A DNA stretch of 5,522 bases from a bacterium (GTDB lineage: Bacteria > Krumholzibacteriota > Krumholzibacteria > LZORAL124-64-63): the NCBI GenBank assembly GCA_030592025.1, contig JAUUZX010000148.1, positions 1 through 5,522 of the forward strand, written 5' to 3'. A program made the translations under genes and the position numbers. The notes below the pieces were generated by a model. That model was not told where the DNA came from. It did not search any database and worked only from the letters and a program-made list of their open reading frames with translations. Of this stretch, positions 1-5,522 are shown piece after piece (the stretch's first letter is position 1; the number at the start of each line of letters is the position of its first letter).

Positions 1-831
1 CTCGGCCACCGCCGCGACGGCGTCACGCACCTCGGGCACCTCGGGATAGACCAGCCGGCCGCCGGCATAGAGTTCGGCGATCCGGCGGCTGTTGGGGATG
101 CGGACCATCAACTCGATGCCCTCGTCCTCGCAGTACCGCAGCACGTTGTCGTCCCCGATGCCGTGGCGGTTCAGGACCACGGCGAACTCCTTGCCCAGGT
201 GCCGGACCGTCTCGACGGCCAGCTTCAGGTCGTGGAGGCCGAAGGGGGTGGGCTCAGTCACCAGGATGACCAGGTCGGCATCGCGGGTGGCCTCGATCAC
301 CGGGCAGGACGTGCCTGGCGGCGCGTCGAGGATCTTGACGACATCAGCGGGGAATCCGGCATCGACGTAGTCCAGGGTCTGCTTGATCAGGGGGACGGCC
401 TGCTCCTCGCCGATCATCAGTTTGCTCTCCACGAAATCCAGCGATCCCTGACGGAGGTGCTTCAGCTCGCCCATGGGCTTGGGGCGCATGGGAAGGGAAC
501 CGGTGGGGCAGAGCTCCGAACATGCGTAGCAGCCGTGGCAGAGTTCCGGGAAGACCATCACGCTGTCGGGCATGGTCAGGACGGCGTTGAAGTTGCAGAC
601 GGCCTGGCAATTCCCGCACAGGGCGCACGCCTCGGCCTCCCATTCCGGGATCATCTTGTCCGTGGTCTGCCGATGTTGCAGCTCGCCGTCCACGAACAGC
701 CCGGAGTTGGGCTCCTCCACGTCCAGGTCGACGAGGACGACGGGGCCCGACTCGGCCATGAAGACGGCGAGGTTGGTGGCCAGGGTCGTCTTGCCGGTGC
801 CGCCCTTGCCGCTGGCGATGGCGACCTTCAT
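1..831 (-). CDS. MinD/Mrp-family P-loop ATPase with inserted two-cluster ferredoxin domain (partial, C-terminus off window)
   Basis: Translating the minus strand from the ATG at 831 gives 277 codons with no stop before the window edge. The first residues, MKVAIASGKGGTGKTT, hold the deviant Walker A motif (KGGTGKT, residues 9-15) of the MinD/ParA/Mrp superfamily. VVLVDLDVEEPN (31-42) is the switch I region. Two CxxCxxCxxxC motifs follow (Cys 69/72/75/79 and 98/101/104/108), the pattern of a 2x[4Fe-4S] ferredoxin inserted in the ATPase fold. DAPPGTSCPV (169-178) is the Walker B region typical of this subgroup, followed by VTEPTPFGLHDLKLAVE. Family members are about 280-295 residues, so only a few residues should be missing. 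The start codon overlaps the stop of the upstream NifX-type gene (TGATG) and has no strong Shine-Dalgarno, so translational coupling is likely. Known for the family: ATP-dependent Fe-S or metal-cofactor handling is presumed; the exact reaction is unknown. Such ATPases often occur as tandem pairs. Confidence 0.93.
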   Translation of the reverse strand, partial: MKVAIASGKGGTGKTTLATNLAVFMAESGPVVLVDLDVEEPNSGLFVDGELQHRQTTDKMIPEWEAEACALCGNCQAVCNFNAVLTMPDSVMVFPELCHGCYACSELCPTGSLPMRPKPMGELKHLRQGSLDFVESKLMIGEEQAVPLIKQTLDYVDAGFPADVVKILDAPPGTSCPVIEATRDADLVILVTEPTPFGLHDLKLAVETVRHLGKEFAVVLNRHGIGDDNVLRYCEDEGIELMVRIPNSRRIAELYAGGRLVYPEVPEVRDAVAAVAE

Positions 832-1208
832 CACGCGTCCCGGCAGTGGTGGTGGTCATCGTCCTCGCCACCGTGGTTGCACAGGTTGTCGCCGGTCTCG
901 AGTTCGTCCAGGAGGAATTTCGCTACGAGGGCTCTGGGCTCCTCGACACCGACCCCCATGTGCACCTCGATGGAGTTCTGCTTGAAGATGTTCTGGGCCA
1001 TGGCCCCCATCCCGCCCGCGATGACGATGCTCACGCCGGCCTGGGCCAGGAACGCCGGGTAGGAACCGGGTTGATGCTGGGGCGGCGCGAGCTGGAACTC
1101 CTTGAGGATGTTCCCGTCCTCCACCTCGAGGACCGCGAAGCTCTCGCAGTGACCGAAATGGGCGCACGACTTGCCGCCGGCGGTGGGGATGGCGAATTTT
1201 CGGTTCAT
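831..1208 (-). CDS. NifX/NifB-type (MTH1175-like) dinitrogenase iron-molybdenum cofactor-binding family protein
   Basis: A 125-residue protein starting MNRKFAIPTAGGKSCAHFG. The HFGHCESF motif (residues 17-24) and AGGMGAMAQNIF (64-75) are hallmarks of the small NifX/NifY/NifB C-terminal fold, which in nitrogenase systems binds Fe-S or FeMo-cofactor precursors. Length and the ETGDNLCNH segment (104-112) fit stand-alone members. No other nif gene is present here, so a nitrogenase role is not implied. The tail beyond residue 110 is rich in Cys, His and acidic residues (C110, H112, H119-H121, C122), which could bind metal. The start was chosen by the MNRKFAIP homology, an AGGAG Shine-Dalgarno at 1216-1220, and the ATGA overlap (4 nt) with the stop of the upstream zinc-ribbon gene. 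It likely works with the ferredoxin-ATPase encoded directly downstream as carrier or acceptor of a metal cluster; that partnership is inferred from context. Confidence 0.93.
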   Translation of the reverse strand: MNRKFAIPTAGGKSCAHFGHCESFAVLEVEDGNILKEFQLAPPQHQPGSYPAFLAQAGVSIVIAGGMGAMAQNIFKQNSIEVHMGVGVEEPRALVAKFLLDELETGDNLCNHGGEDDDHHHCRDA

Positions 1209-1462
1209 GAATCGTCTCCTGTCTTGCGGGAGCGGGCGAGCAGTTCTTCTCGCACCATGGTCGTGTTGCATTGGGGGCACTTCAGTTCGGTGCACTTGAC
1301 GCCCCGCTCGTGGGGGACCTTCGCGCCGCACTTGGCGCACACGCAGAAACCGCCGGCGCCGAATGCGCCGCCTCTGTTTCGGCCCTGGCCGCCGCCGGCC
1401 GATCCGCGGCCGCTGCCGCCGCCTCCACCGCGACCGCCGCCCATACCTCGTCCTCCGGGCAT
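1205..1462 (-). CDS. Small Gly/Arg-rich protein with C-terminal six-cysteine zinc ribbon
   Basis: An 85-residue protein starting MPGGRGMGGGRGG. Residues 1-38 are almost wholly Gly, Arg, Ser and Ala (RGG-like low complexity). Residues 40-65 carry C-x-C-x2-C (40, 42, 45) and C-x4-C-x2-C (57, 62, 65), a compact zinc-ribbon or rubredoxin-like metal site, with the pattern KCGAKVPHERGVKC between them. The remainder is a short charged tail. I recognise this as a small uncharacterised type found beside NifX-type and DUF5320 genes; no function is known to me. A longer reading frame starts 11 codons upstream, but the ATG at 1462 is preferred because AGGAGG at 1469-1474 sits 6 nt before it and because the MPGGRG start fits the family. 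The stop overlaps the next start by 4 nt (ATGA). Metal binding is inferred from the cysteines; a role as chaperone or adaptor to the NifX-ATPase pair is speculation. Confidence 0.85.
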   Translation of the reverse strand: MPGGRGMGGGRGGGGGSGRGSAGGGQGRNRGGAFGAGGFCVCAKCGAKVPHERGVKCTELKCPQCNTTMVREELLARSRKTGDDS

Positions 1463-1468
1463 ACCTGT

Positions 1469-1474
1469 CCTCCT
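1469..1474 (-). promoter_or_regulatory. Strong Shine-Dalgarno deciding the start of the zinc-ribbon gene
   Basis: The minus strand reads AGGAGG followed by a 6-nt spacer (ACAGGT) and the ATG at 1462. It lies inside the longer frame that opens at 1495, so it argues for the shorter 85-residue product. Confidence 0.8.
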
Positions 1475-1482
1475 AAAAGTCG

Positions 1483-1495
1483 GTGGCCCCGCCAC
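1483..1495 (-). other. Short GC hairpin between the DUF5320 and zinc-ribbon genes
   Basis: The minus strand reads GTGGC-GGG-GCCAC, a 5-bp stem with a 3-nt loop. CGACTTTT and then the Shine-Dalgarno of the next gene follow. This is the only gap of any size (38 nt) inside the five-gene operon. The stem is short and the T-run has four bases, so it could be a weak attenuator or an RNA-processing or stability element, or it could be chance in GC-rich DNA. Confidence 0.25.
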
Positions 1496-1500
1496 TGGGT

Positions 1501-1836
1501 CTAGTCGTCGTCCGAATCGACGAGACGTTGCTCGAGGGCCGCCATCTGGGCCTTCAGGGACGCCAGTTCGTTCACCAGGGCGCTGGTATCATCAGCGACC
1601 GGCGGTGCGTAGCCCTGAATGAAGCCCCGGCCGCGTCCGCCACCGAAGCCACGCCCGCCACCGAAGCCTTGGCCCCGGCCAAACCCTCTTCCAAACCCGC
1701 GGGCCATCCCGCGGCCTCCGCGGAACGGAGCCTCATCGTTCGTGAAGCCGGGCGCGTCGGCTCCGGCGCAGTAGCCCTGGCCTCGTCCGGTCATGGGACC
1801 CATTCCGTCTGGTCCTCTGCGGTCTCCCCTAGGCAT
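1501..1836 (-). CDS. DUF5320 family Gly/Arg-rich protein with C-terminal coiled coil
   Basis: A 111-residue protein starting MPRGDRRGPDGMGPMTGRGQ. This N-terminal block, followed by GYCAG (21-25), is the signature of DUF5320 proteins. Residues 38-72 are a low-complexity run of FGRG, FGGG and RGRG repeats. Residues 86-106 (SALVNELASLKAQMAALEQRL) show a leucine heptad pattern, suggesting a short oligomerising coiled coil, and the protein ends in an acidic SDDD tail. The only cysteine is C23, in the conserved block. No function is established for the family. It recurs next to NifX-type proteins and ferredoxin-MinD ATPases, so a helper role in that pathway is inferred. The start at 1836 is supported by AGGAGGT at 1843-1849, which lies within the last codons of the DUF134 gene; the gap between the two genes is 4 nt. 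Confidence 0.9.
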   Translation of the reverse strand: MPRGDRRGPDGMGPMTGRGQGYCAGADAPGFTNDEAPFRGGRGMARGFGRGFGRGQGFGGGRGFGGGRGRGFIQGYAPPVADDTSALVNELASLKAQMAALEQRLVDSDDD

Positions 1837-1840
1837 GTCT

Positions 1841-2296
1841 CTACCTCCTGTTACGGTGTTGGTGACGTCGGCAGCAGTTCCCGTGGCCGTACCCGCCCGC
1901 CAGGTCGATGAGATTCTTCGACCCGCAGCTCGGGCATTCGCTCACGTCCGCGCCGAACGCCATGCTGAACATGTGCCCGCATGCGTGGCACTCGATAAGG
2001 TTCCCCCGGAAGTGGACGTCGCCGCCTTCGATCTGCAGCCGCCGTCCGTCGATGACGAACTGGGCGATCTTGAAGCGGGCCTTCTCCACCAGACGCGAGA
2101 ACGTCGAGCGAGAGATGCCCATCTGCTCGGCGGACTCGGCGTGATCCAGGCCTTCGTGGTCGGCCAGACGGATCGCCTCGAACTCGTCCAGACCCAACGC
2201 CACCAGCTGCAGATCGGCAGCACGCACCCCTGTCGGCTTGAAGTCCGAGAACAGGGGCGGGCGACGGACGGATCGTTTCTTCTTCGGTCGAGGCAT
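1841..2296 (-). CDS. DUF134 (UPF0251) predicted DNA-binding protein with C-terminal zinc ribbon
   Basis: A 151-residue protein starting MPRPKKKRSVRRPP, the usual basic N-terminus of DUF134. LGLDEFEAIRLADHEGLDHA (34-53) leads into a sigma-like helix-turn-helix, about residues 51-75 (SAEQMGISRSTFSRLVEKAR). GRRLQIEGGD (84-93) is the family motif that closes the DUF134 domain. An added C-terminal zinc ribbon has CHAC (C103, C106) and CPSC (C121, C124). The tail is rich in Gly, His, Cys and Arg (GYGHGNCC, then RRHQHRNRR). The frame stays open to 2368, but that extension crosses the promoter. The ATG at 2296 has AAGGAG at 2302-2307 with a 5-nt spacer, and it matches the family start. As first gene of the operon, with a palindrome in its promoter, it is a likely autoregulator responding to metal, Fe-S status or redox; this is inferred. 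Confidence 0.92.
   Translation of the reverse strand: MPRPKKKRSVRRPPLFSDFKPTGVRAADLQLVALGLDEFEAIRLADHEGLDHAESAEQMGISRSTFSRLVEKARFKIAQFVIDGRRLQIEGGDVHFRGNLIECHACGHMFSMAFGADVSECPSCGSKNLIDLAGGYGHGNCCRRHQHRNRR
1843..1849 (-). promoter_or_regulatory. Shine-Dalgarno of the DUF5320 gene embedded in the end of the DUF134 gene
   Basis: AGGAGGT on the minus strand doubles as the last two arginine codons (AGG AGG) and the first base of the TAG stop of the DUF134 gene. It lies 6 nt before the DUF5320 ATG at 1836. Ribosomes finishing DUF134 would cover this site, which suggests translational coupling. Confidence 0.8.
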
Positions 2297-2301
2297 GGGG
2301 T

Positions 2302-2307
2302 CTCCTT
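2302..2307 (-). promoter_or_regulatory. Shine-Dalgarno of the DUF134 gene
   Basis: AAGGAG on the minus strand with the 5-nt spacer ACCCC before the ATG at 2296. It decides between this start and the upstream in-frame ATG at 2368, which lacks promoter sequence in front of it. Confidence 0.8.
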
Positions 2308-2322
2308 GGTTTGCTGACCCCC

Positions 2323-2350
2323 AATATAAGCACATATGTGCATAACACAA
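2323..2350 (-). promoter_or_regulatory. Predicted sigma70-like promoter of the five-gene cluster
   Basis: On the minus strand, TTGTGT (2345-2350, matching TTGaca at its first three bases) is followed by a 16-nt spacer and TATATT (2323-2328, five of six bases of TATAAT). The predicted transcript would start near 2315 and carry a short leader with the DUF134 Shine-Dalgarno. The element is AT-rich against a GC-rich background and is the only promoter-like sequence I see upstream of this operon. The -35 box is weak, so an activator or alternative spacing is possible. Confidence 0.55.
2330..2341. promoter_or_regulatory. Perfect 12-bp palindrome in the promoter spacer, probable operator
   Basis: GCACATATGTGC reads the same on both strands. 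It sits between the predicted -35 and -10 boxes, where a bound protein would block RNA polymerase. The flanks are AT-rich and partly symmetric (TTAT before it on the minus strand, TTAT after it). The likeliest binder is the product of the first gene, the DUF134 helix-turn-helix protein. That assignment is inference from position. Confidence 0.6.
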
Positions 2351-2354
2351 GGAG

Positions 2355-2376
2355 AAAACGGCCCCCAACCAAGGGC
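2355..2376 (-). terminator. Weak terminator-like hairpin upstream of the DUF134 promoter
   Basis: On the minus strand, GCCC and GGGC (2361-2376) can pair across an 8-nt loop, perhaps with one more T-G pair, and are followed by CG and TTTT (2355-2358). It would lie at the end of a transcript reading through from gspF and just ahead of the next promoter. The stem is short and the T-run is only four bases, so this is a weak candidate. Confidence 0.2.
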
Positions 2377-2460
2377 ATGGTATCCCTGTAGATGGTGGTA
2401 AAAAGCCAAAATTAGCTCATAGCGGCAGAAATCTCTATTTTTTGGACATATGACTATTAA

Positions 2461-2588
2461 GTTGTGCCTTCGAAATTGTGCCCGCTCAAAATGGGGCCGG
2501 ATTTTCAGTATCTAGCCATCAAGTATTCCAAGTCAGAGGTCAAAAACACAGCATCGGGAATGGGTGGACACAATTTCAGAGGCACAAC
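2461..2588. repeat. 128-bp segment bounded by 23-bp imperfect inverted repeats (MITE-like or insertion-sequence end remnant)
   Basis: The left arm 2461-2483 (GTTGTGCCT-TC-GAAATTGTG-CCC) and the reverse complement of the right arm 2566-2588 (GTTGTGCCT-CT-GAAATTGTG-TCC) match at 20 of 23 positions. The left end also carries a second, direct copy of the inner motif: GAAATTGTGCC at 2472-2482 and CAAAATGGGGCC at 2487-2498. Stacked repeats of this type are found at the ends of IS21-like elements, where they bind transposase; that family link is tentative. The 82 nt between the arms have no room for a transposase. I see no clear target-site duplication. The right arm ends 7 nt before the gspF stop codon, so the element does not damage gspF. 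Confidence 0.5.
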
Positions 2589-2595
2589 CGACGGG

Positions 2596-3831
2596 TCAAA
2601 CCAGGTCCAGTTCCATGATCGGCAACATCATCGAGAACACGATGAAGCCCACCACCAGGCCCAGGAAGACGATCAGCATGGGCTCCAGCACGGTGGTGAT
2701 CACCTTCATCTTCTCCCGCAGTTCCCGTTCGTAGACCCGGCAGGCCTTCTCCAGGGAATCGGCCAGCTCCCCCATCTCCTCGCCGACCTGGATCATCATC
2801 ACCAGCACGCTGTCGCCCAGGCGGCTTTCGTTGATGACCTCACTCAGGCTGGCCCCCTCGCCCACCCGCTGCCCGAACTCCGCGAGCTCCGCCTCGACGG
2901 CCGCGTTCCCCGAACAGCGCGAGGCGAACCAGAGGCCCCGCATCAGCGGCACGCCACCGCCCACCAGGCTGGCCAGGGTGTGGGCGAACCGCACGATCTC
3001 GCGGTTCAGGATGATCCGTCCCACGACGGGGATATTCAGGATCGCCAGGGACACCAGGAGCCGGTACCGAGGCGACCGTGCGCGCAGGACCGTCAGCCCC
3101 AGCAGCAGCAGCAGCAACACAACGAGAACCAGCAGGCCGTAGCCCCGGAAGAAGGCCGAGGTGTCGAGGAGGAACCGGGTCGGACCGGGCAGTCCCTGGC
3201 CCAGGTCGGTGTACAGGACGCTCAACTTGGGCAGCAGGAACAGGAACATCACGACGAGGGTGGCGACGCTGACCAGGAGCACCAGCGCGGGGTACAGCAG
3301 GGCGGCCCGCACGGTCCGCTCGAGGTCGTCCTCCTTCTCGTACAGATCGGCGAGGCCCCGCAGGATCATGATCAGGCCACCGCTTGTTTCCCCGGCCTCG
3401 ATGGCGCCGATCAACGAGCGCGGGAACAGCACCCCGTACCCCGTCAGCGACTGGGACAGGGACTCGCCGCTCTTGACCCGGAAGGCCACCGAACGCAGCA
3501 CACCCTTCAGGGTGCGCTCCCGGGTCTGGGCGTGGAGCTGCTGCACCGCCTTCTGCATGGGCAGGCCGGCGTCGAGGAGATCCCCCAGGCGTCGCGTGAA
3601 GAGGGCCAGGGCCTGGCTGCCCAGGGGCCGGTGCCGAAGGCGTTGCCAAAGCCCGCCCAGCACCCCGGTCCCCCCAAGAAAACCGCTCTCGGGGAAGACC
3701 TCGGCCACCTCCACCGGGAACATCCCCTTGGCGACGAGGGTGCGGGAGACGCCGGAGGTGGACTCACCCTCCATGACCCCTTCGACCCGGGTGCCCAGGC
3801 CCGTCTTGGCGATGTAGCGGAAAGCCTTCAT
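2596..3831 (-). CDS. gspF: Type II secretion inner-membrane platform protein GspF (PilC/GspF family)
   Basis: A 411-residue protein of normal family length starting MKAFRYIAKTGLGTRVEG, the usual short N-terminal domain. It has two T2SSF repeats, about residues 76-199 and 280-401. Each opens with a related stretch (FTRRLGDLLDAGLPMQKAV at 78-96; FAHTLASLVGGGVPLMRGL at 282-300) and contains the family's Gly-Glu turns (IEAGETSGGL 144-153; IQVGEEMGELADSL 347-360). Three hydrophobic membrane segments lie near 178-200, 231-249 and 380-404; the end, VLEPMLIVFLGLVVGFIVFS, is typical. GspF sits in the inner membrane and couples the GspE motor to pseudopilus assembly. It starts 18 nt after the gspE stop with only a weak Shine-Dalgarno (GGGA), suggesting read-on translation from gspE. 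The C-terminus is complete. No gspG follows. A type IV pilus PilC identity is possible, but the secretin-E-F order favours secretion. Confidence 0.93.
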   Translation of the reverse strand: MKAFRYIAKTGLGTRVEGVMEGESTSGVSRTLVAKGMFPVEVAEVFPESGFLGGTGVLGGLWQRLRHRPLGSQALALFTRRLGDLLDAGLPMQKAVQQLHAQTRERTLKGVLRSVAFRVKSGESLSQSLTGYGVLFPRSLIGAIEAGETSGGLIMILRGLADLYEKEDDLERTVRAALLYPALVLLVSVATLVVMFLFLLPKLSVLYTDLGQGLPGPTRFLLDTSAFFRGYGLLVLVVLLLLLLGLTVLRARSPRYRLLVSLAILNIPVVGRIILNREIVRFAHTLASLVGGGVPLMRGLWFASRCSGNAAVEAELAEFGQRVGEGASLSEVINESRLGDSVLVMMIQVGEEMGELADSLEKACRVYERELREKMKVITTVLEPMLIVFLGLVVGFIVFSMMLPIMELDLV

Positions 3832-3849
3832 GCCGACTCAAATCCCATC

Positions 3850-5397
3850 TTAGATTCCATCATTGCCCGCCGTCACCCGCAGCACTTCGCTCACCGATGT
3901 CTCCCCCCGCGCCGCCAGGGCCAAGCCCCGCTCCCGCAACGTTCCGGTGCCCACGGCCGTCAGTTCCTCCCGCAACGCCGACGCCGGCGCCCGGGACAGG
4001 ATCAGCTCCTGCACCTTGGACGTGACCGGGAGGATCTCGAAGATCGCCGTGCGGCCGCTGTATCCTGTTTGGTGGCACTTCTCGCAACCGGCCCCCGTCT
4101 TGAAGACGACATCCGAACCGACGCGCTCGCCCATCTTCCCGTCGGCGAACTCCACCGCCAGTTCCTTGGCGTACTCCCGCTTGTCGATCTCCACGCAATT
4201 CGGGCAGATCTTCCGCACCAGCCGCTGGGCCAGGATGCAGCGCACCGACGAAGCCAGCAGGTAGGGCTCGATCCCCATGTTGAGCAGGCGCGCCGGGGTA
4301 CTGGGGGCGTCGTTGGTGTGCACGGTGCTGAAGACCAGGTGGCCGGTCAGGGCGACGCGGATCACCGTCTCGGCGGTCTCCTGGTCCCGGATCTCGCCGA
4401 CCATCATGACATCGGGATCGTGGCGCAGCATCGACCGCAGGCCACGGGCGAAGGTCAGCCCGATGCGGGGATGGACCTGCACCTGGGTGATACCGTCGAG
4501 GTGGTACTCGATGGGGTCCTCGATGGTGATGATCTTGCGGCTGGTCTCGTTCATGATGTTGAGGAACGAGTAGAGCGACGTGGTCTTGCCGCTGCCGGTG
4601 GGCCCGGTCACGAGCATCACGCCGTAGGGCGAGGCCAGCGTCTCGCGGATGAACGCCTGCTCCTCCTCCCACATGCCGAGGCCGGACAGCCCGGTCAGGA
4701 TCGAGGCGTTGGTCAGCACCCGGATGTCCACGGTCTCGCCGAACTGGGTCGGCAGGACGGACACGCGGTACTCGTTCTGCACACCACCCACCGTGGCCTT
4801 GATGCGCCCGTCCTGGGGCAGGCGGCGCTCGGCGATGTCCAGGTTGGCCATCACCTTGATGCGCGACACCACCACGGCATGGTACCGGACCAGCCCTTCG
4901 GGGACGGCAATCTCCAGCAGCATCCCGTCGATGCGGAACCGCACGCGGACCCGATTCTCCAGGGGCTCCAGGTGGATGTCCGTGGCGCCTTCCTGTTCGG
5001 CCCTCAGCAGCAGTTCGTTCACCACCGAGACGATGGACGCGTCGTCGGCCGCGTCGTCCACCAGTTCCCGGTGGACGTAGCCCGCGCGGGACTGGACGTT
5101 GCGGAGATCCTCGACCTCGTCCGGACCGGTGGCGTTCAGGCTGTCGATGGCGTCGGCGCCCACGCCGTAGGTCTTCTGCAGGAGCGTGGAAAGCGGCTCC
5201 TCTGCGTAGGGTTCACCGGTGACCTCGAGCCCCAGCAGGAGGGCCAACTCGCCAAGCACGTTGGAGCCGACGTCCTCCAGGTGCGCCACGTGCAACACGC
5301 CGTTCTCCAGACCCAGCGGCACCACGAAGAACCGCTTGGCGTACCGGGCCGGGATCACCGCCGACGCGTTGGCGAAGGGTTGGTCAGTCGGGTTCAT
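3850..5397 (-). CDS. gspE: Type II secretion ATPase GspE (PulE/PilB family)
   Basis: A 515-residue hexameric ATPase that powers the pseudopilus at the cytoplasmic face of the inner membrane. The N-terminal T2SSE_N-type domain (about 12-80: VIPARYAKRFFVVPLGLENG) contacts the platform. The N2 domain contains ATDIHLEPLENRVRVRFRID (138-157). Walker A is GPTGSGKT (265-272), the Asp box TIEDPIEYHLDG (291-302), and the Walker B region MLRHDPDVMMVGEIRD (323-338, catalytic Glu 335). The His box is GHLVFSTVHTNDA (352-364). A tetracysteine zinc site, C398/C401 and C438/C441, is the C-terminal zinc-binding feature usual in GspE and in many PilB/MshE proteins. All catalytic motifs are intact. The start overlaps the secretin gene by 14 nt in another frame, with GAGGAA at 5402-5407 as Shine-Dalgarno. 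PilB or MshE type identity cannot be ruled out from this window alone. Confidence 0.94.
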   Translation of the reverse strand: MNPTDQPFANASAVIPARYAKRFFVVPLGLENGVLHVAHLEDVGSNVLGELALLLGLEVTGEPYAEEPLSTLLQKTYGVGADAIDSLNATGPDEVEDLRNVQSRAGYVHRELVDDAADDASIVSVVNELLLRAEQEGATDIHLEPLENRVRVRFRIDGMLLEIAVPEGLVRYHAVVVSRIKVMANLDIAERRLPQDGRIKATVGGVQNEYRVSVLPTQFGETVDIRVLTNASILTGLSGLGMWEEEQAFIRETLASPYGVMLVTGPTGSGKTTSLYSFLNIMNETSRKIITIEDPIEYHLDGITQVQVHPRIGLTFARGLRSMLRHDPDVMMVGEIRDQETAETVIRVALTGHLVFSTVHTNDAPSTPARLLNMGIEPYLLASSVRCILAQRLVRKICPNCVEIDKREYAKELAVEFADGKMGERVGSDVVFKTGAGCEKCHQTGYSGRTAIFEILPVTSKVQELILSRAPASALREELTAVGTGTLRERGLALAARGETSVSEVLRVTAGNDGI

Positions 5398-5522
5398 GCG
5401 CTTCCTCTTCGTAGAGCTCGCGGCCGGTCATGATCTTCGGGGTCAGCAGGATGACGAGCTCGCTCTTGAAATCCTCCTCGACGTTGCTGGAGAACAGGTA
5501 CTTGAGCAGGGGGATGCTCGCC
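5384..5522 (-). CDS. gspD: Secretin C-terminus, type II secretion outer-membrane channel GspD-like (partial, 5' part off window)
   Basis: The last 45 residues of a secretin lie at the right edge. ASIPLLKYLFSS is the typical IPLLGxLF segment at the end of the secretin beta-barrel domain, and ELVILLTPKIM is the conserved final strand of the family (ELVIxLTPxI). The tail is acidic and charged (ELYEEEAHEPD). Secretins form the multimeric outer-membrane gate for folded exoproteins or pili. The stop TGA at 5384-5386 lies inside gspE (14-nt overlap), so the two genes are co-transcribed and probably coupled. The fragment is too short to separate GspD from PilQ or MshL; the GspD name rests on the secretin-E-F gene order. 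Confidence 0.85.
   Translation of the reverse strand, partial: ASIPLLKYLFSSNVEEDFKSELVILLTPKIMTGRELYEEEAHEPD

Follow-up and report, generated by a model that had tools for sequence, protein, structure and literature searches.

A five-gene cluster resembling the Desulfovibrio ORP cluster, with a candidate DUF134 operator recurring in several bacterial phyla

The ORP complex of Desulfovibrio has, to our knowledge, no settled physiological role. In the available text of PMC6345978, the complex is encoded in divergent operons whose expression depends on sigma-54 and its cognate activator, the DiNase domain of its MrpORP component is described by the motifs CXHFGHCE, TPPPHXPGXXP and CDH, and a 3Fe-4S cluster is reported for MrpORP_CT. 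The cluster of the DiNase domain was not efficiently transferred according to the same text, which suggests that it may be structural. A second system with a NifX domain is IssA of Pyrococcus furiosus, whose cationic Gly/aromatic tail was proposed to wrap thioferrate and in whose clade MTH1175 (1eo1) was placed (PMC5524996, available part). Here, a related and widely conserved ORP-like form is described that is spread over several phyla. Its recognisable candidate operator allows direct tests of the regulator, of the signal it responds to and of the genes it controls. It also offers functional leads for three little-studied families, namely DUF134, DUF5320 and a small six-Cys protein. Where examined, literature hits for "DUF134" were mostly longer numbers (DUF1345, DUF1349), and UPF0251 was found only in a mutation table. 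DUF134 is named in a paper on archaeal G4 (PMC7565180), which has one DUF134 and one DUF5320 protein among its motif matches and, in the part available, gives no function for DUF5320; PMC12000045, on iron limitation in Bacteroides, contains none of the five terms looked for in it.

Gene layout and kinship of the NifX-type protein

The window, the whole stretch of 5,522 nucleotides analysed here (contig JAUUZX010000148.1, Krumholzibacteriota), contains five minus-strand genes separated in gene order by 4, 38, -4 and -1 nt in its ORF map (Table 1). This packing is as the preliminary description gave it, and the metal or Fe-S character that it assigned to the set is likewise supported. The regulator scored 82.6 bits against a gathering score of 27 for PF02001 and belongs to this family; its alignment distinguishes a sigma-region-4-like HTH, a CxxC...CxxC zinc ribbon and a GHGNCC tail. 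No fold match at E <= 0.001 was obtained for its model in the structure search; good superposition was confined to short matches between the HTH stretch and sigma region 4 (E 0.07-0.09, rmsd 0.6-0.9, 47-48 columns), and the top fold matches, MCM domains, superposed poorly. The DUF5320 protein is composed of a GPMTGRGxGYC head, a middle rich in Gly, Arg and aromatic residues, and a C-terminal helix-like stretch. The Pfam scan gave no family above cut-off for the zinc-ribbon (six-Cys) protein, whose start was taken as the ATG at 1462, with a GTG at 1495 also open. The ATPase, with an alternative start at GTG 834, carries a deviant Walker A motif (GKGGTGKTT) and two inserted [4Fe-4S] motifs.

Table 1. 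Features of the window on the minus strand
Feature	Position	Strand	Details
DUF134 (UPF0251) regulator	1841..2296	-	151 aa; PF02001 3.1e-23
DUF5320 protein	1501..1836	-	111 aa; PF17253 2.1e-19
Small Gly/Arg-rich zinc-ribbon protein	1205..1462	-	six-Cys/His core CVCAKCGAKVPHERGVKCTELKCPQC
NifX-type (DiNase) protein	831..1208	-	PF02579 6e-16; NF041136 9.2e-31
Ferredoxin-MinD ATPase	1..831	-	CbiA 2e-16 and Fer4; 3' end beyond window
Candidate operator ATGCACATATGTGCTT	2328..2343	-	1 mismatch to ATGMACATATGTKCAT
Putative promoter around operator	2323..2350	-	-35 TTGTGT (2350-2345), 16-nt spacer, -10 TATATT (2328-2323); assigned by eye, cross-locus alignment

The preliminary description saw no ORP-specific gene in the window, a claim that needs correcting in view of the NifX-type protein. 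It aligns to positions 265-364 of the 365 positions of the NCBIfam MrpORP model NF041136, with 107 bits, below the cut-off of 450. Of the published motifs, CXHFGHCE is matched exactly (CAHFGHCE) and the other two with substitutions (APPQHQPGSYP and CNH). Judged by its sequence, the protein is the C-terminal domain of MrpORP in stand-alone form; MrpORP with both domains is not found in the window, where the C-terminal domain occurs alone. Among 80 loci collected via the NifX-type protein, Mrp lies within 6 kb in 31, separate in 19 and fused to the window-type NifX domain in 12, and the two fused proteins that were scanned (559 and 536 bits) exceeded the MrpORP cut-off. A fusion of DUF134 and NifX in L049 may represent two proteins made from a single frame, given an internal RBS-like stretch and ATG seen by eye. 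The structure model of the window protein fits PF02579-family structures, best 2yx6 and 2qtd, and also matches 2wfb, 1p90 (NafY) and 9ian (NifEN-NifX).

Conserved neighbours and candidate partner enzymes

Neighbours lying no more than 6 kb from the NifX-type gene were counted in the 80 loci. The ferredoxin-MinD ATPase was present in 61 (two or more copies in 56), a second NifX-family protein of the ORP-like group in 57, DUF134 in 54 and DUF5320 in 52, and 35 loci held DUF134, DUF5320 and the ATPase together. Genomes that have a given family carry some one to two genes of it, so that chance alone would give far less co-occurrence than this. In 80 genomes of one phylum, MinDFd adjoins DUF5320 in 30/43 and DiNase-A adjoins MinDFd in 26/44, with 47 of 62 DUF5320 rows used (second or weak pieces excluded) and 42 of 47 DUF134 rows (five below cut-off excluded); 15 of these 42 DUF134 genes had none of the other three families within 6 kb. 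Conserved co-occurrence, which the preliminary description had proposed as a check and whose absence it had named as refuting, held for DUF5320, the NifX-type protein and the ATPase at genome level (Fisher 2e-11 to 7e-7, 80 genomes) and was weak between DUF134 and the other families (p 0.05-0.13). The gene set was found in MAGs of Krumholzibacteriia, Spirochaetota, Bacteroidota/Chlorobiota, Cloacimonadota, Armatimonadota and others, and in a named strain, Bacteroides luti DSM 26991 (L019).

The genes of the window appear to be part of an ORP-like cluster that runs past the window end and has DUF134 as its regulator. This reading is based on the MrpORP-domain match, the co-location of the ATPase, second NifX, DUF134 and DUF5320 genes, and the Mrp fusions. 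The window holds one ATPase, incomplete, and no Orp8-type NifX protein; in relatives such as L003, the cluster goes on with another ATPase and an ORP-like protein. The only direct comparison with Desulfovibrio proteins was that with the 2wfb chain (D. gigas ORP), which was matched by the second NifX copy of L003 at 5.7e-12 and by profiles built from nine second copies located downstream and nine located upstream at 1.5e-17 and 7.6e-28, respectively. These second NifX proteins match 1rdu (TM1290) slightly better than ORP, and MTH1175 (1eo1) about as well (1.6e-14 and 1.1e-27).

The frequency of the ORP-like protein also bears on a handling of Mo/Cu thiometallates, like the S2MoS2CuS2MoS2 cluster of Desulfovibrio ORP, which Orp8 relatives bind (PMC6345978, available text). 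Such a function is quite improbable, because the window NifX-type protein belongs with the MrpORP domain, for which a 3Fe-4S cluster is reported, Fe-S assembly families stand among the neighbours (a NifU_N-type scaffold in 10 loci, one representative matching PF01592 at 1e-28, and a FeS_assembly_P gene at L012), and by eye no Mo/Cu gene was seen among the neighbour groups present in at least six loci. The same groups consist of Fe-S and redox proteins, with no division gene by eye, which makes it very improbable that the MinD-type ATPases serve positioning at the cell pole or in division with the metal sites merely tuning them, as was once proposed for the ORP complex, whose putative role in cell division and mainly polar MrpORP are described in the available text of PMC6345978.

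No nitrogenase gene was found among the ORFs and Pfam matches of the window. A nitrogenase partner was rejected, as of 23 genomes with the cluster only two, those of L019 and L061, had PF00148 above cut-off and three had it at E <= 0.001, in agreement with the earlier view that the set is independent of this enzyme. [FeFe]-hydrogenase (14/39 ATPase-bearing genomes vs 12/41 others, p 0.63) and the heme-copper oxidase family (21/39 vs 30/41, p 0.10) were rejected as constant companions. The constant metalloenzyme that the preliminary description suggested looking for was thus not found among these three groups. The presence of heme-copper oxidase genes in 21 of the 39 genomes argues against a strictly anaerobic role.

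A candidate operator before DUF134

The sequence ATGCACATATGTGCTT lies 47 nt before the DUF134 start and is the single match in the window at up to two mismatches, where 0.01 are expected. A simple sigma-70 consensus scan of the window found no promoter, and the conserved promoter/operator was seen only through cross-locus comparison, in which the loci align as a TTGACW-like element, the site and TATATT, or as the Bacteroidota-type TANNTTTG. Of 55 regions upstream of DUF134, 36 carry ATGMACATATGTKCAT at up to two mismatches within the promoter spacer (0.02 in shuffles; for L051, which has two DUF134 matches, the second alone was used), and in 35 of those 36 it is located at -39 to -62. Sites adjoined DUF134 genes in 10/15 cases in 79 further genomes and in 11/17 in the 80 genomes of one phylum, where 11 of 42 DUF134 genes had the strict site. 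Among 247 genomes of L015's phylum, DUF134 was present in 65 and 4 of 32 sites adjoined it, in 3 genomes. From these sequence counts, the strict site is lineage-bound. Seven second sites were found in 23 genomes: those of L107, which precedes another NifX-family gene, and L012 were judged credible, those of L103, L106 and L108 were not so counted, that of L104 was rejected as intragenic and that of L105 as reading as coding by eye. A sigma-54 activator group was found at 6 other loci (one member scanned).

None of four operator spellings was found in a literature text search, and a palindromic candidate operator before this gene set in several phyla, with putative switching by the set's own regulator, seems to be new. 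The compact self-regulated cluster of the preliminary description gains support from the conserved site before its own regulator gene and from the conserved co-occurrence. The six-Cys core pattern was present in 41 of 44 profile matches and was fused to DUF134 in 7 loci, in the available sequence of which no separate six-Cys copy was found. Such fusions tie the small proteins of the cluster together.

Proposed role and comparison with known systems

We consider it fairly probable that the cluster opens an ORP-like operon whose products hold and pass on iron-sulfur or other metal-sulfide units. The gene set probably handles iron-sulfur clusters, and we infer that its regulation responds to them. 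The NifX-type protein would bind a small Fe-S cluster via its Cys/His motifs, as reported for the MrpORP domain, and the tandem ferredoxin-MinD ATPases, the second beyond the window, would be the ATP-driven partners that receive the cluster by transfer or reduce it. The downstream ORP-like protein and Mrp, fused or elsewhere, would complete the complex. DUF134 is predicted to bind ATGMACATATGTKCAT in the spacer of its own promoter, between -35 and -10, and thereby to repress or modulate transcription. The six-Cys protein, which forms part of the DUF134 polypeptide in seven loci, may be its sensory partner, and metal or cluster supply would set occupancy. DUF5320 would supply the Gly/Arg tail and the helix, which in some NifX-type proteins are part of the same chain. 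Family memberships, co-location, fusions and site conservation are shown by the sequences, and DNA binding, repression, cluster type, transfer and sensing are inferred. Several observations given above speak against this reading: the inefficient transfer reported for the DiNase cluster, Mrp near only 31 of the 80 loci, the slightly better match of the second NifX proteins to 1rdu, the lineage-bound strict site, the weak genome-level association of DUF134, the heme-copper oxidase genes and the failure to find a target enzyme among the three families tried.

The Gly/Arg tails recall IssA and suggest an iron-sulfur storage system in the form of a split IssA. Thioferrate or iron sulfide would form on the NifX-type proteins and be wrapped, in the way proposed for the IssA tail, by DUF5320 and by the six-Cys protein with its Gly/Arg head, while the ATPases load and unload it. 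The IssA architecture described above, the match of the second NifX proteins to MTH1175 and the composition of DUF5320 (medians of 14 Gly, 7 Arg+Lys, 9 F/Y/W/H and 2 acidic residues in up to 50 residues after TGR, 53 copies) are consistent with it. The NifX-type proteins of L042, L044 and L080 end in a Gly/Arg tail and helix-like stretch resembling DUF5320, with no separate DUF5320 in the locus sequence examined. However, the PF17253 scores of these tails (26.8, 26.9 and 22.1 bits) are all below the cut-off of 27, low-complexity tails inflate such scores, the likeness to IssA is drawn from its published description, and the window NifX protein, which shows the Cys/His motifs of MrpORP, lacks such a tail. 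Nucleic acid is another possible ligand of RG-rich proteins, as the G4 motif matches in the available part of PMC7565180 recall, and a split IssA is considered unlikely. It is also unlikely that the small proteins make up a modular kit for Fe-S sensing and storage, which would give bacteria a regulated reserve of iron sulfide. In such a kit, DUF134 would sense cluster supply via the six-Cys module (in cis in the seven loci, in trans in the window) or via a fused NifX domain (L049), the NifX protein would hold iron-sulfide polymers with DUF5320 as a detachable IssA-like tail, and the MinD-ferredoxin ATPases would draw the polymers down; if true, the reserve would be distinct from ferritin, ISC, SUF and NIF.

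The ORP-like operon remains the preferred reading, and its relation to the known systems can be summarized as follows. The fold of the window protein is common to the NifX/NafY/NifB family (PF02579), whereas its best structure matches are 2yx6 and 2qtd, not NifX. MrpORP (NF041136, iron-sulfur cluster carrier) is matched in its C-terminal domain (9e-31), with the three published motifs present in close form, and differs in that the window protein is without the Mrp P-loop domain in the same polypeptide. IssA combines a NifX domain and a Gly/Arg/aromatic segment that are mostly separate proteins here; the window NifX protein lacks the tail and ends in CNHGGEDDDHHHCRDA, and the tail-like segment sits in DUF5320. 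The Desulfovibrio ORP complex (Orp3, Orp4, Orp5, Orp8 and Orp9/MrpORP) has two ferredoxin-type ATPases, an ORP-like NifX protein and the MrpORP NifX domain, all of which are clustered also in the relatives studied here. In contrast to it, the NifX domain is a separate protein in the window cluster, a further ATPase and the ORP-like protein are known only from the cluster's relatives, DUF5320 and the six-Cys protein are additions, and in place of divergent operons with a sigma-54 activator the window has DUF134 with its own candidate site and sigma-70-type spacing.

Gene layout and the NifX-type protein

The five minus-strand genes are tightly packed, and the gaps of 4, 38, -4 and -1 nt given in the preliminary description were obtained again from the reading frames. 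A gap of 299 nt separates DUF134 from the GspF-like and GspE-like genes, whose best NCBIfam matches (2596-5397) were below the equivalog cut-offs. The window NifX-type protein shares 70% identity with a Krumholzibacteriia relative (locus L001), and the ATPase shares 78% with a 'Candidatus Eisenbacteria' entry, so the host probably belongs to this group.

Genes of the window and the basis or placing of each
Gene	Position (nt)	Strand	Basis or placing
DUF134	2296-1841	-	reading frames and family match
DUF5320	1836-1501	-	reading frames and family match
six-Cys protein, Gly/Arg-rich	1462-1205	-	reading frames
NifX-type protein	1208-831	-	reading frames and family match
ferredoxin-MinD ATPase	831 to beyond base 1	-	reading frames and family match
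GspF-like, type II secretion system or type IV pilus	2596-3831	-	upstream of DUF134
GspE-like, type II secretion system or type IV pilus	3850-5397	-	upstream of DUF134

MrpORP was the sole NCBIfam match of the window NifX-type protein (E up to 0.1), and the matched stretch (265-364 of 365, E 9e-31) is its C-terminal 'Di-Nase' domain. The MrpORP study (PMC6345978) reports for this domain a 3Fe-4S cluster, at about 3.2 Fe per chain, with the authors' caveat that 'additional work is needed'. It also found the cluster to be poorly transferred and CXHFGHCE, TPPPHXPGXXP and CDH to be conserved motifs. Their counterparts in the window protein are CAHFGHCE, APPQHQPGSYP and CNH, and H17, G19, C21 and C110 were invariant in an alignment of 35 sequences (the window protein plus 34 taken from 108 further proteins). 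The AlphaFold model (pLDDT 83.7) matched the PF02579-family structures 2yx6 (2.4e-9), 2wfb of D. gigas ORP (9e-5) and 9ian of NifX (3.6e-4). By analogy with its published relative, the NifX-type protein probably holds a small Fe-S unit.

Conserved neighbours, fusions and the core of the set

At least 580 NifX-type relatives were confirmed by a scan of genome contigs, and the best 80 of these were used. The loci of all 80 were counted, many of them on short contigs; neighbour profiles for DUF134, DUF5320 and the six-Cys protein were built from these same loci, and ATPases were detected by motifs. Within 6 kb of the NifX-type gene, an ATPase was found in 61 of the 80 loci (two or more in 56), a second NifX-family protein in 57, DUF134 in 54, DUF5320 in 52, the six-Cys protein in 41 and a separate Mrp in 19, and a NifX domain was fused to Mrp in 12. 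DUF134, DUF5320 and an ATPase occurred jointly in 35/80, and together with the six-Cys protein in 22/80. In the subset of 48 loci that have over 3 kb of sequence on each side, the counts were 37 for the ATPase (two or more, 36; none within 6 kb, 11), 38 for the second NifX-family protein, 35 for DUF134, 34 for DUF5320, 28 for the six-Cys protein and 12 for separate Mrp. The order DUF134, DUF5320, six-Cys, NifX-type, ATPase 1, ATPase 2, second NifX is found in L003 (Krumholzibacteriia), L004 (Spirochaetales), L006 (Chlorobiota) and L012 (Bacteroidota), and with changes in L007 (Armatimonadetes record) and in L025, L026 and L029 (Cloacimonadota). Several other neighbours recur; no more than one or two proteins per group were scanned. 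They include a NifU_N-type scaffold (10 loci), CGGC (15), a metallo-beta-lactamase fold (16) and a pyridine-nucleotide-type oxidoreductase (13, family assigned by eye). L012 also has FeS_assembly_P, and three further loci encode similar proteins. Among these neighbours, the scaffold and assembly families favour Fe-S work. A radical SAM protein is present in 14 loci (L029:1258-2193 and 13 others; one member scanned).

Among 80 genomes from the phylum of L003's host, DUF5320 was present in 40, the NifX-type protein (E <= 1e-12) in 42, the ATPase (E <= 1e-40) in 39 and DUF134 over cut-off in 36, with all four in 14 and none in 22. Co-occurrence (both/first only/second only/neither) was 34/6/5/35 for DUF5320 with ATPase (p 2e-11), 35/7/4/34 for NifX-type with ATPase (p 2e-11) and 32/8/10/30 for DUF5320 with NifX-type (p 7e-7), and DUF134 gave p 0.05 to 0.13 with each of the other three; these values overstate independence, because related genomes share ancestry. 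On the same contig and within 6 kb, DUF5320 accompanied 30/43 ATPases, an ATPase 26/44 NifX-type genes, and any of these three families 27/42 DUF134 genes. Judged from these genome-level and neighbour counts, the core of the set is the NifX-type protein, the ATPases and DUF5320, with DUF134 as the usual but exchangeable putative regulator.

With the window added to the 80 loci, the six-Cys core, C[VILMA]CxxC-x4-6-H-x4-8-C-x3-5-[CY]PxC, was found in 42 of these 81 sequences and in 0 of 5616 reversed frames. It forms the C-terminus of DUF134 in 7 Bacteroidota loci, whose sequenced stretches contain no separate copy, follows a DUF5320-type head in L048, L049 and L073, and is joined to two [4Fe-4S] motifs (two-cluster ferredoxin) in L032:10072-10473. 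A DUF5320-like Gly/Arg tail with a helix-like end, scoring under the Pfam cut-off, is attached to three NifX-type proteins, and in L049 DUF134 and a NifX domain lie in a single frame that may contain an internal start. Such fusions join the DUF134 regulator, the six-Cys protein, DUF5320 and the NifX proteins in one predicted functional set. In L032, the fusion gene lies beside genes for a MinD-ferredoxin ATPase and an Mrp-type protein.

Candidate operator and regulon of DUF134

The DUF134 upstream region was compared across 54 loci plus the window (n=55). The palindrome ATGMACATATGTKCAT fits 36 of them (0 mismatches in 7, 1 in 22, 2 in 7; no fit in 19) versus 0.02 fits in dinucleotide shuffles, a count that is partly circular because the pattern was derived from those same sequences. 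All sites lie at -39 to -62 except that of L037, at -90, and by eye they occupy the spacer between a TTGACW-like -35 and a TATATT-like -10, or Bacteroidota-type TANNTTTG. The window copy (2328-2343) has 1 mismatch, with 0.01 expected. DUF134 has a sigma-region-4-like HTH, and it probably sits in this promoter spacer and responds through Cys/His sites.

The 80-genome set has 17 sites at up to 1 mismatch, of which 11 (10/15 excluding L003's genome) have a DUF134 gene no more than 500 nt away; 11/42 DUF134 genes had the site, and the reversed control pattern gave no match. A second set comprised 247 genomes from the phylum of the host of L015, a Bacteroidetes MAG; 65 have DUF134 over cut-off. Here 32 sites were detected in 28 genomes, the reversed control matched in 14, and only 4 sites adjoin a DUF134 gene, in three genomes (G012, which belonged to the derivation set, G189 with two, and G290). 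Of 40 DUF134 upstream regions from this set, eight had the site at up to 2 mismatches, three had the kindred dyads ATGAGCATACGCTCAT, ATGGGCATACGCCCAT and ATGAGAATATTCTCAT, five had another dyad around GGCATATGC, and 24 (one a short contig-end stretch) had nothing similar. These results speak against a general DUF134 operator; the strict site is therefore mainly a feature of the DUF134 lineage found in this cluster. A differing dyad around TTGGCATATGCTAA or TTAGCATATGCCAA precedes DUF134 in L173, L174, L176, L177 and L189 and is possibly the operator of another DUF134 subfamily.

The 23 genomes picked because their loci have the site contain 29 copies with no more than 1 mismatch (0 to 2 per genome; reversed control 0). 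Seven are second sites, five of them unclear or in coding sequence and two promoter-like. That of L107, TTGACAT-TTGAACATATGTTCAT-TACTCT, precedes genes for a NifX-family protein (PF02579 7e-7) and a CoA-disulfide-reductase-like flavoprotein (L107:3199-5063), which suggests a candidate trans target of DUF134. That of L012 stands before two genes directly upstream of the cluster (L012:2954-6364); one encodes an octaheme cytochrome of the tetrathionate-reductase family (618 bits against a cut-off of 375), the other a cytochrome b561-PAS protein. No mention of the operator or of the fusion network was found in the literature searched, most subscription papers lying outside that search.

Proposed working and comparison with the ORP complex

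The second-NifX group comprises 63 proteins in 60 loci (37 before the window-type gene, 23 after it, 3 unplaced), a lower bound because the gene caller missed the L003 copy. This copy matched 1rdu (TM1290) at 6e-15 and, at 5.7e-12, 2wfb, the ORP chain of D. gigas; the L003 locus continues with a third member of the NifX family and with a CGGC protein. Profiles of nine downstream copies (L003 included) and nine upstream copies both matched 1rdu first (1.2e-19 and 4.9e-29), then 2wfb (1.5e-17 and 7.6e-28) and MTH1175, 1eo1 (1.6e-14 and 1.1e-27). By these matches, the second NifX proteins are ORP-like, but they resemble TM1290 and MTH1175 of the IssA clade to about the same degree as ORP. The comparison with IssA (PMC5524996) makes iron-sulfur storage a real rival to a role in Fe-S exchange or reduction.

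In the proposed working, the paired ATPases would exchange or reduce the Fe-S unit of the NifX-type protein. They are taken to be of the type of Orp3/Orp4, which are COG1149 MinD ATPases. Mrp and the ORP-like protein would complete a complex with them and the NifX-type protein; both Mrp-fused proteins scanned against NCBIfam exceeded the MrpORP cut-off of 450 (L071 559, L042 536).

The window cluster is not classed as the ORP complex itself, because two defining features, an MrpORP with both domains and divergent operons under sigma-54 and an activator, are absent from it, and two others, the ATPase pair and the Orp8-type NifX protein, fall outside what the window can show. The pathway had been described as unknown, but it is not wholly so. 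The cluster is real and widely conserved, a variant akin to the ORP/MrpORP kind with DUF134 as its probable regulator, and it probably works in the manner of that kind.
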